64,000 nucleotides of DNA, taken from an uncultured Holophagaceae bacterium. Its GTDB lineage: Bacteria > Acidobacteriota > Holophagae > Holophagales > Holophagaceae. Shown here one piece after another: positions 1 to 64,000 of the stretch. The first letter of the stretch is position 1. Each line of letters starts with the position of its first letter. Under the pieces are notes generated by a model. The model searched no databases and was not told the origin of the DNA. It saw only the letters and a list, made by a program, of their open reading frames with translations. The DNA lies in assembly GCA_903913215.1 (NCBI GenBank), contig CAIWKE010000003.1, positions 372,001 through 436,000 of the forward strand. The letters run 5' to 3'. The position numbers and the translations under genes were made by a program.

Positions 1-177
1 GTAGGCCTTGACCACGGTGTTTGGATTCACCCCCAGCTCCCGGGCCAGATCCCGCACCGAGGGCATCAGGGCCCCGGCGATGAGGCCCCCCGTGGCCACG
101 AGGCGGCGCACGCCCTCCTCGATCTGCCGCCAGAGCGGTGCCGCGGCGCTGGGGTCCACCTGCAGAATGGCTTTCAT
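1..177 (-). CDS. GntR-family (YtrA-like) transcriptional regulator, N-terminal part
   Basis: The reverse strand from an ATG at 177 reads about 59 residues before leaving the window. It begins MKAILQVDPSAAAPLWRQIE and continues through PSVRDLARELGVNPNTVVKAY. This is the winged-helix DNA-binding domain of GntR regulators. The short N-terminus and NPNTVVKAY recognition helix are typical of the YtrA subfamily, which usually represses an adjacent ABC transporter operon. A strong ribosome binding site (CAGGAG, around 185-190) precedes the ATG. The effector or dimerisation part lies outside the window, so ligand and targets cannot be judged. A palindrome overlaps its likely promoter, which suggests autoregulation. 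Confidence 0.85.
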   Translation of the reverse strand, partial: MKAILQVDPSAAAPLWRQIEEGVRRLVATGGLIAGALMPSVRDLARELGVNPNTVVKAY

Positions 178-198
178 GGTCCGGCTCCTGAAGTCGTC

Positions 199-245
199 AC
201 TGTATCACTGAACTAATACAGTAAGTCAGAAGCGTGCATCGTCAA
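199..245 (-). promoter_or_regulatory. Candidate autoregulated promoter and operator of the GntR gene
   Basis: On the minus strand a TTGACG -35 (240-245) is followed after 16 bp by TACTGT (218-223). A perfect inverted repeat, ACTGTAT-N10-ATACAGT (199-222), overlaps the -10 region. GntR proteins bind such dyads, so this placement fits autorepression. The -10 match is weak and the assignment is inferred. Confidence 0.5.
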
Positions 246-270
246 GAGGCAACTGAGATGTTTTTCCAGC

Positions 271-1842
271 TCAACCCACCTGGAACTGCCCCAACTGCTG
301 CCGCAGCACCTTCATGGTGAAGGGCTTCGGCAGCAGAGATACGTGGGGATGGGCCTCGGCGAGGTCCAGGGCCACCTGGTCCGCGCGCCCCGTAGAGAGC
401 AGCACGGGCAGTTTTGGATGCTGGGCCCGCAGTCGCACCAGGGTGTTGGCGCCGCTGAGGCCCGGCATGTTGAGATCGAGGATGACCAGGTCCGGCGCGG
501 CGCGATCCACCAGCCATCCGAGGGCCTCCTCCCCGCTGGTGGAAACGGCCACCTCATGCCCCAGGGCCTGGAGCATCATCTGCACGGAACTCTGCACCAG
601 CTCATCGTCGTCCACCAGCAGCACCCGCAGTGGGCGGCGGGTGGTCGGCTCGGCGCCCGATTCGGGCTGGGCGGGCAACGGCGCCGCCGCGTGGCAGGCC
701 GGAAAGCGGAGGCTGATCCGGGTGCCCTGACCTGGTTCACTTTTCAGCTGCATCTGGCCCTGGTGGGATTTCACCGTGCTGTACACGATGGAAAGGCCCA
801 GGCCCGTCCCCTTGCCCACCTCCTTGGTGGTGAAGAAGGGATCCAGGGCCTTGGCCAGCACTTCCTTGGGCATGCCGGTGCCGGTGTCCTCCACCTCCAC
901 CTCCACCCAGTCCGTGCCGAGGTTCCGGGTCCGCAGGGTGAGCGTGCCGTTCTCGGGCATGGCGTCCACAGCGTTCACGCAGAGGTTCATGATGGCGTGA
1001 GAGAGGGCGTTGGCGTCCCCCAGCATGGGCCGCAGGTCCGGGGTCAGCTCCCGCACCAGCCGGACCCGGGAGAGCGTGGTCCGTTCCAGCAGGCGGACCT
1101 CCTCGTGGATGAGCGCATTGAGGTTCAGTTCCAGGCACTCGGCGGGACTCTGACGGGCGAAGCGCAGCAGGCTCTTCAGCATGGTGCCACCCCGTTCCGA
1201 AGCCTGGATGATGGTGCCGAAGGCTCTGTAGACAGGGCTGCCCGGGGGCTGGGTCTCCATGTGGATGGAAGCCAACCCGAGGATGGCGCCCAGCACGTTA
1301 TTCATGTCATGCGCCACGCCGCCCGCCAGGCTGCCCAGGCTTTCCATCTTCTGGGCGTGGAGGAGTTGGGCCTGCAACTCCGCCTTCTCGGCCTCGTCCT
1401 GACGACGCTGCGAAATATCACGATGGAAGGCCAGCAACACCGGCATGTCCCCCCCGGACACCAGGCTCACCAGGACTTCCATGGCGATGGTGTGCCCGTC
1501 CTTGTGGACATGCTCCACCTCGAAGGTGAGGGCCTCGCCGGCCAGGATGCGGGCGATGCGCTCCGGGTGAGTGCGGAAGCCGCCGGGCACGTTGAGCTCC
1601 CGCAGGTTCATGGCCAGCATCTCGGCCTGGGTGTAGCCGTGCATGCGGGCAAAGGCCTCGTTCACTTCCAGAGCCTTGCCATCCAGGCTGTGCACCAGGA
1701 TGCCCTCGCTGGCCGTGCTGAACATCACCTGGTAGCGCTCGGCCTTTTCCTGCAGCAGGGTCAAGGACAGGGGGGCCTCGGAGCCGTCCGCCTGAGGCAA
1801 GCCTGGATCAGGCGTGGGCGCTGGGGGAACTGGGGAAGTCAT
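271..1842 (-). CDS. PAS-domain hybrid sensor histidine kinase with C-terminal receiver
   Basis: This 523-residue protein has no membrane segment and is probably a cytoplasmic sensor. A PAS domain spans roughly 33-150. It is followed by a HisKA-type dimerisation region with the H-box GGVAHDMNN (phospho-accepting His178). The HATPase domain shows the N-box LCVNAVDAM (about 287-295), G1 VEDTGTGMP (about 317-325) and G2 GKGTGLGLS (343-351). A proline-rich linker then leads to a receiver domain (405-520) with acidic residues LLVDDDE, phospho-acceptor Asp456 in LDLNMP, and KPF near the end. The kinase core resembles PAS kinases that relay through their own REC domain. No partner regulator or Hpt gene is adjacent, so the signal and output are unknown. 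Confidence 0.92.
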   Translation of the reverse strand: MTSPVPPAPTPDPGLPQADGSEAPLSLTLLQEKAERYQVMFSTASEGILVHSLDGKALEVNEAFARMHGYTQAEMLAMNLRELNVPGGFRTHPERIARILAGEALTFEVEHVHKDGHTIAMEVLVSLVSGGDMPVLLAFHRDISQRRQDEAEKAELQAQLLHAQKMESLGSLAGGVAHDMNNVLGAILGLASIHMETQPPGSPVYRAFGTIIQASERGGTMLKSLLRFARQSPAECLELNLNALIHEEVRLLERTTLSRVRLVRELTPDLRPMLGDANALSHAIMNLCVNAVDAMPENGTLTLRTRNLGTDWVEVEVEDTGTGMPKEVLAKALDPFFTTKEVGKGTGLGLSIVYSTVKSHQGQMQLKSEPGQGTRISLRFPACHAAAPLPAQPESGAEPTTRRPLRVLLVDDDELVQSSVQMMLQALGHEVAVSTSGEEALGWLVDRAAPDLVILDLNMPGLSGANTLVRLRAQHPKLPVLLSTGRADQVALDLAEAHPHVSLLPKPFTMKVLRQQLGQFQVG

Positions 1843-1925
1843 CCTGGGATCACCGGTGGAGTGGTTAAAGATCCCGGGAAGGGACTCCTATAGGATATCG
1901 GTCAGTCCTAGCCCCGCCATGAAAA

Positions 1926-1946
1926 CGGGGGCCGCATGGGCCCCCG
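1926..1946 (-). terminator. Intrinsic terminator after cysK, probably bidirectional
   Basis: A perfect 8-bp stem (CGGGGGCC / GGCCCCCG) with a 5-nt loop lies 26 bp beyond the cysK stop. On the minus strand it is followed by TTTTC. On the plus strand it is followed by CTCTTTTT, so it can act in both directions. Confidence 0.8.
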
Positions 1947-1972
1947 CTCTTTTTCGGTTTGCTTCGACCCGT

Positions 1973-2929
1973 CTAGGTCGCAGGTCCATCAATCTCGGCG
2001 TAGAGCGGGTGAGTGAGGTAGCGCTCGCCGGTGTCGCAGAGCACGGCCACGATGGTTTTGCCTTCGCCCAGCTCCTTGGCCAGTTCCAGGGCCGCGAAGA
2101 CGATGGCGCCGGTGCTGATGCCCGAGAGCAGCCCTTCTTCGCGGGCCAGGCGGCGGGCGATGTGGATGGCATCGTCATAGCCCACGGGGCGGATGCGCTG
2201 GAAGGCTTCGCGGTTCAGGATGCCGGGCACGAAGTTGGGGCCGATGCCCTGGATCTTGTGGGGACCCACCTTGCCCGCGCTAAGCAGGGGCGAAGTCTCG
2301 GGCTCCACGGCCACCACCAGGGTGCCGGGCTTCTTCTGGGCCAGGATCTCGCCCACGCCGGTCACGGTGCCGCCGGTGCCCACCCCCGCCACGAAGGCGT
2401 CCAGTTCGGGCACCTGCTCCAGGATCTCCAGGGCGGTGGTGCGGCGGTGCACGGCGGGGTTGGCGGGGTTCTCGAACTGGCGCACCAGGAAATAGGTGGG
2501 ATCCGCGTCTGCCAGTTCCTGGGCCTTGTCCACGGCAGCCTTCATGCCACCGGAGCCGGGCGTCAGCACCAGCTCAGCGCCATAGGCCTTGAGCAGGGAG
2601 CGGCGCTCCAGGGTCATGGTGTCGGGCATCACCAAGGTGATCTTGTAGCCCTTGGCCGCAGCCACAAAGGCCAGGCCGATGCCGGTGTTGCCGCTGGTGG
2701 CCTCCAGCAGGGTGGAGCCGGGCTTCAGGGTGCCGCGAGCTTCAGCATCCTCGATCATGCTGAGGGCGATGCGGTCCTTCACGCTGCCACCGGGGTTGGC
2801 GCTTTCCAGCTTCACGTAGACCTTGGCGCTGCCCGGGGGCACGAGGCGCTGCAGGCGCACGACGGGCGTATAGCCCACCAGTTCGTAGGCGTGCTCGACG
2901 CGGTTGGGACGGTCAGTGGGGCGGCTCAT
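1973..2929 (-). CDS. cysK: Cysteine synthase (O-acetylserine sulfhydrylase)
   Basis: A 318-residue PLP enzyme that makes L-cysteine from O-acetylserine and sulfide. The PLP lysine sits in NPGGSVKDR (about residue 51). The phosphate and substrate loop TSGNTGIGLA and the glycine-rich GVGTGGTVTG follow at the usual spacing, and length is normal for CysK/CysM. The ATG at 2929 is preferred over the in-frame GTG at 2935, because AGGAG lies 5 nt before the ATG and overlaps the GTG. The gene stands alone, transcribed away from an Rrf2 regulator with a well-formed promoter between them. This suggests local regulation by cysteine or sulfur status, as in CymR systems. CysK and CysM cannot be separated with certainty by eye. 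Confidence 0.95.
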   Translation of the reverse strand: MSRPTDRPNRVEHAYELVGYTPVVRLQRLVPPGSAKVYVKLESANPGGSVKDRIALSMIEDAEARGTLKPGSTLLEATSGNTGIGLAFVAAAKGYKITLVMPDTMTLERRSLLKAYGAELVLTPGSGGMKAAVDKAQELADADPTYFLVRQFENPANPAVHRRTTALEILEQVPELDAFVAGVGTGGTVTGVGEILAQKKPGTLVVAVEPETSPLLSAGKVGPHKIQGIGPNFVPGILNREAFQRIRPVGYDDAIHIARRLAREEGLLSGISTGAIVFAALELAKELGEGKTIVAVLCDTGERYLTHPLYAEIDGPAT

Positions 2930-2969
2930 GGACACTCCTTCAGGGATGGTTGACGGACCTGGAACCTGA

Positions 2970-2998
2970 AGTATTGGGGGAGATTTTTAGATTGTCAA
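2970..2998 (-). promoter_or_regulatory. cysK sigma70-type promoter
   Basis: Minus-strand TTGACA (2993-2998) is a perfect -35. After a 17-bp spacer comes AATACT (2970-2975), a 4/6 match to the -10 consensus. It sits about 40 bp upstream of the cysK start. Confidence 0.7.
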
Positions 2999-3001
2999 GT
3001 T

Positions 3002-3019
3002 TGATAATTAGGTTAATCA
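3002..3019. promoter_or_regulatory. Candidate Rrf2-family operator between cysK and its regulator
   Basis: An AT-rich imperfect dyad, TGAT...ATCA, lies directly upstream of the cysK -35 and within the leader of the divergent regulator gene. Rrf2 proteins bind AT-rich dyads, so this is a plausible shared operator. Only the outer 4 bp of each arm pair perfectly. Confidence 0.35.
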
Positions 3020-3055
3020 TGTATTCGAAGATCAATCGTGGGACAAGGAGTTCAG

Positions 3056-3484
3056 ATGAAGGGATCTGCCAAGGGTCGCTACGGCCTCCAGTTCATGGTG
3101 GACCTGGCCCTGCGCCGGGGCCAGGGGCCCATTCTGGTGGACGCCGTGGCCGAACGCCAGGGCCTGCCCCCCAAGTTCCTGCGGGTGCTGCTGGGCAGCC
3201 TCAAGAGCGCGGGCCTCATCAGCGTCCAGCGCGGCCCCAGCGGCGGCTGCGAGTTGAGCAAGCATCCCAGCCACATCAGCGCCCTGGAGATCCTGGAGGC
3301 CCTGGAGGGCCGCCTGGGCGCCCTGGACCCCGACCCCGGCGCCAACTCCAGCGCCCGCGCCGTGCGCGAAGTCTGGACCCGCAGCACTGAGGCCGCCCGG
3401 GCCGTCCTCAAGCAGACCACCCTCGCCGACCTGGCTGCGCGGCAGCAGGCCTTGGAGGTGGATTCGCAGGGTTACTCCATCTAA
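3056..3484 (+). CDS. Rrf2-family transcriptional regulator lacking Fe-S cysteines (CymR-like)
   Basis: A 142-residue protein with an N-terminal winged helix. KGRYGLQFMVDLAL and GLPPKFLRVLL followed by VQRGPSGGCEL match the Rrf2 DNA-binding domain. The three clustered cysteines that bind the [2Fe-2S] cluster in IscR or NsrR are absent; the only cysteine is in the wing. This points to a cluster-free member such as CymR, which in Firmicutes controls cysteine metabolism together with CysK. The ATG at 3056 has an AAGGAG 5 nt upstream and is preferred over an upstream GTG at 3038. Position divergent to cysK supports a role in cysteine supply, but that role is inferred. Confidence 0.85.
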   Translation: MKGSAKGRYGLQFMVDLALRRGQGPILVDAVAERQGLPPKFLRVLLGSLKSAGLISVQRGPSGGCELSKHPSHISALEILEALEGRLGALDPDPGANSSARAVREVWTRSTEAARAVLKQTTLADLAARQQALEVDSQGYSI

Positions 3485-3581
3485 TTTTGGTCTACAGGTA
3501 GGAGATACCCAAATGAGGCCAGGGCTGGCTCGCCTAGCTCAGTCCGTTGTTTTGGTAACCAACACAGAAATGAAAGTCTTT

Positions 3582-3660
3582 AGCCGGGGATTCACGGGGA
3601 TGAAGGACAAAGGCAGTTACCCCAGCCCACCCCTTGCATCCCTTTTACCCCTGTGAATTA
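3582..3660. repeat. Dispersed CCGGGGAT-type repeat, copy 1
   Basis: The gap 3485-3692 has no gene. It holds AGCCGGGGATTCACGGGGAT followed by a degenerate inverted partner (CATCCC...CCTGTGAATTA). The same core recurs near 16598, 25542 and 45531 between other genes. Confidence 0.6.
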
Positions 3661-3692
3661 TTTGATTAACAGGGATGAAGGCGATCTGCTGA

Positions 3693-4931
3693 CTATTTTT
3701 TCGCGGGTTTTGTGCGCCGCAGCTTCACGGTGAGAGCCAGCGTCTCCTTGTCGCGTGTGACCGTGAAGGCCACGGTGTCGCCCCAGTGCTTCTGCGACAT
3801 GGCGCGGTTGTATTGCTCCAGGTCCTTGAGGGGCCGAGCGTCCATGCTGACCAGCACGTCGCCCACCTTCAGGCCTGCGGTGGCGGCGGGGCTGTCCTTG
3901 GGCACGTCGATGATGCTCATGGGCAGGCCCCCGCGGCCGCCCCGTGAGGACATGCCCACACTGGGGAAGAGGGTCTCTTCTTCCCGGGGCAGGCCCCAGA
4001 CGTAATCCGCCAGGGAGGACTGGACCTTCTCGTAGCCCTTGCCCTTAGCATCCTCGATGTGGATCGGGATCACCGATGCCATCTTGCCGTCGAACCAGTG
4101 GGCGGCCTGACGCTGGATGCCCAGGCCGTAGGCCACGTGGCCCTGGCCGATGAGCACGACCATGATGTCCTTGGCGGGATCCTTGGCGCCGCTGCTGCTG
4201 CGCTTGAGGGCCTGGAAGGCGTTGTAGCCCATGGTCGCATCCCAGGTGCACTGGGCAGAGTACATGCCCTCGAAGACCTGATCGCTCATGGTGTGCATGC
4301 CGCTGTCATCGTCTGAAAAGAGGGCCTTCACCACGCGGCGGTGCTCAGCGCTACTGGTGTCGATCTGGGCGGGGATGGCCGCGGCCTCTTCGGGCGTGAG
4401 GTCCTTGAAGCCCTTCTTCCGTACGGCGGAGACCACCTCGCGGGGGGTGTTCACGCCATTGAGGTCGATGCCGTGGGCCTGGGCGAAAAGGAAGATCTCG
4501 CGGTAGTAGGCCCAGTTGTAGCCCCAGTTCAGGTACCAGTGACTGGCTTCCAGGAAGGCCGCCTCGGTCTGGCCGCCCTTGTTCCACTGGTCCAGGGAAG
4601 CCTGGGCCGTGTAGGGGAACATCTCCAGGCCCACGTGGACCCGCCTGCCCCGCCGCTGCAGTTCCCGGATCACCTGGAGCTGGACATCATGGAAGGCCAG
4701 GTCCGTATGGCTCTCACCCACGAAGACCATGCGCACGTCGTCCAGCTTCGCCGCCAGCTCCGCCGGGGTGAGCGCCGCGCCCGAACCGGCGTCGGTGATG
4801 GTGTCCACCTGCACGACGGCCTCGCGGTTCTTGCGGGCGGGGTCCCCCACCGGGAGGCGGTTGGCGTCCTCCGCGTGGAGCAGGACGCCAGCGACCAGGA
4901 CCAAGGTGATAGGGAGGAGTGGATTCGACAT
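3693..4931 (-). CDS. Exported ChaN/Tiki-superfamily protein with C-terminal PDZ domain
   Basis: About 412 residues from the ATG at 4931. This start is chosen over the upstream one at 4964 because it has an AGGACAG ribosome site and begins a clean signal peptide (MSNPLLPITLVLVAGVLLHA). The middle (about 60-310) resembles the ChaN/DUF399 family: FVGESHTDLAFHD, then GLEMFPY, and late IGQGHVAYGLG, giving the conserved Glu/His pairs of the erythromycin-esterase/Tiki fold. ChaN members bind haem or may cleave peptides. The last 90 residues form a PDZ domain (MSIIDVPKDSPAATAGLKVGD). The pairing suggests a periplasmic or surface-anchored enzyme that recognises protein C-termini. Substrate unknown. 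Confidence 0.8.
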   Translation of the reverse strand: MSNPLLPITLVLVAGVLLHAEDANRLPVGDPARKNREAVVQVDTITDAGSGAALTPAELAAKLDDVRMVFVGESHTDLAFHDVQLQVIRELQRRGRRVHVGLEMFPYTAQASLDQWNKGGQTEAAFLEASHWYLNWGYNWAYYREIFLFAQAHGIDLNGVNTPREVVSAVRKKGFKDLTPEEAAAIPAQIDTSSAEHRRVVKALFSDDDSGMHTMSDQVFEGMYSAQCTWDATMGYNAFQALKRSSSGAKDPAKDIMVVLIGQGHVAYGLGIQRQAAHWFDGKMASVIPIHIEDAKGKGYEKVQSSLADYVWGLPREEETLFPSVGMSSRGGRGGLPMSIIDVPKDSPAATAGLKVGDVLVSMDARPLKDLEQYNRAMSQKHWGDTVAFTVTRDKETLALTVKLRRTKPAKK

Positions 4932-4960
4932 GGACTGTCCTGTTCGTGGGGTGGGTTGTG

Positions 4961-7900
4961 TCACTGCTTGAATTCCAGGCTCAACTGTTCAGTGGTGGCC
5001 GGGCCCTTGGACTGGATTTCGGCACCCCGGTATACGGCCCAGCCGGGCACGCCCCGGGGCAGGGTCTTGGTCATGGCCCACTGCTGCTGGCGCGTATTGG
5101 CCAGCACCAGCACCAGCATACGCTTGGGGTTCCAGGGACTGGGGAAGGCGGCCAGGAGGCCGTCATCGGGGCGGCCATAGGTGCGACCCTGCCAGGAGAA
5201 CCAGCCCGGGCCCGCCGCGAAGGGTAGCTTACCCTCAGCCTGGAGGCGGGCCACCAGGCTGTTGTCCGCGGGGCCACCAAAGAGCAGCAGGTCGCTGCCT
5301 GCCAGCTCCGCGTCGCTCACTTCGCCGTCGGGCTTGGTGGGCAGCAGCACCTCGGTGCTGGCCTCGGCCAGGGCGTCCCGGTACTGCAGGGCCAGGGTGC
5401 GCTGGGCCTCCACTTCCCGGGCGGTGCCATAGGCCAGCAGGGTGTGGCTCCAGTCATCCAAGGTGTTGCCGGGCACCCAGAAATTCTCCCGGGTTACGGG
5501 GATGTCGTTGCCGGCATTGAAGACCACCCGCGTGAGCATCGCCTCGCTGGGGAAGGTGAAGGTGCCCGTAGGGCCCTTCAGCTCTACCCGCTCCAGCCGC
5601 GCCCCCTTGGCAGTCACCAGATTCACAAAGGCCACGAAGGGATAGGCGAAGCCTGACTGATCCACCTTCAGCTTCACCTGGTAGCCCTCGCCCGCCTTCT
5701 TCACGTCCACCTGGATCTTCGGGGTGGGAAGGTCCGCCCGCTCCAGCCAGGGCTTGAGGATGGGCGCCACATCCCGGCCCGCGGCGTCAGACAGGGCCTT
5801 GAAGAGCTCCTCTGTGCGGACGGGCTTGCCCGCGAAGCGGGTTTGCACGGCCCGCATGGCCTTGGCGAAGGTCGCGTTGCCCAGGTGGAGACGCAGCTGG
5901 TGCAGGGCGAATACGCCGCGAATGCGGGGGATCTGGTAGTTCGCATAGCGGTCATAGGCCGTCGCGGTCTGCAGGGGCGCCCGGGCGCCCTCCGTGGCCT
6001 CCAGCCAGAGGTGGCGGGTGGTGAGGTCCGCCAGGGCCGTGGACTGGGCCTCGAAGCCCTTGGCGGGCGTGGCGGACAGACCCTTCAGCTGCTGCCAGTA
6101 GGCCGCCGAGCCACTGGAGAACCAGTTCTCGGCATCCGTAGCCGGACGCACCGTGCCGCTCCAGAGCCCCTTCGCGTCGTAGCTGAAGGCCTCCTTGACG
6201 CCATCTACGGCAGGCGCAGCCGGAGCCTTCTCCTGCTTTTTCTCCCTCCAGGCCGCCATGGCGGCCTGGAGCTTGGCGGACACCCAGATGGGGCTGAACG
6301 TCGTGTAACCGTGGGTCAGCGCGGGTGTCGCCAGGGGCAGGTCCGCGATGAAACGCCCGCCCACCAGCTTCTCGCGCTGGGTGGTCTTGCCCTGGTGCGC
6401 GATGAAGACGAGTTGCTCCGCCATCTCGGAGGTGGTCAGCTTGCCATCGCAGGCGTGGGGGCGGTTGATGGGGCTGGAGGCCATGAGGCGGGTGGCGATG
6501 TCGAGGTCGAAGCCGCCCTTGCCGTGGGTGCGGAAGGCTTCCTGGAAGGCGATGTCCCGGTTCCAGGTGTTGAAGGCCAGGTCCACTGGAGCGTTGTCGC
6601 CATTGGTGGCGTACTCGTTGCGGACCTCGGGATCCCGGGTGTTGTTGTTGGCCCAGATGTAGTCCTGGTGGTGCCCAGGGGTATCAGCCGGCTTGCCCGT
6701 GGAGCCCGTGCGCCAGAGCCGGGTCTTCTCGGTCCCCAGCAGGAGGCAGGCCCCTTCGTCGGTCTTGGTGTCGGCCATGGTCCAGTCGTTGGTGTAGAGG
6801 CCGTTGTTCTGCTTGGCCAGAATGGCCGTGGCCTCGTCGATGCTGGCGGCGTACTGGGCCGCCTTGCGGATGCGATTGCTCTGGGGGATGCCCTCGGGAT
6901 TGAATGGCGTCTGCCCCACGGTGGTCTCGCCGATGACCAGACCCGAGGCGTTGAGGTACCAGTCCGTACCGCTGTGGATGCCGCCCGGGAAGGTCTGTAG
7001 CACCAGCCGGTGCCCCTTCTCGGGCACGATGTCCAGCATCACGTTGAAGTCAGTGCCCGTGTAGCCATTCCACATGAACATCTGGGTGAAGATGAAACGC
7101 CCGGACTTCGTGGCGCCCTTGGTGGCGACAAAAGAGGAGCAATGGTCCCCCTGCCCGGCCTTGTCCGCCTCGTCCTCGCCGGTCATGAAGGTGCGGTTCG
7201 TGAGGGGATTGGCGGTGTGCGGGAGGGCCTGCTGCAGGTAGCTGGCATCGACGTCGCTGTTGAGGGTGACGATGTCCAGCAGGTCCAGTTTGCGCCCCTT
7301 GAACTGGGCCCCGGCCTTGGCGGCACCATCGGCGGTGCCCTTCATCTCCTCCAGGAACTCCAGATCGAACTTGCGGAGGAAGACCGCGTCCGCAAAGGTG
7401 CGCTTGTCATTCCAGCCCCGGATCGGATCAGCGGCATCCTTGAGGGTGGCCAGTTTGGTGATGGTGCGGACGATGTCTTCGCTCATGAGCTCGCCGTGCT
7501 GGCGGCCCCGGGCATAGGGCGCGCCCTCGATGTGCAGGAAGGTCCAGCCGCCCATCTCATAACGGAAGCCTTTGCCCGCCCAGCGGACGCTCTCCATGGG
7601 GATGAACGCGGTGACGTCCTCCACCTTCTCCAGCTTCACGTCGCTGAAGGTGACGGCGCCCGTGGCGTGGCCGTTGCGGCCCAGGTGCAGTTGCGCCCGG
7701 TCCGCCGGGCTGGTGGCCAGGAAGAGCAGGGCCACCTTCCGTTCGCCACTGCCGCCCACGCTCTGAGAGGCATTGGTGAAGGGGAAGCTTTCCATGGAGA
7801 GGCAGGCGCCCAGGGCCGTGGGGTAGCGGGCCAGGGGGTCCGCCTGGACGCCCTCGGTGCGCAGGGTGGCGCTGAGCCGATAGAGCTCGCCGACCTTCAG

Positions 7901-8077
7901 CGCGACCGCCGCGGACACCAGGGTGGCCTCGGTGCCTCCGGTCGGGGCCTCCAGGCGCAGACCTATGGCCTTGGCGGTGGAGCCGGGCTTCAGAGCCCAG
8001 CCGCCCAGGGGCAGGTCCGCCGCCGAGGCGCAGACCGCAAAGACCAGCATCGGCAGGGCACGGAAAAATCGGATCAT
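4961..8077 (-). CDS. Large exported C45/phospholipase-B-like Ntn hydrolase with M1-like C-terminal region
   Basis: A 1038-residue protein. The ATG at 8077 has GGAGG 5 nt upstream and opens a signal peptide (MIRFFRALPMLVFAVCASA); the ATG at 8089 overlaps that ribosome site. Residues about 25-155 look like a beta-sandwich module. From about 175 the sequence matches the acyl-CoA:6-APA acyltransferase/phospholipase B-like family: GAPYARGRQHGELM, the likely autocatalytic nucleophile in GDHCSSF (Cys313), and the GLVIGETTVGQ and NNGLYTNDW blocks. After about 640 the sequence resembles the helical end of M1 aminopeptidase-like proteins, without an HEXXH motif. It probably hydrolyses amide or ester bonds outside the cytoplasm; the substrate is not predictable. 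It is far longer than single-domain C45 enzymes. Confidence 0.75.
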   Translation of the reverse strand: MIRFFRALPMLVFAVCASAADLPLGGWALKPGSTAKAIGLRLEAPTGGTEATLVSAAVALKVGELYRLSATLRTEGVQADPLARYPTALGACLSMESFPFTNASQSVGGSGERKVALLFLATSPADRAQLHLGRNGHATGAVTFSDVKLEKVEDVTAFIPMESVRWAGKGFRYEMGGWTFLHIEGAPYARGRQHGELMSEDIVRTITKLATLKDAADPIRGWNDKRTFADAVFLRKFDLEFLEEMKGTADGAAKAGAQFKGRKLDLLDIVTLNSDVDASYLQQALPHTANPLTNRTFMTGEDEADKAGQGDHCSSFVATKGATKSGRFIFTQMFMWNGYTGTDFNVMLDIVPEKGHRLVLQTFPGGIHSGTDWYLNASGLVIGETTVGQTPFNPEGIPQSNRIRKAAQYAASIDEATAILAKQNNGLYTNDWTMADTKTDEGACLLLGTEKTRLWRTGSTGKPADTPGHHQDYIWANNNTRDPEVRNEYATNGDNAPVDLAFNTWNRDIAFQEAFRTHGKGGFDLDIATRLMASSPINRPHACDGKLTTSEMAEQLVFIAHQGKTTQREKLVGGRFIADLPLATPALTHGYTTFSPIWVSAKLQAAMAAWREKKQEKAPAAPAVDGVKEAFSYDAKGLWSGTVRPATDAENWFSSGSAAYWQQLKGLSATPAKGFEAQSTALADLTTRHLWLEATEGARAPLQTATAYDRYANYQIPRIRGVFALHQLRLHLGNATFAKAMRAVQTRFAGKPVRTEELFKALSDAAGRDVAPILKPWLERADLPTPKIQVDVKKAGEGYQVKLKVDQSGFAYPFVAFVNLVTAKGARLERVELKGPTGTFTFPSEAMLTRVVFNAGNDIPVTRENFWVPGNTLDDWSHTLLAYGTAREVEAQRTLALQYRDALAEASTEVLLPTKPDGEVSDAELAGSDLLLFGGPADNSLVARLQAEGKLPFAAGPGWFSWQGRTYGRPDDGLLAAFPSPWNPKRMLVLVLANTRQQQWAMTKTLPRGVPGWAVYRGAEIQSKGPATTEQLSLEFKQ

Positions 8078-8150
8078 GGAGGCCTCCATCCCCCCAGTCT
8101 GCCAAAGGCGGCCGGATATTGCCTCGTTTATTGAGGCGAGCAGGCTCTCA

Positions 8151-9785
8151 TCAGGTCCGCCGCAACATCAGCAAGGTCCGGTCATCCAGGTAGGGGGTCC
8201 CCTTGGTGAAGCGGTCCAACTCCCCCAGAAGGGCCGCATCCAGGGCCGCCAGAGGCTCCCGGCGCAGGTCCCCCGCCAGGGCCACCAGGGCCTCGGTGCC
8301 AAACTCCTCGTCCTCAGGATTGGTGGCTTCAGTGATGCCGTCGGTGTAGACCAGCAGGAGGTCTCCGGGCACCAGACTCCGGGTGGCCTCGCCGTAAGGC
8401 TGCCCCGGCAGCATGGCCAGGGGCAGGCCGTGGGCCTCTAGCAGCTCCACGGCGGCGTCCGCCCGCAGGAAGAGCGCAGGGTTGTGGCCGGCGTTAGTGT
8501 ACGTCAGGGTGCCGCTTTCCGGGTCCAGGAGGGCCAGGAAGGCGGTCACGAAACGGCGTCCGTCCGTGTGCCGGGCCAGGTTCCTCGACAGCTGGAAGGC
8601 CAGCTCCGAGGTGCTGAGCTCCCGCTCGGTCCAGGCCTCCAGCGTGGCCTGGAGCGAGGCCATGAGCAGGCCGGGGCCCAGGCCCTTGCCCGAGACGTCC
8701 GCCAGGCAGAAGAGCCACTTCCCATCACTGCGGGGCCACCAGCCGAAGAGATCGCCCGAGACCTGGCGGCTGGGCAAGTTGTTGCCGTGGATCTCGAAGC
8801 CTGGGATGTCCGGTGGGAACCCCGGCAGCAGGCCCTGTTGGATGTGGCGGGCCAGGTCCAGCTCCTGGTCCACCTTCTTGCGGGCCAAGGCTTCTTCCCG
8901 CATGCGGGCCTGCTCCAGTTTTGCCGTGGCCAGATGGGCCAGCGTGCTGGCCAGGCGCAGATCTTCTTCGGTGAAGGGCTTCCGGGGCGGGTGCGAGTCC
9001 AGGTAGAGCAGCCCCTTCACCACGCCCTGGTGCTCCAGGGGCGTCACCATGGCCGAGGTGACGCCGCTGAGCAGGAGGGAGGGCGAGGCGAGGCCCTGGT
9101 CCTCAGCAAAGTCGTTGAAGAGCACGGACTCCCTGCGCTCCAGGGCTGCGTCCACCAGGCCCCGGGCCAGGAGGATGGGCTGGTCCCCCTCGGGCCCGCG
9201 GGAGGCCACCGTGTGCAGCCCGCCACGGTCCTGGATCAGCACCGCAGCTCGCCAGGGTTTCAGCAGCGTCCAGAGCCGGTCCAGTAGGTGGGCCAGCAGC
9301 TGCTCGGGCGGACTGTCCTCCAACAGCTCCAGGGAGAGGGCCTCGATCTCCCGGATCACCGCCCGCAGATACAGGGTCTCCGGGGACTCGCTGCGCCGCT
9401 CCGGGGCTGCCCGCAGGCGCTCCAGGGGCAGGACGAGGGAGCCTGCGGAAGACGAGCTGCCCAGGTCGGCACCGATGCGGACCCGGGGCCCCCGCCCAGG
9501 TCCACCCAGGCGGAGCGGCACCTGGCCCAATTGGATCTCATCGTCCTCGCTCAGCGGATGGGGCACCGTGATGCGCTCGCCGTTGAGGGTGGTGCCATTG
9601 AGGGAACCCAGGTCCTCCAGGTAGGGAACGCCATCCTTCAGGCCGATGCGCGCGTGGTGGCGACTGAGGCTGGCGTCGGGGATGGCGATGTCGTTCTGCG
9701 AGGAGCGGCCCAGGGTCCAGACCCGGTCCTCCCCCTCCAGGGGCAGGGGCGGGTGGCCGGGGATATGCAACACAAGGGTCTTCAT
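8151..9785 (-). CDS. FHA-GAF-PP2C (SpoIIE/RsbU-type) protein phosphatase
   Basis: A 544-residue soluble protein. An FHA phosphopeptide-binding domain occupies about 1-95, with WTLGRSSQNDI, SLSRHHARI and LGSLNGTTLNG. A GAF domain follows (about 150-295). The SpoIIE/RsbU PP2C domain covers about 330-544: VSGDLFGWW, LADVSGKGLGPGLLMA, YTNAGHNPALFL, VYTDGITEA and LDDRTLLML supply the metal-binding aspartates. Such phosphatases usually dephosphorylate anti-anti-sigma factors in partner-switching pathways. The FHA domain implies recruitment by Ser/Thr kinases, two of which lie just across the divergent gap. A REC-HATPase protein at 36.5 kb could belong to the same kind of pathway, though nothing in the sequence links them. 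Confidence 0.92.
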   Translation of the reverse strand: MKTLVLHIPGHPPLPLEGEDRVWTLGRSSQNDIAIPDASLSRHHARIGLKDGVPYLEDLGSLNGTTLNGERITVPHPLSEDDEIQLGQVPLRLGGPGRGPRVRIGADLGSSSSAGSLVLPLERLRAAPERRSESPETLYLRAVIREIEALSLELLEDSPPEQLLAHLLDRLWTLLKPWRAAVLIQDRGGLHTVASRGPEGDQPILLARGLVDAALERRESVLFNDFAEDQGLASPSLLLSGVTSAMVTPLEHQGVVKGLLYLDSHPPRKPFTEEDLRLASTLAHLATAKLEQARMREEALARKKVDQELDLARHIQQGLLPGFPPDIPGFEIHGNNLPSRQVSGDLFGWWPRSDGKWLFCLADVSGKGLGPGLLMASLQATLEAWTERELSTSELAFQLSRNLARHTDGRRFVTAFLALLDPESGTLTYTNAGHNPALFLRADAAVELLEAHGLPLAMLPGQPYGEATRSLVPGDLLLVYTDGITEATNPEDEEFGTEALVALAGDLRREPLAALDAALLGELDRFTKGTPYLDDRTLLMLRRT

Positions 9786-9913
9786 AGGGCCTTCAGAGAC
9801 GTCCTTGGCACGGGGATGGTGATAGTTAATTTAAGACAATGTATATCATTTCAAGAAACTATGAATGCCCTATGATTGGACCCACCTAAATCGATGTTAC
9901 TGGGAGTTCCGCC

Positions 9914-10357
9914 ATGACCTTCAAGACCGGATCCCTCCTGATCGCACCTTGTCTGACCCTTTCCGTCCTGGCAGCCGCTCCCACCCCTGAGCTTCCGACC
10001 CCAGAGGCGATCGTCCAGACCCAGCTCGACGCCTACAACGCCCGGGACATGGAGGCCTTCCTCGCCACCTATGCCGACGATGCGGAGCTGTACACCTTCC
10101 CCGGCACGCTCAAGACCAAGGGCAAGGCGGAGATGCGCAAACGCTACGCCACGCGCTTCAGCGACGGCCTCCTGCACGCCGTCATCACCCAGCACCTGGC
10201 CATGGGCAGCACCGTCATCGACCATGAGCGCATCCAAGTCACCCTGCCCGAAGGCCCTGGCGTCATTGAGGCCATCGCCATCTACGAGGTGCGGGACGGG
10301 AAGATCGCCAAGGTCACCTTTATCTCCGGGCCGAAGCAGCCCGGCGCCAAGCTCTGA
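9914..10357 (+). CDS. Exported SnoaL/NTF2-like protein
   Basis: A 147-residue protein with a signal peptide (about 1-21, MTFKTGSLLIAPCLTLSVLA) and one NTF2-like domain. The family pattern is clear: EAIVQTQLDAYNARDMEAFL, ATYADDAELYTFPG, GKAEMRKRY and a C-terminal strand set EAIAIYEVRDGKIAKVTFI. NTF2-fold proteins can be enzymes or small-ligand binders; no catalytic set is evident. GGGAG precedes the ATG. It lies just upstream of a Ser/Thr kinase gene (44-bp gap) and could be co-transcribed with it. Confidence 0.8.
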   Translation: MTFKTGSLLIAPCLTLSVLAAAPTPELPTPEAIVQTQLDAYNARDMEAFLATYADDAELYTFPGTLKTKGKAEMRKRYATRFSDGLLHAVITQHLAMGSTVIDHERIQVTLPEGPGVIEAIAIYEVRDGKIAKVTFISGPKQPGAKL

Positions 10358-10401
10358 GCGGATCCGGCCCAGCCCAACACAAATCCAAACCTGAAGGAAC
10401 C

Positions 10402-13113
10402 ATGCCCCTGCAGCCAGGAAGCCACCTAGGTCCCTACGAGATCCTCTCCGCGCTCGGCGCAGGCGGCATGGGCGAGGTGTGGAAGGCCAAGGACACTAGG
10501 CTGGACCGCCTCGTGGCGGTGAAGGTGCTGCCGGAGCACCTGGCCAAGAGCCCCGATGCCCTGGCTCGCTTCGAGCGGGAGGCCAAGGCTGTGGCGGCAC
10601 TGAACCACCCGAACATCACGGGCATCTTCGACATCGGGAATACCGATGGCACCGCCTACGTCGCCATGGAGCTGCTCGAAGGGGAATCGCTCCGCACCCG
10701 CCTCGACCTGGGCCCGCTCATGCCCCGCAAGGCCACAGAACTGGCCATCCAGATGGCGCAAGGATTGGCTGCCGCCCATGAAAAGGGCGTCATCCATCGC
10801 GATCTCAAGCCCGACAACCTCTGGATCACGAAGGAGGGTCGCCTCAAGATCCTGGACTTCGGCCTGGCCAAGCAGCTGCCGGCCCTCGGGCCCAGCTCCG
10901 ATTCCTTCCTGCCCACGGCGGCCATCCAGCCGGAGCACCACACGGAAAAGGGGATGATCCTCGGCACCCTGGGCTACATGTCGCCCGAGCAGGTGCGGGG
11001 CGAGGCGGTCGATGCGCGAGCAGATCTGTTCAGCTTCGGCGTGGTGCTGTTCGAGATGCTCACGGGCCAGCGCGCCTTCGCCCGCGACACCCCCAGCGAC
11101 ACCCTGGCGGCCATCCTGCGGGATGATCCGCCGGAGCTTGACGGCACCAGCCGACCCATCCCCATGGCCCTGCGCCGCATCATCGACCACTGCCTGGAGA
11201 AGGCCCCGGCCCGACGTTTCCGCGATGCCCATGACGTAGCCTTCGCCCTGGAGAACCTGTCGTCTTCGGAGACGTCGGCCCCCATATCGGCCCCCTTCAT
11301 GCCCCAGAACCGCCGCACGACCTGGATATGGGCGGCCCTGGCGGGGGTGATCGTGCTCGGCGCTGCGATGGGCGGCTGGTGGCTGCGGAGTGGCCTGGCC
11401 CCCTCGGCGACCAGCATGCCCGTGGCCCTCCGCATGCTGACCGCCAGCGGCCATGACGGCTCCCCCGCGGCCAGCCCCGATGGCCGCACCGTCGCCTTCT
11501 GCTCGGACCGGGACGGACGCTCCCGCATCTGGCTGAAGCAGCTCAAGGGCGGCGGCGAGGTGGCCCTCACGGCCGGCGAGGACAACCTCCCACGCTTCTC
11601 CCCCGATGGCTCCTCCGTGCTCTTCATCCACACCGAGGGCCAGGACAATTCCCTCTACCGCGTGGCCCTGCTGGGCACGGATCCACGCAAAGTGGCCAGC
11701 AATGCCACCTCCGGAGACTGGTCCCCGAAGGGCGACCAGATCGTCTTCATCCGAGACAAGAATGAGGGCGCCGAAGTCCTCTCCTCGGTCATCCTCATCG
11801 GCGCTGGCGGCGGAACCGAACGGGTGCTCGCCCAACTCCGCAACCAGCTGGTGGGTAATCCCCGCTGGAGTCCTGACGGCCGCCGCATCGCCTTCACCAA
11901 TTCCTCCGTGCAATTGGGCGGAGGCGTGGCCAAGTCCTTCGTGGTGGACGCGGCCAGCGGCGAGGTGAAGGTCTTCGATGCGCCGAATCGGCAGGGGGCC
12001 ATCTCCTGCCTGGCCTGGATCTCGCCTGAGGAGTTCCTCTACTTCCAGTCAGAGACCGTCGTAGGCAACGGCACCGCGGTGAGCCCCTCCCGGGCCTACC
12101 GCCAGGATGCCCGGAACGGGGCCATCAAGTTCGTGTTCTGGTCGCCCACCTCCGGCCGAATGGTGGACCTGCTGCCCGATGGCCGCGTGATCTTCGACGG
12201 TATGTCCGGGCGCCAGAATCTCCGGGAGTACACGCTGACCGGCAAGACCGAATCCCGCTGGCTCACGCGAGGCAACATCAACGACCGCCAGCCCGTCTAT
12301 TCCAGGGATGGCGACTGGGTGGTCTTTTCCTCCAACCGCTCAGGCAACCTTAACGTCTGGGCCGTCTCCCCCCGCACGGGCAACCTCCGCAGCATCACCG
12401 ACGACGAGAAGCAGGACTGGGATCCCGGTCTCAGCACCGACGGCAAGCACCTCCTCTGGAGTTCCAACCGGAGCGGGTCCTTCGAGATCTGGATGGCCAA
12501 CCTGGACGGCACGGAGGCCCACCAGCTCAGCCAGGATGGCGAGGACGCGGAGAATCCCACCCAGACCGCGGACGGGAAATGGGTGGTCTACATGTCCGGG
12601 AATCCCAAGCATCCGGGCATCTGGAAGGTCCATCCAGACGGCAGCGGCGGCGCCTGCATTGTGGCCGGCACCAACCTGCTGCTGCCGGATGTCTCCCCCG
12701 ACGGCCAGTACGTGGCCTACCTGCATCTGGCCAATGCCTTGGAGACCACCATCCGCGTGGCCCGGGTGGAAGACGGCGCCCCGGTGCCCTTCACCATCCC
12801 CATCTACAACAGCCTGAACCTGTCCGTCACCCAGGGCCGCATGCGATGGATGCCCGACGGCAAGCACCTGGTGTTCACCGCCAGCGACGGCAAGGGCCGC
12901 TTCGGCGTCGCCATCCAGGACTTCGTGCCCGGCCGGGACACGCGCGCCACCCGCCGCCCGCTGGCGGGCTTCGACCCTGAGTGGCTTACAGAGTCCCTGG
13001 GCGTCTCGCCGGATGGAAAGCGGCTGGTGCTGTCCGAGTCCGAGCGCATGTTCAGTCTCACGGTGGCCGAGGGGGTGCCGGGCCTGGGTCCACCTTCGGG
13101 CAGGCACCGGTGA
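10402..13113 (+). CDS. Membrane serine/threonine kinase with extracytoplasmic TolB/WD40-like propeller
   Basis: 903 residues. The Hanks-type kinase domain (about 12-285) has GAGGMGEVW, ATP-binding Lys41 in VAVKVL, catalytic HRDLKPDN (Asp134) and DFG (Asp152), and the GTLGYMSPEQ activation segment. One transmembrane helix follows at about 307-328. The remainder carries repeated PD40/TolB-type blades: SPDGRTVAFCSDRDG, SPDGRRIAFT, SRDGDWVVFSSNRSG and TDGKHLLWSSNRSG. This kinase-TM-propeller layout is common in Acidobacteriota and fits sensing by the propeller and signalling by the cytoplasmic kinase. It has an AAGGAA ribosome site, and its stop overlaps the start of a second kinase gene. Confidence 0.95.
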   Translation: MPLQPGSHLGPYEILSALGAGGMGEVWKAKDTRLDRLVAVKVLPEHLAKSPDALARFEREAKAVAALNHPNITGIFDIGNTDGTAYVAMELLEGESLRTRLDLGPLMPRKATELAIQMAQGLAAAHEKGVIHRDLKPDNLWITKEGRLKILDFGLAKQLPALGPSSDSFLPTAAIQPEHHTEKGMILGTLGYMSPEQVRGEAVDARADLFSFGVVLFEMLTGQRAFARDTPSDTLAAILRDDPPELDGTSRPIPMALRRIIDHCLEKAPARRFRDAHDVAFALENLSSSETSAPISAPFMPQNRRTTWIWAALAGVIVLGAAMGGWWLRSGLAPSATSMPVALRMLTASGHDGSPAASPDGRTVAFCSDRDGRSRIWLKQLKGGGEVALTAGEDNLPRFSPDGSSVLFIHTEGQDNSLYRVALLGTDPRKVASNATSGDWSPKGDQIVFIRDKNEGAEVLSSVILIGAGGGTERVLAQLRNQLVGNPRWSPDGRRIAFTNSSVQLGGGVAKSFVVDAASGEVKVFDAPNRQGAISCLAWISPEEFLYFQSETVVGNGTAVSPSRAYRQDARNGAIKFVFWSPTSGRMVDLLPDGRVIFDGMSGRQNLREYTLTGKTESRWLTRGNINDRQPVYSRDGDWVVFSSNRSGNLNVWAVSPRTGNLRSITDDEKQDWDPGLSTDGKHLLWSSNRSGSFEIWMANLDGTEAHQLSQDGEDAENPTQTADGKWVVYMSGNPKHPGIWKVHPDGSGGACIVAGTNLLLPDVSPDGQYVAYLHLANALETTIRVARVEDGAPVPFTIPIYNSLNLSVTQGRMRWMPDGKHLVFTASDGKGRFGVAIQDFVPGRDTRATRRPLAGFDPEWLTESLGVSPDGKRLVLSESERMFSLTVAEGVPGLGPPSGRHR

Positions 13114-16100
13114 AGCCCCTCGAGTCCCAGGCGGACACCTTCGCCGGGGACGCCTCGGCCTTCGGGACCGGGGGGGCCGCTCCCCGCGCCGTGCCGGACT
13201 TCCCCGTGAAGGACTGGGACCGCTATGAGTTCCTGGGCTTCCTGGGCCAGGGCGGCATGGGGATGGTGTTCCTGGCGCGGGACAAGCGCCTGGGTCGCGA
13301 GGTGGCCATCAAGTTCGTGCGCCTGGAAGACGAGCGACACCTGCAGCGCTTCCTGGTGGAGGCCCGCGCCCAGGCCCGTGTGGACCACGAGCATGTCTGC
13401 AAGGTCTTCGAGGTCGGCGAGGTGGAGGGCCGGGTCTTCATCACCATGCAGCACATCGCCGGCCAGTCCCTGGATCAGGCGGCCTCAGGGCTGAGCCTGG
13501 AGCAGAAGGTCATTGTGCTGCGGGACGCGGCCCTGGGGGTGCAGGAGGCCCACAAGGTGGGCATCATCCACCGGGACCTGAAGCCCGCCAACATCATGGT
13601 GGAGCGGGCCGAGAACGGCGCCCTGCGCAGCTTCGTCATGGACTTCGGCCTAGCCAGGGAGTGGAACCAGGACGTCACGGAAACAGGCTCCGTACTGGGC
13701 ACCCCGGCCTTCATGTCCCCAGAGCAGGCCCGGGGCGAGATCCATCAACTGGACCGGCGTACGGACGTCTACAGTCTGGGCGCCACGCTCTACCAGGTGG
13801 CCACGGGCCACGCGCCGGTGCCGGGCACCAATGCGCTGGAGATCCTCAGCGCCGTCAGCTCCCACGATGTGGCGCCCATGCGGCTGCCCGGCCTGGGCAT
13901 CCCCCGGGACCTGGAGGCCATCACGCTCAAGTGCCTGGAGAAAGAGCGCTCCAAACGGTACGACTCCGCCCGGGCCCTCGCCGAGGATCTGGACCGCTTC
14001 CTGGCCGGGGAGCCCGTTCGGGCCCGGCCCACGGGCCTCCTCTACCGCCTGCAGCGGAAGTTGAGCCGCCACCGCCAGCTGGCCTCCGTGGCAGCTCTGG
14101 CCCTCATCCTCGTGCTGGGGGCTCTGGGCACCACCCTCAAAACCCGGCGGGACGCCCGGCACCGGGAGCGCCTGGCCCAGCAGTTCATGGAATCCATGGG
14201 CCGCATCGAATCCCTGGCCCGCTACTCAGCCCTGGCGCCCCTGCACGACATCCGCCCAGACCTGCAGGCAGTGCGGGCCCACATGGATCAGCTGCAGGCG
14301 GACATGCGCGCCGCGGGCGCCCTGGCCAACGGCCCCGGCCACTACGCCCTGGGCCGCGGCTACTGGACCCTGGACGATGCGGAAAAGGCCCGGGAGCACC
14401 TGCAGATGGCCTGGGACGCAGGCTACCGTGAGCCCCGCGTGGCCTTCGCCCTGGCCCTGGTGCTGGGCCGCCAGTACCAGGAGGCACTGCTGGAGGCTGG
14501 GCGCATCCCCTCGCGGGAGCAGCGGGAGGCCCGGCTGCGGCGCATTGAGACCCAACTGCGAGACCCCGCCCTGGGCTTCCTGCGCCAGGCCGGAGGCGCG
14601 GACCTGCCCTCTCCTGCCTACCTGCAGGCCCTCCTGGCCTTGTACGAAGGCCGCCTGGACGAGGCCCTGGAGCGCCTCAAGGTGCTGGGTGGCGAGCTGC
14701 CCTGGTTCTACGAGGCCCCCCTGCTGCGGGGCTCCCTCCTGCAGGCCCGGGCCTGGTCCTGGTGGAACCAGGGGCAACCCGAGAAGGCCCAGGAGGACTT
14801 CGCGGCCGGGCGCCTGGACTTGGCCACCGCCGCCGCCAGCGGCCGCAGCGCACCGGTGGTCTACGCGGCCCTGGCGGAACTGGAACTCAACGCCCTGACC
14901 ATGGAGAAGTACGGCCAGGGCCAGGTGCGGCCCGCCTTTGAGCGGGGCCTGGCGGCAGTGCATCTGGCCCTCCAGGCCCAGGCGGACCACGCGCCTTCGC
15001 TCATTCTCCAAGCGGCCCTGCAGGGCCAGTACGCGGATGTGCTGACCGGCCGCGGCGAGCACCCCGAAGCCCTGGTCCGGGAGGCCGTGGCCGCAGCCCA
15101 GCGGGCCCAGGCGGCTGGTCCCACTCGGGCCGACACCTGGGCAGCTCTTGGCAAGGCCTACTACCAGTGGGGCAATGAGCGCCTGGACCAGAACCTGGAC
15201 CCCACGGAGCAGCTGGACCAGGGGCTCCGGGCCCTGGAGTCCCTGGAACCTTCCAAGCGCGACTACAGCGTGGAAAACCACCTGGGCCTCCTCCAGCAGA
15301 CCTGGTCCGACTTCGAGACCCAGCAGGGGCAGGATCCGAGTCGACACCTGGACGGAGCCATCGCCGCGTATGAGCGGGCCACGGCCATGGAGCCCCAGTC
15401 CCTGCCCGCCTGGATCAACCTGGGCACCTGCCTTCACCAGCGGGCGGGGCTACCGGGTGCTGCAGCTCCCGAGGGGGATCTCAGCCGGGCCCTGCAGGTG
15501 CTGGACCAGGCTCAGCGCCTCAATCCCCGGCACTTCGTCCCCTACTTTGTCCAGGGCCAGGTGCTCTTCAGTCAGGCACTCCGCAAGCAGGAGCGGGGCG
15601 GGGATCCGGACCCCGCCCTGCAGGCCTCCCTGGCGGCCACACACCGGGCGCTGGCCATCAATGCCACCGTGCCCAACCTCCACAACGGCGTGGGCGTAGC
15701 TCAGCAGATGCTGGCCCAGAGCGCCTGGGAGCGCGGCCAGGATCCCCTGCCCGCCCTGGCCGCCGCAGAGCAGGCCTATCGCCAGGCCCTGGCCGTGGCT
15801 CCGGGCCAGGTGCTGGCTTATGTGAACCTGGGAGACCTGCTCATCTGGAAGGCCCGGCACGGAGTGGGTGCACCCGCACCCACCATCCAGGCGGCCGAAC
15901 TCCTGCTGCGCCGGGGGCTGGCGGCCTCCCCGAGAGAGCCGGGGCTCCTGGCCACCCAGGGGCGCCTTGCGGCCTTGCACCTGGAGGTGCTCCAGCATCA
16001 CCCTGGCGACTTCAGTCCCAGCCTCGCCGTCGGCGAAGCGGCCCTGGGCGCCGTGCTCAGTCGCGTGCCCGGCCACCGGGATGCCCTGCTCTATCTGGGT

Positions 16101-16538
16101 GAGCTGCGCAGCGCCGCCGCCCGCCTGAAAGCCCAGCGTGGCCTGGCCCAGCCCGAGGACTTCGAGGCGGCGGACCAGGCCCTGGCCATGGCCCTCAAGG
16201 TGCCCCCCGAGTCCCAGCAGGCCCTGCTGACCCGGGCCCGGATGGCCCTGGATCGGGCCGCCTGGGAACGGGCCCGGCCCCAGGACTCCGCCCGCAGCCT
16301 GGCCCGGGGCGAGGCTCAATTGGACCGCATCGCCAAGCTGCACCCGGGCATGGGCGAGGCCCTGGCCCTGCGCGGCGCCCTGAAACTGGCCGAGGCACAG
16401 GCTCTGGGCACCGCCGACCGGGCGACCCGGGCCCGCGAAGCCCACCTGGCCTTCCAGGAGGCCTTTACCCGCAACCGGCACCTGGAGCCCATCTGGAGGG
16501 CTACAGACGATCAAGCTCGCGAGTTAACCCGCCTCTAA
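13110..16538 (+). CDS. Membrane serine/threonine kinase with C-terminal TPR array
   Basis: About 1142 residues from a GTG at 13110 whose GTGA overlaps the previous stop, so translation is probably coupled. An upstream in-frame start at 12981 would lie deep inside the previous gene and is rejected. The kinase domain (about 39-310) shows GQGGMGMVF, Lys68 in VAIKF, HRDLKPANIM and DFGLA, with GTPAFMSPEQ. A transmembrane helix follows (about 335-352, LASVAALALILVLGALG), then some 750 residues of alpha-helical TPR-like repeats rich in alanine and leucine. The TPRs probably assemble signalling partners outside the membrane. Overlap with the propeller kinase suggests the two act in one pathway or cross-phosphorylate. 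Confidence 0.92.
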   Translation: MKPLESQADTFAGDASAFGTGGAAPRAVPDFPVKDWDRYEFLGFLGQGGMGMVFLARDKRLGREVAIKFVRLEDERHLQRFLVEARAQARVDHEHVCKVFEVGEVEGRVFITMQHIAGQSLDQAASGLSLEQKVIVLRDAALGVQEAHKVGIIHRDLKPANIMVERAENGALRSFVMDFGLAREWNQDVTETGSVLGTPAFMSPEQARGEIHQLDRRTDVYSLGATLYQVATGHAPVPGTNALEILSAVSSHDVAPMRLPGLGIPRDLEAITLKCLEKERSKRYDSARALAEDLDRFLAGEPVRARPTGLLYRLQRKLSRHRQLASVAALALILVLGALGTTLKTRRDARHRERLAQQFMESMGRIESLARYSALAPLHDIRPDLQAVRAHMDQLQADMRAAGALANGPGHYALGRGYWTLDDAEKAREHLQMAWDAGYREPRVAFALALVLGRQYQEALLEAGRIPSREQREARLRRIETQLRDPALGFLRQAGGADLPSPAYLQALLALYEGRLDEALERLKVLGGELPWFYEAPLLRGSLLQARAWSWWNQGQPEKAQEDFAAGRLDLATAAASGRSAPVVYAALAELELNALTMEKYGQGQVRPAFERGLAAVHLALQAQADHAPSLILQAALQGQYADVLTGRGEHPEALVREAVAAAQRAQAAGPTRADTWAALGKAYYQWGNERLDQNLDPTEQLDQGLRALESLEPSKRDYSVENHLGLLQQTWSDFETQQGQDPSRHLDGAIAAYERATAMEPQSLPAWINLGTCLHQRAGLPGAAAPEGDLSRALQVLDQAQRLNPRHFVPYFVQGQVLFSQALRKQERGGDPDPALQASLAATHRALAINATVPNLHNGVGVAQQMLAQSAWERGQDPLPALAAAEQAYRQALAVAPGQVLAYVNLGDLLIWKARHGVGAPAPTIQAAELLLRRGLAASPREPGLLATQGRLAALHLEVLQHHPGDFSPSLAVGEAALGAVLSRVPGHRDALLYLGELRSAAARLKAQRGLAQPEDFEAADQALAMALKVPPESQQALLTRARMALDRAAWERARPQDSARSLARGEAQLDRIAKLHPGMGEALALRGALKLAEAQALGTADRATRAREAHLAFQEAFTRNRHLEPIWRATDDQARELTRL

Positions 16539-16597
16539 AGAGAATTAACCACGAAAAGCGCGAAAGCCCTGCGGACGCCAAAGGACGAAATACATTT

Positions 16598-16671
16598 AGC
16601 CGGGGATCCACGGTGATGGACGGGAATCAGAACAGTCCCCCATCCTCGGTAATTTCAGCATATCCCCGGCT
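16598..16671. repeat. Dispersed CCGGGGAT-type repeat, copy 2, as a palindrome
   Basis: The 480-bp gap 16539-17017 holds a CACGAAAAGCGCGAAAG-like stretch (from 16545), this element and one small minus-strand gene. The element has perfect 10-bp ends, AGCCGGGGAT (16598-16607) and ATCCCCGGCT (16662-16671), with an internal CCACGGTGATGGACGGG copy. Confidence 0.65.
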
Positions 16672-16699
16672 GAAAAGCTTTCCTGGTGGTAGAAAGCCT

Positions 16700-16837
16700 T
16701 CAGCCCGTGACCTTGATGCTGCCGGTGCCGCCGATGCTGGCGTTCGTGGTGGCGCGGGCGACTTCCTGCTCGACCTGGTTCTCCTCGGCACCCTCGGGCG
16801 TGGCGGTGTCCTGCTCTTCGTTAGACTTGGGGATCAT
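16700..16837 (-). CDS. Small acidic 45-residue protein of unknown function
   Basis: A short gene starting MIPKSNEEQDTATPEG and ending SIGGTGSIKVTG. Support for coding comes from a good ribosome site (CAGGAG, 6 nt before the ATG at 16837) and an acidic N-terminal half free of rare residues. The C-terminal half is rich in Gly, Ser and Thr, which loosely recalls a leader-core arrangement. There is no Cys and no maturation gene nearby, so a peptide natural-product role is not supported. I do not recognise a family. It stands alone between a kinase and a pseudouridine synthase gene, both on the other strand. Confidence 0.5.
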   Translation of the reverse strand: MIPKSNEEQDTATPEGAEENQVEQEVARATTNASIGGTGSIKVTG

Positions 16838-17017
16838 GGCAACTCCTGAAAAAAGGTGGGTGGAAGATCCTGGATCTTGAGACTCAGAACCTGAACACTT
16901 GAAAGATTGGGCCAAGCCTAGTCTCCTGCCAGGTCAAAGCGAAGGTTTTTCTTCAGGTCCACTCGGTTTTTTTCGACCTGAGCCTGCCGGGGGAGCGAAT
17001 GACCTAAGCTGGAAGCT

Positions 17018-17887
17018 ATGGCGCTGCGCAAATGGACCTTCATCACCGACTCCGAGGATGCGGAGCTCCGCCTGGATCAGGTCATTGCCAAGCGCACGGA
17101 CCTGTCCCGCCGGGCTGCCCGGGAGGCCCTGAAGCTGGGGGGCATCCAGGTGGACCGCAAGCGGGTCAAGGTGGCCAGCAAGGCTCTTAAGGAGGGCCTG
17201 GAAATCCGGGTGGCCTTCGACCCGGACCTGCCGCCGGTGCCCGACATGCCCATCCCCATCGTGTTCGAGGACACCTGGCTGCTGGCCGTGGACAAGCCTG
17301 CGGGCCTGCCCACCCAGGGCACCTACGCCTCGGACCGTCATGATCTGCTGGCCCTGCTCAAGACCCAGCGCCCGGACCTCAAGACCTTCCTCCACCATCG
17401 CCTGGACCAGGGCACCTCGGGCCTGCTGGTGCTGGCCAAGGATCCCAAGGCCAATGCGGGTCTGGCCAAGGCCTTCGCCTCCCGTGACCTGGTGAAGCTC
17501 TACCTGGTGCGGATCACGGCCCCGCTGGAGGCCTGCACCATCGAGGCCCCCATCGGCCGGGTGCGGGGCGCGGACCCAGGCCGCTTCGGCTGCTCCGGCG
17601 ACCTCATCGACCCCAAGTCCGCCCGCACGGACTTCCGCCCCGCCACAGCCGAGGAGAGCGCGGGCCTGGTCCCCGGCTACTGGGTGGTGGCGCGCATCCA
17701 CACGGGCCGCACCCACCAGATCCGGGTCCACCTCAACCACCTGGGCCGCCCGGTGCTGGGGGATGGCCTCTATGGTGGCAACGCCTCGCCCCAGCTCTGG
17801 CTCCACGCCTGGCGCCTGGAGCTGAAGCACCCCGTGAGCGGCGAGGACCTACTGCTGGAGGCGCCACCCACCCGGTTCCGGGCATGA
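17018..17887 (+). CDS. RluA-family RNA pseudouridine synthase
   Basis: 289 residues. An S4 RNA-binding domain (about 16-65: LRLDQVIAKRTDLSRRAARE) precedes the RluA catalytic domain. The signature HHRLDQGTSGLLVLAK holds the catalytic aspartate, Asp130, and the later motifs VRITAPLE, HTGRTHQIRVHLNHLG and GDGLYGG are in place. It isomerises uridine to pseudouridine in rRNA or tRNA; RluC/RluD-type specificity cannot be fixed from the sequence. The stop overlaps the next start (ATGA), so it is coupled to the lipid kinase gene. Confidence 0.93.
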   Translation: MALRKWTFITDSEDAELRLDQVIAKRTDLSRRAAREALKLGGIQVDRKRVKVASKALKEGLEIRVAFDPDLPPVPDMPIPIVFEDTWLLAVDKPAGLPTQGTYASDRHDLLALLKTQRPDLKTFLHHRLDQGTSGLLVLAKDPKANAGLAKAFASRDLVKLYLVRITAPLEACTIEAPIGRVRGADPGRFGCSGDLIDPKSARTDFRPATAEESAGLVPGYWVVARIHTGRTHQIRVHLNHLGRPVLGDGLYGGNASPQLWLHAWRLELKHPVSGEDLLLEAPPTRFRA

Positions 17888-18834
17888 AGAAACTGCCCCT
17901 CCTCTTCAACCCGGCCTCAGGCAGCCGACCCAAGGACCCCGACGCCCTGCTGCGCGGCCTGCCCAGGGACCTCTGGGAGCGGGTGGAGCCCGTGGCCTTT
18001 GGCCCCCCCTGGGACTTCGAGCCCCACATCGCCGTGGCTCAGACCGCCGAAGGCCCGCTCCTGGTCTGGGGCGGGGACGGCAGCATTCACCACGCCGCCC
18101 GGGCCCTCCTGGACCGGGGCTGTCCTGTGCCTTTGGGCGCCTTGCCCGGAGGCAGCGGCAACGGTCTGGTACAAGGCCTCCGTACGCCTCTGGAGCCCAC
18201 CGGGGCCCTGCACCGGTTGCTGGAGGGCCGGGAGCTGCGCATGGACCTGCCCCGCCTGGACGGCGTGCCCTTCCTGAACCTCTGCGGCACCGGCTTCGAG
18301 GCCGCCGTGGCTCACCGCTTCGGCACCCTGGAGTCCCGGGGCTTCGCCACCTATGCCCGGTGCGCCCTGGGACTCTGGCGAACCTGGCCCGAGGCCGCCC
18401 TCCACTGGGACGCCGAGTGCCTGCCCATGCCCATCCCCACCGCGGCCTCCCAGCGCCTCCGGGCCGCCTTCCAGGGCGCCCAGGCGGAGCTCCCCGACCG
18501 CGCCTGGAGCCTCTGCTTCGCCAACCTGCCCCTCTATGGCAGCGGGCTCTGGATCGCGCCCGGGGCGGATCCCACCAGTGGGGCCCTCCAGTGGGCCACC
18601 CTGGCCCGACCCAGCGGCTTCGACCTGGTCAGCAAGGCCTATGAGCTGTTCCGGGAAGGGGGCCAATGCTCCTTGCGCCGGGAGGGCCGCCTGCGCCGCG
18701 CCACCCTGCGCCTGGACCGCGCCATGCCCTGGCACCTGGACGGCGAGCCAGCCCCCGAGCGCGACCGCGCCGAGTTGAGCGTAGAGCCCCGTGCCTTCCG
18801 GATGTGGGTGACGGGGGCTTGTCCCTGGACGTAG
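17884..18834 (+). CDS. Diacylglycerol/sphingosine kinase-like lipid kinase
   Basis: 316 residues of the DAGK catalytic family (YegS/DgkB/BmrU type). The N-terminal LLFNPASGS, the nucleotide-binding GGDGSIHHAA (about residue 60) and PGGSGNGLVQGL (about 85) are diagnostic. LCGTGFEAAVAHRF begins the second lobe, and the C-terminus keeps HLDGEP. It should phosphorylate a membrane lipid such as diacylglycerol with ATP. It is translated with the preceding RluA gene through an ATGA overlap. The functional link between the two is unclear. Confidence 0.88.
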   Translation: MKKLPLLFNPASGSRPKDPDALLRGLPRDLWERVEPVAFGPPWDFEPHIAVAQTAEGPLLVWGGDGSIHHAARALLDRGCPVPLGALPGGSGNGLVQGLRTPLEPTGALHRLLEGRELRMDLPRLDGVPFLNLCGTGFEAAVAHRFGTLESRGFATYARCALGLWRTWPEAALHWDAECLPMPIPTAASQRLRAAFQGAQAELPDRAWSLCFANLPLYGSGLWIAPGADPTSGALQWATLARPSGFDLVSKAYELFREGGQCSLRREGRLRRATLRLDRAMPWHLDGEPAPERDRAELSVEPRAFRMWVTGACPWT

Positions 18835-18845
18835 CCTGCAACATT

Positions 18846-18911
18846 CGCTGCGCGAATTTTGTCAGGGAAGACATTCAACTCCCCAAAATACGCGCAGCGG
18901 ATTTTGGGGAG
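18846..18911. terminator. Two mutually exclusive hairpins between convergent genes
   Basis: CGCTGCGCGAATTTTG (18846-18861) pairs with 18884-18899 at 15 of 16 positions. Alternatively CTCCCCAAAAT (18879-18889) pairs perfectly with ATTTTGGGGAG (18901-18911). The segment lies between two convergent genes and probably ends transcription from both. It also contains the CGCTGCGCGA core found near 54893 and 56010. Confidence 0.55.
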
Positions 18912-18919
18912 CAGGCCCC

Positions 18920-19783
18920 TCAGTGAGGAAACACCGCCGGTCCACTGAAGGCGGGCCTGCGGAATTCGGCGCTGACCGTCGGGGTGGCGCCCCAGAGGCC
19001 CTCGACCATCTTCACCTGGGCCAGCTCCGCGGAACCGGCGGGCCAGTCGCGGCGGATGTGCAGGACGTAGGGATTCTTGGCGTCGGACCACCAGGCGGGG
19101 TCGTCCACGATGACGTAGATGGCCGTGGCTTCCTTACCAGGGTTCTTGTAGGTCACCAGGATGGGTTGGTGGGCGATGGCGGCCTGGAGCATGCCGGGGC
19201 CCGGCTCCCCCCACTTGTTTACGAGCATGAGCCGGAACCAGCCCAGGTTCGCGTGGGCGACCTCCACCTGGATGGTGCCCCCGGCGGGCACCGCGAGTCC
19301 GTAGGCCCGCCAACCGGCAGGGGCCTGCACGAAGTCGGAGAGTTCCTCCACGCCGTCGCTCAGGGGCGTCACGGGGATGAAGCCCCGGCGGGACAGCCAC
19401 TGGATCTCGGCCATGATGTCGCGGGTCTGCCAGTAGCGCAGGGTGGGGATGCTGGAGCAGCGCACGAAGCCCGGGGGCACCACGGTGCGGGTGCCGGGGT
19501 AGAGGGACACCCGGTTCACCCGGGGTGGCCTCTGGTCGGCCGTCACCTGGCGGTTATGAGAGCGCTGGCCCCGCTCTTCCCGGTTGCCGCGGGTCTCGGC
19601 AGGGCCTCGGCTGTCGGTCCGGATCGGAGCGGGCGCTGGCGCCGTTACCGGGGCCGGGGCGGGGGCCTGGGGCTGCGGACGAGGCATTCTGCCCTCTTGC
19701 GGCGAAGCGCCACAGATGGTCGAAACCAGCAGCAGGGCCGCAAGTACGGCCGTGACACGGTGTTGCCCGAAACCTGACCGCAT
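18920..19783 (-). CDS. Exported protein of unknown function with Pro/Ala-rich linker
   Basis: About 287 residues from the ATG at 19783, which has GAGGAGG 6 nt upstream and starts a signal peptide (about 1-26, ending in STICGAS). This is preferred over starts up to 19903. A low-complexity segment rich in Pro, Ala and Arg (about 30-85) follows. The C-terminal 190 residues look folded, with SIPTLRYWQTRDIMAEIQWL, FVQAPAGWRAYGL, ANLGWFRLMLVNKWGEPG and YVIVDDPAWWSD. I recognise no family. The folded part has beta-sandwich character and may sit at the cell surface or periplasm. Confidence 0.7.
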   Translation of the reverse strand: MRSGFGQHRVTAVLAALLLVSTICGASPQEGRMPRPQPQAPAPAPVTAPAPAPIRTDSRGPAETRGNREERGQRSHNRQVTADQRPPRVNRVSLYPGTRTVVPPGFVRCSSIPTLRYWQTRDIMAEIQWLSRRGFIPVTPLSDGVEELSDFVQAPAGWRAYGLAVPAGGTIQVEVAHANLGWFRLMLVNKWGEPGPGMLQAAIAHQPILVTYKNPGKEATAIYVIVDDPAWWSDAKNPYVLHIRRDWPAGSAELAQVKMVEGLWGATPTVSAEFRRPAFSGPAVFPH

Positions 19784-19892
19784 CGCGCACCTCCTCATTG
19801 GATTGGAATCTATATCATGCCAGAGCCGTGCCACGGGGGTCTCCTGCGGGCTCTGAGGCGTTATGCTGGCCATTCCAAGCGAGGGAGTCCAG

Positions 19893-21266
19893 GTGTTCGG
19901 CAAGATTCAGCACATCCATTTCGTGGGCATCGGCGGCATCGGCATGTCGGGTATCGCCGAGGTCCTCGCCAACCTGGGCTACCAGGTCTCAGGTTCCGAC
20001 CTCAAGGAGAGCGCCGTCACCCAGCGGCTGCGCGGCTTGGGCATCACCGTGCACCTGGGTCACCAGGGCAGCGCCATCGTCGGCGCCCAAGTGGTGGTCA
20101 TCAGCTCCGCCGTGAAGGGCGACAACCCCGAGGTCATTGCCGCCCACGCCGCGAAAATCCCCGTGATCCCCCGGGGCGAGATGCTGGCGGAGCTCATGCG
20201 CATGAAGTACGGCATCGCCGTGGCGGGCTCCCACGGCAAGACCACCACCACCAGCATGGTGGCCCAGGTGCTCAGCCAGGGCGGCATCGACCCCACCATC
20301 GTCATCGGCGGCAAGCTGGGCACCATCGGCAGCAACGCCAAGCTGGGCAAGGGCCCCTTCCTGGTGGCCGAGGCGGATGAAAGCGATGGCAGCTTCCTCA
20401 TGCTCAATCCCACGTTGGCGGTCATCACCAACATCGACCGCGAGCACCTGGACCACTACAAGGACCTGGACGAGATCCAGGACGCCTTCGTGACCTTCGC
20501 CAACAAGGTGCCCTTCTACGGCTCGGTCTTCCTCTGTCTTGATGACGCCAACGCCGCCGCCGTGCGCCCCCGGCTCAAGCGCCAGGTGCGCACCTACGGC
20601 ACCCACCCCCAGGTGGACCTGCGGGCCCGAGACATCCGCCAGGAGGGCTTCCGCACCCAGTTCAAAGTCATCGCCTACGGGGAGGACCTCGGTGCCTTCA
20701 GCCTCGGCGTGCCGGGCCACCACATGGTGCTGAACGCCCTGGCCGCCATCGGCATCGCCATTGAACTGGACGTGGACCGCGAGGTCATCCGGGCCAGCCT
20801 GTCCAGCTTCACGGGCGCCGACCGGCGCTTCCACCTCAAGGGCGAGAAGGGCGGCGTGCTGGTGGTGGATGACTACGGCCACCACCCCACGGAGATCGCC
20901 GCCACCCTGGCCGCGGCCCGGGCGGGCTTCCCCGACCGCCGCATCGTGGCCGCCTTCCAGCCGCACCGCTACAGCCGCACCAAGGCCCTGCTGGAAGAGT
21001 TCGGCACGGCCTTCTTCGAGGCGGATTCCGTGCTGGTCACGGACATCTACCCCGCCGGGGAGCAGCCCATCCAGGGCATCGACGCCAGCACCGTGGTCTC
21101 GGGTCTCCGGGCCCATGGCCAGAAGGACGTCCACCAGGTGGGCCGGGTGGAGGATCTCCCGGCGGCCCTGCTGCGCCTCACCCGGCCCGGGGACCTGGTC
21201 ATCACCTTCGGCGCGGGCTCCATCACCCACGCTGGTCCCGCCTTCCTGGAACTGGCCGGAGCATGA
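19893..21266 (+). CDS. murC: UDP-N-acetylmuramate--L-alanine ligase
   Basis: 457 residues from the GTG at 19893, which has GGGAG upstream; the resulting N-terminus [20 protein letters not shown] is that of MurC. The ATP-binding loop [11 protein letters not shown] (Lys116) and [19 protein letters not shown] and [10 protein letters not shown] are all present. It ligates L-alanine to UDP-MurNAc, the first peptide-adding step of peptidoglycan synthesis. It is unusual in being outside a mur/fts cluster: it heads a run with a peptidase, ubiX and a sugar kinase, and overlaps the peptidase by ATGA. Confidence 0.96.
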
Positions 21267-23881
21267 GCCGCCACCTCCGACTGAACCTCCCGGCCCTCCT
21301 CTGCGCAGCGCCCCTCTGTGCGGCTCTGCCGGCCGGTCTGCTGCCCGCCGCGGACCACCGCCCCGACGTGCCCCAGCCCCTGTTGGGCCAGCGCTACACG
21401 GCCCATGAGGCCCTGCTGGCCTACGTGAGGGCCCTGGCCACCGCCGCGCCAGACCGGGTGCGCCTCAGCACCCTGAACATCTCCGAGGAGGGCCGGGAGC
21501 AGCCCTTCCTGGTCATCAGTTCCCCGGAGAACCTGCGTCGTCTGGACGAGCTGAAGGCCCTCCAGGCCAAGCTGGCGGATCCCCGCATCTGCACCGAGGC
21601 CGAAGCCCGCCGCATCGCCGAGACCAGCCCTGTCTTCGTGTGGTTGGGCTATTCCGTCCACGGTTCTGAAGGCGCGGGCACGGAGGCGGCCCAGGCCGTG
21701 GCCTACCACTTTGCGTCAGGCCGCAGCCCCGAGGTGCTGAAGCAGTTGGAGCGGGTGATCATCCTCATGGACCTCACGCAGAACCCCGACGGCCGCGCCC
21801 GGCACATCCAGGCCGTGACCGAGGCCAGCACCCCCTTCAACGCCAGTGATGCCCTGGATGCGCAGAACGCCGCCCGCTGGCCCACGGGCCGCTTCAACCA
21901 CCGCCTCTTCGACCTGAACCGCGACTGGGCCTGGCAGACCCAGGGCGAGAGCCGCGCCAAGACCGCCGCCATGCTCCAGTGGAACCCCCAGGTGGTGGCG
22001 GACCTCCACGAGATGTGGCCCGAGGCCAGCTACTATTTCCCACCCACCATGGAGCCCATCCACGAGGCCCTGCCCGAGGCCTTCGCCGGGCGCTGGCAGG
22101 CCGCCTTCGGCCAGGGCGTGGCCCGGGCCTTCGACGGCCGGGGCTGGTCCTACTTCAGCCGCGATGTCTTCGACCTCTTCTACCCCGGCTACGGGGACTC
22201 CTGGCCCACCTTCCAGGGGGCCGTGGGCATGACCTTCGAGGCCGGGGGCCAGGGCGGCACCGCCTACCGGCGCCAGAGCGGCGAGGTCGTGACCCTGGAG
22301 GACCGCATCCAGCGCCACACCGCCGCCAGCCTGGCCACGGTGGCCACCGCCGCCCGGGAGCGCCACGCCCTGCTCTGGGACTTCCACCAGGCCAAGTGGC
22401 AGCGCGTGGCCCAGGGCGACAAGGCCGGGGCCTTCCTCCTGGCCGAGGGCGAGGATCCCGGCCGCACCCGGGCTCTGGTTACGCTGCTGGAGCGGAACGG
22501 CATCGAGGTGCTCCGCACCACCGCCGACCTGGCCACCACAGGCCTCGAGCCCATTGGCCTGGCGCCGAACCATGCCCTGCCCGCGGGCAGCTACCTGGTG
22601 GCCCTGGACCAGCCCCGGGGCGCCCTGGCCCAGGCCCTGCTGGAGGGCGAGGCCCACATGGGGCCCAAGCCCACCTACGACACCACCGCCTGGAGCCTGC
22701 CCCTGGCCTGCCATGTCCCAGCCTGGCGTGCCAAGCTGCGACCCCGGGTGGGCACTGAGCCACTGAAACCTGCGAGTTCAACGCCCCTGCCAGAAGCAAC
22801 GTGGGGCTACCTGCTGCCCGGCGGCTACGAAGGCCTGGAGCGCAGCCTCGCCACCCTGCTGGCCGAGGGCTTCAAGGCCACGGCCCTGGCGGAACCCGCC
22901 GTGTTCCAGGGCCAGAAGCTGGAGGCAGGCACCATCGTCCTGCCCCTGGCCACCAATGCACCGAATCTGAGGGCCCGGCTGGAGCAGCTCCGCGCCTTGA
23001 ACCAGCATCCCGTGCTGGCCACGGACACGGCCCAGATGACCAAGGGCCCGGACCTGGGCTCCAACCGCACCTTGTTCCTCAAGGCCCCCCACCTGGCCCT
23101 GGTCATGGACCGCCCCAGCAGTCCCACGGCCTTCGGCGCCCTGGCGCACACGCTCATCGAGGCGGGCCTGCCCTTCGTGCAGGTGCGCGCCGAGCGTCTG
23201 GGCGGGGCCGCCCTCAAGGGCTTCACGCACTTGATCCTGGTGGATGACGAGGCCCAGGGCCGGGGCTGGCAGCAGGTGCTGGGCGAGGGCGGCGCCGCCA
23301 AACTCAAGGCCTGGCTGGCGGAGGGAGGCACCCTCCTGGCCTTCCAGGGCGGCGCGGCCTACGCGTCCCGGGCTGGACTCACCACCACCAACTTCCACCT
23401 CCTGGCCAAGGGCGCCGAGGAGGCCCGCCTGAAGGAGAAGGATCCCAAGCATGAGGCCCCCAAGGCTGAGCCTGCGGACCTGGTGCGGTCCTGGGACAAG
23501 CGCGAGGAACGCAGCCTGGAGGAGAGCATTCCCGGCGCCTTCCTCAAGGTCCGCGTGGACGGCTCGCACCCCCTGGGCTGGGGCCTCCACGCCCCCCAGG
23601 GCGCGGCGGTGCTGGTCACCGGCGACCCGGTGCTGGAACTGAGCGCCGGCGGCGAGAACCCGCTCTACTTCCCCAAGGAGGACCTGAAGGTCTCGGGCCT
23701 GCTGTCCAAACCCATGGAGGCCAAGCTGCAGCAGAGCGCCTACGCCCTGCGTGAGCACTCGGGCCGCGGCACCCTGATCCTGGTTGCGGGCGATCCGGTC
23801 TTCCGGGCCCAGACGCCCTTCACCCGGCGCCTGCTCTTCAACGCCATCTTCTACGGCCCCTACCGGCCGGGGCAGGAGTAG
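21263..23881 (+). CDS. Exported M14-family zinc carboxypeptidase-like protein
   Basis: 872 residues with an N-terminal signal segment (about 1-29). The M14 metal site is visible as HGSE (His133, Glu136) in [14 protein letters not shown] and the third ligand His249 in [27 protein letters not shown] is the usual substrate-side motif. The C-terminal half (about 560-760) contains [16 protein letters not shown] and [17 protein letters not shown], which resembles a class I glutamine amidotransferase-like domain seen in long M14 proteins. It likely trims peptides outside the cytoplasm. Coupling to murC (ATGA) could hint at peptidoglycan peptides, but that is speculation. Confidence 0.85.
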
Positions 23882-23883
23882 CC

Positions 23884-24453
23884 ATGGGCCTCCGCTACAC
23901 CGTCGCCATCACGGGCGCCTCCGGCTCGGCCTTCGGCGTGGCCCTGCTCAAGCGCCTCTCCAGCAACCCCGCCGTGGAGCGCGTCACCCTGCTGCTCTCC
24001 CCCACCGGAAAGCGCTGCCTGCTGGATGAAACGGGCCTCACCCCGAAGGAGCTGGCAGCCCTGCCCAAGGTGGAACTGCACGACGAGCGGGACTTGGGCG
24101 CGGCCATTTCCTCAGGCTCGTACCGGCAGGACGGCATGGTGCTCATCCCCTGCAGCGCCGGGGCCCTGGGCCGCATCGCCGCCGGCGTGAGTGAGACCCT
24201 GGTGAGCCGCGCCGCGGATGTCTGCCTCAAGGAGCGCCACCCCCTGGTGCTCTGCCTGCGGGAGACGCCCCTCAACCGCATTCACCTCGAGAACATGCTG
24301 CGGGTCCATGACGCCGGGGCCGTGGTGATGCCCATCATGCCGGGCTTCTACAGCCACCCCACCACCATGCACGACCTCTTCGACACCTTCGCCACGCGGG
24401 TGCTGGACCAGCTGGGCCTGCGCGAGGAGGATCCTCGGCGGTGGAAGGGATGA
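23884..24453 (+). CDS. ubiX: Flavin prenyltransferase (UbiX/Pad1)
   Basis: 189 residues. The flavoprotein signature TGASGSAFGVALL opens the protein. IPCSAGALGRIAAGVS, RHPLVLCLRETPLNRIHLENM and AVVMPIMPGFYSHP mark the UbiX family. It prenylates FMN to make the cofactor used by UbiD-type decarboxylases in quinone or aromatic metabolism. CAGGAG overlaps the preceding stop, and its own stop overlaps the next start. No ubiD is present in the window. Confidence 0.94.
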   Translation: MGLRYTVAITGASGSAFGVALLKRLSSNPAVERVTLLLSPTGKRCLLDETGLTPKELAALPKVELHDERDLGAAISSGSYRQDGMVLIPCSAGALGRIAAGVSETLVSRAADVCLKERHPLVLCLRETPLNRIHLENMLRVHDAGAVVMPIMPGFYSHPTTMHDLFDTFATRVLDQLGLREEDPRRWKG

Positions 24454-25358
24454 CCTCGCCGGAGGTCGTCGTCATCGGCAACGCGGGCATCGACACCAAC
24501 GTCTTCCTGCCCGGGGCCGACATCGACTGGAGCCGTGAGGCCAACTTCACGGAGAACCTGGACTGCGTGGGTCAGGCGGGCGCCTACGCGGCCCGGGGCT
24601 ATGCCCGCCTGGGGCACCGCACGGCCTTCATCGGCCACGTGGGCGCTGACGCGGCCGGGCGGCTGGTGCGGGAGACCCTTCGCAGCGACGGGATCGATCT
24701 GCGTGGCCTGGCCCTGGACCCCCGCGGCACCGCCCGCAGCGTGAACCTCATGTACCGGGACGGGCGCCGCAAGAACTTCTACGACGGCAAGGGCCACGCC
24801 GCGCTGGCCGTGGATCTGGACCTCTGCCGCGACGTCATGAAGGGTGCCCGCCTGGCCCACGTCAACATCCCCCAGTGGGCGCGACACCTGCTGCCCCTGG
24901 CGAAGGCCGAGGGCCTCGTGATCGCCTGCGACCTGCAGGACGTGGCGGATCCCACCGACACCTACCGCGCGGACTTCATCCGGGAAGCGGACATCCTGTT
25001 CTTCTCCTGCGCCAACCACGCAGAGCCGGGACCGCTCATGGCGGCCTTCCTGAAGGGGCATCCCGATCGCATTGTGGTCTCGGGGCTGGGGGCGCGGGGC
25101 TGCGCCCTGGCCACCGCGCAGGGCCTCCGGGTCTTCCCACCCGTCGCTCTGGACCGCCCCGTGGTGGACACCAACGGCGCCGGGGATGCCCTGGCCGTGG
25201 GCTTCCTCAGCAGCTACGTGCTGGAGGGCCGCTCCCTGGAGGAAGCCATCCAACGCGGCCAGCTCGCCGCCCGGCATACCTGCACCCTGCGGGGGACGTC
25301 GGAAGGCCTGATCACCGCCGCGAAGCTGGATCTGCTGGAAAAGCAGAAGCGGGTTTAA
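24450..25358 (+). CDS. PfkB-family carbohydrate kinase
   Basis: 302 residues from the ATG at 24450, which overlaps the ubiX stop as ATGA. The ribokinase fold is indicated by VIGNAGIDTNVFL, the GG-like GQAGAYAARGYARLG, and the C-terminal DTNGAGDALAVGFL, where Asp246 is the catalytic base. It phosphorylates a sugar or nucleoside; the substrate cannot be read from the sequence. It ends the murC-peptidase-ubiX-kinase run. Confidence 0.9.
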   Translation: MTSPEVVVIGNAGIDTNVFLPGADIDWSREANFTENLDCVGQAGAYAARGYARLGHRTAFIGHVGADAAGRLVRETLRSDGIDLRGLALDPRGTARSVNLMYRDGRRKNFYDGKGHAALAVDLDLCRDVMKGARLAHVNIPQWARHLLPLAKAEGLVIACDLQDVADPTDTYRADFIREADILFFSCANHAEPGPLMAAFLKGHPDRIVVSGLGARGCALATAQGLRVFPPVALDRPVVDTNGAGDALAVGFLSSYVLEGRSLEEAIQRGQLAARHTCTLRGTSEGLITAAKLDLLEKQKRV

Positions 25359-25541
25359 CCACAGATTGCACAGATGGGCCCAGGTTAGAAATCCGCTGAC
25401 GGGGCTTTGATTCAATGAGGAAGGCCGCTTGGGCCTCAGTGAATCATCGGTGGTTTCAAATTTTTGAATTCACGGGGTTGGCTGGATCACTATCTGGCTG
25501 GCCTCGTTCGACAGGAACCACCGGAAGACAAAGTATTTTGG

Positions 25542-25615
25542 CCGGGGATGGCGGGGATGGACGGGGATGCAAAGCAGAACCATTCCTATCCCCGTCCATC
25601 ACCGTTCATCCCCGG
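25542..25615. repeat. Dispersed CCGGGGAT-type repeat, copy 3, as a palindrome
   Basis: The gap 25359-25768 (410 bp) shows no convincing gene. It starts with an ACCACAGATTGCACAGAT-type repeat and then holds this element. CCGGGGAT (25542-25549) and ATCCCCGG (25608-25615) bound tandem GGCGGGGATGGACGGGGATG and an inverted CATC...CCGTCCATCACCG copy. Confidence 0.65.
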
Positions 25616-25768
25616 AGAAAATGGCTCTTCTCCGAGCCTCCGAAAACCTTCGCTTTCATGGTTGTTTCGCTCCCCCAGCTTTTCCAGAGCACCCTGGAAC
25701 GGCTGGTGACGCTCAACCATGGCGTTCCACACGGGGTCAGTTCAACGATGACCTTTGGGAGATCAGAC

Positions 25769-26263
25769 ATGTCGAATCGCGGCGCCTTCTCGCGTGCCCT
25801 CAGGCTCACGGTCCTCTTGGGAGGTATTTCCACCCTCCACGCGGGAGTCCCTGCACCTTCAACGGCAGGGCCCCAGGCTCCAGCTCATTTGGCCCAGGAG
25901 CGGACGCTGAAGGCTGCTTCCAACCTGGTCTGCCCATGGGTGCTGCCCCTGCTCCTCGAAAATGGTTATGTCGTGCGCAGCGTCAATGAGCACCTGGGCT
26001 TGATTTCCTTTTCCAGGCAGCGAGCCGACCCTTTTCGTAGCCGTGGCTTGATGAATATCACCATGGAAGGCAGCCTCCTCTTCCAGCCGGATGAGCCCGG
26101 CTCGACTCATGCGTATCTTCTGCTCTCAAGAAGGCTGGAAAAGAGCACCGCCAACGGCACCAACCTCGAAGTTGAGCTGCAGCTGACCGCCACGCCGGAT
26201 GAATACACGAAGGTCTGGTCCATTCTCGACGCGGGCCTCGCCGCCCTGTCCTCCAAGAACTGA
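25769..26263 (+). CDS. Exported protein of unknown function
   Basis: About 164 residues from the ATG at 25769, which has GGGAG 7 nt upstream. The upstream in-frame ATG at 25748 lacks a ribosome site. The first 25 residues form a signal peptide (MSNRGAFSRALRLTVLLGG...HAG). The rest, including NLVCPWVLPLLLENGYVVRS, NITMEGSLLFQPD and LEVELQLTATPDEY, has the alternating pattern of a small beta-rich periplasmic domain. No family is recognised. GC is somewhat lower than the neighbours. Confidence 0.65.
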   Translation: MSNRGAFSRALRLTVLLGGISTLHAGVPAPSTAGPQAPAHLAQERTLKAASNLVCPWVLPLLLENGYVVRSVNEHLGLISFSRQRADPFRSRGLMNITMEGSLLFQPDEPGSTHAYLLLSRRLEKSTANGTNLEVELQLTATPDEYTKVWSILDAGLAALSSKN

Positions 26264-26299
26264 ACGTTGCCGAAGGCCACCCGCGCCATGTGTTTTTAA

Positions 26300-26352
26300 C
26301 TCAGCGCGGCCTCTGCATTCCCCGTTCCGCCCTCGCCTTCCGCCGCGCTGAG
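26300..26352. repeat. CTCAGCGCGGC inverted repeat, copy 1
   Basis: CTCAGCGCGGC (26300-26310) and GCCGCGCTGAG (26342-26352) are perfect 11-bp inverted arms with a 31-nt loop, placed between convergent genes. The same arms occur at 45427-45452 with a 4-nt loop. It probably serves as a terminator or repetitive palindrome. Confidence 0.55.
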
Positions 26353-26386
26353 CCTGCTCCCCGCTTTAAGGAGGAAACCCAACCCC

Positions 26387-27316
26387 TCAGCCCGCGCCTT
26401 CCATGAGCGCGGCTTCGGCGCGCTGGGCTTTGCGGGTGGACCAGAAGGCCCAGAGGGCGCCCAGGGCGCCGGTGGAGGAGCCCACGGCGATCAGCAGGGC
26501 CATGCTGGTGGGAGAAAAGAAGCCCAGGCGAGCCAGTTCCACCAGCAGTGGCGAGAGGCCGCCCACGCCGCGGGACAGGGGCAGCCAGAGGGCGAAGAGG
26601 CCCCCCAAGGCCACGAGGCTGCCGCCCAGGCCCAGGAAGGCGCCCTCCAGGATCAGGGGCGTGCGGATGAAGCTCTCTGAGGCGCCCACCAGCCGCATGA
26701 TGGTGATCTCCTCCTCCCGCGAGAGGATGCTCATGCGGATCACGTTGCCCGTGGCGAAGCCCGCGGCCAGCATGAGCAGCACGCCCAGGGTGGCCAGGGC
26801 CGAGCGAAGCATGCGGCCCAGGCGGTGCAGGTTGTCCAGGCGCTCCTGGTCCACCAGCACGTCGCCCACGCCGGGCAGGCTTCGCAGGCTCTCGCCGACC
26901 TCCGTGGCCCGCCCCGCCGCGGCCAGGTCCTGGCGCAAGGACAGCTCCAGGCTTTCGGGCAGGGCGTTCAGGCCCGTGCTGTCGAGCAGCAGGCCCGCCT
27001 CCCGGGTGGTGGCCAGGAAGTGCTTGCGGTTCTCTTCGGCGGTGAGGCGGTGGACCTCGCGGAAGCGGGGATCCCGTCTGAGCTTGGCTTCGGTCTCGGC
27101 CAGGGACTTGCCCTCGGCCGCGTAGACCACCACCTTGGAGAGGCTTTCCAGGCGGCCGATGAAGCGGTCGATGGTCTCCACGGCCAGCAAACCGCCCCCG
27201 GCGATGAGCAGGCCGGAGCTGAGGGTCAGCACGGAGAGCAGATACTGGCCACGGTGCCGGTAAAGGTCGCGGAAGACATCCTGCAGCAGCAGGACCAGCA
27301 GGCGCAGGCCCGTCAC
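26387..27316 (-). CDS. ftsX: FtsX-like cell-division permease
   Basis: 309 residues from a GTG at 27316 whose GTGA overlaps the preceding stop; the longer frame to 27409 lies inside that gene and is rejected. One N-terminal transmembrane helix (SVLTLSSGLLIAGGGLLA) is followed by an extracytoplasmic domain of about 110 residues and three C-terminal helices. SREEEITIMRLVGAS and FIRTPLILEG are the hallmark FtsX motif before the second helix. FtsX with the ATPase FtsE activates peptidoglycan hydrolases at the division site. Unusually, no ftsE is next to it; the upstream gene encodes a lipoprotein. Confidence 0.88.
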   Translation of the reverse strand: MTGLRLLVLLLQDVFRDLYRHRGQYLLSVLTLSSGLLIAGGGLLAVETIDRFIGRLESLSKVVVYAAEGKSLAETEAKLRRDPRFREVHRLTAEENRKHFLATTREAGLLLDSTGLNALPESLELSLRQDLAAAGRATEVGESLRSLPGVGDVLVDQERLDNLHRLGRMLRSALATLGVLLMLAAGFATGNVIRMSILSREEEITIMRLVGASESFIRTPLILEGAFLGLGGSLVALGGLFALWLPLSRGVGGLSPLLVELARLGFFSPTSMALLIAVGSSTGALGALWAFWSTRKAQRAEAALMEGAG

Positions 27317-28410
27317 GAGGCGTTCCCGTCCACAGCCAGGCCCTTGAGGACCGAGCCCGAGGTGGTGGTGACCACCACGGCCGCTGTGCCGCTGAGGGGG
27401 GACTTCCAAAGGTGGATCTTGGCGTAACCCGTGGGGGTCACCGAGGAGGACGTGGTGCCCCCGCCGCTGAGGCCCACCAGCCAGTCCTTCACGCCCGCAT
27501 GCGCGAGCACCCGAAGGTCCGCTTGTTCGGTGCTGCTGCCCAGGCTCTGGGACGGAGCCTGGTTGTAGGTGGCGCCGAACTGGCCGGTCTTGAAGGCCAG
27601 GACCGGGGCCAGGGTGCTCACGGCATCGGTGTTGTGACGGGCCACGTATAGGTAGCTGTTCCCGGTGTCCAGGGCCAGGGACCCATAGATGCCCAGGGTG
27701 GTGAGGCTGCCGACGATGGTGTTGGAACTGCTGAAGGACGAGGCATTGCCCTGGCGGAGGCGGGGCCCACCTAGGAGGTCGATGCCCACGCCATTGCCAT
27801 CCTTGAAGAAGGCATAAGCAACGCCGCCCCCCGCCGCCACGCCGGTGCCACCGCTGTCCCCGGTCACCTGCAGGGCCTGGAGGGCCACGGAGGCATCCTG
27901 AAGCTGGGAGCTGGCGTTGGGCACCACCCAGATGCGGGTGCTGCTGGTGTTGGCTTCCGTGATGTAGAGGGTGTTCGTGGACGAATCAATGGCCGCCTGC
28001 CCGAAGGTGCTGTTGCTGAGGAAGGGGGTACTGCTGGCCAGCTGGAAGCTCACCACGTCCGTGCTGGTGACGGCCCCGGACTGGGAGCGGAGGTTCTTCA
28101 CGCGGACGATGTTGCCATCGGCGGAGACCAGGTAGAGGATGCCGCTGCTGCTGTCCAGGCAGACACCGCCCCAGGCCATGTTGGTGACCTTGGTGAAGGC
28201 GCTGGAGGTGAGGGTCTTGGTGGGAGTGGCGGCGGTGGGGGTGGTGTAGAGCGTCCCCAGGTCCGTCCAGACCAGGACCGTGCTGGTGGTGGAGTCGAAG
28301 GCATAGAGCGCGGCGCCGCTGGTGCTGCCCGCGGTGGCACTGGGATCCTTGCATCCCGAGAGCAGCAGCAGGGCGGCGGCCAGGAGGCCCGACAGGAATC
28401 GCGATGTCAT
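27313..28410 (-). CDS. Lipoprotein with repetitive beta-rich (propeller-like) body
   Basis: 365 residues. The N-terminus MTSRFLSGLLAAALLLLSGC is a lipoprotein signal with the lipobox LLSGC. The rest is very rich in Ser, Thr and Gly, with repeated short patterns such as ALYAFDSTTSTVLVWT, GILYLVSADGNIVRV, NTLYITEANTS and SYLYVARHNT. Spaced about 40-50 residues apart, these suggest a beta-propeller. It is translationally coupled to ftsX (GTGA) and follows the DUF4388 gene by 9 bp. A role at the envelope is likely; no more precise function can be given. Confidence 0.75.
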   Translation of the reverse strand: MTSRFLSGLLAAALLLLSGCKDPSATAGSTSGAALYAFDSTTSTVLVWTDLGTLYTTPTAATPTKTLTSSAFTKVTNMAWGGVCLDSSSGILYLVSADGNIVRVKNLRSQSGAVTSTDVVSFQLASSTPFLSNSTFGQAAIDSSTNTLYITEANTSSTRIWVVPNASSQLQDASVALQALQVTGDSGGTGVAAGGGVAYAFFKDGNGVGIDLLGGPRLRQGNASSFSSSNTIVGSLTTLGIYGSLALDTGNSYLYVARHNTDAVSTLAPVLAFKTGQFGATYNQAPSQSLGSSTEQADLRVLAHAGVKDWLVGLSGGGTTSSSVTPTGYAKIHLWKSPLSGTAAVVVTTTSGSVLKGLAVDGNAS

Positions 28411-28419
28411 GGGTTCGAC

Positions 28420-29493
28420 CTATTTCGTGCTGAAGAGTGCCTTCAGGTGGGTGTTCAAGGTGCGCACCATGTCGGCGTCGAGGCCCGCGTCCACCGCGCT
28501 GCGGCTGATGGCCAGGGCCAGGCCTTTGACCGCCTCCGGTCCCTCGCCCGAGATGATCTGCTGGGTGGCCTTGGACTGCAGGCGGTCCACCACCTCGTGC
28601 ATGGTCTCGGGCAGCACCATCTTGGCGGCCTGGGCGATGCGCTGGGTGAAGTTCATGAGCTTGACGGTGCGCTGGGGATCCTCAGCCACAGGCTTGGGCT
28701 TGGGTGCCGGGGCGGGAATCGGGGCCGGGGGGGGCGTCAGGTTGGCGATGCCGCCGCCCACGGTCTCGGGCAGGGGCTCCTCCTGCTCCGGGAAGCGGTG
28801 GGGCACTGGCGGCGGGGCCTGGAGGCGCACGATGGCCGTCTCGTCCTCCTGGATGAACTCCGCGATGGGGGTGGGCGCGCCGCCCCCCAGCAGCTGGGAG
28901 ACCGGAATCAGGTCCCGGGGGGCCTCCTGCTTGGGGGCCTTGCCAGAGCGGATGCCCTTCATCACCACGTGGCCGGCCATCACCAGGCCGTAGAGGTCCT
29001 TGGCCAGGGTCATGACGGGCTTCTCCGCCAGCTCGGCCAGCTCAGCCACGCTGTAGTAGCCCGTGGCCTGGGCCAGGAGCCTGGCCTCCCGGGGATTCAC
29101 ACCCTGGGCCGTCTCTCCAGGCAGGAGGGTGGAGGCGGGGTAGAGGTCCACGGAGGGGATCTTCTGGCTGATGACCCGCCACTCGTCCATCCGCCGCGCC
29201 AGCTCCATGAGAATGGAGGCATTGGGCTTGGTGATGGTCACCGGGACATCGGGGACGACTTCCTCGAAGCGGTAGTTGCCCTCGATCCACAGGGCCACTT
29301 CCATGAGGGACTCGAAGCCCTCCCCGGAGTGGGTCACCGCGTGGATGATCTTGCCATCCTTGAGGTAGATCCGCGCCTTGGCCGACTCCTGCTGCACGTG
29401 GAAGCAGCCAGATTTTCCACCCTGGCTCACGAGCTGGATGATATCGGGCAGCGGCGCCTCGCGCATGGAGCCTTGGATGACACCCTGGGACAT
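28420..29493 (-). CDS. DUF4388 (PATAN-like) domain protein
   Basis: 357 residues from the ATG at 29493, which has AGAGG upstream; a longer frame begins at 29529. The N-terminal 100 residues match DUF4388: GSMREAPLPDIIQLVSQGGKSG, then FHVQQESAKARIYLKDGKII and HAVTHSGEGFESLMEVALW. This domain occurs in signalling and motility proteins of Acidobacteriota and deltaproteobacteria. A second helical part (150-200) resembles a winged helix, followed by a Pro-rich linker and a C-terminal four-helix-like region (about 270-357). It heads a minus-strand set with the lipoprotein and ftsX. Confidence 0.78.
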   Translation of the reverse strand: MSQGVIQGSMREAPLPDIIQLVSQGGKSGCFHVQQESAKARIYLKDGKIIHAVTHSGEGFESLMEVALWIEGNYRFEEVVPDVPVTITKPNASILMELARRMDEWRVISQKIPSVDLYPASTLLPGETAQGVNPREARLLAQATGYYSVAELAELAEKPVMTLAKDLYGLVMAGHVVMKGIRSGKAPKQEAPRDLIPVSQLLGGGAPTPIAEFIQEDETAIVRLQAPPPVPHRFPEQEEPLPETVGGGIANLTPPPAPIPAPAPKPKPVAEDPQRTVKLMNFTQRIAQAAKMVLPETMHEVVDRLQSKATQQIISGEGPEAVKGLALAISRSAVDAGLDADMVRTLNTHLKALFSTK

Positions 29494-29587
29494 GAGCGTT
29501 ACCTCTCGGGAATAATAAAAAGATGACAAACCTTACCATGGAGTGCGCCCTTCCCCCGGAAGGTCTCCTGCGCGATGCTGGGGGGCT

Positions 29588-30706
29588 ATGAGCAACCGCC
29601 CCGACTCCCCTTTTGCCTCCATCGAGGCCGCCATCGCCGCCATCCGGGTGGGTCGCATGGTGGTGGTGGTGGATGACGAGGACCGCGAGAACGAGGGCGA
29701 CCTCACCCTCGCCGCCGAGCACGTCACCCCCGAAGCCATCGCCTTCATGGCCACCTACGGCCGGGGCCTCATCTGCGCGGCCCTGGAGGGGCCCACCCTG
29801 GACCGGCTCCAGATCCCCCTCATGGTCCGGGACAACACCAGCCCCTTCGAAACGGCCTTTTGCGTCTCCGTGGAAGCCCGGGAGGGCACCACCACGGGCA
29901 TCAGCGCCCAGGACCGCTCCCGCACCATCCAGGCCCTCATTGACCCCGAGGCCAAGCCTCAGCACTTCGTGAAGCCCGGCCACGTCTTCCCCCTGCGGGC
30001 CCGCCCCGGCGGTGTGCTCACCCGCACGGGCCAGACCGAGGCCAGCGTGGACCTGGCCCGCCTGGCGGGCCTGCACCCTAGCGGCGTCATCTGCGAGATC
30101 ATGAAGGACGACGGCACCATGGCCCGGGTGCCGGATCTGGTCCCCTTCTGCCAGCAGCACAACCTGCTCCTGGTCACCGTGGCGGACCTGGTGGCCTACC
30201 GGCTGCGCCAGGAACCCCTAGTGAAGCCCCTGGAGGTCCGCAGCATGCCCAGCATCTGGGGCGAGCTCAAGGTCCACCGCTTCCAGAGCCTGCTGGACGG
30301 GGGCAGCCACCTGGCCTTCGTGCTGGGCGACCTGGACGGCGGTGAGCCCCCCCTGGTCCGGGTCCACGTGGAGACCCTGCCCGATGACCTGCATGGCTTT
30401 TCGGATGGGCTGTTCCAGAAGGCCATGGCCGCCCTGGCCAAGGAGGGCCGCGGCGCCCTGGTCTACCTGCGTCGGCACGCCCATACCCCGGGCGTGGCGG
30501 ACGAGGGCCAGCCCGCGCCGCAGACCATGAGCGACCGCGATTTCGGCGTGGGGGCCCAGATCCTGCAGCTCCTGGGCGTTGGAAAAATGCGTCTCCTCAG
30601 CCGCCACGAAACCAAGTACATTGGCCTCCGTGGCTTCGGACTCGACCTCTGCGCCCATGTGCCCCTGGAACCCTCTGCGGCCAACCCCACCCCGGATCGA
30701 CCTTGA
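29588..30706 (+). CDS. ribB: 3,4-dihydroxy-2-butanone 4-phosphate synthase fused to a degenerate GTP cyclohydrolase II domain
   Basis: 372 residues from the ATG at 29588 (G-rich ribosome site; the upstream start at 29543 is less likely). The RibB half (about 5-205) is intact: [53 protein letters not shown] and the closing [12 protein letters not shown]. It converts ribulose 5-phosphate to the four-carbon riboflavin precursor. The RibA half (about 215-365) keeps the fold and [12 protein letters not shown] but has lost the zinc cysteines: [11 protein letters not shown] stands where VRVHSECLTGD is usual, and the DCGPQ segment is missing. GTP cyclohydrolase activity is therefore unlikely, so another ribA should exist. 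It overlaps the next gene. Confidence 0.92.
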
Positions 30707-31197
30707 TCGACGCCACCTTCCTGACCCAGTCGCCCATGTTCAGGAATCTGGACGAGATGGAGCGTGCCCAGGTGCTCATGATCGGACGCATCCGCAGCTT
30801 CCCGGCGGGCGAGGTCATCTTCCGTGAGGGCGACGAGTGCGACGGCATGTACATCGTCATGAAAGGCTCGGTGCGCATTTCCAAGCAGAGTGCCACCGGC
30901 GAGGAAGCCCTGGCCGTGCTGGAGCCCCCCGCCTTCTTCGGAGAGATGGCCCTCATCGACTCCACCACCCGGGCGGCGGACGCCATCGCCAACGAGACCA
31001 CGGAGCTGTTCTTCCTCTCCCTCCAGGATCTGCGAACCCTCATCGAGTCCCAGCAAGGCATCGCCCTCAAGGTCCTCTACGCCCTCTGCGAAGTCCTGGC
31101 CCAGCGCCTGCGCGAGACCAACGAGCGCTACATGAGCATCTTCACCATCGCCCAGTGGGGCGGCGCCAATCCTGACGTCCCCCTGCCCCTTCCCTGA
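30703..31197 (+). CDS. Stand-alone cyclic-nucleotide-binding (CNB) domain protein
   Basis: 164 residues from a TTG at 30703 that overlaps the ribB stop (TTGA). An internal ATG at 30736 is the alternative, and neither has a strong ribosome site. The CNB fold is clear: FRNLDEMERAQVLMIGRIRS, EVIFREGDECDGMYIVMKGS, the phosphate-binding-cassette-like FFGEMALIDSTTRAADAIA, and the final helix. There is no helix-turn-helix, so it is not a Crp-type activator. It may be a regulatory module acting on another protein. The Glu of FGEMALID is kept and Arg follows in TTRAAD, consistent with nucleotide binding. Confidence 0.85.
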   Translation: MIDATFLTQSPMFRNLDEMERAQVLMIGRIRSFPAGEVIFREGDECDGMYIVMKGSVRISKQSATGEEALAVLEPPAFFGEMALIDSTTRAADAIANETTELFFLSLQDLRTLIESQQGIALKVLYALCEVLAQRLRETNERYMSIFTIAQWGGANPDVPLPLP

Positions 31198-31248
31198 AGC
31201 CGGGCCCTGAAGCCAGGGCGCCCAACCAGACTCTTGAAAGGAGTTTCC

Positions 31249-31569
31249 ATGTCCGACCTCGTAGCTCACATCACGGATGCCGAGTTCCCCACAGTGATTG
31301 CCCAGGGCGTCACCCTCGTGGATTTCTGGGCCCCCTGGTGCGGCCCCTGCAAGATGATCGCCCCCGTCCTGGACGAGCTGGCCGCCGAGATGGTGGGCAA
31401 GGCCAAGTTCGTGAAGATGAACGTGGACGAGAACCCCGGCGTCGCCGGCCAGTTCGGCATCATGAGCATCCCCACCCTCATCGTCTTCAAGGACGGCAAG
31501 CCCGTGAACAAGCTCATCGGCGGCCAGCCCAAGCCGCAGCTGAAGGCGTTTGTGGAAGGTGCGTTCTAG
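31249..31569 (+). CDS. trxA: Thioredoxin
   Basis: 106 residues from the ATG at 31249, which has AAAGGAG 6 nt upstream; a longer frame starting at 31234 is less likely. The active site WCGPC (Cys31, Cys34) sits in VDFWAPWCGPCKM. The cis-proline loop IMSIPTLIVFKDG and the C-terminal helix are standard. It is a general disulfide reductant. A strong terminator follows the stop by about 33 bp. Confidence 0.97.
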   Translation: MSDLVAHITDAEFPTVIAQGVTLVDFWAPWCGPCKMIAPVLDELAAEMVGKAKFVKMNVDENPGVAGQFGIMSIPTLIVFKDGKPVNKLIGGQPKPQLKAFVEGAF

Positions 31570-31602
31570 GCCTTCGTTCTCGCTTGGAGGTCCGTGAATG
31601 CG

Positions 31603-31629
31603 AAAAACGCCGGCTTTGCCGGCGTTTTT
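31603..31629 (+). terminator. Intrinsic terminator after trxA
   Basis: A perfect palindrome AAAAACGCCGGC-TTT-GCCGGCGTTTTT. The 8-bp GC core is flanked by A and T tracts, giving a textbook rho-independent terminator that also works in reverse. Confidence 0.92.
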
Positions 31630-31795
31630 CGTTTGGACTAGCTTTGGATGCTTCCCCCTATCGCGAGGGAGGAAGGGGCCTGGGCGCTTGAGCCCCTTCG
31701 TCGTAGTGCTCTTTCAAGGATCAGCAGCTTTTTCGGCGGTTTCAATGGCCGGGGAATCGATTCGAAGCTAAAGGACGTCCAGGGAACTCGCCAAA

Positions 31796-31995
31796 CCCCT
31801 CCACCGCGAGATCCGTGAGGAGGACCTCCACCTCCGCCGCCCCCATGTCTCATGGATGATGCTTCCCGTGGAATAAGATGTACCGCCGCCCTCAGTTCGA
31901 GTGGGCCTCCTTCGTGCGGAGGCTGTAGTGCATTCTCCGCAGCACGACCCGCTGTTGATCCAGAAGTCGGGGGAGGGCGGCGGCGTAACATCCAT
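31796..31995 (-). pseudogene. intI: Integron integrase (IntI) N-terminal remnant with frameshift and stop codons
   Basis: From an ATG at 31995 the minus strand reads MDVTPPPSP. It then needs a 1-nt frame change in a C-run (complement of about 31969-31977) to continue RLLDQQRVVLRR-MHYSLRTKEAHSN. A stop at 31892-31894 is followed in frame by GRRYILFHGKHHP. A second stop at 31850-31852 is followed by DMGAAEVEVLLTDLAVEG, after which similarity ends. This order and spacing match the core-binding domain of IntI tyrosine recombinases (HYSLRTE.AY...RRYI.FHGKRHP..MG..EVE.FLT.LAVEG). The catalytic domain is gone, so the gene is dead. From 31640 to 31795 I see nothing recognisable. Confidence 0.85.
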
Positions 31996-32130
31996 CCGGA
32001 TTATTTAGGGCCGCCCTAATTCTTGAAGAATCACACTTCCTTAAGAATGATCTATGCTTCACTGGGGCCGGGATCCTGCTTACACGATCCTTCGGGCGGG
32101 TCCAGTGGTTCGTCAAATTCAAAGTTAGGC
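31996..32130 (+). other. Putative attI site and start of first cassette
   Basis: The 135 bp between the intI start and the first cassette ends in TTCAAAGTTAGGC. This is close to the attI1 end ACAAAGTTAGGC, with the G/TTRRRY crossover point at 32124-32125. A GCCCTAAT at 32013 and a TTGAAGAA/TTCGTCAA pairing also let it be read as an attC, but position next to intI favours attI. Confidence 0.6.
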
Positions 32131-32177
32131 GTTACCCGAACTAGGCCACTATCGATCCATCTGCCTAAGGAGGCTGT

Positions 32178-32663
32178 GTGAAACGATTGTTTGCTCTCCC
32201 CTTGGTCCTATTGGCAGGCCTCCTTGCCTGTGCATCCACACACACTCTCCCACAGCCTTCTTCCGAGGTTGTCCAGGCTGAAATTCGAAAGGCAATTGAC
32301 GGTTTCAGTGAGGCTTCCATTCGAGGAGATCTGCCCGGAGTGTTGGCTAAATTTGACGATCAGGCCGATATTCTTCTCATTGGCTCCGACAAGGGAGAAG
32401 TTTACAAGGGTCGCGCAGCCATGGAAGTTTGGCTCGGAAGCCTCTATAAATCGAATGGATTCGGATGGCAGATGGACCGCATTGATATCAGCCATAACGG
32501 TGATACGGCTTGGGCTTTTGTTGAGGGCAAAATGAACGTAAGTAATAAGGTCACTGGCAAACTTCGGTTCAGTGCCCCGTACCGCTTCTCGGTCGTGTTC
32601 GTGAGAAGAAGTAACAACTGGGTATTGCGACTCTTTCACGGGTCTGCACCAGGAAAAGAATGA
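32178..32663 (+). CDS. Cassette 1: NTF2-like lipoprotein
   Basis: 161 residues from a GTG with TAAGGAGG 4 nt upstream. The signal ends in a lipobox (LLAGLLAC, Cys about 18). The mature part is an NTF2/SnoaL-like domain: EIRKAIDGFSEASIRGDL, AKFDDQADILLIGSDKGEVYKG, AMEVWLGSLY and a closing SVVFVRRSNNWVLRLFHGS. Codon use is much more AT-rich than that of flanking genes, in keeping with cassette origin. Its cassette runs from the crossover point at 32125 to 32792. No promoter is evident, as is usual for cassettes. Ligand or enzymatic role unknown. Confidence 0.8.
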   Translation: MKRLFALPLVLLAGLLACASTHTLPQPSSEVVQAEIRKAIDGFSEASIRGDLPGVLAKFDDQADILLIGSDKGEVYKGRAAMEVWLGSLYKSNGFGWQMDRIDISHNGDTAWAFVEGKMNVSNKVTGKLRFSAPYRFSVVFVRRSNNWVLRLFHGSAPGKE

Positions 32664-32675
32664 AGATCATTCCTC

Positions 32676-32798
32676 GCCCAATCCTTCGCTCAACCTGGAC
32701 CCCGCCTGCACTGCCTTTCGCTCTCTCTCAGCTTCTCGCTTCCTCGGCTTCGCACAGCGCCTTGGTGCAGGCGGGCCGGTTAGCTTGAATCGTTAGGC
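32676..32798 (+). other. attC site of cassette 1, 123 bp
   Basis: R'' GCCCAAT (32676-32682), then GCTCAACC as L''. L' CGGTTAGC is complementary to L'' apart from one extra C, the expected extrahelical base. R' is GTTAGGC (32792-32798). An 11-bp perfect stem CCCGCCTGCAC/GTGCAGGCGGG supports the hairpin. The last base of R'' departs from RYYYAAC. Confidence 0.82.
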
Positions 32799-32858
32799 CA
32801 CCCAAAGTTGAATCCAAATTCAAGGACGATCAAGCAGGTTCTTTTGGAGGGCGCAACC

Positions 32859-33107
32859 GTGAGTGATTTTCATGAAGGAACGAATGCTCGGTGGTCCTTA
32901 TCAAGATTTCTGATGGTCGGGCTCATCATTGCCGTAATCGGATACCTCCCGCTTCAGCTCTATATCCTCTTTGGGCCTCGTGACGGGAACCCGATTGGCC
33001 TTGGCTTGTTGTTTGTGATTGGGGTTTTCACGGGACTAGTGGTGGTTGTCATTGGCATCGTCAAGCACACCATCCAATATTTTATGAATGGAAAGGAAGA
33101 ACCGTGA
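32859..33107 (+). CDS. Cassette 2: small two-helix membrane protein
   Basis: 82 residues from a GTG at 32859, which has GGAGG 8 nt upstream; a TTG at 32808 would add 17 residues but lacks a ribosome site. Two hydrophobic segments are clear: FLMVGLIIAVIGYLPLQLYI (about 18-37) and LGLLFVIGVFTGLVVVVIGI (about 50-69). The C-terminus is short and charged (NGKEEP). No family is recognised. Small membrane proteins are common integron cargo. Confidence 0.68.
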   Translation: MSDFHEGTNARWSLSRFLMVGLIIAVIGYLPLQLYILFGPRDGNPIGLGLLFVIGVFTGLVVVVIGIVKHTIQYFMNGKEEP

Positions 33108-33118
33108 CAGGGCTCTCG

Positions 33119-33177
33119 GCATTACGCATTCTCAGCGCCTCGGTGCAGGCGTAGCCGGTGACCTTCCTTTGTTTGGC
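33119..33177 (+). other. attC site of cassette 2, 59 bp
   Basis: GCATTAC (R''-like) to GTTTGGC (R', 33171-33177) spans exactly 59 bp, the classic 59-base-element size. CGCCT/AGGCG forms the stem. The 3' half, GGTGCAGGCGTAGCCGGTGACC, closely matches the other sites. Both cores diverge from consensus. Confidence 0.65.
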
Positions 33178-33201
33178 TTTTCCACCTCCTTTGGAGTCCG
33201 T

Positions 33202-33672
33202 TTGAGATTTGGAATCGCAATCCCGTGTTCACTTCTAGCAGCCCTGGCGATGACAGGCTGTGTGTCTCCTTCAAAATTGACCTCAACCCAAGACGTTGAG
33301 ACAAACAGAAGGATTGTGCTTGCTTTCTACAACGAAGCGCTTGTAAGTAAGCGTGTGCGCACTTCATTTCAGCGATATGTATCCCCATCATTTATCGAGC
33401 ACAAGCCCGATGTTGTAGGCGGCACACGCGAAGAAACCATTGTATTCCTGGGAGGCCTCATCCAAGAATTTCCCGAAGCTCGTTGGGAAGTGATTCGGTC
33501 AATTTCCGAGGGTGATTTTGTATTCCTCCATGCTCGATTCACGCCTTCACCAGGAGCTGCACCGTATTCAATTGCAGATATATTCCGTCTTCAAAAAGGC
33601 GTTATCACTGAGCACTGGGATGCAGTTGGGCGTCCCCCAGAGCACCAGCGCAATCCCAACCCGCGGTTCTAA
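33202..33672 (+). CDS. Cassette 3: SnoaL-like lipoprotein
   Basis: 156 residues from a TTG at 33202 with GGAG 5 nt upstream. Starts further upstream would run through the attC of cassette 2 and are rejected. The signal MRFGIAIPCSLLAALAMTGC carries a lipobox at Cys20. The mature domain is SnoaL-like: RRIVLAFYNEALVSK, RYVSPSFIEHKPDVVGG, IVFLGGLIQEFPEARWEVI, and DIFRLQKGVITEHWDAVG, the last being the strongest family mark. SnoaL-type proteins include cyclases and many uncharacterised members. Base composition is AT-rich relative to the chromosome. Confidence 0.78.
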   Translation: MRFGIAIPCSLLAALAMTGCVSPSKLTSTQDVETNRRIVLAFYNEALVSKRVRTSFQRYVSPSFIEHKPDVVGGTREETIVFLGGLIQEFPEARWEVIRSISEGDFVFLHARFTPSPGAAPYSIADIFRLQKGVITEHWDAVGRPPEHQRNPNPRF

Positions 33673-33697
33673 ATTCTTGTGTAATCTCTCGGATGAT

Positions 33698-33720
33698 GCC
33701 TAACCCTTAATAACCCATGG
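33698..33720 (+). other. Truncated attC (5' half only) after cassette 3
   Basis: GCCTAAC (33698-33704) is a perfect R'' core followed by CCTTAATAACCC as a possible L''. No matching GTTRRRY occurs before the next gene 27 bp later, so the 3' half seems deleted, fusing cassettes 3 and 4. Confidence 0.5.
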
Positions 33721-33730
33721 ACTCATCAAC

Positions 33731-34177
33731 ATGCGTGTGCTCATCTCGTTTTTCGTCCTAATCGTGATCGGCGCATCCAATTTTTTGTGGGCTGAGGGGC
33801 TGGTAACAAGAGATCAAGTGGCGGCGGCAACCATGGCATGGCAGGCGGCCTACGACAGCCGGGATCCAGGAGCCATCGTCAGCATGTACGACGCAGAGGC
33901 ATTGTTCTGGGGAACCACCGCCAAAACGATTGCTCCGACGCCTGCTGCCGTCTGGGATTATTTCAAGGATGCCGCTTCCAGGCCAAAAGCGCGTGTAGTC
34001 ATCGGTGAACATCACATTCGCGTCTTCGGCGAGATGGCCATTAATTCCGGCTACTACACGTTCACGGATGTCCGGGATGGCCAAGCCGTGCTCAAACCTG
34101 CACGCTTCACTTTCGTGTTTCATCGCAAAGCTGGCAAGTGGCTCGTGGTGGCCCACCATTCCTCGGCCATGCCATAG
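33731..34177 (+). CDS. Cassette 4: exported NTF2-like (DUF4440/CaMKII-AD-like) protein
   Basis: 148 residues with a signal peptide (about 1-21, ending in NFLWAEG). The rest is a single NTF2-like domain: VAAATMAWQAAYDSRDPGAIVSMY, ALFWGTTAKTIAPTPAAVWDYF, VVIGEHHIRVF and FTFVFHRKAGKWLVVAHHSS. The final HHSS pattern is typical of the CaMKII association-domain-like group. It is followed by a complete attC. The ATG has no strong ribosome site; the fused half attC upstream may have replaced its original leader. Confidence 0.8.
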   Translation: MRVLISFFVLIVIGASNFLWAEGLVTRDQVAAATMAWQAAYDSRDPGAIVSMYDAEALFWGTTAKTIAPTPAAVWDYFKDAASRPKARVVIGEHHIRVFGEMAINSGYYTFTDVRDGQAVLKPARFTFVFHRKAGKWLVVAHHSSAMP

Positions 34178-34210
34178 TCATGGCGCCCTTCAGTGCTTCC
34201 ATCAAGTTCC

Positions 34211-34331
34211 GCCTTACCCTGCGCTTCAGTCGCCCCCCCAGCATTGCCCCCGACTCTCTCTCAGTATGACGCTATCTCAGCCCGCTCAGCACCTCGATGC
34301 AAGCGTGACCGCTTAGCTTCTTCCGTTTGGC
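34211..34331 (+). other. attC site of cassette 4, 121 bp
   Basis: GCCTTAC (34211-34217) followed by CCTGCGCTTCAG, and at the other end CCGCTTAGC then GTTTGGC (34325-34331). Size and 3' layout match the 123-bp site, and its R' is identical to that of the 59-bp site. Core bases are imperfect. Confidence 0.65.
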
Positions 34332-34357
34332 GTGACCAATTTTCCCGGAGGCGTGCG

Positions 34358-34786
34358 ATGGCACTCATTGATCAGATCAATCGCTATTTCGAATCGATCC
34401 CAGAGCCCAAGCAAACGGACATGCGGAGACTCCATGACGCCATCCTGGAGCTGAATCCTGGTTGCCAACTTTGGTTTCTCGACGGCAAAGACGGGAGCGG
34501 TAAGGTGGTGTCCAACCCAAGCATTGGTTATGGCACGTTGACCAAAAAATACGCCGATGGGAAAAACAAAGAGTTCTATCAGGCAGGTATCAGCGCGAAC
34601 TCAGCGGGTCTGTCGGTCTACATCATGGGCATGGACGACAAGAAGTATTTGCAAGAAAATTACGCAGCCACAATCGGAAAGGCCAGCATCACGGGGTACT
34701 GCATCAAGTTCAAGGCGCTCAAGGATATTGACTTGGACACCCTAAAGCGTGCCATCCAAGATGGTATGGAACGAGCACGCGCCTGA
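34358..34786 (+). CDS. Cassette 5: DUF1801 (YdhG-like) protein
   Basis: 142 residues from the ATG at 34358, which has GGAGG 6 nt upstream; the longer frame from 34193 would translate the attC and is rejected. The sequence matches the DUF1801 fold: FESIPEPKQTDMRRLHDAIL, CQLWFLDGKDGSGKVVSNPS, IGYGTLTKKYADG and YIMGMDDKKYLQENY. DUF1801 proteins are small cytosolic proteins of unclear function, often found on mobile DNA. No attC follows, so this may be the last cassette or one that lost its site. Confidence 0.78.
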   Translation: MALIDQINRYFESIPEPKQTDMRRLHDAILELNPGCQLWFLDGKDGSGKVVSNPSIGYGTLTKKYADGKNKEFYQAGISANSAGLSVYIMGMDDKKYLQENYAATIGKASITGYCIKFKALKDIDLDTLKRAIQDGMERARA

Positions 34787-34823
34787 GCCCCCTCTTCTCC
34801 ACAGCTCTCATCAGGAGCCAGCC

Positions 34824-35177
34824 ATGACCTTTGGGAAGACCGCAGCATTCTGCCTCTCCCTCTGCCTTGCAGGACGGGCCTATGCACAGCAGCCGGGTGA
34901 GCACGGTACATCCATCAGCGATCCTGGGAATTCATTTGAAGTCCTGATGGCCAAGGTCGAGCAGGTGTTTTCCTATGCTGATGAAGCTGGCTTTCAATTC
35001 ATTGCCTACCAGATCTCATATCAAGGACATCCCGTGGTCGTCGAGGATCCTATTGGCTCTACGAACATTGCGGTGGGTGGCGAAGTCCGATTTCTCGTCA
35101 TTCGGCATGACATGACGAAGGCGCCGAGGCCGGGCAAGAAACTTCTCAGCTTCCTGGTCACCAAGCAGGTGGCCTGA
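34824..35177 (+). CDS. Small exported protein of unknown function
   Basis: 117 residues from the ATG at 34824, with CAGGAG 6 nt upstream. A signal peptide (about 1-22, ending in GRAYAQQ) precedes about 95 residues with VLMAKVEQVFSYADEAGFQFIAY, VVEDPIGSTNIAVGGEVRFL and KKLLSFLVTKQV. Family not recognised. It follows the last cassette gene by only 37 bp on the same strand. Its GC content is intermediate between the island and the chromosome, so it may be a cassette without attC. Confidence 0.62.
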   Translation: MTFGKTAAFCLSLCLAGRAYAQQPGEHGTSISDPGNSFEVLMAKVEQVFSYADEAGFQFIAYQISYQGHPVVVEDPIGSTNIAVGGEVRFLVIRHDMTKAPRPGKKLLSFLVTKQVA

Positions 35178-35205
35178 GCCCCTGCTTCCTTCCCAAGGTC
35201 GGCCG

Positions 35206-35508
35206 ATGCCCATTTTCGCGGAGCCCTACAAACCACCCCCACCCGATCCAATCCCGATCTTTGGGGAACCCCCCTTCGGACCAGCCCTCATGGCGGAGCT
35301 GGTTCGCACGCTCGAACAGCGTGGCTGGGCCTGTGACCATACCCTGAAGCAGGTGAAGGCCTTCCTCCAGGCGAAAGACCTCGACGTTGAGCCTGTGTTC
35401 AAGTGGCTATACCGGAGTCACCTCTACTGCGACTGCGCCCTTGTGAAGGCCTTCCACCAGCACACCTTTCCTCAGGCCGGAGACAGCCCGGGTCCCAGGG
35501 CCGGTTAA
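35206..35508 (+). CDS. DUF2695-like small protein
   Basis: 100 residues. The C-terminal half, TLKQVKAFLQAKDLDVEPVF followed by KWLYRSHLYCDCALVKAF, resembles DUF2695, whose hallmark is a WL..NGGYCDCEVL-type ending with the CDC pair. The N-terminus is Pro-rich (EPYKPPPPDPIPIFGEPPFG). The function of the family is unknown. It lies 28 bp after the preceding gene on the same strand. Confidence 0.6.
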   Translation: MPIFAEPYKPPPPDPIPIFGEPPFGPALMAELVRTLEQRGWACDHTLKQVKAFLQAKDLDVEPVFKWLYRSHLYCDCALVKAFHQHTFPQAGDSPGPRAG

Positions 35509-35547
35509 CATCGAGCCAGCCGACGTCCCCGCGCAAAGGATTCCATT

Positions 35548-35886
35548 TTGAGCCAGCTGCCTGCCTGCCCCACCTGCAAGTCTGATTACACCTACGAGAG
35601 CGACGGCGGGTTTGTCTGCCCGGAATGCGCCCATGAGTGGACCCTGGCGCTGGATACACCTCAGGAGCAGGAGGCCATCATCCGGGACGCCAACGGGAAT
35701 GTCCTGCAGAACGGGGATTCCGTCACCCTCATCAAGGACCTGAAGGTCAAGGGCAGCCCCTCCCCCCTGAAGATGGGCACCAAGGTCAAGAACATCCGCC
35801 TGGTGGAGGGCGATCACAACATCGACTGCAAGATCGAAGGCTTCGGCGCCATGAGCCTGAAATCGGAATTCGTCAAAAAGAGCTGA
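35548..35886 (+). CDS. yjdM: YjdM/PhnA-family zinc-ribbon protein
   Basis: 112 residues from a TTG at 35548 (AAAGGA 7 nt upstream). The N-terminal zinc ribbon has [11 protein letters not shown] and CPECAHEW, four cysteines in two pairs. The C-terminal SH3-like PhnA domain contains [30 protein letters not shown] and [20 protein letters not shown]. The family was once linked to phosphonate use but its members are of uncertain function. Length and domains are complete. Confidence 0.9.
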
Positions 35887-36092
35887 GCCCCCGCCTGCGC
35901 AGGCCTGTGGGGTGGCCCATCCACACGCTTTCTTCCAGTGCGCCGTCCCACCCACCGTCGCGAGCCTCGATCCCGGTTGCCGATTCCATGAATTGCCAGG
36001 ATCTGTCCACACTCTTTCTTACACTTCAGGGGCCCATGCCCAAGGGCCTTCGGGCAACTGCCATGCTGTCGATCGCACCAGGCTGAGGGCCC

Positions 36093-36452
36093 ATGGACGA
36101 TCGGATCAGCAACCTCGAAGCACTGAAGACCAAGCTGGCGGAACTGCTGGATCGCAGTGGGCTCCGGTTCAGCGACCAGGGACACCACGCCACCGCCTGC
36201 TGGGTCGAGGGTCCACCGCATGCGGTCTTCGCGCTGCTGAAGCGCAAGACTGCGCCTGAGCTCTGGTCCCAGTCTGGGAATGTCCTGTGGACCTACAAGA
36301 ATCCAGTCGAGAACATCCTCATCACCCTGCAGAGCGGGAGTATCCATGACTCCACACTCATGATGGCTTCGGTGATCTCCCTGCATGTGGAGTACATGGC
36401 AAGGCGGCAGCAGGCCCCCGCGGAAGAGGCCCTGCAGGAAACCATCGCCTGA
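36093..36452 (+). CDS. Hypothetical cytosolic protein
   Basis: 119 residues, starting MDDRISNLEALKTKLAELLD. A mixed alpha/beta pattern is visible (HHATACWVEGPPHAVFALLK, ENILITLQSGSIHDSTLMMA), with no signal peptide or membrane segment. GAGGG lies close to the ATG. I recognise no family. The 206-bp gap before it (35887-36092) shows no attC, promoter or repeat that I can support. Confidence 0.55.
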   Translation: MDDRISNLEALKTKLAELLDRSGLRFSDQGHHATACWVEGPPHAVFALLKRKTAPELWSQSGNVLWTYKNPVENILITLQSGSIHDSTLMMASVISLHVEYMARRQQAPAEEALQETIA

Positions 36453-36497
36453 ACCACTGCGGGGGCCGGGAGCTTCGCCACCACCCCCAGGCAGGGC

Positions 36498-37409
36498 CTA
36501 CTTCCGCCTAAGCACCATGCGGATCTGGTTCCCCTTGGCGTTGAAGTGGACCTCGTCCATGACCAGGAGGATGAGGGGCAGGCCGCGACCGCAGTGGGGA
36601 GCCAGGTCCGAGTCGCCGGGCAGGGGCGACATCTGGCTGGCGTCAAAGCCCGGGCCTTCGTCACTGATCTCCAGCTCGAAGCGCTCCGTGTCCATGGCCA
36701 GGCGCACCTCGATGAGGCGCCCCGCGTACGCGGGGTCCGCCATGCGCTCGGCGCGCAAGGTCACGTAGGCATCCTCGGCGGCGAAGAGGTCGCCCTTGAG
36801 GTGCGACTCCAGCTCCAGGTTGCCGTGCTCCAGGGCGTTCACCAGGGCTTCGTGGAAGGCCATGGAGATGACGTCCACGTTATTGAGGGAGGCGAAGCCC
36901 ATGGGCACCAGGCGGTCCGAGAGGTGCCGCACGAGGCTGGGCACCTCCAGCTCGTCCGAGCGGAAGAGGAAGTGGCGGCGCTCGTTCACCAGACCCCGCA
37001 GGCCGTCATCCGCCAGGCGGAAGTCCCGGTGCATGTCCACGAGATGGAAGACACTCTGGACCAGGTCGCGGATGGCCACGGGCTTCATGAAGAGGTTCGA
37101 AGCCCCCAGGCGCATGGCCCGAATGGCGTAGTCGACCGAGGCCTGGCCCGTCATGAGCACCACGGGCAGATGGGGCTGGGTGGCCTTCACTTTGTGGATG
37201 ACATCGAAGCCGTCCAGGCCTTCCATGTGGATATCGCTGATGACCAAGTCGAATTCCGGGGCCGAGGGATTCTGCAGCAGCTCCAGGGCCTGGGCCGCGT
37301 CGGGGTAGGCGTGGACCTCCATGCCGTAGTGGCCCAGGACCGACTGCACCATGTCCAGAACGGCCGAATCATCGTCGATGAGCAGGATGTGCGCAGCCCT
37401 ACGTTTCAT
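36498..37409 (-). CDS. Response regulator with RsbW-like HATPase output
   Basis: 303 residues. A receiver domain (about 6-125) has LLIDDDSAVLD, phospho-acceptor Asp59 in VISDIHMEGLDG, LMTGQ and the switch Lys in FMKPV. The C-terminal half (about 150-300) is an HATPase_c_2 domain of the RsbW/SpoIIAB type, with FHEALVNALEHGN as N-box, ISDEGPGFD as G1 and HCGRGLPLILLVMD as G2. This architecture suggests a phosphorylation-controlled protein kinase or anti-sigma factor of a partner-switching pathway. The matching PP2C phosphatase class is present at 8.2-9.8 kb. No sigma or STAS gene is adjacent. Confidence 0.88.
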   Translation of the reverse strand: MKRRAAHILLIDDDSAVLDMVQSVLGHYGMEVHAYPDAAQALELLQNPSAPEFDLVISDIHMEGLDGFDVIHKVKATQPHLPVVLMTGQASVDYAIRAMRLGASNLFMKPVAIRDLVQSVFHLVDMHRDFRLADDGLRGLVNERRHFLFRSDELEVPSLVRHLSDRLVPMGFASLNNVDVISMAFHEALVNALEHGNLELESHLKGDLFAAEDAYVTLRAERMADPAYAGRLIEVRLAMDTERFELEISDEGPGFDASQMSPLPGDSDLAPHCGRGLPLILLVMDEVHFNAKGNQIRMVLRRK

Positions 37410-37475
37410 GCAGACTCCCAGCTCCTCAGTCTATGCCGCCATCTCAAAATGAGTCGCCCTACTACAATAGCCATT

Positions 37476-38759
37476 TCATTTTGAGCCGTGGGCGTCATCT
37501 GGGGCCGGCAGGTAGGGCGCGATGAGGCCCCAGGTGCGATCCAAGGCGCCCTGCAGACATTCCGGCAGGACCCCGGGCGCGCTTGGGCGCAGGGGCGCCC
37601 CGGCCAGAGCCGCCAGGATCCGGGTCTCCAGGGCGGGGATCTCCACGATCTCCAGCAGGCCCGCGGACACGAGGGGCGGCACCAGGTCCCCGAAGTTGGC
37701 GCAACCAGGCCCCAGGAGGGTAATCAGCCCGGCCCGTACGGGCTCCAGGGGATTGTGGCCCCCCGCGGCGGTCCAGCCCCCCGCCACCAGGGCCACCGTG
37801 CCCTCCGCATAGGCCGCAGGCAGCTCGCCCAGGGTGTCCAGCAGGAGCACGTCGGTGCCCTCCCAGACGCCTGCGTCGGGCCAACGGGAAGGATCAGACC
37901 AGGCCGAGGCCCGACGGAAGGCCAGGCCCCGCTGAATGAAGGCTGCGGCCACGGCCTCGAAACGCCGGGGCTGCCGGGGGGCCAGGATGAGCCGCAGGCC
38001 CGGATACCGCCCGCGCAGGCCGGCCCAGAGGCCCACCAGCAGCTCTTCCTCGCCTTCCACGGTATTGCCCGCCACCAGCACAGGAGCGGCCGCCCAGGCC
38101 GTGCGCAGGGCCGCCCAGCCCCCGTGCAGGGGCCGCGGAGGCGGCAGGTCAGCCTTGAGGTTGCCGCCCAGGGCCACCCGGGGGGCCCCCAGGCGGCGGA
38201 AGGCATCGGCACTGACCTCGTCCCGGCCCGCCACCAGGCTCAACCGCGAGGCCGCCCGCCGCAGCCAGGGCCCGCCCCGTTCCAGGGACTTCTCCGTGAG
38301 CCGCCCATTCACCACCAGGCGGGGCACGCCGCGGGCCTCCAGGGCCTCCAGCAGGCCCGGCCAGAGTTCCGTTTCCAGGGCGATGAAGGCCCCTGGGGGC
38401 CGCAGCAGGAAACACTCCAGGCCCGCCGGATCGTCCAGGGGGAAGGCCCCGCCGCTGATGAGGCCCGTGCCGCCATCCCAATCCGGCAGGCGCCGCTGCA
38501 GCAGTTCCAGCCCGGCGGGTGTGCCGGTGCTGAGGTGCACTCGCTGCCCCGCCGCCCGCAGGCGGACCAGCAGGCCATCCGCCAGCAACAGCTCGCCCAC
38601 GCTCACGGCGTGCAGCCAGATCCAGCGCCCCGCGGGCAGGTCCGGCGCGGTGGCGCTCAGCCGCAGCTGCCAGCCCGCCGGCAGCCCCGGCGCGCAGGCC
38701 CGGGCCAGGGCCCCCGCCAGGGAGACCAGCACCCGGTAACTGAGATCCAGCGCGTCCAC
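37476..38759 (-). CDS. waaA: 3-deoxy-D-manno-octulosonic acid (Kdo) transferase
   Basis: 427 residues from a GTG at 38759; no better start is visible. The N-terminal HAVSVGE contains the proposed catalytic Glu (Glu56). FIALETELWPGLLEA, LVVNGRLTEKSLE and LVAGNTVEGEEELL follow. The C-terminal nucleotide-sugar half has LILAPRQPRRFEAVA, LLLDTLGELPAAYA and GGHNPLEPVRAG. It transfers Kdo from CMP-Kdo to lipid IVA at the inner membrane, so the organism should have lipopolysaccharide. It is divergent from the CobW-type gene with only 45 bp between. Confidence 0.95.
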   Translation of the reverse strand: MDALDLSYRVLVSLAGALARACAPGLPAGWQLRLSATAPDLPAGRWIWLHAVSVGELLLADGLLVRLRAAGQRVHLSTGTPAGLELLQRRLPDWDGGTGLISGGAFPLDDPAGLECFLLRPPGAFIALETELWPGLLEALEARGVPRLVVNGRLTEKSLERGGPWLRRAASRLSLVAGRDEVSADAFRRLGAPRVALGGNLKADLPPPRPLHGGWAALRTAWAAAPVLVAGNTVEGEEELLVGLWAGLRGRYPGLRLILAPRQPRRFEAVAAAFIQRGLAFRRASAWSDPSRWPDAGVWEGTDVLLLDTLGELPAAYAEGTVALVAGGWTAAGGHNPLEPVRAGLITLLGPGCANFGDLVPPLVSAGLLEIVEIPALETRILAALAGAPLRPSAPGVLPECLQGALDRTWGLIAPYLPAPDDAHGSK

Positions 38760-38804
38760 CCCAACACGCTCTCATATTTCGCGGCTAGGCGGCATCATAG
38801 GTAG

Positions 38805-39824
38805 ATGGAACCTCGCCTCGCTCTGGACATCCTCATCGTCACCGGCCCTCTGGGGGCGGGGAAGACCACGGCTGTGAACCGCCTGCTGAAGGCCGAGGTG
38901 GCGGCGGGGCGGCGGGTGGCGGTGCTCATCAACGAGTTCGGGGCCGTGAGCGTGGACGGCGCCCTGGTGGACGCGGAGCGGCCCGAACTGGCAGGCGTCG
39001 AGAACCTGGTGAACGGCTGCGCCTGCTGCAGTCTGCGGGATGACGTGGTGGCCACCCTCAAGGCCTGGTGCGATCAGCCCCAGGGCGTTGGGCCGGATCG
39101 CGTGGTGCTGGAGACCACGGGCCTGGCGGACCCCACGGACCTGCTGGATCTGGAGCTGGAGCCCGAGCTGGTCGGGCGCCTGCGCTTGGCGGGCCTGCTC
39201 ACGGTGCTCTCGTGCCTGGCCCCGGTGGACCACCTCCAGACCAAGCCCCTGCTCCACCGCCAGGCGGCCCTGGCCAGCCTCATCCACCTCAGCAAAGCGG
39301 ACCTGGATCCCTCGGCCGCCGTCGCCTGGGAATCGGAGCTGCGCACAGCGTTCAAGCAGATCCCGCTCATCGCCACACGCCATGGCGAGGCCCCGGCGGG
39401 CAGCCCTGATCCCTGGCTGGGGGATCTGCGGCCCCTGCCTGAGGGTTGGGCCCCCAGTGGGGATACCAGCTTCGCGGCGGCCCGGTCCTTCCATCTGGAC
39501 TGGGACCACCCCGTGGACCCGGCCGCCCTGGAGGCCCTGCTGCTGGCCCCCCCGGAGCAGGGCGAACTGCTGCGGGCCAAGGGGGTCTGCGCCTTCGCGG
39601 GCTGGGCCCCCCGCAACGACGGCAGCGACCGCTGGGCCTTCCAGCTGGCGGACGGCCGCCTGGAGATCTCGCCCCTGCCCCTCCGCGCCGACGGCACCGC
39701 CCCGGCCTGCGTGGCTGTGGTTATCGGCACCGGTCTGGACGGCGGCGAGTGGAAGCAGGCCCTGCGGGAGCTGGAGCGCCCCCCTGAGGGTGCCCGGCGG
39801 AAGGTGAGCCTGAAGCCCCGCTGA
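38805..39824 (+). CDS. CobW/COG0523 (G3E) GTPase, putative metallochaperone
   Basis: 339 residues. Walker A GPLGAGKTTAVNRLL (about 14-28), LINEFGAVSVDG, the metal-binding NGCACCSLRDD (the CxCC motif), LETTGLADPTDLL and HLSKADLD in place of NKxD are all recognisable. The C-terminal CobW_C-like part (about 230-339) is present. Family members deliver zinc, cobalt or nickel to client enzymes using GTP. SKAD instead of NKxD suggests relaxed nucleotide specificity. The client metal cannot be told from context. Confidence 0.9.
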   Translation: MEPRLALDILIVTGPLGAGKTTAVNRLLKAEVAAGRRVAVLINEFGAVSVDGALVDAERPELAGVENLVNGCACCSLRDDVVATLKAWCDQPQGVGPDRVVLETTGLADPTDLLDLELEPELVGRLRLAGLLTVLSCLAPVDHLQTKPLLHRQAALASLIHLSKADLDPSAAVAWESELRTAFKQIPLIATRHGEAPAGSPDPWLGDLRPLPEGWAPSGDTSFAAARSFHLDWDHPVDPAALEALLLAPPEQGELLRAKGVCAFAGWAPRNDGSDRWAFQLADGRLEISPLPLRADGTAPACVAVVIGTGLDGGEWKQALRELERPPEGARRKVSLKPR

Positions 39825-39927
39825 CCCTGGGCTCCCTCGAACGGCAAGGAACCTCCCGGAAAATCTAGACGTCGCTACAGCTTTATTTCAGAATCGCCGA
39901 TAGTGAATCAACACCTGCGGACGGTTC

Positions 39928-41295
39928 ATGCTCAAGCGGCTCGGGATCAGGAAAGATGAACCGCCGGACCGGGAGGCCGTGCAGGCCGACGCGCAGCAGA
40001 TCCTGGCCTACCTGGAGGAGCTGAGTCGCCTGGGCAGCCTAGTGCATCTGCTGCTGCGCTCGGAGCCTGCCACCTGCCTGGGGGCCCGGGTGGGGCCAGT
40101 GAATGAAGAGGATGGCTCCTTCTCCCTCAGCTTTCCGCACCAGGTGCCGCGGCTCAAGCCGGGCGAGGTTGTGGCCCTGCACTTCCCCCTGGCGGGCATG
40201 CGCTTCGAGGCTGAGATCACCTTCCTCGATCGGGGCCGCTACATGGAAAGCCGCTTCCGCCTGCCGAAGAAGGTGCGCTTCGCGGACCGCCGCATCAGCC
40301 ACCGCGCCCGCATCGGCGCCAGGGAAAAGGCCAGCGTGGCGGTCTTTGAAAGCCTCTTCGAAGGCATGGCGGCCTCGGGGCGCCTGGTGAACCTCAGCAT
40401 GGAGGGCCTCTGCCTGCGCCTGGAGCGGGCCATCCAGGTCCAGGACGGCCGGCGCCTGGCCCCCCATCCAGACCTTTTCACCGTGTGCAACGAGCTTCAA
40501 GTGGTGCGCATCCTGAACCTGCCCCACCTGCCCACCATTGAGTGCTCCGGGGAGATCCACCATTGCGCCCCGGTGGCCGGGGGGGCGATCCACCTGGGCC
40601 TCCGCCTCACGGGCCTGGGCAGCGTGGACTTCCAGAACCTCGAACGCTTCATGATGCGTCGGCTGCCCAGCTTCGGTCACAGCTTCCCCAGCCGCCGCCG
40701 CCATGGGGCCGGGCAGGAACCGGAAGACGAGGACAGCGTGGCCCTGGGGGAAGCCGAGGAGGAGGGCCTGGACCTGGAGCTCCCCGATGACCCGGAAGGC
40801 TTCGAGGAGATGCTGGGCGGCCTCCTAGAAGCTCCCGAAACCAACCCGCTGGAAGCCACTGACGAGCAGCTCCCGGACCGGCTCCTGCGCTTCCGCCGCC
40901 GGACCAAGCGCCTGCTGGTCATCATGCCCGACGACCTGGACCGCAGCATATTCGTCTGCACCCTGCACATCGGCGGCTACTCCTGCTCCACGGAGGCGCG
41001 GAACCTCATCCAGGCCCTGGAGCTCACCAAACGGGTGCACATCGACGCCATCTTCCTGGACGAGCAGATCGGCCCTCTCGCGGGCACCGAAGTGGCAGTG
41101 CGACTGCGCAAGATGGGCCGCCTCGGGGATGCACCCATCTTCCTGTTCCACCAGGCCCCGGATGTGCGGGTCGTGCTATCCGCGAAGGCCGCCGGGGTCA
41201 ACCATGTGCTGAAGGTTCCCGTGGATTTCGATGGTGACCTCAAGGATCTGCTGGACCGCACTTTGGGGCTGATCAAGCGGGAGGGGCCTAATTAA
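39928..41295 (+). CDS. YcgR-like/PilZ protein with C-terminal receiver-like domain
   Basis: 455 residues. Residues about 30-115 look like a YcgR N-terminal beta domain (LGARVGPVNEEDGSFSLSFP, RLKPGEVVALHFPLAGMRFE). The next part contains RRISHRARIG, an RxxxR-type c-di-GMP motif, and LVNLSMEGLCLRL, the N-x-S-x-x-G motif, so it is a PilZ domain. After an acidic linker (about 265-320), residues 325-450 resemble a receiver: RLLVIMPDDLDRSIF, DAIFLDEQIGPLAGTEVA and HVLKVPVD. The protein probably links c-di-GMP to motility or surface functions. The receiver may be degenerate, because the first acidic pocket is altered. Confidence 0.8.
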   Translation: MLKRLGIRKDEPPDREAVQADAQQILAYLEELSRLGSLVHLLLRSEPATCLGARVGPVNEEDGSFSLSFPHQVPRLKPGEVVALHFPLAGMRFEAEITFLDRGRYMESRFRLPKKVRFADRRISHRARIGAREKASVAVFESLFEGMAASGRLVNLSMEGLCLRLERAIQVQDGRRLAPHPDLFTVCNELQVVRILNLPHLPTIECSGEIHHCAPVAGGAIHLGLRLTGLGSVDFQNLERFMMRRLPSFGHSFPSRRRHGAGQEPEDEDSVALGEAEEEGLDLELPDDPEGFEEMLGGLLEAPETNPLEATDEQLPDRLLRFRRRTKRLLVIMPDDLDRSIFVCTLHIGGYSCSTEARNLIQALELTKRVHIDAIFLDEQIGPLAGTEVAVRLRKMGRLGDAPIFLFHQAPDVRVVLSAKAAGVNHVLKVPVDFDGDLKDLLDRTLGLIKREGPN

Positions 41296-41358
41296 GCGTG
41301 AATCCCCCGTCCTTGGTATGATCGCAGTTCCCCTAGGGAAAGATCGCAAGGAGCAGGT

Positions 41359-43901
<2,543 letters not shown>

Positions 43902-43902
<1 letters not shown>

Positions 43903-44504
43903 TGGTCCGAGTGGTGCGACTCCTGGCGCCTGCCCTCTTGCTGCTGGCCCTGGCCTGCCAGCCCCAAGCTCCGGCCCCGGTCTATGGGCCCTGGGAGGAA
44001 GGCCTCACCCTCGCCTACGAAGACCCCACCCTGCCCCAGCCCCAGCGTGCCCAGGACCGCCTGCAGGTCCGTGTGGCCAAGGCCACCATGGCCCCGGGCC
44101 AGCCCCGCCTGGTGCAACTGGACCTGACCAGCATCCGAGGTGCCATGACCGCCAAGGTACAGCACCAGGGCGGCGGTCAAGCCCTCCTAGGCGAAGACGA
44201 CCACGTCCTGAGTCAGCTCCTGCCGCTTGGCTTCCCCACCACCAGCGTCTGGACCGAGCGGGGCACCGAGTTCCGCGTGGTGGGTCGCGCCACCTGGTCC
44301 GGGGCGGCCCTCCTACCCCGCACCGCCGATCCCATCGGCATCTGGGTCGAGGCCAAGCCTGACAAGGGCCCCCGTCGCCGCACCCTCTACCTGCCAAACT
44401 TCGGCGAGGTGGAGAGCATAGAGGAACGCGGCACTCAGTGGGTCACCGTGAACCGCCTGGTCGCCCAGGGGTACACGGACCTGCCCGCCATCAAACGCCG
44501 CTGA
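43902..44504 (+). CDS. Lipoprotein of unknown function
   Basis: 200 residues. MVRVVRLLAPALLLLALAC is a lipoprotein signal with Cys19. The mature region is beta-rich: AQDRLQVRVAKATMAPGQPR, VQLDLTSIRGAMTAKVQH, WTERGTEFRVVGRATWSG and LPNFGEVESIEERGTQWVTV. No family is recognised. The ATG shares a base with the tex stop (TGATG), and lepB starts 20 bp downstream, so the three form one transcription unit. Its envelope location fits with signal peptidase next door, though lipoproteins are processed by LspA. Confidence 0.72.
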
Positions 44505-44524
44505 AGTCCCGCCCCGGAGCCCCC

Positions 44525-45397
44525 ATGGCCGATGCCACCCCCGCCACCGAAGACCTCGAAATCGTGCTGCCCCCGGGCGCCGACAAGGGGATGGTGCGCG
44601 ACAACCTCGAAGTGATCTGCTTCGCCATGGTCCTGATCCTGTTCTTCAAGGCCTTCGTGGGCCAGCAGTTCAAGATCCCCTCGGCCTCCATGCGCAACAC
44701 GCTGATGATCGGCGACCACCTGCTGGCCAACAAGTTCATCTACGCCCGCCCCCAGTGGGCCTGGGAAGAGGCCCTCTTCCCCATGCGCTCGGTGCGGCGC
44801 GGGGACATCATCGTCTTCCGCTGGCCCATCGACCGCGACCAGGACTACGTGAAGCGCTGCGTAGCTGTGGCCGGTGACACCATTGAGATGCGGAACAAGC
44901 GGCTCTTCATCAACGGCAAACAGGTCACCGGCGCCTTCGAGCACATGTTCGGCCGCAGCCCCGAAGGCCCCACCCCCGGCCCCTGGCCCCCCGAGCGCTT
45001 CGCCGGCGATGCCGAGCGGCCCGTGGGCCTCTGGCGTCACACGGACCCCGAGGTACTGGCCCTGCACGCCCACAACCAGATGCAGGGCATGAACAGCCTG
45101 CGCCAGGATGGCTTCAAGGACAACCTGGGCCCCGTCACCGTGCCCCCGGGCCATGTCTTCGCCATGGGCGACAACCGCGACAACAGTGAGGACAGCCGCT
45201 ACTGGGGCTTCTTGCCCGTGGATCACTTGCGCGGCCGACCCTTCATCGTGTGGTGGAGCTTCCGCGAAGGCGACACGGACAACGACAACGGCCACGTGCC
45301 CGATGGTCCGGGGGATGTGCTCGGCGACTTCGTGGACGCCGGCCGCCACTTCCTCACCCGCACCCGCTGGGAGCGCACCGGGAATATCCCGGAATAG
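44525..45397 (+). CDS. lepB: Signal peptidase I
   Basis: 290 residues from the ATG at 44525, which has CGGAG upstream; the frame from 44438 lies in the previous gene. A transmembrane helix (about 29-45, EVICFAMVLILFFKAF) precedes the catalytic serine in IPSASMRNTL (Ser55) and the general base Lys110 in DYVKRCVAVAGD. GHVFAMGDNRDNSEDSRYWG is box E. It removes signal peptides from exported proteins. An insertion of about 60 residues between boxes D and E (about 137-195) is typical of longer Gram-negative enzymes. A terminator follows. Confidence 0.96.
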   Translation: MADATPATEDLEIVLPPGADKGMVRDNLEVICFAMVLILFFKAFVGQQFKIPSASMRNTLMIGDHLLANKFIYARPQWAWEEALFPMRSVRRGDIIVFRWPIDRDQDYVKRCVAVAGDTIEMRNKRLFINGKQVTGAFEHMFGRSPEGPTPGPWPPERFAGDAERPVGLWRHTDPEVLALHAHNQMQGMNSLRQDGFKDNLGPVTVPPGHVFAMGDNRDNSEDSRYWGFLPVDHLRGRPFIVWWSFREGDTDNDNGHVPDGPGDVLGDFVDAGRHFLTRTRWERTGNIPE

Positions 45398-45426
45398 GGG
45401 TTGGCCATCAGGATCATCACTCAGGA

Positions 45427-45452
45427 CTCAGCGCGGCAAAAGCCGCGCTGAG
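45427..45452 (+). terminator. Terminator-like CTCAGCGCGGC hairpin after lepB
   Basis: Perfect 11-bp arms (45427-45437 and 45442-45452) enclose AAAA, about 30 bp after the lepB stop. The arms equal those at 26300-26352. Only a weak T tract follows on the plus strand. Confidence 0.7.
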
Positions 45453-45530
45453 CTAGAAAAACTTTGGGCGTGATTGGGACCTGGCAAGGCCTGGGCGTTG
45501 GTGCTGGGCTGAACAGCCGGGAAGGAAAAT

Positions 45531-45563
45531 CATCCCCGTGAATCCCCGTTGATCCCCGGCCAA
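45531..45563. repeat. Dispersed CCGGGGAT-type repeat, copy 4
   Basis: CATCCCCGTGAATCCCCG continues as TTGATCCCCGGCCAA, the reverse complement of the element seen at 3582, 16598 and 25542. It lies in the 235-bp gap between lepB and the next gene. Confidence 0.6.
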
Positions 45564-45632
45564 TCAGCTTTTTCGTGGATGGGCGTCACTCGCTGAAGAA
45601 GCTGAAACCGGTGAGGCACGGCTTCTGGCAGC

Positions 45633-46193
45633 TCAGATCCTCATCCTCGAGAATGGCCCTGAGTTTTCCCAGCACCTGATGGCAGAAGCACTCCTGGGCG
45701 ATCTGGTCTGGGCCAGTTGCTTCAATTGGGTCCATTCGAGCTCGGACGGGTTGGTCGCCATCGGAACACCCTCGTCAGCGTGGGAGCCTTGAGGCATCTG
45801 GAAGCGGAGGGGGAAGTCCCGCTCCCCCCAGTGCCCGGTGATCTGCCCGGCGACCACTTCGAGGATCTCGATGCCGGTGAAGGTGGTGCGCTGGAAGCTG
45901 GGCTCCAGGCCCATGAAGGCAACTCGGTGGATGCCTTCGGCCACCCACCGCACCGCCACCCGGGAACGCTGCTCATCGATGACGAGATCCTCGATCCAGG
46001 TCTGCAGGTCCGGGAAGGCCCGGGTCAGCTCAGCCAAGCCCAGGGCGAACCCCATCTTGTCGGGGGGATGCCCAGCCGCAGAGTAGTCCTCAAAGGACTC
46101 GGCGTGGAGCCGGTCGAAGAGCGGCCAATCCACTGGGGGGCACCACAGGGAGATCCATTGACGGGTGAGGTATTTAAGGGTTGGGCGATTCAT
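45633..46193 (-). CDS. SnoaL-like ester-cyclase-type protein
   Basis: 186 residues from the ATG at 46193, which has AGGGGG upstream; the longer frame starts at 46271. The core matches SnoaL-like proteins: FDRLHAESFEDYSAAGHPPD, LTRAFPDLQTWIEDLVIDEQ, SRVAVRWVAEGIHRVAFMG and TGIEILEVVAGQITGHWGERDF. The paired His and Asp residues at the cavity mouth are as in SnoaL-type cyclases or hydrolases. No signal peptide. The last 30 residues do not fit the family and may be a decayed extension. Confidence 0.75.
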   Translation of the reverse strand: MNRPTLKYLTRQWISLWCPPVDWPLFDRLHAESFEDYSAAGHPPDKMGFALGLAELTRAFPDLQTWIEDLVIDEQRSRVAVRWVAEGIHRVAFMGLEPSFQRTTFTGIEILEVVAGQITGHWGERDFPLRFQMPQGSHADEGVPMATNPSELEWTQLKQLAQTRSPRSASAIRCWENSGPFSRMRI

Positions 46194-46336
46194 GGCGGCC
46201 CCCTGTGGGTGGGCGAAGGGCGTGGAGAAGACTGGATTCATGCGGATGGCGAGGCCACCGCCGGAAAGCATCGCACCGGAGACTCCTTGCCTGAACGGGG
46301 CCCCTGGAAAAGTAAGAAAGAGTGTGAAAATGTCGG

Positions 46337-47179
46337 ATGGTACGACTCGTGAATCGCCCGACCCTGCTGTTCCTCCTGCTCACCTCACCCCTCTGGTCCT
46401 GGGGCAACCGGGGCCATCGCGTGGTGTCCAGCCTGGCCATCCAGTCCTTGCCCGCAGGCCCGACGGCCTGGTACCAGGGCCATGAGGCCGAGGTTCTGGA
46501 TCACGCCTCGGACCCGGACCACTGGAAGCAGGATCATAAGGAGGGCCCCCGCCACTTCCTGGACATGGAGCCCTACGGCGATCCGGCCCAGCTACCCCGC
46601 AGTCTGGAGGCGGCCCAGGCCCAGGTGGGCGGCGGTTACTACCGGCTGGGCGTGGTGCCCTGGGTCATCCAGGATCGCTGGCGAGACCTCGTGGAGGCCT
46701 TCCGCACGGGCGACGCCTCCAAGGTCCGCTTCGCCACGGCCATCCTGGGCCACTACGTCGCCGACGCCCACGTGCCCTTGCATACCACCACCAACCACGA
46801 CGGCCAGCAGAGCGGTCAGAAGGGTGTCCACAGTCGCTGGGAGACCGGACTGGTGGAGCGCTACGTGAACGAGGCGACCCTGAAGGCCCAGCCTGCCCAG
46901 GCCGATCCCGCCATTTGGGAACGCCCCTGGGAGTGGCTCCTGGCCGCCCACGCCCTCATGCCCCAGCTCCTGGAAGATGACCGCGCCGCGGACCGCACGA
47001 CGCCCCTTTCCGGCACCACCAAGACCCGCGGCCCCGCCTACTGGATGATCTTCTGGGACAAGCAGGGCCCCACCGTGAACCTGCAGCTGCAGTTGGCGGG
47101 ACAGCACCTGGGCGATGCCATCCTCAACGCCTGGATCGCGGCGGGGCGGCCTCCCTGCGGGGCGAACCCGAGGATGTGA
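46337..47179 (+). CDS. Exported S1/P1-type nuclease or zinc phospholipase C-like enzyme
   Basis: 280 residues. A signal peptide (about 1-21) ends at SPLWS, leaving a mature N-terminus WGNRGHRVV, where the Trp amine is the first zinc ligand in S1/P1 nucleases. Further ligands are seen in LDHASDPDHWK, GPRHFLDME, and FATAILGHYVADAHVPLHTT with GHYVxDxHxPLH. Mature length of about 259 is normal. It should degrade single-stranded nucleic acid, or act as a phospholipase, outside the cell or in the periplasm. The ATG at 46337 lacks a clear ribosome site; a GTG at 46349 is the alternative. Confidence 0.88.
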   Translation: MVRLVNRPTLLFLLLTSPLWSWGNRGHRVVSSLAIQSLPAGPTAWYQGHEAEVLDHASDPDHWKQDHKEGPRHFLDMEPYGDPAQLPRSLEAAQAQVGGGYYRLGVVPWVIQDRWRDLVEAFRTGDASKVRFATAILGHYVADAHVPLHTTTNHDGQQSGQKGVHSRWETGLVERYVNEATLKAQPAQADPAIWERPWEWLLAAHALMPQLLEDDRAADRTTPLSGTTKTRGPAYWMIFWDKQGPTVNLQLQLAGQHLGDAILNAWIAAGRPPCGANPRM

Positions 47180-47182
47180 GCC

Positions 47183-47488
47183 CTACGCGGATAGCGAAGC
47201 GTGGGAGAGCTGGTTCGCGACCTCAAAGGAGGTCTCCTGCGGCGGAGTCAAGAACCCTCCGGAGATGCCCTGCTGCATGCGCGGCATGAGCACTTCATTG
47301 CGGAACTGCTCCCAGCTCTCCTTGGAGTCGTGGACCGCTACGATGGTCCACCCGCCCTGGGAGGCGCCCGCCGAATGGAAGAGCTGGCCCTTGGGGAGGC
47401 TGCTCCGGCTGCCGTGCAAGGTGGTGATGGTCACCTCGTACTGTTCCTTCGTGCCGCCGGGGAAGTGGTGCACGATTCCGTAGGCCAT
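47183..47488 (-). CDS. Small dimeric alpha-beta-barrel-like protein
   Basis: 101 residues with GGAGG 6 nt before the ATG. The pattern GIVHHFPGGTKEQYEVTITT, then GWTIVAVHDSKESWEQFRNE and VLMPRMQQGISGG, suggests the ferredoxin-like fold of antibiotic-biosynthesis-monooxygenase or YCII-type proteins. PPQETSFEVANQL at the end would complete the last strand. The function is unknown. It is convergent with the nuclease gene (3-bp gap) and has its own candidate promoter. Confidence 0.65.
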   Translation of the reverse strand: MAYGIVHHFPGGTKEQYEVTITTLHGSRSSLPKGQLFHSAGASQGGWTIVAVHDSKESWEQFRNEVLMPRMQQGISGGFLTPPQETSFEVANQLSHASLSA

Positions 47489-47579
47489 GTCTGTCCTCCA
47501 TTCAGGTGGCGGTGCCGCACGGAGCGGACGCTTGGGTTTGTTCAGGATCTGCGCGCACTTTCCGATTACGAATCAGGCC

Positions 47580-47607
47580 AATGTAGGTTTTTTACAGACT
47601 GAGTCAA
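47580..47607 (-). promoter_or_regulatory. Candidate promoter for the 101-aa gene
   Basis: The gap 47489-47788 holds no gene. On the minus strand TTGACT (47602-47607) and TACATT (47580-47585) are separated by 16 bp in an AT-rich patch. The -35 overlaps a small dyad, TGAGTC-AAG-GACTCA. Nothing else is evident in the gap. Confidence 0.4.
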
Positions 47608-47788
47608 GGACTCAATATTATTATTTCTGGGCCTCCCTTGACCACCCCGGGAGCTGACGCCTGCCCAAATCGCCTTGCCCCTGCGAACTTTGGCATTCAT
47701 CGAAAGGTGCGTGCCACCCACAGACAGGCTCCCCTTCCCCTGGCCGGGCAACCCGGATGGAGCCAGGCTGGCCTCGTCTCCCGGGAGC

Positions 47789-48253
47789 CTACCTGCCCTC
47801 TTCCCACCGCTTCCGGTCCAGCCATACCTGCTGGTCCTTGCCGCGGGCATCCTTGCCCTTCCAGTGCAGCTTGAGGGGTCCCTGGGTGTCCTTCTTCTGC
47901 ACGACCATGCCGGGGCCTTCGCCGGTGCGGAGGAGCTTCAGGAGGCCCTCCACGCTGGCCACCTGGGGCAGGAAGGGCAGCGGCAGCTGACCCAAGGTGG
48001 TGGCGCGCTGGTCCAGGTTCTGCCGGGGCACCAGCAAGTGGTACCCGCTGGCGCGGTCCCCCTCCAACAGGAGCAGGCGCTCCCCGGGGCCGTGCAGCTC
48101 AATGATGAGACGGCCGCTCGTGGGCTCCATGAGCAGGCTCAGGGTGCCGACACCTTCGCCGTCTGGGCCCGCATAGCCCCAGCCGTATTGGGCGCGGATG
48201 GGTGTGGCGGTGGCTGCGGCGACCTGGGCGGGGGGCGTTGCCTGAAGGGGCAT
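47789..48253 (-). CDS. Hypothetical protein at end of the aroB-TPR operon
   Basis: 154 residues from the ATG at 48253, which shares a base with the preceding stop (TGATG). No signal peptide. The body is beta-rich: YGWGYAGPDGEGVGTLSLLM, GRLIIELHGPGERLLLLEGD, GYHLLVPRQNLD and GPLKLHWKGKDARGKDQQVW. Family not recognised. Coupling to the TPR gene makes a shared function likely. Confidence 0.65.
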   Translation of the reverse strand: MPLQATPPAQVAAATATPIRAQYGWGYAGPDGEGVGTLSLLMEPTSGRLIIELHGPGERLLLLEGDRASGYHLLVPRQNLDQRATTLGQLPLPFLPQVASVEGLLKLLRTGEGPGMVVQKKDTQGPLKLHWKGKDARGKDQQVWLDRKRWEEGR

Positions 48254-50142
48254 CACTCGTCATCCTCGTCGTCCTCGGCGGGGATGGCAGCCTTGGGGTC
48301 GGCGAATGGATCGGCATTGGGGTTGGGGCTCTTCGCCGTGACACCATCCAGCTTCTGGGCCTGCTCCTTGGCGATGCGAACCCGCAGGTCACCCAGGCGC
48401 TTCTCGAGCTCGGCCCGCTCCGGGAAGATGAAGGCCAGGGCCCGTTCCCACTGCTCTGCAGCTTCAGCCAGCTTGCCCTGCTTCACCAGCACCTCGCCCA
48501 GGTGCCGGCGGATCTCGGGACTGTAGGGACTCAGCTCCGTGGCCCGACGCAGGGTCGCCTCGGCCTCGGCCATCCGACCCAGCTTGAACTGGGCCCAGCC
48601 CAGGCTGTCCACCACACTGCCGCTATCCGGCGTGGCCTTGGCGCTGGCCTCGATGAGGGAGGCCGCCTCCTCCAGCTGCTGCCCCTGCTCCAGCAGCAGG
48701 TAGCCCAGATTGTTCTGCACCAGAGGATTCGTGGGCTCCTGGACCTGGGCCTGCCGCAGCACCGCCAGGGACTCCGCGTGGCGACCCAGCTGATCATAGG
48801 CCTGGCTTTGCATGATGAGGCTGTCCACGGACAGGGGGGCCAGCTTCCGCGCCTTCTCCAGGGCCTCCAGGCACTTGTCCCAGCGCTGGAATTCCTGCCA
48901 AAGACCCGCCATGCCCTCCAGGTGCAGCTGCTCCAGGTCCGAGCGGGCCTCCTTGCGGGAGAAGAAGCGATACTCCAGGTGGCTGGGCGGAAGCTTGGCC
49001 GCCTGCTGGAAGAACGGAACTTTCGGGAAGCGGGTGATGCCCTCCTTTAGGGAGGCCAGGGCGCTTTCCCAGTCATTGAGGCTGACCTCGGCCTGGACCT
49101 TGAACACCTGGGCTTCGCCATCCGTGCGGGGGCGGGGCTTCCGGGTCTGGAGGAAGGCCAGCAGGGTCTTCGCCTTGCCCTGGAGCAGCAGGGACTCTGC
49201 GTAGAGCATGGGCACGCCATCGGCGGTCCAGTCCTCCTCCTGTGGCGCATCCAGAATCCCCTGCAGGCGGCGTTCAGCCTCCGGGAAATGGCCCAGGTTC
49301 ATGAGGGCACGGGCCGTGTGGAAGGTGATGCTGGGGCTGCTCTGGAGGGCTTCGGCCTTGGCCAGGGTCTCCAGGGCCTCGGCGTAGCGGGCCGTCTGGA
49401 TCCGCACCAGGGAGATGTTCTCCCAGAGTCCCCGCTCCTGAGGCAGGTTCTTGGCCAGCAGGAGGAAGCTCTCTTCCGCATGGGCCAGGTAGCCCATTTT
49501 GATCTGCTCCCGGGCCAGCTCCTCCAGCAGACGCAGGTGGCGGTCCTCGGGGTGGTGCGCGTTCAGGGCCAGCAGGGCCTCCCGCTTGCCCTCATAGTCC
49601 TGGCCGGCCCGGGCGTGGATGAGCACCCGCTCCCAGGCGGGGGTGAAGCTGGGGCGCATGCGGCCCAGGCGGGTCCAGGCCTTCAGGGCCCCCTCGCCGT
49701 CCTTCAGCTGCTCGCAGGTCTCCCCCAGCCGGGCCCAGAGTTCTGCATCCTGCGGCAGGCGCAGGGTGGCGGCACGCAGTTCCTTGACCGCCTCGGGCAG
49801 GATGGCCTCGTCCTTCTGGGCGCGCTGGAACTGCAGCAGGGCCAAGTGGGCCTGGGCTTCGGCGTTCAGCGGGGCCAGTTCCACGGCCCGCCGGGCAGGC
49901 GCCACGGCGCCGTCCAGGTCCTGGGCTTCCTGGAGGGATTCCGACAGGCGGAGGTGGGCCTCGGCGCTCTGGGGCATCTCCACCAGCACGCGCCGGTAGA
50001 GCCCCGCAGCGGCCGCCGGATCGGCGCCGCCGCCGCGCAGCTGGAGGGCGCGGGCCTGGAGCATGAGCGCGCGGACATCCTCGGCGCCCAGGGGGGCAGC
50101 CACCAGGAGTAGCGCAAGGAAGGAAGGGCGCACATCAAGCAC
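48253..50142 (-). CDS. Exported TPR-repeat protein
   Basis: 629 residues from a GTG at 50142 with AGGAGA 6 nt upstream; it overlaps the aroB stop by 8 bp. A signal peptide (about 1-20, ending in PLGAED) is followed by at least ten TPR motifs, for example AGLYRRVLVEMPQSAEAHL, NPLVQNNLGYLLLEQGQ and AEATLRRATELSPYSPEIRR. The C-terminus is acidic (EDDEDDE). Such proteins scaffold envelope complexes; partners are unknown. Confidence 0.85.
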   Translation of the reverse strand: MLDVRPSFLALLLVAAPLGAEDVRALMLQARALQLRGGGADPAAAAGLYRRVLVEMPQSAEAHLRLSESLQEAQDLDGAVAPARRAVELAPLNAEAQAHLALLQFQRAQKDEAILPEAVKELRAATLRLPQDAELWARLGETCEQLKDGEGALKAWTRLGRMRPSFTPAWERVLIHARAGQDYEGKREALLALNAHHPEDRHLRLLEELAREQIKMGYLAHAEESFLLLAKNLPQERGLWENISLVRIQTARYAEALETLAKAEALQSSPSITFHTARALMNLGHFPEAERRLQGILDAPQEEDWTADGVPMLYAESLLLQGKAKTLLAFLQTRKPRPRTDGEAQVFKVQAEVSLNDWESALASLKEGITRFPKVPFFQQAAKLPPSHLEYRFFSRKEARSDLEQLHLEGMAGLWQEFQRWDKCLEALEKARKLAPLSVDSLIMQSQAYDQLGRHAESLAVLRQAQVQEPTNPLVQNNLGYLLLEQGQQLEEAASLIEASAKATPDSGSVVDSLGWAQFKLGRMAEAEATLRRATELSPYSPEIRRHLGEVLVKQGKLAEAAEQWERALAFIFPERAELEKRLGDLRVRIAKEQAQKLDGVTAKSPNPNADPFADPKAAIPAEDDEDDE

Positions 50143-51196
50143 GGGCAGTCTCCTGGTGGAGCATGGTCAGGAGCCGGGCGTGGCTCGCCTCCCACTGCTG
50201 CGGGGCCAGGGGTCGCTGGACGGCAGGCTCCCCAGGGCGCGGCAGGATGCAGATGATCTCACAGGCTCCAGCGCCCGCCGCGCCGCTCACCTGCTTGGCC
50301 TTCTTGTCCCGGGACAGCAGGGGCAGGCAGGAGGACCAGGGGGCCACCAGGGGCGCCAGGGGCGCCAGGCGCCGGGCCAGGGCCTTGAGGAAGGCCGGGG
50401 GGAAGGGCTTGGCGCCCTGGGCCTCAGACAGGAAACAGGCGGCCAGCAGGCCCAGGCCCACGGCCTCGCCGTGCAGCAATCGGTACTCCGAGGCGGCCTC
50501 CAGGGCATGGCCCAGGGTGTGGCCCAGGTTCAGCAGCCGCCGCTCCCCGGCCTCGCGGGGATCGCGGTGGACCACGCCGGCCTTGTAGGCCAGGGCTTTT
50601 TCCACCCAGGCAAACTGCACCGGGCCAGGTTGGAGCATCTCCTTGGCCCAGGCCTGCTCACCCTGGATGAGGGCTGTCTTGATCAGTTCCCAGCGGCCGT
50701 TCTCCAGGTGCCGTGCGGGCAGGCTGTCCAGAAAGGCAGGGCAGGCCACCAGGCGCTTGGGCGCGTGGAAGGCCCCCACCAGGTTCTTGCCCGAGGCCAG
50801 GTCCGCGCCGGTCTTGCCACCCAGGGAGGCATCCGCCATAGCCAGCAGGGTGGTGGGCCAGACCTGCCAGGTCACGCCCCGCAGGTACAAGGCCGCAGCC
50901 AGACCCGCCATATCCGACAGCACCCCGCCGCCCAGAGCCACCACCGTGAGGTCCCGGTGGAAGGGGGCCTTGGCCCAGTGCTCCAGCCAGGGCACCAGAG
51001 TGCCCAGCCGCTTTTCCTCTTCCGGCACGGAGACCCAGAGCGCGTGCTCCGGCTCGGGCATGCCCGCCGCCAGCCAGGAGGCCCGCAGGCACTGGTCCCC
51101 CAGCAGCGTCCAGGGCCCCTCAGGTAGCAGGTCCCGGTCCGGCTTCTCCAGGACGAAGACCTCCGTGGCGAAGCCCGTGGGCGTGGCCAGCCTCAT
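50135..51196 (-). CDS. aroB: 3-dehydroquinate synthase
   Basis: 353 residues from the ATG at 51196, which overlaps the preceding stop as ATGA. NAD- and metal-binding motifs are visible: VVALGGGVLSDMAGLAAALY, WPTTLLAMADASLGGKTGAD, KNLVGAFHAPKRLV, and the zinc-site NLGHTLGHALE with HGEAVGLGLL. It makes dehydroquinate from DAHP in the shikimate pathway. It sits between a peptidase and a TPR protein rather than with aroK. A shikimate kinase domain is instead fused to ThiE at 56.1 kb. Confidence 0.94.
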   Translation of the reverse strand: MRLATPTGFATEVFVLEKPDRDLLPEGPWTLLGDQCLRASWLAAGMPEPEHALWVSVPEEEKRLGTLVPWLEHWAKAPFHRDLTVVALGGGVLSDMAGLAAALYLRGVTWQVWPTTLLAMADASLGGKTGADLASGKNLVGAFHAPKRLVACPAFLDSLPARHLENGRWELIKTALIQGEQAWAKEMLQPGPVQFAWVEKALAYKAGVVHRDPREAGERRLLNLGHTLGHALEAASEYRLLHGEAVGLGLLAACFLSEAQGAKPFPPAFLKALARRLAPLAPLVAPWSSCLPLLSRDKKAKQVSGAAGAGACEIICILPRPGEPAVQRPLAPQQWEASHARLLTMLHQETARA

Positions 51197-52974
51197 GATC
51201 GGCCCTTCAGCGTGGCCTCGGCCTGCATGGGTTGGTCGCCACGCAGCCACTGGACCACGACCTTGTCGCCGGGCTTGAAGGTGCCCAGGGCACCCATGAA
51301 GTCGTAGATACTCTTCACGGGCTTGGGGCCGAAGTGGGTAATGATGTCCCCGGCCTGCAGGCCGATCTGCTCGGCGGTGGAGCCCTTGGTCACCCCATTG
51401 ATGCGGAAGCCCTTGGCGTTGTCCGCGTAGTCCGGCAGGGAGCCGAAGGCCACGCGCATGGGGCCGCCGTCCCCTTTGGCCGCCAGCTTGGCGGTCTCGG
51501 GATCGAAGGCGGGCACCGCGTCGGCGTTGGCGAGGTCCAGGGCCACGGCCTTGCCGAAGGTGGCCAGCTGGGCCATGCCCGCGTAGTTGATGCGCTCGGC
51601 CAAGTCGCCGGGGCGGTGGTAGTCACCGTGGATGCCCGTGAAGAAGAAGAAGGTGGGGATCTTGGCCTGGGAGAAGCTCATGTGATCCGAGCCGCCCACG
51701 CTGGCGCCCACATCCGCCGTCACCGCAAAGCCCTTGGGCATGAAGCGGTGGGTGGCCTCCACGGCGGCCTTGGAGGCGCCCAGCCCGCCCAGCAAGAGCT
51801 TAGGCGCGGCGGAATCGATGCGCCCCACCATGTCGAAATTCAGCATGAACTTCACGGAGTCCAGGGGCAGCGTGGGGTGCTGCACCCAGTACTGGGAACC
51901 CAGCAGGCCCTCCTCCTCGCCACTGAAGTGCAGCAGCAGGATGGAGCGCCTCGGCTTCTCGGCCTTCAGCTGCCGCGCCAGCTCCACCACCAGCGCAGTG
52001 CCGGAGGCGTTGTCGTCGGCGCCAGGGTGGATCTGGCCGCGGGCCTCGGCACCGCCCATGCTGTGCCGCTCGCCCAGGCCCAGGTGGTCCATGTGGGCGC
52101 CCAGGACGATGTACTCGCCCTTGAGCTTGGGATCCCGGCCGGGGATGACCGCGATGACATTGGGCAGCTGGGCCTCTTCGCGGCGCAGCTTCAACTCGAG
52201 GGTAAGGGCCGTCCAGGGGGCCTGCATGAAGTCCTGGCTGGCGGGGCGGCCCGTGTCTTTGATGGTCTTGAAGCGGGCGTCCAGGTCACCGCAGTCGCTG
52301 CCGAGGGCCTCGGGACGCAGACCCAGCACAGGGATCTCCAGCTTCACGGGGCCCTCCTCGCGCTGGAGCGGGTGCAGACCCGCGTCCTCCAGCACGATGA
52401 CGCCGGCCACCTGGGCGGTCTCCAGGCGCTTGAGGCGCACCAGCAGGCTGCGCTCCCCCTTGGGCAGGTGGGCGAAGGCGTCCAGTTCCGGCACCGTGCG
52501 GGCGATGACCGCCACCCGGCCCTTGAGGTCGAAGCCCGCCAGATCGTCATAGCCGCCGGGCACCTGGATGCCATAGCCCAGGAAGGTGAGGGCCTTGTTG
52601 CGGAAGGCGGCATCGGCGCTGAGTCCCAGGGCCTCGATGTCCTTACCCCAGACCAGCGCTCGGCCACTGTCACCCCTGGTGAGGATGGCCTCCTGCCGCT
52701 CCCTCACCACCCGGGCGATGAAGGGGTAGCGCTGGACCTGGGTCTGGAGGCCCAGGCCCTTGAGTTCGCCCTCGATGCGGGCCGCAACCTGATCCAGTTC
52801 CGGATAGCCGTTGCCGCGTCCCTTCATGGCCGGAGAAGCGAAGAAGGTCACGTCCTTCTGCATCCGGGCCGCAGCGGCCTGCTCAGCCGGGGCCGGTGCA
52901 ACGAGGGCCGGGGCCGGGGAAGGCACCTGGGCCACGAGGCCAGCCACGAGGAGGGAATACAGCCAGGAACCCAT
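51193..52974 (-). CDS. Exported M28-family aminopeptidase with PA and PDZ domains
   Basis: 593 residues with GGAG 5 nt before the ATG and a signal peptide (about 1-16). A PA-like insertion spans about 120-230. The zinc peptidase core has AHMDHLGLG, HPGADDNASGTA, LHFSGEEEGLLGS and FDMVGRID, and GGSDHMSF carries the last ligand. A PDZ domain forms the end (about 500-590: GVTKGSTAEQIGLQAGDII). It likely releases N-terminal residues from peptides outside the cytoplasm. It is the first gene of the operon with aroB, the TPR protein and a small protein. Confidence 0.93.
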   Translation of the reverse strand: MGSWLYSLLVAGLVAQVPSPAPALVAPAPAEQAAAARMQKDVTFFASPAMKGRGNGYPELDQVAARIEGELKGLGLQTQVQRYPFIARVVRERQEAILTRGDSGRALVWGKDIEALGLSADAAFRNKALTFLGYGIQVPGGYDDLAGFDLKGRVAVIARTVPELDAFAHLPKGERSLLVRLKRLETAQVAGVIVLEDAGLHPLQREEGPVKLEIPVLGLRPEALGSDCGDLDARFKTIKDTGRPASQDFMQAPWTALTLELKLRREEAQLPNVIAVIPGRDPKLKGEYIVLGAHMDHLGLGERHSMGGAEARGQIHPGADDNASGTALVVELARQLKAEKPRRSILLLHFSGEEEGLLGSQYWVQHPTLPLDSVKFMLNFDMVGRIDSAAPKLLLGGLGASKAAVEATHRFMPKGFAVTADVGASVGGSDHMSFSQAKIPTFFFFTGIHGDYHRPGDLAERINYAGMAQLATFGKAVALDLANADAVPAFDPETAKLAAKGDGGPMRVAFGSLPDYADNAKGFRINGVTKGSTAEQIGLQAGDIITHFGPKPVKSIYDFMGALGTFKPGDKVVVQWLRGDQPMQAEATLKGRS

Positions 52975-53078
52975 GTGCTCTCCAAAGGAAACGGTAGTTT
53001 AGCGCCCTTGGCCCCAATCGGTCTGGGCTAAGCGGCAGAGGCGCCCGCCAGGGCCTCCGCCTGTGGGACAATGCTCGA

Positions 53079-54866
53079 ATGTCAGAACAGGGAGCCTTCT
53101 TCCGGTCCGATCAAGTGGACCAGCCGCCCATGCGCCACACGCTGCTGTGGCGCCTGGCCAGCTACCTCAAGCCACAGTGGGCCCCGCTCCTAGCGCTTTT
53201 CGGGCTCATGGGGCTGGGCGCCTTCCTGGAAGTCATGCCCTCGGAGCTGACCCTGCGGCTCATCAACCGCTTCATGGGCCAGGGCAGTCTGGCGGGCAGC
53301 GCCCCCCTCATCGGCGCCTTCCTGGGCGTCCTGGTGGCGGGCTTCTTCGTAAGTTTCACCCGCTACTTCCTGCTGGCCAAGGTGGGTCAGCGGGCCATGG
53401 TGGACCTCCGGGTGCAGCTCTTCGGGCACCTCATGGGCCGCAGCACGGACTTCTTCCACCGCAACCCCGTGGGCCGCCTCATGACCCGCGTCACCAGCGA
53501 TGTCCAGAACCTGAACGAGATGTTCGCCTCGGGCTTCGTGGCCATCATCGGGGACGCGCTCTCCCTGCTGGCCATCGTCATCTGGATGTTCCGCGCCCAC
53601 GCGGGCATGGCCCTGGTGGCGGTGGGGATCCTGCCCTTCCTCCTGGTGGCCACGGAGATCTTCCGCCGCCATGCGGGCGAGGCTTTCCGTGAGACCCAGC
53701 GCCGCTACGCCTCCATCAACGCCTTCCTCCAGGAACAGATCTCGGGCATGGGCCTGGTGCAGATCAACGGCCAGGAGGCTGCCAGCGGCCGCCAGTTCCG
53801 CGTACTGAACGAGGACTACTTCCAGGCCTTCCTGCGCACCATCCTCGCCTACGCCGTGTTCTTCCCGGTGGTGGAGTTCATCACCTCTGGCACCCTAGCG
53901 GCCCTCATCTTCTACGCGGGCTTCAAGCTCAAGGCCGGGGCCATCACCTGGGGCTTGCTCCTGGCCTTCATCCAGCAGTCCAGCCGCTTCTTCCGGCCCA
54001 TCCGTGAACTGGCCGAGCGCTACAACGTCATGCAGACGGCCCTGGCCTCCAGCGAGCGCATCTTCAAGCTGCTGGACAACCGGGAGGAGATCCCCGAGCT
54101 GCCTGGCGCCCCCCCTGCCCGCTTCACGAGTGAGATCCGTTTCAATGACGTCAGCTTCGCCTACGAGGAGGGCGGCCGCCGCGTGGTGAAGCAGCTCAGC
54201 GGCGTCATCCCCAAGGGCAAGCGCGTGGCCGTGGTGGGCCACACTGGCGCGGGTAAGAGCACCCTCATCAACCTGCTCATGCGGTTCTACGACGTCTCCG
54301 AAGGCGGCATTAGCCTCGACGGCGTGGATGCCCGGAACCTGAACCTCCAAAGCCTGCGCAGCCTCTTCGGCCTGGTCCTCCAGGATGTCTTCGTGTTCTC
54401 CGGCAGCCTGCGGGACAACATTGTCCTGGACCGGCCCCTGGATGAGGCGCGGCTCGCTTCCGTCCTGGAGCAGAGCCAGCTCAAGGATCTGGTGGGACGT
54501 CTACCTGAGGGCCTGGAGACCCAGGTGGGCGAGCGCGGCCAGAAGCTCAGCGCCGGGGAGCGGCAGCTGCTGGCCTTCGCCCGCATGCTCTACCTGGAGC
54601 CCGCCGTCCTGCTGCTGGACGAGGCCACCGCCAACATCGATTCCGAGACCGAGGCCAAGATCCAGACAGTCATCGAGCGCGTGAGCCACCGCCTCACCAC
54701 CTTCACCATCGCCCACCGCCTCTCCACCATCCGTGACGCCGATGAGATCTGGGTCATGGACCAGGGCAGCCTCGTGGAGCGCGGAACCCACGAGGGCCTC
54801 ATCGAGCAGGATGGGGTCTACGCGAAGTTGGTGCGGTTGCAGTTTGCCGAGGTGGAAGCGGCTTGA
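53079..54866 (+). CDS. MsbA-like ABC exporter (half transporter)
   Basis: 595 residues. The ABC transmembrane domain (about 25-320) contains six predicted helices, with FFHRNPVGRLMTRVTSDVQNLNEMF as the coupling region (helix-flanking motif, given in full only as the family landmark FFxxxxxGxLxxRxxxD). The ATPase domain has Walker A GHTGAGKST, Q-loop VLQDVFVF, signature LSAGERQLLAFAR and Walker B LLLDEATANID, then the switch His in IAHRLST. It functions as a homodimer or heterodimer exporting lipids or drugs. MsbA identity (lipid A flipping) is plausible given waaA but unproven. Confidence 0.88.
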   Translation: MSEQGAFFRSDQVDQPPMRHTLLWRLASYLKPQWAPLLALFGLMGLGAFLEVMPSELTLRLINRFMGQGSLAGSAPLIGAFLGVLVAGFFVSFTRYFLLAKVGQRAMVDLRVQLFGHLMGRSTDFFHRNPVGRLMTRVTSDVQNLNEMFASGFVAIIGDALSLLAIVIWMFRAHAGMALVAVGILPFLLVATEIFRRHAGEAFRETQRRYASINAFLQEQISGMGLVQINGQEAASGRQFRVLNEDYFQAFLRTILAYAVFFPVVEFITSGTLAALIFYAGFKLKAGAITWGLLLAFIQQSSRFFRPIRELAERYNVMQTALASSERIFKLLDNREEIPELPGAPPARFTSEIRFNDVSFAYEEGGRRVVKQLSGVIPKGKRVAVVGHTGAGKSTLINLLMRFYDVSEGGISLDGVDARNLNLQSLRSLFGLVLQDVFVFSGSLRDNIVLDRPLDEARLASVLEQSQLKDLVGRLPEGLETQVGERGQKLSAGERQLLAFARMLYLEPAVLLLDEATANIDSETEAKIQTVIERVSHRLTTFTIAHRLSTIRDADEIWVMDQGSLVERGTHEGLIEQDGVYAKLVRLQFAEVEAA

Positions 54867-54883
54867 ACGGCCGTTCGCGGCTG

Positions 54884-54910
54884 CTCAGATATCGCTGCGC
54901 GAGGTCTGAG
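54884..54910. repeat. CGCTGCGCGA hairpin, copy 2
   Basis: CTCAGA (54884-54889) and TCTGAG (54905-54910) close a loop containing CGCTGCGCGA, 17 bp after the exporter stop. It resembles the copy at 56002 and shares its core with the hairpin at 18846. Confidence 0.55.
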
Positions 54911-54930
54911 GTGGGTCAAGCCTTACCTGA

Positions 54931-54962
54931 TTGTAAGATCTTGCTCCTACATGTTCTTACAA
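54931..54962. promoter_or_regulatory. Inverted repeat upstream of the aspartyl protease gene
   Basis: TTGTAAGA (54931-54938) and TCTTACAA (54955-54962) are perfect 8-bp arms with 16 bp between, about 50 bp before the start codon. This could be an operator or a leader hairpin. Confidence 0.4.
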
Positions 54963-55012
54963 TGCGAGCTGGCCACAAAAAACAGGCCTAGCAACATCTA
55001 GATTCGGGGGTG

Positions 55013-55990
55013 ATGAGTCACTCACTCCACCCCCACACCAACTACCCTTCACGACAGGCCCCGCCCGCTTGGCGTAGGTTGGCCTGGCTGGTCCGACTGT
55101 TCTGGATGTTCCTGGTGCTGCTGGGGAGTTCGGCCTGGGCCGCCTCCTCCAACCTGGTGACGCCGCTGGAACCGAACCACCATGGCCTGCCCCTGGTGAA
55201 GGTCCAGCTGCAGCGCCGCGATGGTGACCGCCGGGAGGCCCTGATGCTGGTGGACACGGGCGCTTCCATCTCCGTCCTCGACCAGTCCGTGGCCTCCTGC
55301 TTCTGGGAAGCCGACCCGGCCAGCCGAGGGCAGGCGGGCTGGGTCCGCAGTGCCTCCGGGGCGCCGGTCCCCGCCCAGGCCATCCGTCTGCACGGCATTG
55401 AGTGCGGACCGATCTCCCTCCAGGGGCCCAGCGCCGTGCGGATGGATCTGGGCGCCCTCAACAGCACTCTGGAGGTGCCCATCGCCGGCATCATCGGCAT
55501 GAACCTCCTGGCCAGGCAGACCTTCCGCGTGGACTTCCGGGGCCGGGCCATCCAGTGGGGCGCGGGTCCTGAAGGAGCCTACGTGCAGGAGCTCCAGATC
55601 AGGGATGACCGCAGTGCTCCCACCTTGAGGTTGGAGGTCGCCGGTCGGGCCATCGAGGCCACCTGTGATTCGGGCGCGACGGGCTTCCTGGAACTCTCGC
55701 AGGCTGATGCCCAGGGCCTGCGCCAATGCACCCGCTCCCAAGCCAACAGAAGGATCATCGACCTCCAGGGTGTGCAGCACCAGGCATCCTTCCAGATGGT
55801 GTCGGGCCAGGTGCGACTGGGGTCCCGGCATTGGTCTGAGCCTGAGGTCCAGGTGGGGGCGCGCAACATCCTTGGGGTGCAGGCCATGTGGCCCCGCGTC
55901 TGGTTCGACTTCAAGAACAACCGGGTGGGCTTCTCGATGGGGTCGGACCGCGGCCTGGAATCCAGGCCAGGCGATGGGCAGACCTTTTAG
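55013..55990 (+). CDS. Membrane-anchored, two-lobed retropepsin-like aspartyl protease
   Basis: 325 residues from the ATG at 55013 (GGGGG just upstream; a GTG at 55010 is adjacent). An N-terminal signal or anchor (about 25-45, LVRLFWMFLVLLGSSAWA) precedes two related lobes. The first has LVDTGASISVLDQS and later GIIGMNLL; the second has CDSGATGFLEL and NILGVQAM. DTG plus DSG in one chain with paired G-x-N/Q flap ends implies a pepsin-like arrangement within a single polypeptide, where retropepsins normally dimerise. It acts outside the cytoplasm. The substrate is unknown. Confidence 0.83.
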   Translation: MSHSLHPHTNYPSRQAPPAWRRLAWLVRLFWMFLVLLGSSAWAASSNLVTPLEPNHHGLPLVKVQLQRRDGDRREALMLVDTGASISVLDQSVASCFWEADPASRGQAGWVRSASGAPVPAQAIRLHGIECGPISLQGPSAVRMDLGALNSTLEVPIAGIIGMNLLARQTFRVDFRGRAIQWGAGPEGAYVQELQIRDDRSAPTLRLEVAGRAIEATCDSGATGFLELSQADAQGLRQCTRSQANRRIIDLQGVQHQASFQMVSGQVRLGSRHWSEPEVQVGARNILGVQAMWPRVWFDFKNNRVGFSMGSDRGLESRPGDGQTF

Positions 55991-56001
55991 GCTTGGGTGG
56001 T

Positions 56002-56026
56002 TCAGAAACCGCTGCGCGATGTCTGA
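56002..56026. repeat. CGCTGCGCGA hairpin, copy 3
   Basis: TCAGA (56002-56006) and TCTGA (56022-56026) close a loop with CGCTGCGCGA, 11 bp beyond the protease gene stop. The layout equals the copy at 54884. Confidence 0.55.
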
Positions 56027-56087
56027 GGAGGGAGACCTACAGGCTGGACTCCAGACCCTAGACTTCCCCGCCCTGTAAACTAATCCT

Positions 56088-57236
56088 ATGCTCCACCTCC
56101 CGCCCCTTTACCCCATCACCGACCCCACCCGATCCGAGCCGCTGTCGGCGCAGATCCGGCGGCTGGGGGAGGTGGGCTTTCCGCTGGTGCAGTTCCGGGG
56201 GAAGCCGCTGGACGCCAAGACGCAGTGGGTGGAGCTTCGGACCGCGTTGATCGAGGCGCAGGAGAACGGCGGCTGGCCCTTCATCTGCGTGAACGACCGC
56301 TCGGACCTGGCCCTGCTGGCAGCCCAGGATGGACTGGCGCCCTGGGGCCTGCACCTGGGCCAGTCGGACCTGCCCCCGACAGAGGCGCGGCGCCTGCCGG
56401 GGCTGGCGGGCTGCCACGTGGGCGCCTCCACGCACGATGCCGCGGAGTGGGCTTCCCTTTCCGAGGCCAATGATCATGCGGGGGTGGGCCCGGTCTTCGG
56501 CACGCCCACCAAGGCGGACCACGCGGAACCCATCGGCCTCGCAGGCCTGCGTGAGGGTTGCCTGGCTCTGAGAGCTCGCGACATCCCCCCCATCGCCATT
56601 GGCGGGCTGACCCTCGAACACGCCCAGGCCTGCTTCGAGGCCGGCGCCGAGTCCCTGGCCATGGTGGGGGAGGTCTTTCGCTGGGCGGACCCGGCGGCCC
56701 TGGGCTGGGAGGTCCAGCGCCTGCGCTGGCGCGTGCGTCCGCCGTTCCAGCCCGGCCAGACCCTAGTCCTCGTGGGGGGTATGGGCGCCGGCAAGAGCAC
56801 CCTGGGCCGGCACCTGGCCGAGGGCCTGGACCGGCCCTTCCACGACCTGGACAAGGTGATCGAGGCACGGCAGGGTCGCCCCGTGCGGGAGATCTTCGCT
56901 GAGGAGGGGGAGGCGGCCTTTCGGGCCCTGGAGTCGGAATTGTTGCCGGGCCTGCTGACTGGCCCCGCCGTGGTGGCCCTGGGCGGCGGCGCCTGGGAGA
57001 GCCCCACCAACCGGGCGGCTGTGGCTGCGGCGGGGGCGGCGCCCCTGTGGCTGGCCCAGAGCCCCCAGGCCGCCTGGGCGAGGGTGGGCCTCGATCCCCG
57101 GCGCCCTCTGGCCGCGGACCAGGCCACCTTCATGGCCCGCTGGGCCCAGCGCCTGCCCGCCTGGTCCCTGGCCACACAGTTGCTGCCATTCGGTCACAGT
57201 TCCCAGGAATTGGCCCTGGCGTTGCTAGACTGTTGA
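56088..57236 (+). CDS. Fusion of thiamine-phosphate synthase (ThiE) and shikimate kinase (AroK)
   Basis: 382 residues in one uninterrupted frame. Residues 1-205 match ThiE: LYPITDP, VQFRGKPLDAK, CVNDRSDLAL, GLHLGQSDLP, GASTHD, VGPVFGTPTK and IAIGGL. Residues 222-382 match shikimate kinase: P-loop GGMGAGKSTLG (230-240), HDLDKVIEARQGRPVREIF (Asp253 and Asp255 for shikimate), FRALESELL and ALGGGAW, with DPRRPL as lid. The two enzymes serve thiamine and aromatic amino-acid synthesis and share no substrate. The join is a short stretch of about 15 residues. I know of no standard fusion of this kind. Confidence 0.88.
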   Translation: MLHLPPLYPITDPTRSEPLSAQIRRLGEVGFPLVQFRGKPLDAKTQWVELRTALIEAQENGGWPFICVNDRSDLALLAAQDGLAPWGLHLGQSDLPPTEARRLPGLAGCHVGASTHDAAEWASLSEANDHAGVGPVFGTPTKADHAEPIGLAGLREGCLALRARDIPPIAIGGLTLEHAQACFEAGAESLAMVGEVFRWADPAALGWEVQRLRWRVRPPFQPGQTLVLVGGMGAGKSTLGRHLAEGLDRPFHDLDKVIEARQGRPVREIFAEEGEAAFRALESELLPGLLTGPAVVALGGGAWESPTNRAAVAAAGAAPLWLAQSPQAAWARVGLDPRRPLAADQATFMARWAQRLPAWSLATQLLPFGHSSQELALALLDC

Positions 57237-57254
57237 ACAACTCCCAGGCATCCA

Positions 57255-57995
57255 GTGGACTTGATCCTTTCCGATCTGCATTCGAACCTGCACGCCTTCA
57301 AGGCCGTGCTGCGCTTCGTGCGTCGGCGGGCCATCCACCGTTTCGTGTTGCTGGGCGATCTGGTGGGCTATGGGGCCAACCCCAATCAGCTGCTGGACGG
57401 CGTCCGTGAGCTGCGGCCCCGCTTCCTGGTGCGCGGCAACCACGACAAGGTCTGCGCGGGCCTGGAATCCGATGTCAGCTTCAGCCTGCCGGCCCGCCAC
57501 GCGGCGGACTGGACCCGGGAACGGCTGCGCCAGGACAACTGGCGCTTCCTGGCGGACCTGCCCGTGGGACCCCTCTGGGTGGGCGAGGACTACCAGATCG
57601 CCCACGGCTCCCCCGTGGACGAGGACGCCTACCTGCTCCACGGGCGAGAGATCAGTCAGGCCTTTGACGCCTTCGAGGGCCAGCTCTGCTTCTTCGGCCA
57701 CACCCACCTGCCCGGCTGCTTTGAGCTGGACGAGTCCCTGGGCCAGTTGAACTGGATCAGCCTGGAGCCCGGCGAGTGGTTCAGCCTTCAACCCCACTGC
57801 CGCTACCTGGTGAACCCGGGCTCCGTGGGCCAGCCCCGGGACCGCGATCCCCGGACCTCCTTCATGACCTTTGATCCCCGTAAGCGGCGGTTGCGGTTGC
57901 ACCGCCTCGAATACGACGTGAAGGCCGCAGCCAAGGCCATCACCTCGGCGGGGCTGCATCAGAACCTGGCCGCTCGACTGAGCCAGGGAATTTAA
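57255..57995 (+). CDS. Calcineurin-like metallophosphoesterase
   Basis: 246 residues from a GTG at 57255. All metal-binding motifs are present: ILSDLHSNL, LLGDLVGYG, RGNHDKV, and FFGHTHLPGCF, with IAHGSP between. The YfcE/DUF2653-like single-domain length suggests a cytosolic phosphatase or phosphodiesterase. It starts 18 bp after the fusion gene on the same strand. The substrate cannot be named. Confidence 0.9.
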   Translation: MDLILSDLHSNLHAFKAVLRFVRRRAIHRFVLLGDLVGYGANPNQLLDGVRELRPRFLVRGNHDKVCAGLESDVSFSLPARHAADWTRERLRQDNWRFLADLPVGPLWVGEDYQIAHGSPVDEDAYLLHGREISQAFDAFEGQLCFFGHTHLPGCFELDESLGQLNWISLEPGEWFSLQPHCRYLVNPGSVGQPRDRDPRTSFMTFDPRKRRLRLHRLEYDVKAAAKAITSAGLHQNLAARLSQGI

Positions 57996-58014
57996 ACAAC
58001 AAAAGGCAGGCACC

Positions 58015-58728
58015 ATGTCACCCGCTTCCACCCTTTCCGCCCCCGTCCTTGAGCAGTTCCTGCTGCAGGCCCAGTTCACCCGGGCCATGGCCAGCCTCCG
58101 CCTCCATGACGCCAACGCCCGGCTGGTGGGGGACCTGCACATCCAGGGCCTGCGTCCCGGCAGCAGCCTCTCCCTTTCGGGCCTGCACACCCGGGATACG
58201 GTGCCCCAGGTGGGCACCCTGGTGACCCTGACGGTGCTGCTCGGGGACGAGGTGCTCACGCTGGAATCCTGCCTCCAGGCCCCGGTCCATCACGCGGATG
58301 GCAGCACCCTGCTCATCCTGGACTGGCCCAGCGAGTCCGCCCACCTGCATCATCGCCGCGACGTGCGCGTGGCCGGTCCCGACCAGTCGCCCCTCAAGGC
58401 CAAAGTGCTGCTGGACGGCCGCAGCCTGGACGCCCTCCTGGTGAACCTCACGGAGACCGGCGTGGGCCTGGCCCTGGAGGAGTCCCTGCTGGTGGAACTG
58501 CACGCCACCGTGCAGATCGATGCGGACCTGCCCGGCGATATCCACCTCAGCTGCCCTGGTGAAGTGCGCCACCTCACCTACCTGGAAGGCCAGCCCTACC
58601 CCACCCGCCTGGGTGTGGTGCTCAGCCCCCTGCCCGGCACGGACCTGGAACCCATCCACCGCTTCATCCAGGCCCGCCGCACCGACCGCTCCCACATCCA
58701 CCAGCCCCACAGCCACCGGCAGGGGTGA
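58015..58728 (+). CDS. PilZ-like (YcgR-type) protein
   Basis: 237 residues, start ATG with AGGCAGG upstream. Two beta domains are visible. The first (about 20-105) resembles the YcgR N-terminal domain. The second begins HHRRDVRVAG, a possible weakened RxxxR, and contains LVNLTETGVGLALE, the N-x-S-x-x-G-like motif of PilZ. A His-rich end (HIHQPHSHRQ) could bind metal. It probably senses c-di-GMP, like the larger PilZ-REC protein at 40 kb, but the altered Arg motif leaves that open. Confidence 0.68.
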   Translation: MSPASTLSAPVLEQFLLQAQFTRAMASLRLHDANARLVGDLHIQGLRPGSSLSLSGLHTRDTVPQVGTLVTLTVLLGDEVLTLESCLQAPVHHADGSTLLILDWPSESAHLHHRRDVRVAGPDQSPLKAKVLLDGRSLDALLVNLTETGVGLALEESLLVELHATVQIDADLPGDIHLSCPGEVRHLTYLEGQPYPTRLGVVLSPLPGTDLEPIHRFIQARRTDRSHIHQPHSHRQG

Positions 58729-58751
58729 TTAGAGTATTCAAGAAACTGATC

Positions 58752-58816
58752 CACCACGAATACGCGAAGACTCGAAGACTCGAAGAAAAACACCAAAAAA
58801 GAGGCTTCGTGGTGGA
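58752..58816. repeat. CACGAAG-type palindrome
   Basis: CCACCACGAA (58752-58761) and TTCGTGGTGG (58807-58816) flank short direct repeats GAAGACTC. It sits between convergent genes and may terminate both. It resembles the GCCAAG/CACCAAGA palindromes at 60677 and 63322. Confidence 0.6.
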
Positions 58817-58838
58817 CCTTTCCATCGTTTCCGAAACC

Positions 58839-59126
58839 CTACCCTCCACCTCTCTGGAACCCTCGCAGGAAGCGGCTCAGGAAGGCTTCAACTTCGGGTT
58901 GACTGTAGCCTTCCAGGTGGAGCTCCACGCGGTGCCGGGGCAGGCTCACGGAGCCCAGGCGCTGGTCCTCCAGGGGCACCAGGCGCAGGGACCAGGTGCG
59001 GTCACCCTCGCCGCCGAGATAGGTGTCGCCCGCTTCCTGCACGGGCACGCGGCCCACGGCGCCGGGCAGCAGGCGGAGGAAGTCCGCACGGGTGAGGGTC
59101 ATCTCCAGGCTGCGGGAGAAGGGCAC
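58839..59126 (-). CDS. Unknown 95-residue protein, last gene of the AOR operon
   Basis: Starts at a GTG immediately after the MoaD stop (TAGGTG); an internal ATG at 59102 would give 87 residues. The sequence MTLTRADFLRLLPGAVG, then GEGDRTWSLRLVPLEDQRLG, LPRHRVELHLEGYSQPEVEA and FLSRFLRGFQRGGG looks like a small alpha/beta fold. Family not recognised. Its last place in a W/Mo-enzyme operon suggests a role in maturation, perhaps assisting cofactor insertion. Confidence 0.68.
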   Translation of the reverse strand: MPFSRSLEMTLTRADFLRLLPGAVGRVPVQEAGDTYLGGEGDRTWSLRLVPLEDQRLGSVSLPRHRVELHLEGYSQPEVEAFLSRFLRGFQRGGG

Positions 59127-59381
59127 CTAGCCCCCCGCCACGGGGGGCCAGATGGCCAGGACGGTGGCTTCCTCCAGCACCTTGGCTGCGCGCTCGCCGG
59201 GGGCCACCCAGACCCCATCCAGCAGCAGGATGGCGCACTGGGCCTCGGGAACCCCCTGGCGGCGGAGGAGGTCGCCCACGGTGCTGCCAGGCTCCACCTC
59301 CACCTCCACGCGCAGACTCCGCCTCGCCTCTGGCGGGAGGTAGGCGCTCAGGGAAGCGAAGAGCTTGAGGGTGACCTTCAT
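59127..59381 (-). CDS. MoaD/ThiS-like sulfur-carrier protein
   Basis: 84 residues with a ubiquitin-like fold pattern (MKVTLKLFASLSAYLPPEAR, STVGDLLRRQGVP, ILLLDGVWVAPGERAAKV, EATVLAIWPPVAGG) and the essential C-terminal Gly-Gly. MoaD donates sulfur to the pterin dithiolene of molybdenum and tungsten cofactors. Its ATG overlaps the stop of the oxidoreductase gene. Dedicated MoaD-like proteins are common in AOR operons. Confidence 0.88.
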   Translation of the reverse strand: MKVTLKLFASLSAYLPPEARRSLRVEVEVEPGSTVGDLLRRQGVPEAQCAILLLDGVWVAPGERAAKVLEEATVLAIWPPVAGG

Positions 59382-60628
59382 GCCACCGAGTGTACGCCAG
59401 CCACGTAGACCTGCATGATTTGTGTCGGATCTTCCATCAGGCGCTGCTTCCAGCGGCCCAGGCGCACCCGGCCTTCGATGAGACCGCGCAGGGCGCCCAC
59501 GTGGTCCGTGAACCCTACGCTGTTGGCGCCGATCAGACGGTCGCCCTGGAACTGGAGGTTCAGGTAGCGGTACCGGGCCGCATCCAGCACCTCGGCGGAG
59601 TCACCGCCGGGCTGCCCTTCCCATTCACCGAAGGAGGAGGAGACTAGCCCGAGGGTGGTCAGCACGTTGAACACGAAGCTCCCCTTGAAGGCTGTGGGAC
59701 GCCCCGCCATGTTCAGGGCGGCGATGCGGCCCTGCTCCACCGCATTGGGCTGGATGGCGTTGAGCTGCCGCTTCCCCGTGAGACAGTCCCGGGATTCGGC
59801 CACGTCGCCTGCGGCGTAGACGCCGGGCACACTACTCTGGAGGTGCTCATCCACCACGATGCCCTGGCCCAGGTTGATGCCGCTGCCCGCCAGGAAGTCC
59901 AGGTTCGGATCCACACCCACGGCGCTGAGATAGATGTCTGCGGGCAGAACGCGACCATCCGCCAGGGCCACCTGCAGCACGCCATCCGCGGCGCTGAGCC
60001 CCGCAGGCTGTGTGCGGGTGAAGATCTTCACACCTTTGGCCTGGCACCACTGCTGCAGCAGACCACTGGCCGTGGGGTTCATCATGCGGCGGACCATGTA
60101 GCCACTGCGCACGAGGATGGTGAGGTCCACTCCCCGCGAGAGCAGGCCTTCCATGATGATGCAGCCCACGAAGCCGGCGCCCATCTGGACGATGCGGATG
60201 CCGGGTTTGGCCTGGGCCAGGGCCAGGATGGCGCGGGCGTCCTCCAGGGTCCAGCAGCTGCGGACGCCCGGGAGGTCGATGCCGGGAATGCTTTCGCGAC
60301 TGGGTCGGGAGCCCGTGGCGATGAGCAGGCGGTCATAGGGCAGGCGCTGGCCGCCCCCCAGGTCCACGGTGCGACCCGTCGTATCCACGGATCGGGCGCG
60401 ACCATGGACCACTTGGATGCGTTGCGTGGCGTAGTGATCGGCGTCCTTGCGCAGGTGGGTGCCGGCCTCGGCGATGTCGCCCTTGAGCAGGTAGGGGATG
60501 GCCATGCGGGAGTACGGCGGCTCTGGCTCGCCGCAGAGCAGGGTGATGTCAGCCACGGGGTCCGCCTTGCGCAACGTCTCCGCCGCCACCACCCCCGCCG
60601 GACCACTGCCGATGATCAGATGCCGCAT
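59378..60628 (-). CDS. FAD-dependent pyridine-nucleotide oxidoreductase of the AOR operon
   Basis: 416 residues. The N-terminal FAD dinucleotide motif IIGSGPAGVVAAETLRKAD, the second nucleotide-binding region (VQMGAGFVGCIIMEGLLSRG) and the FAD-closing YAAGDVAESRD are all present. The family covers NADH-dependent reductases of the nitrite/rubredoxin reductase type. Placed directly after the AOR subunit, it is the likely NAD(H)-reactive subunit that exchanges electrons with the Fe-S protein, as in AorC of Aromatoleum. The gene overlaps the MoaD-like gene. Confidence 0.88.
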   Translation of the reverse strand: MRHLIIGSGPAGVVAAETLRKADPVADITLLCGEPEPPYSRMAIPYLLKGDIAEAGTHLRKDADHYATQRIQVVHGRARSVDTTGRTVDLGGGQRLPYDRLLIATGSRPSRESIPGIDLPGVRSCWTLEDARAILALAQAKPGIRIVQMGAGFVGCIIMEGLLSRGVDLTILVRSGYMVRRMMNPTASGLLQQWCQAKGVKIFTRTQPAGLSAADGVLQVALADGRVLPADIYLSAVGVDPNLDFLAGSGINLGQGIVVDEHLQSSVPGVYAAGDVAESRDCLTGKRQLNAIQPNAVEQGRIAALNMAGRPTAFKGSFVFNVLTTLGLVSSSFGEWEGQPGGDSAEVLDAARYRYLNLQFQGDRLIGANSVGFTDHVGALRGLIEGRVRLGRWKQRLMEDPTQIMQVYVAGVHSVA

Positions 60629-60676
60629 GGGAAGCCCTCCCGACCTTCGCTAAAACTCAAACAAAGGAAAAATTTC

Positions 60677-60759
60677 ACCGCCAAGCCGCCAAGCCGCCAA
60701 GGACGCCAAGCGAAACAACAACCCTATTTTCATTCTTGGCGTCTTGGCGTCTTGGCGGT
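60677..60759. repeat. GCCAAG palindromic repeat inside the AOR operon
   Basis: ACCGCCAAGCCGCCAAGCCG (from 60677) and CTTGGCGTCTTGGCG...GGT (to 60759) form a long inverted repeat in the 145-bp gap between the AOR and oxidoreductase genes. A stable mRNA hairpin here could partly terminate transcription or stabilise the upstream transcript. Confidence 0.7.
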
Positions 60760-60773
60760 GATCAGTCGTTAGT

Positions 60774-62624
60774 TCAAACCCCAAGCCGCGTGCGGGTCTC
60801 GGGGGTGGGGACGCCTTGTTTGTCCCAGCCTCGCAGCTGGTAGTACTCGGGCAGCATGATGTCCAGCTTGGACACGGCGCCCTTTTGCGGGCCGGTCTTG
60901 GCGGGCTCCTTCATGAGGCGCGGGGGCAGGTTGTCGTCCTTGCAGGTGAGGCCGGCGCTGAGGTTGAACTCCCGCTCCAGGTTCCAGATGCGCTCACCCA
61001 CCAGAAGCAGGCGCTCCTCGGACCAGTCGCCCTCGCAGGCGGCCTGGATCTGGGGCTGGATGTCCTGGAGGCCCCAGGCGAACGTGGTGAAGAGGCAGAT
61101 GCCGGCGGAGTCCACCACGGCCGTGAGGTCCTGGAAGGCCTTCAGCATGGCGGGCTTGCCCTCGGTGGCCTGAGGTTCCATCTTCACGGGAATGCCCAGC
61201 ACCTCAGGCGAGACCATGTAGCCGCGCAGGTGGCAGGCGCCGCGGTTGCTGGTGGCGTAGGCGAGGCCCATGCCCTGGAGGCCGCGACCGTCGTAGGCCG
61301 GGAACTCCTGGCTCTTGACGGTCATGGAGAGGTCCGGCCGCCCGTACTTGGTGCAGAGGCGCTTGGAGCCCAGGCCGATGAGCTTGCCGAAGCCCTCGCC
61401 CTTGGCCGTCAGCTCCGCCAGCTTGACCATGGCCTCGGTGGAGCCGAAGGGCAGCTCGAAGCCCACTTCTTCCTTGGTGAGGAGGCCCAGTTCGTAGAGC
61501 TCCATGGCCGCGCCCACGGTGGCGCCGAAGGAGATTGGATCAAAGCCGTCCTCGTTGCAGAGGAAGTTGGCATAGGTGAGGGCTTCCAGATCCGAGACGC
61601 CGTTGGCGGCGCCCAGGGCCCAGGCTGCCTCGTACTCCACGCCGCCAGAGGCGCCGTGATACTGGGGCTTGTCCTTTACGCTGAAGTGGCCCGGATCCAT
61701 GCGGGAGATGCGGCCGCAGGCGATGGTGCAGCCGAAGCAGGCGCCGTTGGTGACCAGATTGGCCTTGCCATCCGTGGGCCGCTTCAGGTGCATGGCCTCG
61801 CCACCGATGTTGTTGGCGCCCTCGAACTGGATGTCCTGGTGATTGCGGGTGGGCAACGCGCCCAGCTCGTTGATGACGTTCATGAGGACCTGGGTGCCGT
61901 AGGTAGGCAGGCCCTGGCCCGTGACCCCATTGGCGGCCAGCACCGCCTTGCCCGCGTCCACGGCCTTGAAGAAGCCTTCGGGATCGGCCACCTGATAGGC
62001 ATCCGTACGGGTGCCGCGGACAGCGAAGGCCTTCAGATTCTTGGAACCCATGACCGCACCCACGCCGGAACGGCCCGCGGCCCGGTGCAGATCATTCACA
62101 ATGGCGGCGTAGAGCACACCATTCTCACCTGCGCGGCCGATGGAAGCCACGCGCAGCTGGGGATCCTGGTGCTGTTTCTTGATGGTCTCTTCCGTCTCCC
62201 AGACGGTCTTGCCCCAAAGGTGTGAGGCATCCACCAGCTCGGCCTTGCCGTCCATGAGCAGCAGGTACACAGGCTTCGGGGAGGCCCCCTCGAAGATCAC
62301 CATGTCCCAGCCCGCAAACTTCAGCTCGGCGCCAAAGTAGCCGCCAGAGTTGGAGCAGGCGATGGCGCCCGTCAGGGGGCCCTTGGTGACCACGGAGTAG
62401 CGTCCACCCGTGGCGGCCATGGTGCCCGTGAGGGGACCGGTCACGAAGATGAGCTTGTTCTGAGGGGAGAGGGGATCCACCTTGGGGTCGATCTCGGAGA
62501 CCAGGTACTTGGTCGCCAGGCCCCGCTGGCCCAGGTAATCCTGGGCCCAGGTCTGGTTCAGCGGCTCCGTGGTGCAGGTGCCGGTCTCAAGGTTTACGCG
62601 GAGAACGTTCTTGGTCCATGCCAT
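60774..62624 (-). CDS. Aldehyde:ferredoxin oxidoreductase, tungsten-containing catalytic subunit
   Basis: 616 residues from the ATG at 62624, which has GAGGAG 7 nt upstream; the longer frame to 63080 overlaps the Fe-S gene and is rejected. N-terminal domain: VLRVNLETGTC, DYLGQRGLATKYL, TGPLTGTMAATGGRYSVVTK. SNSGGYFGAELKFAGWD binds the bis-pterin cofactor. The [4Fe-4S] cluster ligands are CFGCTIACG plus the Cys in DSAGICLFTTF, and GVEYEAAWALG is also conserved. It oxidises aldehydes to acids (or reduces acids) using a W-bispterin centre. The gene order matches AorA-AorB-AorC-type complexes. Confidence 0.95.
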   Translation of the reverse strand: MAWTKNVLRVNLETGTCTTEPLNQTWAQDYLGQRGLATKYLVSEIDPKVDPLSPQNKLIFVTGPLTGTMAATGGRYSVVTKGPLTGAIACSNSGGYFGAELKFAGWDMVIFEGASPKPVYLLLMDGKAELVDASHLWGKTVWETEETIKKQHQDPQLRVASIGRAGENGVLYAAIVNDLHRAAGRSGVGAVMGSKNLKAFAVRGTRTDAYQVADPEGFFKAVDAGKAVLAANGVTGQGLPTYGTQVLMNVINELGALPTRNHQDIQFEGANNIGGEAMHLKRPTDGKANLVTNGACFGCTIACGRISRMDPGHFSVKDKPQYHGASGGVEYEAAWALGAANGVSDLEALTYANFLCNEDGFDPISFGATVGAAMELYELGLLTKEEVGFELPFGSTEAMVKLAELTAKGEGFGKLIGLGSKRLCTKYGRPDLSMTVKSQEFPAYDGRGLQGMGLAYATSNRGACHLRGYMVSPEVLGIPVKMEPQATEGKPAMLKAFQDLTAVVDSAGICLFTTFAWGLQDIQPQIQAACEGDWSEERLLLVGERIWNLEREFNLSAGLTCKDDNLPPRLMKEPAKTGPQKGAVSKLDIMLPEYYQLRGWDKQGVPTPETRTRLGV

Positions 62625-62635
62625 GGCTTCGCTCC

Positions 62636-63112
62636 TCACACGGTCGCAGGATTCGTGTCGGTCTTGCCGGCCCACTGGCGCATCTTCTCCAGCCCGGTCC
62701 AGTCCGCATCCACGTAGGTGATGGCCGCCGTGGGGCAGGCCTTGGCGCAGGCGGGGGCCCCATCGCAAAGGTCGCACTTCTGAACCTTGCCGCTCTGGGC
62801 CACGTAGTTGATGGTGCCGAAGGGGCAGGCGATGGTGCACACCTTGCACCCCACGCAGGTGGGATCCAACACGATCTTGGCGCCGGTCACGGGATCCAGC
62901 TTGATGGCGTCCACGGGGCAGGCCGTCATGCACCAGGCCTCGTCGCATTGCGTGCAGGTGTAAGGCACGAAGCGGCCCGCTTCGTGGAAGGAGAACACCT
63001 TGATCCGCGACTTCGCCGTCGTGAAGCTTCGGTAGTTCTCCCAAGAGCACGCCATCTCGCATTGGAGACAGCCCGTGCACTTGTTGGGATCGATGTGGAG
63101 GGACTTCTGCAT
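62636..63112 (-). CDS. Ferredoxin-like protein with four [4Fe-4S] clusters
   Basis: 158 residues, AGGAGG 6 nt before the ATG. Sixteen cysteines occur in four sets: CTGCLQCEMAC, CTQCDEAWCMTACP, CVGCKVCTIACP and CDLCDGAPACAKACP. This is the HycB/DmsB-type electron-transfer family, with no signal peptide. It heads the AOR operon and should carry electrons between the tungsten subunit and the FAD protein. It begins 11 bp upstream of the AOR gene. Confidence 0.94.
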   Translation of the reverse strand: MQKSLHIDPNKCTGCLQCEMACSWENYRSFTTAKSRIKVFSFHEAGRFVPYTCTQCDEAWCMTACPVDAIKLDPVTGAKIVLDPTCVGCKVCTIACPFGTINYVAQSGKVQKCDLCDGAPACAKACPTAAITYVDADWTGLEKMRQWAGKTDTNPATV

Positions 63113-63321
63113 GGAAAACCTCCTGGCTGGGGTGAACTGGGGATCGCGATGATCATAATCCGGATAACGGTCTGCGGAAGTTCTTTTTCGGAGCCCCCGG
63201 GATGTTTTTAAGAGTCAGTAATGGCGTGGGTTTGCGAGGATCGCTGAGTTGCTATTTTCGAGATCTTGTCTCAGTCCCAATTCGTTGGTCCAGACTGGTG
63301 CATCGAGCCCTAAAAAGAACT

Positions 63322-63369
63322 GATCACCACCAAGACACCAAGAACTGTCTTGGTGTCTTGGTAGCGATC
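63322..63369 (-). terminator. Long CACCAAGA palindrome acting as terminator
   Basis: Two 22-nt arms (63322-63343 and 63348-63369) pair at 20 of 22 positions around a 4-nt loop. On the minus strand it is followed by AGTTCTTTTT, fitting termination of the MFS gene. On the plus strand TTTT follows. The rest of the gap 63113-63397 holds the operon leader, with no promoter I can defend. Confidence 0.75.
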
Positions 63370-63397
63370 TTTTCAGTCCGACCGGTGGATCAAAAAC

Positions 63398-64000
63398 CTA
63401 CCGTTTCCGCAGGCTCACAGCGGTGCCGCCGGCGCCCAGGATGAGCAGAATGGCGGCCTGAACGAGGATCTTGTAGGAGATCTCGGGACCGGACAGGGAG
63501 GCATAGACGAAGCCCAGGCCGGCTGCAAGCAGCACCACATAGATGGCCAGCATGACCTTGCGGGCCTTCTCGTTGGTCTCGGGGGTGTCCACGGCGAAGA
63601 CCCGGTCGTAGAAAACGAGGCCCACGGCGGCCAGGATGTTCAGGCCCACGAAGATCAGCCAGAAGAGCCGCGCCGCGGCCTGGGCGCCGGGTTGCCCGAT
63701 GACAGGCTTGAGCATGGCCCCATACATGAAGCCACCCAGGCTGGAGCCGATGAGGCTGCCGATGACGCCGTAGAGGAAGGCATAGCCCATGTAGACGGCC
63801 ACCTTGTCCTTGGGTGCCACCAGTCCCACATAGCTGTAGTACTTCGGGTGGGCAGTCATCTCCCCGATGGAGAACACGGACAGGCCCAGGATGAAGACCC
63901 AGACATTGGTGGAGGCCGCCAGGCAGAGGAAGCCCAGGGTGCCGATGACGATGCCCGCAACCATGGTGGGCAGGGCCCGCACCTTCTTCACCAGGCGGCT
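63398..64000 (-). CDS. Major-facilitator-superfamily-type transporter, C-terminal part
   Basis: The frame is open to the window edge, so the N-terminus is missing. About 200 residues are visible with hydrophobic helices at TMVAGIVIGTLGFLCLAAS, VWVFILGLSVFSIGEM, YMGYAFLYGVIGSLIGSSLG, LFWLIFVGLNILAAVGLVF, VMLAIYVVLLAAGLGFVYA and ILVQAAILLILGAGG. The loop PKYYSYVGLVAPKDKVAVYMG recalls peptide-transporter-like (POT) MFS proteins. The substrate is not predictable. A strong palindromic terminator follows its stop. Confidence 0.75.
   Translation of the reverse strand, partial: SRLVKKVRALPTMVAGIVIGTLGFLCLAASTNVWVFILGLSVFSIGEMTAHPKYYSYVGLVAPKDKVAVYMGYAFLYGVIGSLIGSSLGGFMYGAMLKPVIGQPGAQAAARLFWLIFVGLNILAAVGLVFYDRVFAVDTPETNEKARKVMLAIYVVLLAAGLGFVYASLSGPEISYKILVQAAILLILGAGGTAVSLRKR

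Follow-up and report, generated by a model that had tools for sequence, protein, structure and literature searches.

The sequence of the locus from position 31796 of the window (the whole 64-kb stretch of DNA analysed) supports an old integron platform whose integrase gene (intI) is dead but which keeps an attI site and cassettes (Table 1). We put the probability that it is a dead integron platform, with or without a former whole intI at this place, at about 0.8. The sequence-only reading of this DNA had proposed an old integron with a decayed integrase and surviving cassettes, a description upheld by the stub, attI, attC sites and cassettes given below, but not in the parts that looked to sisters for an intact intI at this locus and called the evidence for such integrons scarce.

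Table 1 Features of the integron locus and its flanks, in window positions.
Feature	Position	Strand	Evidence
Thioredoxin gene, left host flank	31249–31569	+	Response regulator next in the 27 scorable loci among 29 fetched from sisters
intI stub, start-codon region and ~57 codons	31796–31995	−	TIGR02249; alignment with intact sister intI genes
intI–attI spacer, putative promoter region of the platform	31996–32110	−	Match to native locus C27
attI core	32111–32130	+	1 mismatch to 20-mer of intact sister attI sites
Cassette 1 gene, SnoaL_3 protein, lipobox-like LLAC (by eye)	32178–32663	+	Pfam PF13474, E 3.1e-13
attC 1, complete	32676–32798	+	R1 110.6 bits, E 2.6e-24; core boxes and hairpin
Cassette 2 gene, small membrane-type protein	32859–33107	+	ORF listing; no Pfam family over cut-off
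attC 2, 3' half only	33131–33178	+	blastn to 3' halves of sister attC, 87.5% identity over 48 nt
Cassette 3 gene, SnoaL_2 protein, lipobox-like MTGC	33202–33672	+	Pfam PF12680, E 2.8e-9
attC 3, first 12 nt only (GCCTAACCCTTA)	33698–33709	+	Read directly; R'' core
Cassette 4 gene, DUF4440 protein, signal-like start (by eye)	33731–34177	+	Pfam PF14534, E 5.1e-13
attC 4, recognisable by sequence but decayed, without its hairpin	34211–34331	+	R1 59.1 bits, E 3.7e-12; fold z +1.44
Cassette 5 gene, DUF1801-like	34358–34786	+	Pfam score just under cut-off; sister homologues
attC 5, first ~14 nt, array broken here	34781–34794	+	G031 and G009 alignments end 14 nt into their attC
Tail of insert, four small genes, no attC found	34824–36452	+	Pfam; attC model
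Tail gene 1	34824–35177	+	
Tail gene 2, DUF2695	35206–35508	+	Pfam
Tail gene 3, YjdM/PhnA	35548–35886	+	Pfam
Tail gene 4	36093–36452	+	
Response-regulator gene, right host flank	36498–37409	−	Sister-locus comparison

Integrase stub, attI and cassette array

The minus-strand IntI N-terminal remnant, already taken to be dead, was recovered by the NCBIfam model TIGR02249 at 31796–31963 (−; model positions 2–57 of 315, 35.9 bits, E 1.1e-8), and contains two TGA stops and a frame slip within the first dozen codons, the remaining ~80% of the gene being gone. Its DNA is 73% identical over 225 nt to the start of one intact sister intI, a second such start giving up to 78% over 116 nt, whilst its protein shares 66% identity over 56 aa with the closest sister IntI tested, the native-locus IntI of genome G028. 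Where a complete sedentary chromosomal integron has an intact intI, this locus has a 57-codon stub with two stops. No intI scored over the TIGR02249 cut-off in the genome as assembled, from which an intact one could be missing, as the assembly comprises 41 contigs and is 95% complete; a 340-aa recombinase on contig C8, at 27% identity, was discounted as an alternative intI. Neither a sigma-70 promoter nor a terminator pattern occurs in 31560–32200.

The attI-like site was likewise borne out, its core having a pattern common upstream of intact sister intI genes: 60 shuffles of the same DNA never came within fewer than 6 mismatches of the 20-mer, and the sequence TTCAAAGTTAGGC, which occurs once in the genome, is the end of the attI upstream of intact intI at 18 of 30 loci (strict pattern, within up to 450 nt). 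It lies between intI on the minus strand and the first cassette on the plus strand, 545 bp from the first attC.

For attC we used a covariance model (R1) built from 42 sister sites, none taken from the window, which detected two sites ~1.4 kb apart in the 64-kb window and no third at E up to 10; unfiltered, its search of 31–37 kb returned these two and 33 other matches, all with E > 1. The joint absence of attC matches and IntI similarity, which would have refuted the sequence-only reading, was not found. Rfam yielded no attC family, and two sub-threshold matches there were disregarded; scanning the window by pattern recovered one true attC site, the three candidates at 35246, 25248 and 11830 being at chance level. 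The site at 32676–32798 has both R and L core boxes and a hairpin. Folding of the bottom strands, the check proposed earlier, gave this hairpin for attC 1, at an energy that 27 of 200 shuffles equalled and which is hence not unusual (z −1.09), but not for attC 4, where the hairpin is lost (z +1.44). The attC-like sites noted for their GTTTGGC endings correspond to 3' ends at 33171 and 34325. The attC 3 remnant could be a chance match, as the R1 model did not find it.

In all, 32131–34795 holds five cassettes, of whose attC sites one is sound, one has decayed and three are truncated; the cassettes were confirmed up to the earlier right end of 34786, but homology extends slightly further, to 34795. 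The plus-strand cassettes had been called AT-richer, and the GC content of 31796–34795 is 53.2% vs. 66.9% for the window; low GC is usual in integron cassettes. Cassette 1 encodes a SnoaL_3 protein, presumably NTF2-like, with relatives at nine loci in eight other genomes; only one of the nine has attC in its fetched flanks, and weakly (20.2 and 18.7 bits). That these relatives do not lie beside strong attC sites is evidence against a dead platform. Two cassette starts were assigned by us: cassette 2 is listed as an ORF from 32808, with 32859 chosen for a ribosome-site-like GGAG, and the PF12680 match of cassette 3 is on an ORF at 33088–33672, with the start placed at 33202. Cassette 5 encodes a protein with 81–83% identity to genes in G009, G019 and G031, the homologues in G009 and G031 being flanked by attC; together with the preceding attC it aligns over 593 nt with G031 (82%) and over 605 nt with G009 (81%). 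Its dN/dS of ~0.12–0.13 against these relatives shows, at the level of sequence comparison, purifying selection relative to the homologues. No transposase family matched over cut-off among nine insert ORFs tested against Pfam, and the flanks are host genes; in these comparisons the locus shows no transposon or plasmid context of the kind that a mobile integron has.

Insertion site and origin of the platform

In sister genomes the thioredoxin and response-regulator genes have either nothing or a different ORF between them: among 27 scorable loci the gap is 58–133 bp in 23 and ~1 kb in four, and none of the 27 has an attC. The intact intI suggested for this locus in sisters did not appear; the sisters examined carry intI elsewhere, and in 12 of 20 fetched intI regions it adjoins a small metallopeptidase gene, the usual locus in the genus. 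Judged by these comparisons, the window site is not the ancestral integron locus. The native metallopeptidase locus of this genome, on contig C27, has a second dead attI–intI head with an intI stub of a dozen codons, which shares 73% identity over 187 nt with the window head; a search of 77 genomes (best nine candidates each) matched the intI–attI spacer only to this native locus. We infer from these similarities that the two heads are copies of one another.

These data are best explained by a history in which a copy of the integron head (intI start, promoter spacer and attI) would have landed between the two host genes and served as a docking point, at whose attI IntI may have inserted cassettes. 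Recombination of attC with attI by IntI is established integron biology, and is the probable route of entry here. Capture would have ended upon loss of intI, and most attC sites presumably decayed or were deleted later, which would have fixed the cassettes in place.

A variant of the dead-platform reading is that a complete second integron with a functional intI once stood here and decayed in place. The locus may have been such an integron because 57 intI codons remain, whereas none were detected at eight sister satellite heads (see below), and five family genomes (G015, G022, G034, G050 and G053) list two intI over cut-off; the window head pairs, however, with this genome's native head and not with the IntI lineage of second integrons (66% identity to the native IntI of G028 vs. 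48% to the second IntI of G034), and we regard this variant as a real but lesser possibility. Acquisition of the block by horizontal transfer in an already dead, fragmentary state is unlikely: its GC is low (53%), and the YjdM gene of the insert tail is present in one of 47 genomes within the genus and elsewhere only in four genomes from three other genera, but the spacer has its only match in the native head of this same genome, and cassettes usually have a low GC content. Insertion of cassettes at an off-target chromosomal site has been proposed as an origin of CALINs (PMC8618304) and would agree with the four of 20 evaluable sister arrays without an attI-like site; for this locus it is very improbable even when joined to a chance intI-like stretch, because it would not supply a stub (E 1.1e-8) and an attI in the correct divergent order.

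Integrons and integrase loss across the family

The dead platform sits in a family rich in integrons. An intI over the TIGR02249 cut-off is present in 46 of 77 family genomes, and an Acidobacteria-specific attC model has already been published (PMC8352920), so the supposed scarcity of evidence for integrons in this group is not supported. An acidobacterial host is plausible: the best named RibBA relative is an 'Acidobacteria bacterium' at 54% identity, the highest value among 80 named loci, from which close records may be absent. Four intI-bearing sisters have 78–90 attC each (best 150 candidates per genome scored). Within the genus intI is variously intact, frameshifted or deleted. For genomes with ≥90% completeness, ≤5% contamination and ≤100 contigs, scored on the best 46 candidates per genome, the median number of attC matches was at least 46 with an intact intI (19 genomes, range 8 to at least 46) and 11 without (5 genomes, range 3–35; Mann–Whitney p = 0.005, uncorrected for phylogeny).

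Many arrays lacking intI in these sisters start with their own attI-like site: 16 of 20 evaluable arrays, in genomes chosen non-randomly, had one at ≤4 mismatches to the 20-mer, a cut-off fixed after the first eight arrays (G011, G018 and G021) had been seen. In the first set 8 of 11 passed, the failures being two in G034 and one locus in G036; in the later set 8 of 9 evaluable arrays passed (one in G006 failed), five of the nine by the strict pattern. Some misses may be false, because the 20-mer also fails on the genuine native attI of G014 (seven mismatches, an indel) and the native attI of G034 is a shorter variant. The later fetch comprised 20 stretches, of which 11 with the array start at or near a contig end were excluded (L269, L270, L272–L275, L278, L282–L285); in L270, L275 and L278, 266–467 bp extend beyond the outermost attC and the attI pattern is absent, and the pattern scan gave no array in L288. 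The attI background set was 1.39 Mb from 114 loci, including 80 that belong to other, named bacteria. No intI coding sequence was detected within 600 nt of eight sister satellite heads, a search blind to very short stubs, as it also missed the dozen-codon stub of C27.

We propose that a satellite platform lies apart from the native intI locus and has no intI coding sequence, its attI-like site being on the same strand as the first attC and no more than one cassette from it; the window locus has such an attI, apart from the native locus, and retains a 57-codon stub. Given an attI-like site at the start of 16 of 20 evaluable arrays without intI, the window locus resembles a dead member of a design with one integrase and many platforms, and its stub suggests that such platforms arise by copying of the integron head. 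At slightly under even odds, we propose from these sequences that the native-locus IntI serves scattered attI-headed satellites, each with its own first-cassette position, and that the window stub records both the birth of a satellite (head copied, intI lost) and the shrinkage of the network after intI loss. We found no description of attI-headed satellite arrays in those parts of the integron literature searched.

Similar systems are known. With at least two model-scoring attC and no functional intI the locus is a CALIN as defined (PMC9024848, PMC8618304), but one with an attI and intI stub still attached. In Xanthomonas, sedentary chromosomal integrons have an intI at ilvD that has often been inactivated, and CALINs occur elsewhere (PMC12444791); these integrons share a conserved native intI locus, frequent intI loss and arrays outlasting intI, and one Xanthomonas lineage has a truncated intI away from its native site. 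They differ in attC family and host, and the attI-like sites found here on most evaluable arrays without intI are not reported for Xanthomonas CALINs in the portions of that account available to us. Nearly one third of intI genes are reported to be pseudogenes, some apparently through within-genome duplication (PMC2426708); there a pseudogene accompanies a nearly identical functional integrase, whereas the two heads found here are both dead, with no intact intI detected in the assembly. In sister G011 the intact IntI aligns with the solved integron integrase 2A3V ('IntI4') over residues 1–313 (E 9.2e-86) and shares ~59% identity with annotated plasmid IntI1; the window copy is a 57-codon stub.

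Taken alone, the window locus is one more decayed integron of a known kind, and its value is comparative: in a genus where intI is variously intact, frameshifted or deleted, it becomes possible to test what happens to cassettes once the integrase is lost. Were a single IntI to act in trans on the attI-headed satellites, an integron could have several first positions expressed simultaneously, which, if true, would alter the modelling of cassette expression and array size.

Remains of an integron in the window

The window belongs to a 3.9-Mb assembly of 41 contigs with 95% completeness (C3:372001-436000) and probably, at odds we put near four in five, holds a dead integron platform carrying its own attI. 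On the minus strand, model positions 2-57 of the NCBIfam integron-integrase model TIGR02249 are matched with two TGA codons within, and alignments place a frame slip close to the intI start codon. TIGR02249 also gives matches in 14 of 14 control genomes, all under cut-off, which we take to be XerC/D-like recombinases; the window match is called IntI because it falls in the N-terminal part and its DNA is similar to that at the start of sister intI genes.

A covariance model built on 42 attC sites taken from sister arrays (19 pairs, eight with compensatory changes) found two sites in the window and no further one at E up to 10. The bottom strand of the first forms a long hairpin of unexceptional fold energy (z = -1.09), the fold of the second is lost (z = +1.44), and two sister sites folded for comparison gave z = -3.45 and -2.94. 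Two window cassettes seem to retain just the initial 12-14 nt of attC. Cassette 5 with its preceding attC aligns to two family genomes, G031 (82% over 593 nt) and G009 (81% over 605 nt), where relatives of its gene have attC on either side; its dN/dS is ~0.12-0.13. SnoaL/DUF4440 families account for three of the five cassette genes, with signal- or lipobox-like starts recognised by eye.

Coordinates of integron-related and neighbouring features in this genome (window positions unless a contig and fetched locus are named)
Feature	Position	Remark
intI remnant	31796-31963	minus strand
attC, first model match	32676-32798	
attC 3' half-site	33131-33178	
attC 5' remnant	33698-33709 (putative)	read directly
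attC, second model match	34211-34331	
attC 5' remnant	34781-34794 (putative)	
YjdM/PhnA gene	35548-35886	
Native integron locus	C27, L187:8506-10257	two attC, dead attI-intI head, metallopeptidase gene
Further attC	C26, L188:6248-7982	three matches
Further attC	C9, L189:8284-8394	one match
Further attC	C11, L190:8423-8520	one match

Insertion site and tail

Sister loci were chosen via the gene upstream of thioredoxin, which is present in 62 other family genomes; the 29 best loci, each in the same genus, were fetched. In all 27 scorable loci the response regulator comes next after thioredoxin, with a gap of 58-133 bp in 23 and ~1 kb in four, and attC is found at this site in none of the 27. Since sister sites lack attC and the gap is short in 23 of 27, the 31.6-36.46 kb block is, from these sequences, most simply read as an insertion in the lineage of this genome. 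Each ~1-kb gap (L062, L065, L073, L089) contains an ORF with a common motif, seen by eye.

No attC was found in the insert tail (34796-36497). YjdM occurs in one of 47 genus genomes and in four genomes of three other genera, to whose genes the window copy is 75-81% identical; at the DNA level the tail matches nothing beyond these genes, plus 44 nt of this gene in two further genomes.

Native locus and attC content

IntI exceeds the TIGR02249 cut-off in 46 of 77 family genomes (a few partial) and, by our own tally from the family table, in 29 of 47 of the genus. The small metallopeptidase gene follows intI in 12 of 20 fetched regions; among the other eight, three come from other genera and two are second copies of intI. 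A second IntI of separate lineage (L049, L050 and L201, from G022, G034 and G015) is 66-68% identical to the native IntI of G011, with no metallopeptidase gene beside it in the fetched stretches.

At the native locus of this genome tblastn found no intI; read from sequence, its dead head comprises attI, spacer, start codon and about a dozen intI codons, then a stop. This head and the one in the window share 73% identity across 187 nt, and in the family search the match continued through the spacer in no other genome. With E allowed up to 1, this genome gave nine attC matches spread over five loci, one of them weak (E 0.078). With the limit at 1e-5 it gave seven, compared with 78, 90, 88 and 88 in four intI-bearing sisters and 14 in a sister with split intI. 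The loci on C26, C9 and C11 have no upstream attI-like site within four mismatches and no intI match. In G034 (L051, L263-L266), a ~109-bp attC class with distinct stem sequence accompanies a 124-bp class.

Proposed satellite arrays in sister genomes

Sister genomes also contain attC arrays distant from intI. In G011, G018 and G021, 8/8 such arrays looked at start with an attI-like site in correct orientation; across 114 other loci (1.39 Mb) the pattern turned up solely as the window's own copy. At up to four mismatches, a cut-off fixed after the first eight arrays were seen, the site lies 176-744 bp upstream of the first attC in 16 of 20 evaluable arrays (missing from two G034 arrays, one G036 locus and one G006 array), and 60 shuffles of each of the 20 never gave a minimum under five; under the strict pattern, five of nine later-tested arrays pass. 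The element just before intI in native heads scores above shuffles in three of eight satellite heads (L256, L257, L261), and head L258 aligns with its native head (253 nt, 75%). A search of the 600 nt beside the eight satellite heads found no intI, but it overlooked the dozen-codon stub at C27 as well. In L286 (G010) a second attI-like site lies within the cassette array at 15291, as if two platforms had fused, and in L265 (G034) a tRNA-Ser-like sequence, seen by eye at ~4700-4800, lies ~1 kb ahead of an intI-less array.

With its intI stub, the window platform may have begun either as a satellite or as a complete second integron. Among the portions consulted of PMC2426708, PMC9024848, PMC8618304, PMC12444791 and PMC8352920, intI pseudogenes, duplications, CALINs (clusters of attC lacking integrase), their mobilisation in trans and Acidobacteria attC models are already described, and we found no attI-headed satellite arrays there. 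The window platform would have captured its cassettes as known integrons do. IntI may act in trans on the satellite arrays.

Follow-up and report, generated by a model that had tools for sequence, protein, structure and literature searches.

The window, the 64,000-nucleotide stretch of DNA analyzed here, very probably contains a dead, ectopic second integron platform whose cassettes persist as ordinary genes, a reading that we give a probability of roughly 80%. The genome is 95% complete in 41 contigs, and it is congeneric with the named species of Geothrix, in the family Holophagaceae of the Acidobacteriota. Between trxA and a response-regulator gene, an intI remnant on the minus strand, an attI site and a cassette array on the plus strand follow one another in the standard divergent layout of integrons. 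An attI beside a divergent intI is therefore present, and a functional integrase gene is absent because of two stops, a frame shift and truncation.

The platform is situated at a place where the other members of the genus have none. In all 19 congeners examined, trxA adjoins the response-regulator gene, usually 60-130 bp apart and with a terminator hairpin, and an integron was found there in 0 of the 19. The distance is 4.9 kb in the window, and the extra block begins just behind the terminator at 31601-31631. G+C is 49-58% across most of the block, versus 63-76% around it. The junction is composed as follows.

31234-31569, plus strand: trxA (thioredoxin), a conserved host gene, left flank
31601-31631: perfect inverted repeat of 14 bp that serves as terminator for both convergent genes, trxA and response regulator; left limit of the insertion
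31640-36485: inserted block of about 4.85 kb, absent here in congeners (approximate, ends not base-exact)
36498-37409, minus strand: response-regulator/HATPase gene, right flank

Four of the 19 congeners contain unrelated inserts of 1.0 or 3.7 kb at this junction, none with an integron, and this convergent intergenic site therefore takes up DNA repeatedly. These inserts were 3.7 kb long in G045 and G038 (L088, L092) and 1.0 kb long in G015 and G006 (L078, L090).

The gene that gives the platform its identity is reduced to its 5' end.

31973-31995, minus strand: 5' end of the intI remnant; its ATG at 31995 corresponds to the start codon of the closest intact intI, but the body is in another frame
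31796-31972, minus strand: N-terminal part of intI, a single frame of about 58 codons; the 3' four fifths of the gene are missing
31894-31892 and 31852-31850, minus strand: TGA stops in the body frame

The preliminary description had recognized an IntI-like pseudogene, and this is confirmed. TIGR02249, run as an HMM against the complete assembly, matched 31796-31963 of the minus strand (E=1.1e-8, model positions 2-57 of 315), with two TGA codons inside the match. The intact IntI of a Geothrix-group MAG (JANXYT010000326.1, G025), used as a query, aligned to 31799-31975 with 66% identity (E=1.6e-18), which was the top IntI match genome-wide. An IntI-type N-terminal domain is thus present in the remnant. 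With the IntI of 17 congeners as tblastn queries, a single frame was followed from 31972 to about 31799, both stops included; the TGA codons fell exactly at 31892 and 31850, where they had been described, and no frameshift was found inside the body of about 58 codons.

Upstream of the body, the situation is less simple, as the preliminary description had placed a 1-nt shift in a C-run. The ATG at 31995 is indeed out of frame with the body, and an ATG, GTG or TTG start upstream in the body frame was not seen. The sequence therefore supports a frame shift between start and body (31995 to 31972), for which the C-run is a plausible site; the exact position cannot be fixed because the N-terminal tail of IntI is variable. 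At the other end, the similarity to IntI breaks off at 31796-31799, as abruptly as had been noted, and no convincing match of the missing part to any compared intI was found between 31632 and 31795. The IntI-specific extra domain and the catalytic R-H-R-H-Y set are absent from the remnant, its C-terminal four fifths being lost, and it scores 35.9 bits versus a curated TIGR02249 cut-off of 265. It is a pseudogene fragment and not a working family member.

Searches of the 95%-complete genome, the locus included, recovered neither the catalytic part nor another intI; the other matches were XerC/XerD-like or other tyrosine recombinases with at most 51% identity. An intact intI may lie in an assembly gap, given the 41 contigs and the fact that arrays often break assemblies. 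One candidate for a second intI, at C8:26575-27402 (L003, L189), was rejected, having just 27-32% identity to IntI. The gene encodes a tyrosine recombinase, contains two TAG codons close to the 3' end and is another decaying recombinase.

Two explanations would deprive the remnant of its meaning. The N-terminal domains of tyrosine recombinases are related, so that the remnant could derive from XerC/D or a phage-type enzyme. Its closest relatives, however, are the IntI of the genus (67% identity) and of other phyla (62%), and attI and attC adjoin it in their usual arrangement, which leaves this explanation hardly any probability. Alternatively, a sequencing or assembly error could make a live intI look broken, and one of the proposed lesions does fall in a homopolymer run. 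But the two stops are outside the run, the catalytic domain is absent, the attC sites are decayed, and a second locus of the genome is also without intI. Furthermore, 7 of the 21 residues that are invariant among 17 full-length IntI of the genus are altered in the remnant, compared with 0-4, mostly 0, when the intact genes were left out one at a time. An error is thus very improbable.

The altered residues also bear on the age of the remnant. The retained motifs RRYILFHGK and LAVEG had been taken as signs of a fairly recent inactivation. Because a third of the invariant residues (7/21) are changed, these motifs are islands in worn sequence and are no sign of a recent death; decayed attC sites and the loss of intI at the regular locus as well likewise speak against a recent event. 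Divergence by codon position could be compared over only 174 bases, with overlapping distributions, which is too noisy for dating and gives a pattern that is not clearly neutral; so short a remnant gives no date for the loss of intI. A tree of marker genes places this genome together with G045 and G038, neither of which has an intI above the cut-off, and some of the loss may therefore predate this genome.

Next to the remnant, the remaining components of an integron were found, in different states of preservation.

32005-32019: perfect palindrome TTAGGGC-C-GCCCTAA (TTAGGGCCGCCCTAA), on the upstream side of the intI remnant; the intact intI of G025 has it upstream too
32111-32129, plus strand: attI core CGTCAAATTCAAAGTTAGG, one mismatch to the genus attI core beside intact intI
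32124-32130, plus strand: G/TTAGGC exchange point of attI
32178-32663, plus strand: cassette 1 ORF, 161 aa, SnoaL-like (PF13474, E=3.1e-13)
32676-32798, plus strand: attC of cassette 1, 120 bits, E=1.5e-27, near full quality with a change in the R'' end
32808-33107, plus strand: cassette 2 ORF, 99 aa, no known family
33113-33177, plus strand: decayed attC of cassette 2, 3' half only (11.3 bits at 33113-33148; blastn 33132-33177, 87% to attC ends of G008)
33178-33672, plus strand: cassette 3, SnoaL-like (PF12680, E=2.8e-9); the mechanical ORF is 33088-33672
33698-33704, plus strand: GCCTAAC, isolated R'' end of a lost attC, read by eye
33731-34177, plus strand: cassette 4 ORF, 148 aa, DUF4440/SnoaL-like (PF14534, E=5.1e-13)
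34211-34331, plus strand: attC of cassette 4, decayed (76 bits, E=8.6e-17), both core ends mutated
34332-36485, plus strand: rest of the insertion, with a DUF1801-like ORF, an unknown ORF, DUF2695, YjdM/PhnA and an unknown ORF

The attC sites were scored with a covariance model (R1) built from 27 attC of the genus. Both window attC fit this model over their full length, with mismatched outer pairs, and their R''/R' and L''/L' form an imperfect palindrome. They belong to a very uniform type of 124 bp that occurs in 44 of 47 genus genomes, and the attC of cassette 1 is 90% identical to an attC of G008. As these two sites (32676-32798 and 34211-34331) are not accompanied by a functional intI, the locus falls under the definition of a CALIN, namely at least two attC without a functional integrase gene. 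The covariance model found no attC within 34332-36485, and the cassette status of the ORFs there is unproven. The last ORF of the block, searched for in order to trace the donor locus, had no relative in 46 congeners. An Rfam scan of 30.0-37.5 kb matched no attC family and gave chance-level matches only.

The palindrome at 32005-32019 may be the operator, i.e. a repressor site, of the intI promoter. Retention of the stub as a cassette promoter was considered and found no support: a sigma-70 scan yielded 3 promoter-like sites in the block versus 2.1 expected, and neither the stub nor attI contained one. In integrons generally, IntI recombines a circular cassette, through its attC, with attI at GTTAGGC, and it can also release inserted cassettes. 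An array that lacks IntI is frozen.

The genus has a regular integron locus elsewhere in the chromosome, at which intI is situated beside genes for a 123-aa metallopeptidase and an acyltransferase-like protein, serC and a serA-like gene. This arrangement is common to 13 congeners, including G025. In the genome under study, these neighbors (metallopeptidase, lipid acyltransferase-like, serC, serA-like) are preserved on contig C27 (L057), and the locus retains the following.

L057:8906-10657 (G000:C27): metallopeptidase gene, trace of the intI 5' end, attI, two decayed attC

A tblastn search detected no intI at this locus. Its attI is 73% identical to the window attI over 187 bp, a similarity that reaches into the first intI codons. 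Because C27 keeps attI and attC but has no intI, the genome contains two dead platforms, the regular one and that in the window. Small groups or single decayed attC are also present on contigs C26, C9 and C11 (L186:6262-7982, L187:6293-6387 and L188:6423-6520).

The state of C27 bears on whether a rearrangement could simply have moved the single ancestral integron from the regular locus to trxA, followed by decay. That only one long intI remnant exists in the genome would fit such a relocation, but an attI, attC sites and a trace of the 5' end of intI are all still present on C27. The platform was therefore copied or acquired and not simply moved, and we consider relocation unlikely. The block may have originated by duplication of the regular platform, the evidence for this being the attI and intI 5' sequence that the two loci share.

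Copies of attI away from the regular locus turned out to be frequent in Geothrix. Of 47 genomes, 23 contain the genus attI core, each at one to five places, and a reversed-pattern control gave a single hit in all 47. Twenty attI-like sites outside the regular locus (L217-L236, G001-G033) were examined, with 4 kb on each side where the contig allowed. At 19 of the 20, attI heads attC of the same orientation within 0.2-1.2 kb, and all 74 attC at these satellite sites lie downstream on the same strand, with none upstream. A trace of intI (E<1e-3) or the regular flanking genes were absent at all 20. Examples are G008:C1:1546869 and G008:C1:2640104; in the single-contig genome of G008, a satellite with more than 30 attC is situated about 0.95 Mb from intI. 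Some satellites are common to different species over 600 bp of flank, and others share just the 140-bp attI block or 20 bp. We found no published description of such attI-headed arrays in the searchable papers, all of them open-licence, a scope too narrow to claim the satellites as new.

The window locus has the architecture of these satellites, yet retains an intI stub. It is a possible, though doubtful, explanation that the locus was a satellite from the start, in which an attI-headed array moved in together with an already dead stub and always depended on the regular locus for an integrase acting in trans, for as long as that locus had one. The abundance of attI-headed arrays without intI in congeners (19 of the 20 sites) is in accordance with this, as is a satellite of G015 (L204), in which about 250 bp match a canonical attI region, ending roughly at the start of intI, and intI is missing. 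No other satellite tested kept a stub, however, and the 58 codons point to a gene that was originally more complete. The satellites also qualify the proposal that the cassettes were acquired while the adjacent intI was alive. The cassettes are there, and their capture by a live local intI is possible, but it is not required; because congeners carry attI-headed arrays without linked intI, an integrase encoded elsewhere in the same cell may have delivered them.

Loss of the integrase is not confined to this genome. IntI above the curated cut-off was found in 29 of 47 genus genomes, and this genome is not among them. Broken intI are present in at least three others (G033, G016 and G044), and loss has therefore occurred repeatedly in the genus. 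In G033, an intI of a second type is frameshifted, and the regular locus holds only a 5' stub. In this single-contig genome, the stub of about 64 codons beside the metallopeptidase gene (L211:6890-7640) marks an independent loss of the regular intI. G016 has one copy with a stop and a second, partial and frame-shifted copy at a contig edge, and G044 has a 5' fragment followed by short pieces.

Because fragmented MAGs lose repeats, attC numbers were compared only among well-assembled genomes, at least 95% complete and in at most 50 contigs. At E<=1e-6, 7 attC were counted in this genome versus 11 to at least 75 in intI-bearing congeners (Mann-Whitney one-sided p=0.0056, with only four genomes lacking intI above the cut-off, this one included). 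Scores of at least 110 bits were reached by 1 of 7 attC here versus 61 of 77 in G008. The low number and scores of the attC fit a decay of the arrays after the loss of IntI.

The remnant, attI, the attC sites, the insertion site and the loss of intI at both loci are observed, and for the dead second platform that we favor, the following order of events is proposed. A block with attI, a cassette array and either the 5' portion of intI or the entire gene, trimmed later, would have come to lie between trxA and the response-regulator gene. As long as an integrase was supplied, by the local intI or in trans by the regular one, circular cassettes would have been inserted by attC x attI exchange at GTTAGGC, and could have been excised again. 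The local intI would then have been destroyed by stops, frame shift and loss of the catalytic part, and intI at the regular locus would have been lost too. The array would now be frozen and its attC eroding, so that the cassettes would persist only as ordinary genes.

A broken intI beside stranded cassette arrays is already well known, and the pseudogene itself is a known phenomenon. About one third of the intI genes were pseudogenes in an early genome survey (PMC2426708); in the window, the gene is cut down to its first fifth. CALINs have been proposed to be degraded integrons (PMC9024848). The window resembles them in having two attC above threshold plus decayed ones and no functional intI nearby, but it keeps attI and an intI stub, so that its origin is visible. 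Another close parallel is Xanthomonas, in which the intI of an ancestral chromosomal integron was lost repeatedly in individual lineages, through stops, frame shifts and deletions, with surviving arrays and dispersed CALINs (PMC12444791). There, intI is broken downstream of ilvD, and in both groups arrays outlast the integrase. In contrast, the broken copy in the Geothrix genome is situated off the regular locus and keeps its own attI, whereas the Xanthomonas CALINs away from ilvD were described without attI (PMC12444791). No coverage of Geothrix was found in the searchable integron papers.

Geothrix is a useful setting, since the genus combines a conserved chromosomal integron with large attC arrays, several independent integrase losses and many integrase-free attI-headed arrays. 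It permits tests of whether arrays decay after the loss of the integrase and of whether one integrase serves several attI in trans. As a tentative generalization, one integrase may feed many scattered attI-headed arrays in trans, with platforms being copied and the copied intI decaying; the window would then be a copy that still has part of intI, in a genome in which the master integrase is dead and the arrays erode together. A satellite that retains an intI stub is direct evidence on how extra platforms may arise.
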